Of a stretch of 11,889 nt of DNA, positions 1-11,889 are shown in pieces. This DNA is from a bacterium. Lineage in GTDB: Bacteria; T1Sed10-126. A program made the position numbers and the translations under genes. The stretch's first letter is position 1; each line of letters opens with the position of its first letter. The stretch is from assembly GCA_003557545.1 (NCBI GenBank), contig PWOD01000160.1, positions 1-11,889 on the forward strand, given 5' to 3'. A model generated the notes under the pieces. That model ran no database searches. It was not told the DNA's origin and saw only the letters and a program-made list of their open reading frames with translations.

Positions 1-538
1 AGTTTTTAAGATGGAGCAGATCGGTCATTGTTTGGGTAGGGTGATCGATATCACACTGTAGATTGACGATGGCCGGTCTGTGTCCTAATACATCCTTTTG
101 GAAACCTTCATCCAGAGCTTCGCCGACTTCTCGCATATACTGGTGGCCCAGCCCGATATATTTGTCGTGGCGTATTCCAATAACCTCACTCAGAAAGGAG
201 ATCATGTTAGAGGTTTCTCGTACAGTTTCCCCGTGGGCCACCTGTGATTTTGCCTCTTCAAACTCATTTACTGATAGACCCAGTAGATTAGCTGCTGACG
301 CGAAGGAAAAGCGTGTCCGTGTAGATTGATCTTTAAAGATTGAGATGGCCAGCCCTGTTTGAAAAAATCGGGTGGAAATATTATTCCGGTAAAGATCACG
401 TAGAATCTCAGCAATCATTAAAATTGCCTTGAGATCATCGAGAGATTTGTCCGAAGTTAATAGAAAATCTTCTCTGTAGGTGTGAAAATTAAGTTTTCTT
501 AATTCCTCCAGATCTTTCAAAAAGCTTTTAATGCTCAT
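1..538 (-). CDS. ygeW: YgeW-type knotted carbamoyltransferase, partial (C-terminus off the window)
   Basis: The reverse strand reads open from an ATG at 538 to the window edge, giving the first 179 residues. The carbamoyl-phosphate motif STRTRF, the segments AHGETVRET and NMISF, and the stretch around CDIDHPTQ are all present and match, in order, what I recall of E. coli YgeW. That protein is a member of the aspartate/ornithine carbamoyltransferase superfamily of about 400 residues, so roughly 55% is missing. A strong AGGAGG sits 9 nt before the ATG. It is the last visible gene of the minus-strand unit, 78 nt after the ygeY-like gene. YgeW proteins accompany YgeX and YgeY in anaerobes, in clusters linked to anaerobic purine/urate breakdown; the substrate here is not shown by the sequence. 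There is no stop or frameshift in the visible part. Confidence 0.93.
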   Translation of the reverse strand, partial: MSIKSFLKDLEELRKLNFHTYREDFLLTSDKSLDDLKAILMIAEILRDLYRNNISTRFFQTGLAISIFKDQSTRTRFSFASAANLLGLSVNEFEEAKSQVAHGETVRETSNMISFLSEVIGIRHDKYIGLGHQYMREVGEALDEGFQKDVLGHRPAIVNLQCDIDHPTQTMTDLLHLKN

Positions 539-616
539 TTCAAATCGCCTCCTAAAAATTGTTGTTTAATACTTATTTTTCCTCAAAAAACTCTGGTTTA
601 ATCTGACAGTTTAAAA

Positions 617-1825
617 TTACTTTTCGGTGTAAATCATCGGGAACAGTGCGTACCATGCGGCGGCTTTAACCAGGTGATCGACCGGAACCTGTTCATTAAT
701 CGTATGGGCGTAGATTTCATTGGCCGGGCCGAATCCAATGGTCGGAACTTCGTGAATGCCCATTGTTGCGATCCCGTTGGTCGAGAAGGTCCATTTGTCA
801 ACAAATGGTTCCTGAGAAAATAGTTCGCGGTACGTGGTTACCGCTTTCTGGCAAAGTGGTGATTCTTCCGGTAACACCCATACCGGATAATATTTTTCGG
901 TTGGATAGGTGAATCCAGTATAACTGGGTCGCTCATACTGTAAAATTTCGATTTTGACTACATCAGGGTCGACTCCGGATTTTTTTACTGCATCCTCAAC
1001 TTCAGCCAGAGCCGACTGTTTGGTTTCACCCGCTGTAAGGCGCCGGTCCAGATGGATATATGCACCGTCCGGCACCGCGCAGAGTGACGGTGTCTGGCAT
1101 TCTCCATAGCTGACGGTGACAGTCCCTTTGCCCAGGAAGGGATCTGATTTTAGTCGGTCGTTAAGTTTTTCTATCTCCAGAGCAATTCTAGAGATTCGAT
1201 AGATCGCGTTTTCTCCCCGTTCAGGAGCCGAACCGTGACAGGATACACCGCGGACATGAATACCAAACTCCATACGACCTCTCTGCCCCCGGTAAATGTT
1301 TAGATTGGTTGGCTCTGTGATTACTACACAATCTGGCTGAATATCGGTTTCGGAAAGAATATATTGCCAGCAGAGTCCATCACAATCCTCTTCCTGGACA
1401 GACCCTACTACATAGAGGGTATAGTCATTTTCCAGCCCTAGATCTTTGATTATTTTCCCCGCATAGACCATGCTGGCCATCCCCGCCAGCTGGTCGCTGG
1501 CTCCTCGACCAAAGATAATATTATCTTCAAACTTACCCTCAAATGGATCCCACTCCCACTCATCAATATTTCCGGTGTCAACGGTATCAATATGGGCATC
1601 CATTGCAATGACAGTCTTACCATCGCCGATTTTGCCGATTATGTTACCCATTTCATCGGTTTTAACAGTGTCAAAACCGGTTTTTTTCATCTCTTCGGCA
1701 ATTCTTTTAATAACCCCTTCTTCTTCGCAGCTGACTCCAGGTATTCGGATGAGATCACGCAGAAAATCTGTCATCTCTTCTGAATAGTTCTCCGCCTGTT
1801 GCAAAATTTCTTCCGGTAAATTCAT
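617..1825 (-). CDS. ygeY: YgeY-family M20 metallohydrolase (selenium metabolism-linked hydrolase family)
   Basis: A 402-residue protein of the M20 di-zinc peptidase/deacylase family, matching the usual YgeY length. Visible active-site elements are the MDAHIDT motif (His78, Asp80), GASDQ (Asp111, bridging metal ligand), EED (Glu146 as general base and Glu147 as ligand), EPT (Glu171) and AHTINEQV near the C-terminus (His374). All expected metal ligands are intact and there is no signal peptide, so it is a cytoplasmic hydrolase of a small amide or ureido compound. The frame extends to a GTG at 1834, but AGAGGAG is only 2 nt from that codon and 11 nt from the ATG at 1825, so I choose 1825. It lies 145 nt after the serine-kinase-like gene and 78 nt before ygeW. 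YgeY with YgeW is a recognised pairing; the exact substrate is unknown here. Confidence 0.92.
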   Translation of the reverse strand: MNLPEEILQQAENYSEEMTDFLRDLIRIPGVSCEEEGVIKRIAEEMKKTGFDTVKTDEMGNIIGKIGDGKTVIAMDAHIDTVDTGNIDEWEWDPFEGKFEDNIIFGRGASDQLAGMASMVYAGKIIKDLGLENDYTLYVVGSVQEEDCDGLCWQYILSETDIQPDCVVITEPTNLNIYRGQRGRMEFGIHVRGVSCHGSAPERGENAIYRISRIALEIEKLNDRLKSDPFLGKGTVTVSYGECQTPSLCAVPDGAYIHLDRRLTAGETKQSALAEVEDAVKKSGVDPDVVKIEILQYERPSYTGFTYPTEKYYPVWVLPEESPLCQKAVTTYRELFSQEPFVDKWTFSTNGIATMGIHEVPTIGFGPANEIYAHTINEQVPVDHLVKAAAWYALFPMIYTEK

Positions 1826-1970
1826 CTTGTTCACATCTCCTCTGTAAAGTTGTTTTCTACTCTGTCCCCGGGGATAAGTCCGGTAGTTTAAACAATCGAC
1901 ATAAACCCCCTGTTAGATTTCTGAGCGCGGCTGACCACACTGTTCAGTTGTTGGGCGAACTTACTTCGGT

Positions 1971-2390
1971 TTAACGAAGGAGCTCATCAAGCGGGTAATC
2001 CACACGGCTTTCGGGGATATGCAATATATGTTTTGTGCTCTTGGGAGGAAAGACCTGATTGCTCAAGCCCATCTCCAGAACTGCCTGTTTGGTTAACGGT
2101 TCGATCGGGCAGTTGGGTCGCGGTTTGACGCTAATAATTTCAGGATTAAAATAGTCAACCCGGATAACCGGAGCCCATTTAACCTTTAAAGATATTAAAG
2201 CTGCCGCACGATGATGGCCATCAAGAATAACATTGTGTTGGTTATCAATTAGTATTGGATAATCAACACAGCCGCTGGTTTTAATCTGTTCTACCAGCTG
2301 CTGACGGCGCTGTTGGTAGATCTGTTCGTGCTCTTTCAGCGCGGCTGGATCTACAAGCTCAATGTCCAGCGTTATATCGTTCAGGTTCAT
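1971..2390 (-). CDS. Small ParB-fold protein, probable free-serine kinase (SerK/SbnI-like)
   Basis: A 139-residue protein with the ParB/sulfiredoxin-like nucleotide-binding fold. The motifs in order are: His-Glu at 21-22 before a basic helix, PILID at 45-49, DGHHR at 57-61, and FPPKSTKH at 114-121. The His-Glu followed by D-G-x-H-R is the arrangement of SbnI (catalytic Glu20) and archaeal SerK, which phosphorylate free L-serine to O-phosphoserine; Glu22 would be the catalytic residue. Those relatives are about 240-255 residues, so this is a compact single-domain form. The DNA-binding domain of a partition ParB is absent. The frame can be extended upstream to a TTG at 2405, but no Shine-Dalgarno supports it; the ATG at 2390 has a weak GGA 10 nt upstream. 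It lies between a PLP lyase-like gene and ygeY, which fits a metabolic role. The kinase assignment is inference from motifs. Confidence 0.72.
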   Translation of the reverse strand: MNLNDITLDIELVDPAALKEHEQIYQQRRQQLVEQIKTSGCVDYPILIDNQHNVILDGHHRAAALISLKVKWAPVIRVDYFNPEIISVKPRPNCPIEPLTKQAVLEMGLSNQVFPPKSTKHILHIPESRVDYPLDELLR

Positions 2391-2483
2391 TTTTTTAGTT
2401 TCCAAATCAATCGCCCCGTTGTTTATCGTTATAAGCAGACCTCATTGATTAATCTTTAATAATGCTTCCTTCTTAGACAGAGT

Positions 2484-2515
2484 CGACCGGGGATTAAATA
2501 ATCCCGACCCGGTCG
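2484..2515 (-). other. Hairpin spanning the stop codon of the PLP-enzyme gene
   Basis: CGACCGGG at 2484-2491 is the exact reverse complement of CCCGGTCG at 2508-2515, and the interior holds a second short complementarity (GATTA/TAATC). In the minus-strand transcript this forms an 8-bp GC-rich stem that contains the TAA stop of the upstream gene. No U-tract follows, so it is not a standard intrinsic terminator. A role in partial attenuation, RNA processing or mRNA end protection between the first two genes is possible but unproven. Confidence 0.6.
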
Positions 2516-3966
2516 TTAAACTGATTGATCAACTGGTCAATATCTTCTGCCTGGCCGTGGATTTCATCCCAGAAAGCAGGCCATCGCTGCCACTGTTCGT
2601 CCAGCTCCTCAAGCTGTTTCTCCTGCTGTTCTATCCAGGTGAAATATTTAAGATTGTGAATCCGGCGCTTGTCTTCATGCTGGAGGTCAAGAATATTGGC
2701 AGTGTTTTGATCCAGAATAGACTTTTCATAGGCCCGGGCCGCATCCTGCTCGGTATATTCTACCTTGTTTTGACGCATCTCTTCAAGGCGTGAGTTGTAT
2801 AGTTCCATCGAATCGGTCCAGACTGTCATCAGGGCATCGTTTTCAGTCAGTTCATACTTTTTGGCGTATTTGATACAGCCAAGAACATTGGCTATTCCAG
2901 AAATACCCATCAGATCAAGGTTATCAACAACCTGCGGATCAACCCCTCGTTCTTTGAGGAAATCTCGCCCGACCGGTTCGTTGAAAAATCGGACCAGTCG
3001 CATGCAGTCCTCGTCATCAATCGCCACAATAGTATCTGTATTGCGGACGTTATGAACCCAGGGGACATGTTTGTCGCCAATACCTTCGATTCGGTGACTG
3101 CCATAACCGTTTTCGAGGAGGGTGGGACATTGTAGTGCTTCACCTACTGCCAGTTTGCTGCCCGGAAATAAATCTTTCATTCGGTCGCCACTGGCCAGAG
3201 TTCCGGAAGAGCCAGAGGTGAGGATCGTTGCCGCCAGCTGCTGGCCTTCTTTTAGTTCGGCGTTGAGAACTTCGGCCATGGCACCCCCGGTGACCTGATA
3301 ATGCCATAGGTGGTTACCGTATTCATCAAATTGATTAAAAATAACAATTTTATCTTTATATGCTGGATCTTTCCGTAACTCCCAGCATTTGTCGAAAATA
3401 GCTTTAATGTCAGCTTCACCACCGGGAGTTGTGAAAACTTCACCGGCCACCTTGGAAAGCCATTCAAACCGTTCGGGACTCATTTCTTCAGGTAGTATCG
3501 CAATCGAATCACAGCCCAGCAGTGCAGCGTCGTAAGCCCCACCTCTGCAGTAGTTTCCGGTTGATGGCCAGACGGCTATCTGGTTTACCGGATCAAACTG
3601 TCCGGTGGTCAAACGGGGAGCCAGACAGCCAAAGGTTGCTCCTACCTTGTGGGCACCGGTGGGAAACCATTTCCCCACAACACAGAAAATACGGGCCTTT
3701 ACTCCAGTTAATTCAGAGGGTAGTTCCACATAGTTGACATCACCATATAACCCTCCGTCAGGATTGGGTTCGTTCTTCCAGGTGATTCTGAACAGGTTCC
3801 GCGGATGGATCTCCCATAGCCCAATATCGTTTAGCTCCTGTTTGATACTGTCAGGTATTAGTTCGGGATTTTTCATCTGCTCGAAAGTTGGAATGACAAT
3901 ATTCCTCTCCCGTGCCACCTCGATTGTCTGTTGTAGCTGTTTGTCATTGATTGTCAAATCAATCAT
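2494..3966 (-). CDS. Fold-type II PLP-dependent enzyme of uncharacterised family (cysteine synthase/threonine dehydratase superfamily)
   Basis: A 490-residue protein. Visible PLP-site elements are TGAHKVGAT with the probable Schiff-base lysine Lys107, the asparagine-loop STGNY at 136-140, and the phosphate-binding SGSSGT at 251-256. The core is that of beta-replacement/beta-elimination enzymes, but the first 80 and last 100 residues are additions relative to cysteine synthase (about 310 residues); the C-terminal part is Gln/Glu-rich and probably helical. It is not YgeX (diaminopropionate ammonia-lyase, about 400 residues, different lysine context), although it sits where ygeX sits in other ygeW/ygeY clusters. 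The frame extends to TTG at 3987, but AAAGGAG lies inside that extension, 11 nt before the ATG at 3966, which I choose. It is the first gene of the minus-strand unit. The reaction is unknown; O-phosphoserine is a reasonable substrate guess because of the neighbouring serine-kinase-like gene. Confidence 0.85.
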   Translation of the reverse strand: MIDLTINDKQLQQTIEVARERNIVIPTFEQMKNPELIPDSIKQELNDIGLWEIHPRNLFRITWKNEPNPDGGLYGDVNYVELPSELTGVKARIFCVVGKWFPTGAHKVGATFGCLAPRLTTGQFDPVNQIAVWPSTGNYCRGGAYDAALLGCDSIAILPEEMSPERFEWLSKVAGEVFTTPGGEADIKAIFDKCWELRKDPAYKDKIVIFNQFDEYGNHLWHYQVTGGAMAEVLNAELKEGQQLAATILTSGSSGTLASGDRMKDLFPGSKLAVGEALQCPTLLENGYGSHRIEGIGDKHVPWVHNVRNTDTIVAIDDEDCMRLVRFFNEPVGRDFLKERGVDPQVVDNLDLMGISGIANVLGCIKYAKKYELTENDALMTVWTDSMELYNSRLEEMRQNKVEYTEQDAARAYEKSILDQNTANILDLQHEDKRRIHNLKYFTWIEQQEKQLEELDEQWQRWPAFWDEIHGQAEDIDQLINQFNDRVGII

Positions 3967-4236
3967 TTTAAGTCGTGCTCCTTTCAATGTTTTCTGTAAT
4001 TCGGATAGTTATAAGTAAAATAAACTGTTTGTTTTATTTACCCTGTTCGTAATAAGTGCCCTGATAATCCATAGCAGTTTGATGATGCCATTGGTTATTC
4101 GGTGCTTTTGTTTTGAGTAGCAAGCTTCATTTTACAAGGTATATACCGGGTGTAACTTTAATTGTTGCACCGTTTTATGGTTGACCACCTGTTTGTTCAG
4201 TGGGTGTGTAGTCCCGCAGAAACAACACGAGGAAAT

Positions 4237-4260
4237 TATTCCACCCTGCAAGGTGGAATA
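4237..4260. promoter_or_regulatory. Operator-like dyad at the minus-strand transcription start
   Basis: TATTCCACC at 4237-4245 and GGTGGAATA at 4252-4260 are a perfect 9-bp inverted repeat with a 6-nt spacer. It begins 3 nt downstream of the minus-strand -10 box and covers the predicted start site, a classic repressor position. No T-run follows on either strand, so it is unlikely to be a terminator. The binding protein is not identified. Confidence 0.55.
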
Positions 4261-4262
4261 TG

Positions 4263-4291
4263 AAGATATCCACAAAAGCTCCTTTTGTCAA
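4263..4291 (-). promoter_or_regulatory. Sigma-A-type promoter for the PLP/serK-like/ygeY/ygeW unit
   Basis: Read on the minus strand, a perfect -35 TTGACA (4291-4286) is followed after 17 nt by TATCTT (4268-4263), which matches 4 of 6 positions of the -10 consensus. A second inverted repeat, ACAAAAG-CTC-CTTTTGT at 4272-4288, overlaps the -35 box and spacer. Transcription would start near 4256, giving a leader of about 290 nt before the ATG at 3966. Confidence 0.55.
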
Positions 4292-4435
4292 GAGAATATT
4301 CGACTATTTCTAAAATTTATACCCTGTTCAATTATCGCTTGGATCGTTTGAATCTGCATCTGATAGCTCTAGAATGCTGGGCAGGAATTTATTTGCTCGG
4401 GGTGGGAACAGGCAGACCCTGAAACCACGAAAAAC

Positions 4436-4464
4436 TTTACAAGATTGCGGGCTGGTTGTATACT
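4436..4464 (+). promoter_or_regulatory. Sigma-A-type promoter of the rrf2-iscS-iscU-nadA-mnmA operon
   Basis: TTTACA at 4436-4441 and TATACT at 4459-4464 are each 5 of 6 matches to the -35 and -10 consensus and are separated by exactly 17 nt. The predicted start site is around 4471, leaving a leader of about 40 nt before the GTG start of the rrf2 gene. Confidence 0.7.
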
Positions 4465-4486
4465 GTTCTACCGATTCAATAGAACA
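4464..4486. promoter_or_regulatory. Dyad operator candidate for Rrf2 autoregulation
   Basis: TGTTCTA (4464-4470) and TAGAACA (4480-4486) form a perfect 7-bp inverted repeat with a 9-nt spacer. The element abuts the -10 box and covers the predicted start site. Rrf2/IscR proteins bind dyads of about this size (23-26 bp) and commonly repress their own operon, so the position fits. It does not obviously match the E. coli IscR type 1 or type 2 sites. Confidence 0.5.
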
Positions 4487-4509
4487 ACTAGAGTAAAGGG
4501 GTTGGTCCG

Positions 4510-4905
4510 GTGCATATTTCTACTCGTGGACGTTATGGATTGAGGGCCCTGGTGGAGCTTGCTGAACACCGGCAGGAGCCACGTCTACTCAAGGAGATTG
4601 CTGCCAGTCAGGATATTTCAATGAAATATCTTGGACATATAATCAGTAATCTCAAGAAGGCGGGGATTATTTCTCGCACTTCACGCGGTTATTTACTGGC
4701 AGAGGATCCGGCTGAGATAAACTGCTGGGAGGTCATAACAGCATTGGAAGGCTCGTTGGCTCCTGTAGAGTGTGTGGATAATCCAGCTCTCTGTGATCGC
4801 CACGATCATTGCCGTACATCTACAGTGTTTGTTCGGATGAAGCAGGCACTTGAAAAGGAACTGCAGCAGATTACGCTGGAGGATCTTGCTGCAGTTGAAG
4901 ACTAG
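4510..4905 (+). CDS. Rrf2-family transcriptional regulator (IscR-like)
   Basis: A 131-residue protein. The N-terminal winged helix-turn-helix carries the family signature (STRGRYGLRAL at 4-14, then KEIAASQDISMKYLGHIISNLKKAG, residues 28-52). The C-terminal half has three cysteines, Cys88, Cys95 and Cys101 (CX6CX5C), the pattern used by IscR-like members to hold an iron-sulfur cluster. The GTG start has AAAGGGG 8 nt upstream and a promoter and dyad just before it. The next gene, a cysteine desulfurase, begins 32 nt after the stop. The probable role is to sense iron-sulfur status and control this operon, including itself. The cluster and its regulatory effect are inferred from the family. Confidence 0.93.
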   Translation: MHISTRGRYGLRALVELAEHRQEPRLLKEIAASQDISMKYLGHIISNLKKAGIISRTSRGYLLAEDPAEINCWEVITALEGSLAPVECVDNPALCDRHDHCRTSTVFVRMKQALEKELQQITLEDLAAVED

Positions 4906-4937
4906 TTTATGAAAGTTCCAAATGGGAGGCAAAGACA

Positions 4938-6113
4938 GTGGAAAATAGTTTGATTTATCTGGACCATAATGCGACTACACCGGTTGCTCCTGAGGTATTG
5001 CAGGCCATGCAGCCCTTTCACCGGGAGCAATTCGCCAATCCATCCAGTCCCTATCGGATTGCGACCGAGGCGGCCCAGGCCCGTGAAACGGCTCGTGAAG
5101 CGGTGGCTGAACTGCTGGGTTGTAAATCGCAAGAGATCATCTTTACCGGCTGTGGAACTGAGGCTGATAACCTTGCTATTAAGGGTGTGGGGTTTGCGCG
5201 TCGTCAACAGGGTAATCATATTATTACAACAAAGATTGAGCATCATGCTGTTTTAAAAAGCTGTCAGTGGATGGAAAAACAGGGTTTCGAACTGACCTAT
5301 CTGGATGTTGATGAAACCGGTCGTGTTAGTCCGGAGCAGGTGGAACGATCGCTGCGTGATGATACAATCCTGGTTACTATTATGCATGCTAATAACGAGG
5401 TTGGAACGGTTCAACCCCTGCAGGAGATTGGAGAACTACTGGCTGACAAACAGGCTTATTTCCATACTGATGCGGTTCAGACAGCTGGTAAGATTCCTTT
5501 CACGGTAGAGGATTTAAAGGTGGATCTTCTGTCTATATCAGCCCATAAGATTTATGGTCCTAAGGGTGTTGGGGCCTTATATCGGCGCCAGGGGACAACG
5601 CTTCAGCCGTTGTTACACGGTGGTCGACATGAGAATAATTTGCGAGCTGGAACGGAGAATATAGCTGGCATAGTTGGTCTGGGTGCCGCCGCGAGATTGG
5701 CCCGGAAAAATCTGGCCGAATCAGCAGATAAGCGAGTTGCGGAGCTGCGCGACCGGCTGGAAGCCGGATTGTTTGAAAAAATCACCGATCTGAAGTTTAA
5801 TGGGAATAGAAACCATCGGTTGCCCACAACAGTTAACCTGTCCTTTAACTATATTGAAGGGGAGGCGATGCTGTTACATCTGGACGCTCATGGTATCGCT
5901 GTTTCCAGCGGCTCGGCCTGTACATCCGGTACTCTTGATGCTTCACATGTATTGTTGGCCATGGGGGTGCCGGTTGAACTGGCCCATGGATCATTACGAT
6001 TCAGTCTTGGTTATGAAAATACCGAAGCGGATATTCAGCGGGTTATTGATCTGTTGCCCGGGATTGTCCGTAAGTTACGGGAGATTTCCCCGTTATACCC
6101 GGGCGAACAATAA
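4938..6113 (+). CDS. iscS: Cysteine desulfurase (NifS/IscS family)
   Basis: A 391-residue PLP enzyme that removes sulfur from L-cysteine, giving alanine and a persulfide. The N-terminus YLDHNATTPV, His103 (substrate/PLP stacking), HTDAVQ (Asp178), SAHKIYGPKG with Schiff-base Lys204, and the flexible loop SSGSACTSG with catalytic Cys328 are all present. Length and the cysteine loop fit the group I (NifS/IscS) class rather than SufS. The GTG start is preceded by GGGAGG at 8 nt. It is the second gene of the operon, 84 nt before the IscU-like scaffold, its natural partner; it may also feed MnmA at the end of the same operon. Whether it should be named nifS or iscS cannot be decided from sequence; no nitrogenase genes are present. 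Confidence 0.95.
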   Translation: MENSLIYLDHNATTPVAPEVLQAMQPFHREQFANPSSPYRIATEAAQARETAREAVAELLGCKSQEIIFTGCGTEADNLAIKGVGFARRQQGNHIITTKIEHHAVLKSCQWMEKQGFELTYLDVDETGRVSPEQVERSLRDDTILVTIMHANNEVGTVQPLQEIGELLADKQAYFHTDAVQTAGKIPFTVEDLKVDLLSISAHKIYGPKGVGALYRRQGTTLQPLLHGGRHENNLRAGTENIAGIVGLGAAARLARKNLAESADKRVAELRDRLEAGLFEKITDLKFNGNRNHRLPTTVNLSFNYIEGEAMLLHLDAHGIAVSSGSACTSGTLDASHVLLAMGVPVELAHGSLRFSLGYENTEADIQRVIDLLPGIVRKLREISPLYPGEQ

Positions 6114-6197
6114 CTGATAGCTCTTTTTGATTGCTGTTGGTAATAGATGTAAGGACTAAAAGCAGGTTAATTTTTGAGGAGGTTCTGGTGAACTGAT

Positions 6198-6578
6198 ATG
6201 GAGTATAGTGACAAGGTTATGGATTATTTTATGAATCCTAAAAATATGGGAACCATGGAGGAGCCGGACGGGGTGGGTGAGGTTGGTAATCCCAGCTGTG
6301 GCGACCAGATGACGATTCAGATTAAGGTTGAAGATGATCGGATAGTTGACATTAAATTTAAAACTTTCGGTTGTGCTGCCGCTATTGCCACATCATCTAT
6401 GGTGACTGAACTGGCCCGGAATAAAACTCTTGATGAAGCTCTGCAACTGACCAACCAGGAGGTTGAGGAGGAGCTGGGTGGACTGCCCCCGATAAAACGC
6501 CACTGTTCATTACTGGCGGAAGAGGGGCTTGAAGCGGCAATTGAAAATTATCGTTCTAAACAGGAGGGAAACAGTTGA
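6198..6578 (+). CDS. iscU: IscU/NifU N-terminal-type iron-sulfur cluster scaffold
   Basis: A 126-residue protein with the three cluster-binding cysteines Cys34 (NPSCGD), Cys59 (FGCAAAIA) and Cys103 (KRHCSLL), plus Asp36 and His102, all in expected positions. It lacks the central ferredoxin and C-terminal domains of full NifU and so is IscU-like. The desulfurase encoded just upstream would load it. The ATG lies 15 nt after a strong GAGGAGG (6176-6182), which is a long spacing; a GTG-AAC-TGA triplet sits between them. The stop TGA overlaps the TTG start of nadA, so the two are probably translationally coupled. Confidence 0.94.
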   Translation: MEYSDKVMDYFMNPKNMGTMEEPDGVGEVGNPSCGDQMTIQIKVEDDRIVDIKFKTFGCAAAIATSSMVTELARNKTLDEALQLTNQEVEEELGGLPPIKRHCSLLAEEGLEAAIENYRSKQEGNS

Positions 6579-7495
6579 AACTTCCTGATGCTCAACTGAT
6601 GGATAAGATTCAGGATTTAAAAAATAGTAAGAGGGCTGTTATTCTGGCGCATAATTATCAGCATCCGGAGGTCCAGCTTGCGGCTGATTTTCTTGGTGAT
6701 TCGTTTGATCTTTCCCGGAAGGCAGCTTCTGTAGAGGCTGATATTATTCTCTTCTGTGGGGTTAGTTTCATGGCTGAAACAGCCAAAATAATCTCCCCGG
6801 AAAAAACTGTTTTGTTGCCGCGCCCCGACTTTGTTGCGGGCTGTCCTATGGCTAACATGGTTACAGCGGCTGACATTCTTCAGTTACGGGAAAAATATCC
6901 CGATGCTGCTGTGGTTACCTATGTTAATTCTACAGCAGCGGTTAAGGCCGAGGCCGATATTTGTTGTACTTCCTCCAATGCTGTTGAGGTGGTTAAAAAA
7001 ATTCCCGCCCGTCAGGTTATTTTTGTGCCTGACAGGAATCTTGCCAGCTATGTCCAGCGTTTTGTCGACAAACAGATTATTCCCTGGGATGGTTATTGTT
7101 ATGTCCATAATCGGATTGATCTGCAGTCAGTTGTGGAGGCTCGTCGGTCCCGACCGGAGGCTGAACTTATAGTTCATCCGGAATGTTTGCCTGAGGTTAT
7201 CGACCAGGCGGATGCGGTTCTCTCTACATCAGGAATGATTGATCGGGTTCATCATTCGGAAAAAACCGAATTTATGCTCGGGACTGAGGTTGGTTTGATT
7301 CACCGTCTGCAGCGTGAGCTTCCTGATAAAAACTTTTATGCCGCCGGAACCGCTCGATTTTGCGATGGTATGAAGCAGACCCGTCTGAAAGATCTGTACC
7401 ATTCTCTGGAGGAAGAAAAATTTAAAGTTGACCTTTCTGCTGACCTGCTTGAGTCTGCCCGTGACTCACTGGAGAAGATGCTTCGTTATGTCTAA
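6575..7495 (+). CDS. nadA: Quinolinate synthase NadA
   Basis: A 306-residue enzyme that condenses iminoaspartate with dihydroxyacetone phosphate to quinolinate, in NAD synthesis. The three [4Fe-4S] ligands appear as Cys90 (AGCPMANM), Cys175 (DGYCYVH) and Cys263 (RFCDGMK), with spacing close to the Cys83/168/254 of the Thermotoga enzyme. Other conserved segments are AHNYQHPEVQ, GDSFDLS, CGVSFMAETAKI and HPECLPEV. The TTG start overlaps the iscU stop and has AGGAGGG 6 nt upstream. nadB and nadC, its common partners, are absent from this window. Its place directly after the iron-sulfur assembly genes fits its oxygen-sensitive cluster. The 3' end overlaps mnmA by 8 nt. Confidence 0.96.
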   Translation: MKLPDAQLMDKIQDLKNSKRAVILAHNYQHPEVQLAADFLGDSFDLSRKAASVEADIILFCGVSFMAETAKIISPEKTVLLPRPDFVAGCPMANMVTAADILQLREKYPDAAVVTYVNSTAAVKAEADICCTSSNAVEVVKKIPARQVIFVPDRNLASYVQRFVDKQIIPWDGYCYVHNRIDLQSVVEARRSRPEAELIVHPECLPEVIDQADAVLSTSGMIDRVHHSEKTEFMLGTEVGLIHRLQRELPDKNFYAAGTARFCDGMKQTRLKDLYHSLEEEKFKVDLSADLLESARDSLEKMLRYV

Positions 7496-8558
7496 AGAAA
7501 CCGTTGCAATAGGATTGAGTGGAGGTGTCGATTCGGCGGTGGCTGCGGCTCTGTTACTCGAGGCTGGTTATCAGTTGATCGGTGTAACAATGCGTATATG
7601 GGATGACAGTTATAAATTTTCAGATACTCTTCCGGCAGGCAATGCCTGCTTTGGACCGGACGAAGGGGAGGATATCGAAGATGCCAGACAGGTGGCCCGT
7701 CATCTTGATATACCTTTCCATCTGGTTGATCTGCGGCAACAATATCAGGAAATAGTGCTTGATTATTTTAAACGTGAATATCGTCGCGGTAGAACCCCTA
7801 ACCCCTGTATTCGTTGTAATTATCATTTAAAGTTTAACGCTATTCTTCAAGCACTTTCCAATCAGGGAGTTCATTGGGACTATTTTGCCACCGGCCATTA
7901 TGTTCGCCAGCGCCGTCATAATCAGCAATACAGCCTTTTACGGGGCAAGGATAAAAATAAGGATCAGAGCTATTTTCTTTATACCCTTGATCAGAAACGA
8001 CTTAGCCGAACCCTTTTTCCCCTGGGAGAGCTGACCAAACCTGAGGTGCGTGAATATGCTCGCAAACTCAATTTACCAGTCCGCAACAAAGATGAAAGTC
8101 AGGATTTTTATGCAGGGGATTATACTGAGCTGCTGGATGGCGGTTCGGGGCCAGGTCCCATAGTTGATAGCTCGGGCCGGGAACTGGGTCAGCACCGGGG
8201 GATTGAGAACTATACCATCGGCCAGCGCCGAGGTCTTGGGCTGGCAGTGGGTAAACCGCTCTATGTTAAACGGATAGATGCGGCGGAAAATCGTATAGTA
8301 GTAGCCGAAAAGCAGGAACTGTTTTCTGCAAAAATGACTGTAGAACAGCTTAACTGGTTGACTCCCATTGATGCTGTTCCCGATCAGTTTGAAGTTAAAA
8401 TCCGCTATCGGCACAGGGCAGCGCCTGCTCGCGTGTTAAAGCTTGGGGAGGAGCTTAAGCTGCAGTTTGTCGAACCACAACTTTCGGTGACTCCCGGTCA
8501 GGCCGCAGTTTTTTATCATGATGAGCTTGTTCTTGGTGGGGGGATAATTAACTGTTGA
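7488..8558 (+). CDS. mnmA: tRNA 2-thiouridine(34) synthase MnmA, three-cysteine variant
   Basis: A 356-residue PP-loop ATPase that thiolates U34 of tRNA(Lys/Glu/Gln). The ATP loop GLSGGVDSAVAA (9-20), TPNPCIRCN (103-111), ATGHY, KDQSYFLY and YTIGQRRGLGL are intact. In E. coli the key residues are Asp99, Cys102 and Cys199. Here the Asp99 position is Cys107, Cys102 corresponds to Cys110, and the segment that normally carries Cys199 reads ESQDFYAGDY with no cysteine. An extra Cys54 (NACFGPDE) is present, so the only non-terminal cysteines are 54, 107 and 110, suggesting a three-cysteine iron-sulfur site. The frame extends to 7428, but that would lie inside nadA; the ATG at 7488 begins MSKETVAIGLSGG and has GGAG 13 nt upstream. 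It is the last protein gene of the operon; rnpB follows after 74 nt. Confidence 0.94.
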   Translation: MSKETVAIGLSGGVDSAVAAALLLEAGYQLIGVTMRIWDDSYKFSDTLPAGNACFGPDEGEDIEDARQVARHLDIPFHLVDLRQQYQEIVLDYFKREYRRGRTPNPCIRCNYHLKFNAILQALSNQGVHWDYFATGHYVRQRRHNQQYSLLRGKDKNKDQSYFLYTLDQKRLSRTLFPLGELTKPEVREYARKLNLPVRNKDESQDFYAGDYTELLDGGSGPGPIVDSSGRELGQHRGIENYTIGQRRGLGLAVGKPLYVKRIDAAENRIVVAEKQELFSAKMTVEQLNWLTPIDAVPDQFEVKIRYRHRAAPARVLKLGEELKLQFVEPQLSVTPGQAAVFYHDELVLGGGIINC

Positions 8559-8632
8559 GGCGGGAATATATTAGAAAAAGTTGAGTTATTACTGGGGGCG
8601 GATGATCTTTCTCAGTTTGAAAAATAAATATT

Positions 8633-9000
8633 GTCGGTGCGGATGTGAGCAGTCGCCCGGTCGGAGATTTAACCGGGAGGAAAGTCCGGACTCCATTGTA
8701 AGGGTGTCCCGGGAAATCCGGGAGGTCTATCAGCTGGATAGACCCGGCCAGTGCCACAGAGACCATACTACCGAGTTTTCGGGAAAGGTGAAAAGTAAGC
8801 GGATGTGCCGCTTGTTTGATCTGGCGCTACTGCTTGGGGCTATGTCGCAAGGCATATTTCTGGTAAACCCCACCTGGAGCAAGACCAAATAGTTTCGACG
8901 TCTCGACGTAGGGCGGGTAGGTCGCTAGAGGCCTGTTGCAAAATAGGTCCCAGATAAATGGCTGCCTTTGAACAGAATCCGGCTTACCATCTGCACCGAC
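8633..9000 (+). ncRNA. rnpB: RNase P RNA (bacterial, type A-like)
   Basis: The universally conserved elements appear in order: GAGGAAAGTCCGGACTCC after the first stems (around 8678), CAGTGCCACAGAGACCA, GGTGAAAAGTAAG, GGAGCAAGACCAAATAG (around 8875), GGGCGGGTAGG, AGATAAATG, and ACAGAATCCGGCTTA near the 3' end (about 8972-8986). The ends pair: GTCGGTGCGGATG at 8633 is complementary to CATCTGCACCGAC ending at 9000, apart from one wobble, forming helix P1. Flanking AT-rich bases could extend the helix, so the ends are good to about 10 nt. The GGGTAGG element is like the L15 of type A RNAs. The RNA is the catalytic subunit that trims tRNA 5' leaders. I found no strong separate promoter; T-runs at 9038-9065 may help end transcription. 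Confidence 0.97.
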
Positions 9001-9169
9001 TTTATATTTTGTCCCCCGGCAACTCGGATTTTGTAAGTTTTTTTCTTTTTAAACCAATTTTTTTAGTTATTGTTTACTCTTCGAAAATGACTGTATGTTC
9101 AGATTTAGAGAGAGTTTTACAGCTTTCCTCAAATTCATCAAAAAAATCGTCTAAAAACCAAAACTCTTC

Positions 9170-9199
9170 TTGACATATTATGGGGCTGAGTGGTATAAC
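9170..9199 (+). promoter_or_regulatory. Promoter of the mraZ (dcw) cluster
   Basis: A perfect -35 TTGACA at 9170-9175 is followed after 18 nt by TATAAC at 9194-9199 (5 of 6 to consensus). The predicted start site is around 9206, about 53 nt before the mraZ ATG. The first GTGG box of the MraZ operator lies against the -10 element and the others lie downstream of it, as expected for repression. Confidence 0.72.
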
Positions 9200-9234
9200 T
9201 ATGTCACCAAGTGGAATAAAGTGGTGTGAAGTGG
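9190..9234 (+). promoter_or_regulatory. MraZ operator: periodic GTGG boxes
   Basis: GTGG occurs at 9190, 9211, 9221 and 9231, each preceded by A, with exact spacings of 21, 10 and 10 nt, i.e. one helical turn with one slot skipped near 9200. Tandem GTGG-type boxes at 10-bp steps upstream of mraZ are the known binding pattern of MraZ, which represses its own cluster. The position between the -10 box and the start codon fits this. Confidence 0.8.
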
Positions 9235-9258
9235 ATTATCCCTTGACAGGCGGCGATT

Positions 9259-9702
9259 ATGAAGAAACAATATGGGTTATACGGTGAATATAATCATACG
9301 GTCGACCCTAAAAATCGGGTGACACTTCCATCGGCAATCCGGAACGAACTTGATATTGAAGAAGATCTGATTATTTCGGCCGGTTTTGATAAATGTCTGT
9401 CGATATATCCAGATGAGATCTGGATTGATCTTCTGGAAAACGCCGGGACCTATGGTCCGGGAACTGAAACGCGAAAATTACGAAGATTTCTTTCGGCCCG
9501 GGCGTCCCGGGTATCACTGGACAGCCAGGGCAGGGTGGTTATTCCTGAACGCCTGCTCGACTGGGCCGGGATTGACAAACAAGTCACTGTGGTTGGTAAT
9601 TACAATACTGTTGAGCTCTGGCATCCCCAGAAATGGGAGGATTACCAGGCGGAGGTTGATATTGAATCGGCAGCCGAAAAGATTTTTGATAGCTCTGTCT
9701 GA
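9259..9702 (+). CDS. mraZ: Transcriptional regulator MraZ
   Basis: A 147-residue protein of usual family length, made of two SpoVT/AbrB-like repeats. The first carries GEYNHTVDPKNRVTLP (9-24) and the second DSQGRVVIP (88-96); both hold the conserved D-x-x-x/G-R signature that builds the ring-shaped DNA-binding form. MraZ controls the division and wall cluster by binding repeated boxes, and four such boxes lie 25-69 nt upstream of its ATG. The ribosome binding site is modest (AGGCGG, 5 nt before the ATG). rsmH follows after 63 nt, the standard order. Confidence 0.96.
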   Translation: MKKQYGLYGEYNHTVDPKNRVTLPSAIRNELDIEEDLIISAGFDKCLSIYPDEIWIDLLENAGTYGPGTETRKLRRFLSARASRVSLDSQGRVVIPERLLDWAGIDKQVTVVGNYNTVELWHPQKWEDYQAEVDIESAAEKIFDSSV

Positions 9703-9765
9703 GCGATCCCTCAACTGGCTATCGATCGGGAAAACTACCGATCTAATGTCGGGAGAGTGAAATAG

Positions 9766-10689
9766 ATGGGTGGAACTGATCAACCGGTCCATAGTCCGGT
9801 GCTCAAACAGGAACTGTTAGAGTTACTTGATCTTTCACAATCAGATACGGTGATCGATGCCACCTTTGGTTTTGGTGGTCATGCAAAGGCTGTTCTTCAA
9901 CAGCTTGGCAGCAGGGGTAGCCTTATAGGGTTTGAGCGGGATAAAGAGGTTTTTTCTCATAGTATCTCCCGGTTTGGCGATGAGAAACGAGTTAAACTTT
10001 ATAATCAGAGTTATGGGAAAATGGCAGAACTGTTGAGTCCAGGGACAATATCAGCAATATATTTTGATCTTGGTATATGTTCCTTTCATCTTGACCATGC
10101 CAGCCGTGGTTTTTCTTTCAAAAAGCTGCAAGATCCGTTTGATTTACGGTTTGCCCCCGGCTCTTCCTGCGAACCGGCCTGGCAGCTTGTCGCCCGGAGT
10201 TCCTACGCAGATTTACGGAGAATTCTTCAAAGTTACGGGGAGTTACGGTTTGCTCGTCCGGTGGCTCGGGCTTTGGCTCTAACTGAGCGGCTAAAGACGG
10301 TTGGTGAAGTTGTTGAGATAGTCCGTAACATTGTTCCGCCTCATCTACTGAATAAAGAGTTGGCTCGGCTTTTTCAAGCTTTTAGAATTGTTGTTAATCA
10401 GGAGCTTGAAACCCTTGAACAGGGGTTGGAATCGGCTTTTCATCTGTTGAAACCGAGCGGTAGAATGGCACTGATAAGCTTTCATTCGCTGGAGGATAGA
10501 ATAGTTAAAAGGTATTTTAGACGGTTGGAAAAAGCCTGTCTTTGTCCACCGGAAATTCCTGTCTGTGCCTGCGATAAAACTCGTACTGCCAGGTTGCTAA
10601 ATCGATCACCGGTAATACCAAAAGAACAGGAGGTTGATATAAATCCACGCGCGAGATCGGCAAAATTGAGAGCAGTTAAGAAGCTATAA
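9766..10689 (+). CDS. rsmH: 16S rRNA m4C1402 methyltransferase RsmH (MraW)
   Basis: A 307-residue SAM-dependent methyltransferase that modifies N4 of C1402 in 16S rRNA. Family elements: HSPVL at the N-terminus (9-13), the SAM loop DATFGFGGH (31-39), FDLG (100-103), GFSF (115-118), FQAFRIVVNQELETLE (203-218), LISFHSLEDRIVKRYF (236-251) and the cysteine-rich CLCPPEIPVCAC (258-269). Length is normal. Two usually rigid motifs differ: the common SSPQLD is CSFHLD, and GPLDMRMD is DPFDLRFAP. The reading frame is clean, so I take it as a functional but divergent enzyme. The ATG has GGAG 10 nt upstream. Confidence 0.94.
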   Translation: MGGTDQPVHSPVLKQELLELLDLSQSDTVIDATFGFGGHAKAVLQQLGSRGSLIGFERDKEVFSHSISRFGDEKRVKLYNQSYGKMAELLSPGTISAIYFDLGICSFHLDHASRGFSFKKLQDPFDLRFAPGSSCEPAWQLVARSSYADLRRILQSYGELRFARPVARALALTERLKTVGEVVEIVRNIVPPHLLNKELARLFQAFRIVVNQELETLEQGLESAFHLLKPSGRMALISFHSLEDRIVKRYFRRLEKACLCPPEIPVCACDKTRTARLLNRSPVIPKEQEVDINPRARSAKLRAVKKL

Positions 10690-10764
10690 TATTCGATACT
10701 AGATCGTCCTGATATTTTTTATAGGCGTTAAACACAACAATCCAACACACGCTGTGAGCGGTTT

Positions 10765-10825
10765 TGATAGTCGGTAAACAACTTACGATTATCATAATTG
10801 AGATCTATCTTTAGATATTCAATTA
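10765..10825 (+). repeat. Two consecutive hairpins in the rsmH-ftsL gap
   Basis: The first dyad pairs TGATAGTCGGTAA (10765-10777) with TTACGATTATCA (10783-10794), with a 5-nt loop, one bulged G and one G-T pair. The second pairs TAATTGA plus ATCTA with TAGAT plus TCAATTA (10795-10825), with a 4-nt loop and a small internal mismatch. No U-tract follows either. They lie in a 198-nt gap (10690-10887) that is much longer than usual between these genes; I see no ORF or strong promoter in the rest of the gap. Confidence 0.6.
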
Positions 10826-10887
10826 AATTGACGACCGTTAATACAGTAGGGAACGTACCAGTAGAAAAACCATAAATACACCAGGGG

Positions 10888-11328
10888 ATGAACTTCAGAA
10901 TGCCGCGTCAAACAAACAGTTATTTTCGCAGTCGTAGCAAACATACCGCTTCGTTCATCGGTCTGCTACTGAAAAAATTCCAAATTAATAGCGGAGCACG
11001 CAGTGAACTGATCTCGCCACGTTTATTTTTATTGGGGGTAGTGATGGTTATCCTGGGAGCGGCTCTTTGTACCCAGATAGTTGCCCGCCAGGTTGAAGAG
11101 GCCCGGCTAGAATTTCAGGTCAATCAAATTCGGCAGCAAAATCTGGAACTGCGAATGCAGGTTCATCAGAAACAGAGCGATGTCACACGTCTGCAGAGTT
11201 TAGATCGAATAAGACAGATAGCAGTGGTTGAACTGGGAATGGAACCGGCCGCGTCAGTTCCTGTTGTCAGGTTAACCGGGAGTCAGTGGGCGCAGCAGCT
11301 GGCTCCTCAGGGAGGGGGTAGTCGATAA
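10888..11328 (+). CDS. ftsL: FtsL-like cell division protein
   Basis: A 146-residue bitopic membrane protein. A basic cytoplasmic N-terminus (about 45 residues) leads to one hydrophobic segment (about 46-66, LFLLGVVMVILGAALC), then a Gln/Glu-rich coiled coil (67-105) and a short domain ending RIRQIAVVELGMEPA, typical of FtsL/DivIC family proteins. Position after mraZ-rsmH is the standard place of ftsL. FtsL bridges FtsB/DivIC and the septal synthase at the division site. AGGGG directly abuts the ATG at 10888 but is 12 nt from a second ATG at 10900, so the shorter start is quite possible. Sequence conservation in this family is low; the call rests on topology and context. Confidence 0.85.
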   Translation: MNFRMPRQTNSYFRSRSKHTASFIGLLLKKFQINSGARSELISPRLFLLGVVMVILGAALCTQIVARQVEEARLEFQVNQIRQQNLELRMQVHQKQSDVTRLQSLDRIRQIAVVELGMEPAASVPVVRLTGSQWAQQLAPQGGGSR

Positions 11329-11364
11329 TTAAATAGATCTTTTAATTGAGGGAGTCAGAGGACT

Positions 11365-11878
11365 TTGTTGTTACAGGACGTTTTGAATGGGATAGATTAT
11401 AAAATTGAACATCTGCCCGGTGATCTCCAGGTGGAGGTTGATGGTATATCGGTTGATACCAGGGAACTTCACTCCGGCGAGGTTTTTGTAGCCTGTGAAG
11501 GTATCGACGAAGATGGACATCATTATCTTAAACAGGCTTTAAAAAAAGACCCTTCCGCCCTATTTATTGAAAATCATAAAGTTAAATTCCTGCCTGAAAA
11601 TATTTCTCTACCAGTTATTAAATTTAATCAAACTAAAAAAGTCCTTCCATCTCTCCTGGCTAATTATTATGGCCGGCCTGATCGGAAGTTAAAGCTGATT
11701 GGAATAACCGGGACCAACGGTAAAACAACAACAACTCACCTCGTTAAATCGGTTTTGGAGACAGAAGGGGAATCTGTCGGCCTGATTGGTACCATCGAAC
11801 GATTTTTTAACGGCGTGAGTGAACCGGTGGAGTGTACAACTCCATCTCTGGCCTCTACCTTACGAATAATTTCCGGGT
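11365..11878 (+). CDS. murE: UDP-N-acetylmuramyl-tripeptide synthetase MurE, partial (3' end missing)
   Basis: The first 171 residues of a Mur ligase, which normally has about 480-500. The N-terminal UDP-binding domain shows VDTRELHSGEVFVACEG (30-46), followed by the ATP P-loop TGTNGKTT (115-122) and the TTP segment (158-160) seen in MurE. MurE adds the third amino acid (meso-diaminopimelate or L-lysine) to the peptidoglycan stem peptide in the cytoplasm; the part that decides which is missing. The TTG start at 11365 has GAGGGAG 9 nt upstream; a second TTG follows directly. It comes 36 nt after ftsL, with no ftsI/spoVD between. The apparent TAG stop at 11878-11880 is made by adapter sequence and should not be annotated. 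Confidence 0.92.
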
Positions 11879-11889
11879 AGATCGGAAGA
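11879..11889 (+). other. Residual Illumina adapter at the contig end
   Basis: The last 11 bases, AGATCGGAAGA, are exactly the first 11 bases of the standard Illumina TruSeq read-through adapter. They fall at the very end of the sequence and interrupt a conserved gene. This is not biological sequence. Confidence 0.93.

Follow-up and report, generated by a model that had tools for sequence, protein, structure and literature searches.

The window, a stretch of 11,889 nucleotides, opens with a unit of four genes transcribed from the minus strand in the order PLP enzyme, SerK-like protein, YgeY and YgeW (Table 1). The gene calls thus bear out the initial annotation, which had placed these four genes, in this order, on one strand. 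The spacers between successive genes are 100, 142 and 78 bp, and only the first part of the YgeW gene is present because the window begins at base 1 of its contig (C28 of the window genome, G000). The start of the PLP enzyme is backed by the family alignment, which begins at the same MIDLT. A promoter-like site lies about 300 nt ahead of the PLP gene, inside a block that is also conserved in a sister genome. At the Rfam gathering thresholds, the region upstream of the unit contains no riboswitch or other RNA, only an RNase P RNA further on.

Table 1. Features of the four-gene unit and its upstream region, with positions in the window.
Feature	Position	Strand	Details
Promoter-like site	4291-4263	minus	TTGACA-17 nt-TATCTT; 10/12 consensus matches
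PLP enzyme, 490 aa	3966-2494	minus	ATG at 3966 preceded by AAAGGAG
SerK-like protein, 140 aa	2393/2405-1971	minus	resembles both ends of SerK
YgeY, M20 family hydrolase	1834-617	minus	TIGR03526, 585.7 bits, cut-off 321.5 (NCBIfam)
YgeW, knotted carbamoyltransferase, first 179 codons	538-2	minus	TIGR03316 / NF005538, 252-261 bits (NCBIfam)

The host phylum is barely sampled, and the comparison within it is with a single sister genome (G001). In that genome, the same four-gene order is found again (contig C81), bounded by a MazG-like gene of opposite orientation; this recurrence exceeds chance. In both genera, Rrf2 and NifS genes are divergent from the unit, and the Rrf2 regulator resembles CymR and IscR (NCBIfam). 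The conserved linkage that the initial annotation had proposed as a check therefore exists in the sister genome; in other carriers of the PLP enzyme, the SerK-like protein seldom accompanies it.

The assignments of YgeY and YgeW are firm. The YgeW of the sister genome is full-length (402 aa; 595.6 bits with TIGR03316 and 627.8 bits with NF005538), and the YgeW of the unit clusters with true YgeW with a support of 100/100. Both proteins are members of reductive urate degradation, the anaerobic ureido/diaminopropionate route (PMC12507026, PMC12990295). In the published scheme, 2,3-diureidopropionate loses one ureido group to phosphorolysis by YgeW, yielding carbamoyl phosphate, which is used by carbamate kinase to make ATP, and YgeY hydrolyses the remaining ureido group to give 2,3-diaminopropionate. 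Further genes related to this pathway are found elsewhere in the two genomes. The marker SsnA scores above its cut-off of 455.5 in both (526 bits for the window genome and 511 for its sister), each genome encodes three XDH homologues as candidates for the XdhD-type molybdenum enzyme, and YgeX-like genes lie away from the unit in both (493 bits in the sister genome, split across two contig ends in the window genome; cut-off 532). A second cluster, also present in both genomes, consists of two carbamoyltransferases, carbamate kinase, a ThrC-like PLP enzyme and OTC. Compared with the known reductive uric acid degradation cluster (ygeW, ygeY, ygeX, ssnA, ygfK, hyuA, xdhD, yqeA; PMC12507026), the window genome thus has YgeW, YgeY, SsnA, carbamate kinase and a YgeX-like gene, but these are spread over several loci, and the unit of YgeW and YgeY also encodes an uncharacterised PLP enzyme besides the SerK-like protein. 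Furthermore, at the place beside SsnA where a xanthine reductase (YgfK or UacX) would be expected, the sister genome encodes a reductase that resembles PreT/PreA more than YgfK: this protein of 850 aa has a GltD-like N-terminal half and a PreA-like C-terminal half, and matches the YgfK model only in part.

The PLP enzyme belongs to a strongly conserved family of the cysteine-synthase fold with large conserved N- and C-terminal extensions; the family lacks an NCBIfam name, and no published description of it was found in the literature searched. The best NCBIfam match is cysK, at 79 bits against a cut-off of 351, and the SbnA model gives 33 bits against a cut-off of 350. The identification of this protein as YgeX, the 2,3-diaminopropionate ammonia-lyase, is rejected, given that there is no match to the YgeX model TIGR03528 (NCBIfam) at E<=1e-3. 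YgeX shares the broad fold and the use of PLP and likewise accompanies YgeY and YgeW, but the 490-residue protein of the window belongs to the cysteine-synthase branch and has additional terminal regions. Across 61 sequences of the family, K107, S135-T136-G137-N138, G252-S253, G255-T256 and T384-D385-S386 are invariant. The Schiff-base lysine, the carboxylate loop and the counterpart of the pyridine-nitrogen serine are likewise without variation. The protein has a fold type II core with the Schiff-base lysine and phosphate loop, and its structural model matches cysteine synthases with Z scores of ~31-34 across ~300 residues; SbnA is among the matches (Z 31.5), and the absence of a YgeX chain from the 50 structural matches listed (VIA-align) excludes nothing. 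The fold and catalytic motifs are thus those of cysteine synthase and cystathionine beta-synthase, but the scores fall far under the curated cut-offs, the terminal regions lie beyond the shared core and the neighbourhood is one of purine genes.

The SerK-like protein had been described as similar to SerK or SbnI, which holds for its fold but not for its size. Its model (pLDDT 91.7) finds SerK, then SbnI, as the best PDB matches, and, like these free serine kinases, it combines a ParB-like fold with the HEQ and DGHHR motifs and the C-terminal segment. However, with 140 aa compared with ~242 for SerK, it lacks roughly 105 residues from the middle (SerK residues about 98-203) and aligns with the SerK model of NCBIfam over two stretches, with 72.6 bits against a cut-off of 380. 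The HEQ motif includes the catalytic glutamate (E30 in SerK, for which E30A and E30Q mutants exist as PDB entries), and HE and DGHHR are invariant in five short homologues. A general partnership of this protein with the PLP enzyme is rejected, because a clear short form is encoded in only 1 of the 50 other PLP-carrying genomes, and there not beside the PLP gene; an archaeal genome among the carriers has a full-length SerK-like protein. Elsewhere, short SerK-like proteins adjoin genes of the arginine decarboxylase and arginase families. The protein is probably a lineage-specific addition to the unit and a putative nucleotide binder.

The PLP family is represented in a dozen or so phyla at ~60% identity. 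At least one pathway-type gene (carbamoyltransferase/YgeW, YgeY, carbamate kinase, XDH, SsnA-like or hydantoinase) lies near the PLP gene in 53 of the 80 loci of relatives, with YgeW/OTC in 32, XDH in 22, carbamate kinase in 22, SsnA-like genes in 20 and YgeY in 14, compared with about 2 or fewer per neighbour gene expected from random placement by a crude estimate. Hydantoinases are found near the gene in other phyla, and a ThrC-like gene is present in 33 loci. The remaining 27 loci have no pathway gene nearby, several of the contigs being short; in two deltaproteobacterial loci, the neighbours are instead TRAP transporters and a EutA-like gene. A sister subfamily, which shares 51% identity with the nearest family member, is paired with a different PALP protein and (in locus L143) lies beside YgfK above its cut-off, a hydantoinase and an SsnA-like gene. 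Among the 50 other PLP-carrying genomes, 24 encode YgeY, 23 of them without YgeX. Cultured carriers that lack YgeX include Pelolinea submarina. Strict mutual exclusion of the PLP enzyme and YgeX is rejected, both being present in the window genome, in its sister and in 4 of the 50 others, with YgeX and YgeY together in only one. The initial annotation had suggested a variant form of the anaerobic ureido/diaminopropionate pathway, which has since appeared in print under the name of reductive urate degradation (PMC12507026, PMC12990295), and this suggestion gains support from the linkage of the PLP family in many phyla and from the SsnA of the window genome.

The unit is best explained, with a probability of about one half, as the final part of the reductive urate (purine) pathway, which cleaves the ureido groups and forms diaminopropionate, joined by an additional PLP enzyme. 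YgeW and YgeY would act here as published, the former supplying carbamoyl phosphate for ATP formation by carbamate kinase and the latter releasing 2,3-diaminopropionate. The PLP enzyme probably serves the end of the pathway as a beta-eliminating lyase whose substrate is 2,3-diaminopropionate or the ureido form of this compound; as an alpha,beta-eliminating enzyme of the cysteine-synthase/cystathionine-beta-synthase type, it would convert 3-amino- (or 3-ureido-) alanine via 2-aminoacrylate to pyruvate and ammonia. The window genome would use it alongside a separate YgeX, whereas in most other genomes this enzyme, or its frequent companion, the ThrC-like PLP enzyme, would replace YgeX. Against a lyase, the fold and motifs suit beta-replacement as well as elimination, and there is no obvious need for a second lyase in the two genomes of the host phylum, both of which have YgeX-like genes. 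Against a stand-in for YgeX, the accompanying ThrC-like enzyme could fill the role equally. Possibly, although this extension is tentative, a YgeX-less reductive urate/diaminopropionate pathway is widespread, with a PLP pair (the CysK-fold family and the ThrC-like enzyme) and, in several phyla, two carbamoyltransferases and carbamate kinase replacing YgeY, so that both ureido groups would be phosphorolysed with ATP gained from each.

The ThrC-like enzyme might itself be the replacement for YgeX, leaving another step to the PLP enzyme, for example, the beta-elimination of albizziin (ureido-alanine) or of a single diaminopropionate enantiomer. The frequency of the ThrC-like gene among the 80 loci, its presence in the second cluster of the window genome, the joint recurrence of the two PLP enzymes and the different PALP partner in the sister subfamily all fit this division of labour; three loci (L029, L048 and L064) carry the PLP enzyme and YgeY with no ThrC-like gene nearby, though it may lie elsewhere in the genome, and on balance this alternative appears rather unlikely. 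It is improbable that the SerK-like protein and the PLP enzyme make cysteine from serine via O-phosphoserine, feeding the divergent NifS/NifU under the CymR-like Rrf2. The divergent arrangement in both genera, the similarity of the regulator to CymR and IscR and the SerK-CysK route of Thermococcus, from serine to O-phosphoserine to cysteine (PMC5120207), speak for such a route, but the window genome has an ordinary CysK-like gene that starts at another site (contig C234), the PLP family in other genomes lies beside purine genes rather than NifS, and YgeY and YgeW are left unexplained.

The initial annotation, drawn up without knowledge of the reactions now assigned to YgeW and YgeY, had itself suggested a possible synthesis, with O-phosphoserine made by the SerK-like protein, its phosphate swapped for a nitrogen nucleophile by the PLP enzyme and the product trimmed or carbamoylated by YgeY and YgeW. 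The SerK fold and motifs, the structural similarity to SbnA and the existence of transcarbamylases that form beta-ureidoalanine from diaminopropionate (PMC4581275) are compatible with this scheme, which is nevertheless very unlikely. The neighbours of the PLP gene are catabolic, the SbnA model score is minimal relative to its cut-off and YgeY would reverse the carbamoylation; moreover, with the middle of SerK missing and the SerK-like protein so rare beside the PLP enzyme, O-phosphoserine synthesis is unsupported.

Widespread in purine/urate-breakdown clusters of many phyla, the PLP enzyme of the ureido-cleaving unit may replace the usual last enzyme. It was not until 2025 that the reductive urate pathway was worked out, and the published neighbourhood survey identified YgeX solely by the broad PLP family PF00291, which cannot separate YgeX from the family described here or from the ThrC-like family. 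Should the PLP enzyme and its ThrC-like partner indeed be the final step across many anaerobic phyla, current views of how anaerobic purine breakdown outside the gut is distributed, what it ends in and how much energy it yields would have to be revised, and a conserved but unnamed family would acquire a testable function.

RidA disarms 2-aminoacrylate; a RidA gene is found near a more distant PLP relative in Bosea, and a RidA-like gene near a member of the family proper (locus L043). Plasmid records contain only distant relatives (38%), both accompanied by TauE/SafE and M20-family genes and one by RidA as well.

Closer analysis bears out the four genes that the initial annotation had recognized: PLP enzyme, SerK-like protein, YgeY and YgeW, encoded in that order on the minus strand. 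YgeW is truncated because base 1 of the contig (G000:C28), one of 239 in the assembly, is also where the window starts. The phylum comparison involved two genomes, that of the window and a sister genome that belongs to a different genus within the family. The linkage holds there: the sister genome keeps the identical order, with a full-length YgeW (402 amino acids) followed by a MazG-like gene in the opposite orientation, and in both genomes divergent Rrf2-NifS genes lie on the other side of the unit. Judging from the intergenic gaps of 78-142 bp, a single transcript is plausible rather than proven. Just downstream of the promoter-like site is an inverted repeat, ATTCCACC-CTGCAA-GGTGGAAT, which is not conserved in the sister genome and is possibly an operator or a hairpin. 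Elsewhere in the window, a bacterial RNase P RNA of class A (192 bits) is flanked by mnmA and the mraZ/rsmH/ftsL/murE genes.

Features of the window and of the compared loci
Feature	Location	Strand	Remark
PLP enzyme gene	3966-2494	minus	
SerK-like gene	2393-1971	minus	
YgeY gene	1834-617	minus	
YgeW gene	538-2	minus	ends after 179 codons
Promoter-like site	4291-4263		within stretch conserved between upstream regions of window and sister genome
Inverted repeat	4240-4262		
RNase P RNA	8635-9002	plus	
Second conserved cluster	L138:13489-18902; L139:9502-14811		one per genome of the phylum
Amidohydrolase	L108:8695-10317		window genome
Short SerK-like proteins	L124, L125, L126		another small phylum
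Sister-subfamily PLP locus	L143:599-9494		PLP gene with YgfK (over cut-off), hydantoinase, SsnA-like gene, second divergent PALP-family protein
DUF364/DUF4213, XdhC-type, NTPase-like block	L005, L006, L012, L019, L021, L024, L028, L040		SsnA-like gene often after PLP gene
Deltaproteobacterial PLP loci	L026:152-6785; L043:1033-11461		

YgeY scores far over its NCBIfam cut-off; the partial YgeW reaches roughly 50% of the full-length cut-off, which is what half a protein should give. Its full-length counterpart in the sister genome exceeds that cut-off and joins the true YgeW of a canonical cluster in the tree (support 100/100). In the known pathway, YgeW phosphorolyzes one ureido group of 2,3-diureidopropionate, YgeY hydrolyzes the remaining one to yield 2,3-diaminopropionate, and YgeX converts the latter to pyruvate and ammonia (PMC12507026; PMC12990295), the sequence of the ureido cleavage steps being under dispute (PMC12990295). 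Both genomes encode SsnA over its cut-off (adjoined in the sister genome by a fused PreT/PreA-like reductase), YgeX-like genes elsewhere, three XDH homologues each, and a second conserved cluster of two carbamoyltransferases, carbamate kinase, a ThrC-like PLP enzyme and ornithine carbamoyltransferase. It is therefore very likely that the organism possesses the reductive urate pathway, with genes spread over several loci. A D-aminoacylase-like amidohydrolase on the same contig as one XDH cluster perhaps belongs to the same broad family as UacY.

The PLP enzyme itself is not YgeX, whose model it does not match; the nearest models, cysteine synthases, score far under cut-off. The PLP proteins of the two genomes are 79% identical, and a scan of genome contigs yielded 80 loci with relatives at 59-65% identity across almost the entire length, from Chloroflexota, Bipolaricaulota, Atribacterota, Halanaerobiales, WOR-3, Hydrothermota, Neomarinimicrobiota, Spirochaetota, Acidobacteriota, several deltaproteobacterial lineages, Bacteroidales and an archaeon (mean column identity of 72% among 61 aligned sequences). 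The predicted model (pLDDT 89.7) shares a core of ~300 residues with cysteine synthases and cystathionine beta-synthases (Z ~31-34) but adds ~35 N-terminal and 75-90 C-terminal residues, many of them invariant. Invariance extends to the lysine that forms the Schiff base (K107), to the S-T-G-N and phosphate loops and to S386, which aligns with the cysteine-synthase serine contacting the pyridine nitrogen.

The neighbourhoods of the family point to purine catabolism. At least one gene for carbamoyltransferase/YgeW, XDH, carbamate kinase, an SsnA-like protein, hydantoinase or YgeY lies within 10 kb in 53 of the 80 loci. Individually, carbamoyltransferase/YgeW is found in 32, the XDH molybdenum subunit and carbamate kinase in 22 each, 8-oxoguanine deaminase/SsnA-like in 20 ('SsnA-like' being a family-level label only, since 8-oxoguanine deaminase is the best-scoring model for the cluster representative) and YgeY in 14; a crude chance expectation, with 1-5 copies placed at random per 3-Mb genome, is 0.4 to 2 loci per gene. 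A DUF364/DUF4213 protein, an XdhC-type maturation factor and a small NTPase-like protein recur as a block immediately before the PLP gene. A sister subfamily occurs among the Chloroflexota genomes sampled. This phylum is reported to have no YgfK near SsnA; one locus of the subfamily encodes YgfK.

YgeY occurs in 24 of 50 genomes carrying the PLP enzyme and YgeX in 4; only one (G105) has both, and thus 23 of these 24 YgeY genomes have no YgeX. Genome incompleteness may explain part, not most, of these absences. In the tree, the two carbamoyltransferases of the second cluster (window genome) group with enzymes from other phyla in two distinct clades, each with good support; those enzymes are encoded alongside the PLP enzyme and, in many cases, carbamate kinase. 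Because Bipolaricaulota and many Chloroflexota loci combine two carbamoyltransferases and carbamate kinase without YgeY nearby, phosphorolysis of both ureido groups is suggested there.

The best-supported reading of the four-gene unit is catabolic: YgeW and YgeY would liberate amino groups, and the PLP enzyme would then eliminate the beta-amino (or beta-ureido) group via 2-aminoacrylate. Either this enzyme or the ThrC-like one may take the place of YgeX; the window genome has a YgeX-like gene as well. RidA near the loci of two relatives fits an aminoacrylate-releasing enzyme, on thin evidence. The divergent NifS/NifU genes invite another reading, which is therefore kept, namely that the PLP enzyme and the SerK-like protein make cysteine for them, but elsewhere the PLP family is tied to purine genes. 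The initial annotation had suggested that the unit may make or interconvert beta-substituted alanines from O-phosphoserine. The SerK-like protein (model pLDDT 91.7, built from only five sequences; top matches SerK, then SbnI) aligns to both ends of SerK and has the same catalytic motifs: the glutamate of HEQ (E30 in SerK) and DGHHR are retained, as is the C-terminal segment, but ~105 residues between the two ends are missing. Serine kinase activity is not to be assumed, because ParB-fold proteins bind ATP, CTP or GTP and one SerK-like protein bound CTP (2025 survey; PMC12704722). Nor is this protein required by the PLP enzyme in general: the 50 genomes contain one clear short homologue, located away from the PLP gene with an M20 peptidase and transporter genes next to it, and partners differ elsewhere, a pyruvoyl-dependent arginine decarboxylase and an arginase-family gene adjoining two of the three short homologues in another phylum. 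In the archaeal genome the SerK-like protein is full-length; the five remaining matches are weak.

The pathway is already known and the PLP family has no name in NCBIfam, nor was a description found in the literature searched. A published survey recognized YgeX by PF00291 alone and so could not separate it from these enzymes. At two deltaproteobacterial loci, the PLP gene lies near TRAP transporters, an Lrp-type regulator and a EutA-like gene (ectoine utilisation/racemase family). More distant relatives (38% identity; L140, L141) are carried on plasmids of Rhizobium and Bosea. Both have genes for a TauE/SafE exporter and an M20 peptidase nearby, and the Bosea one has RidA and gamma-glutamyltransferase as well; they are perhaps lyases of sulfur-substituted alanines.
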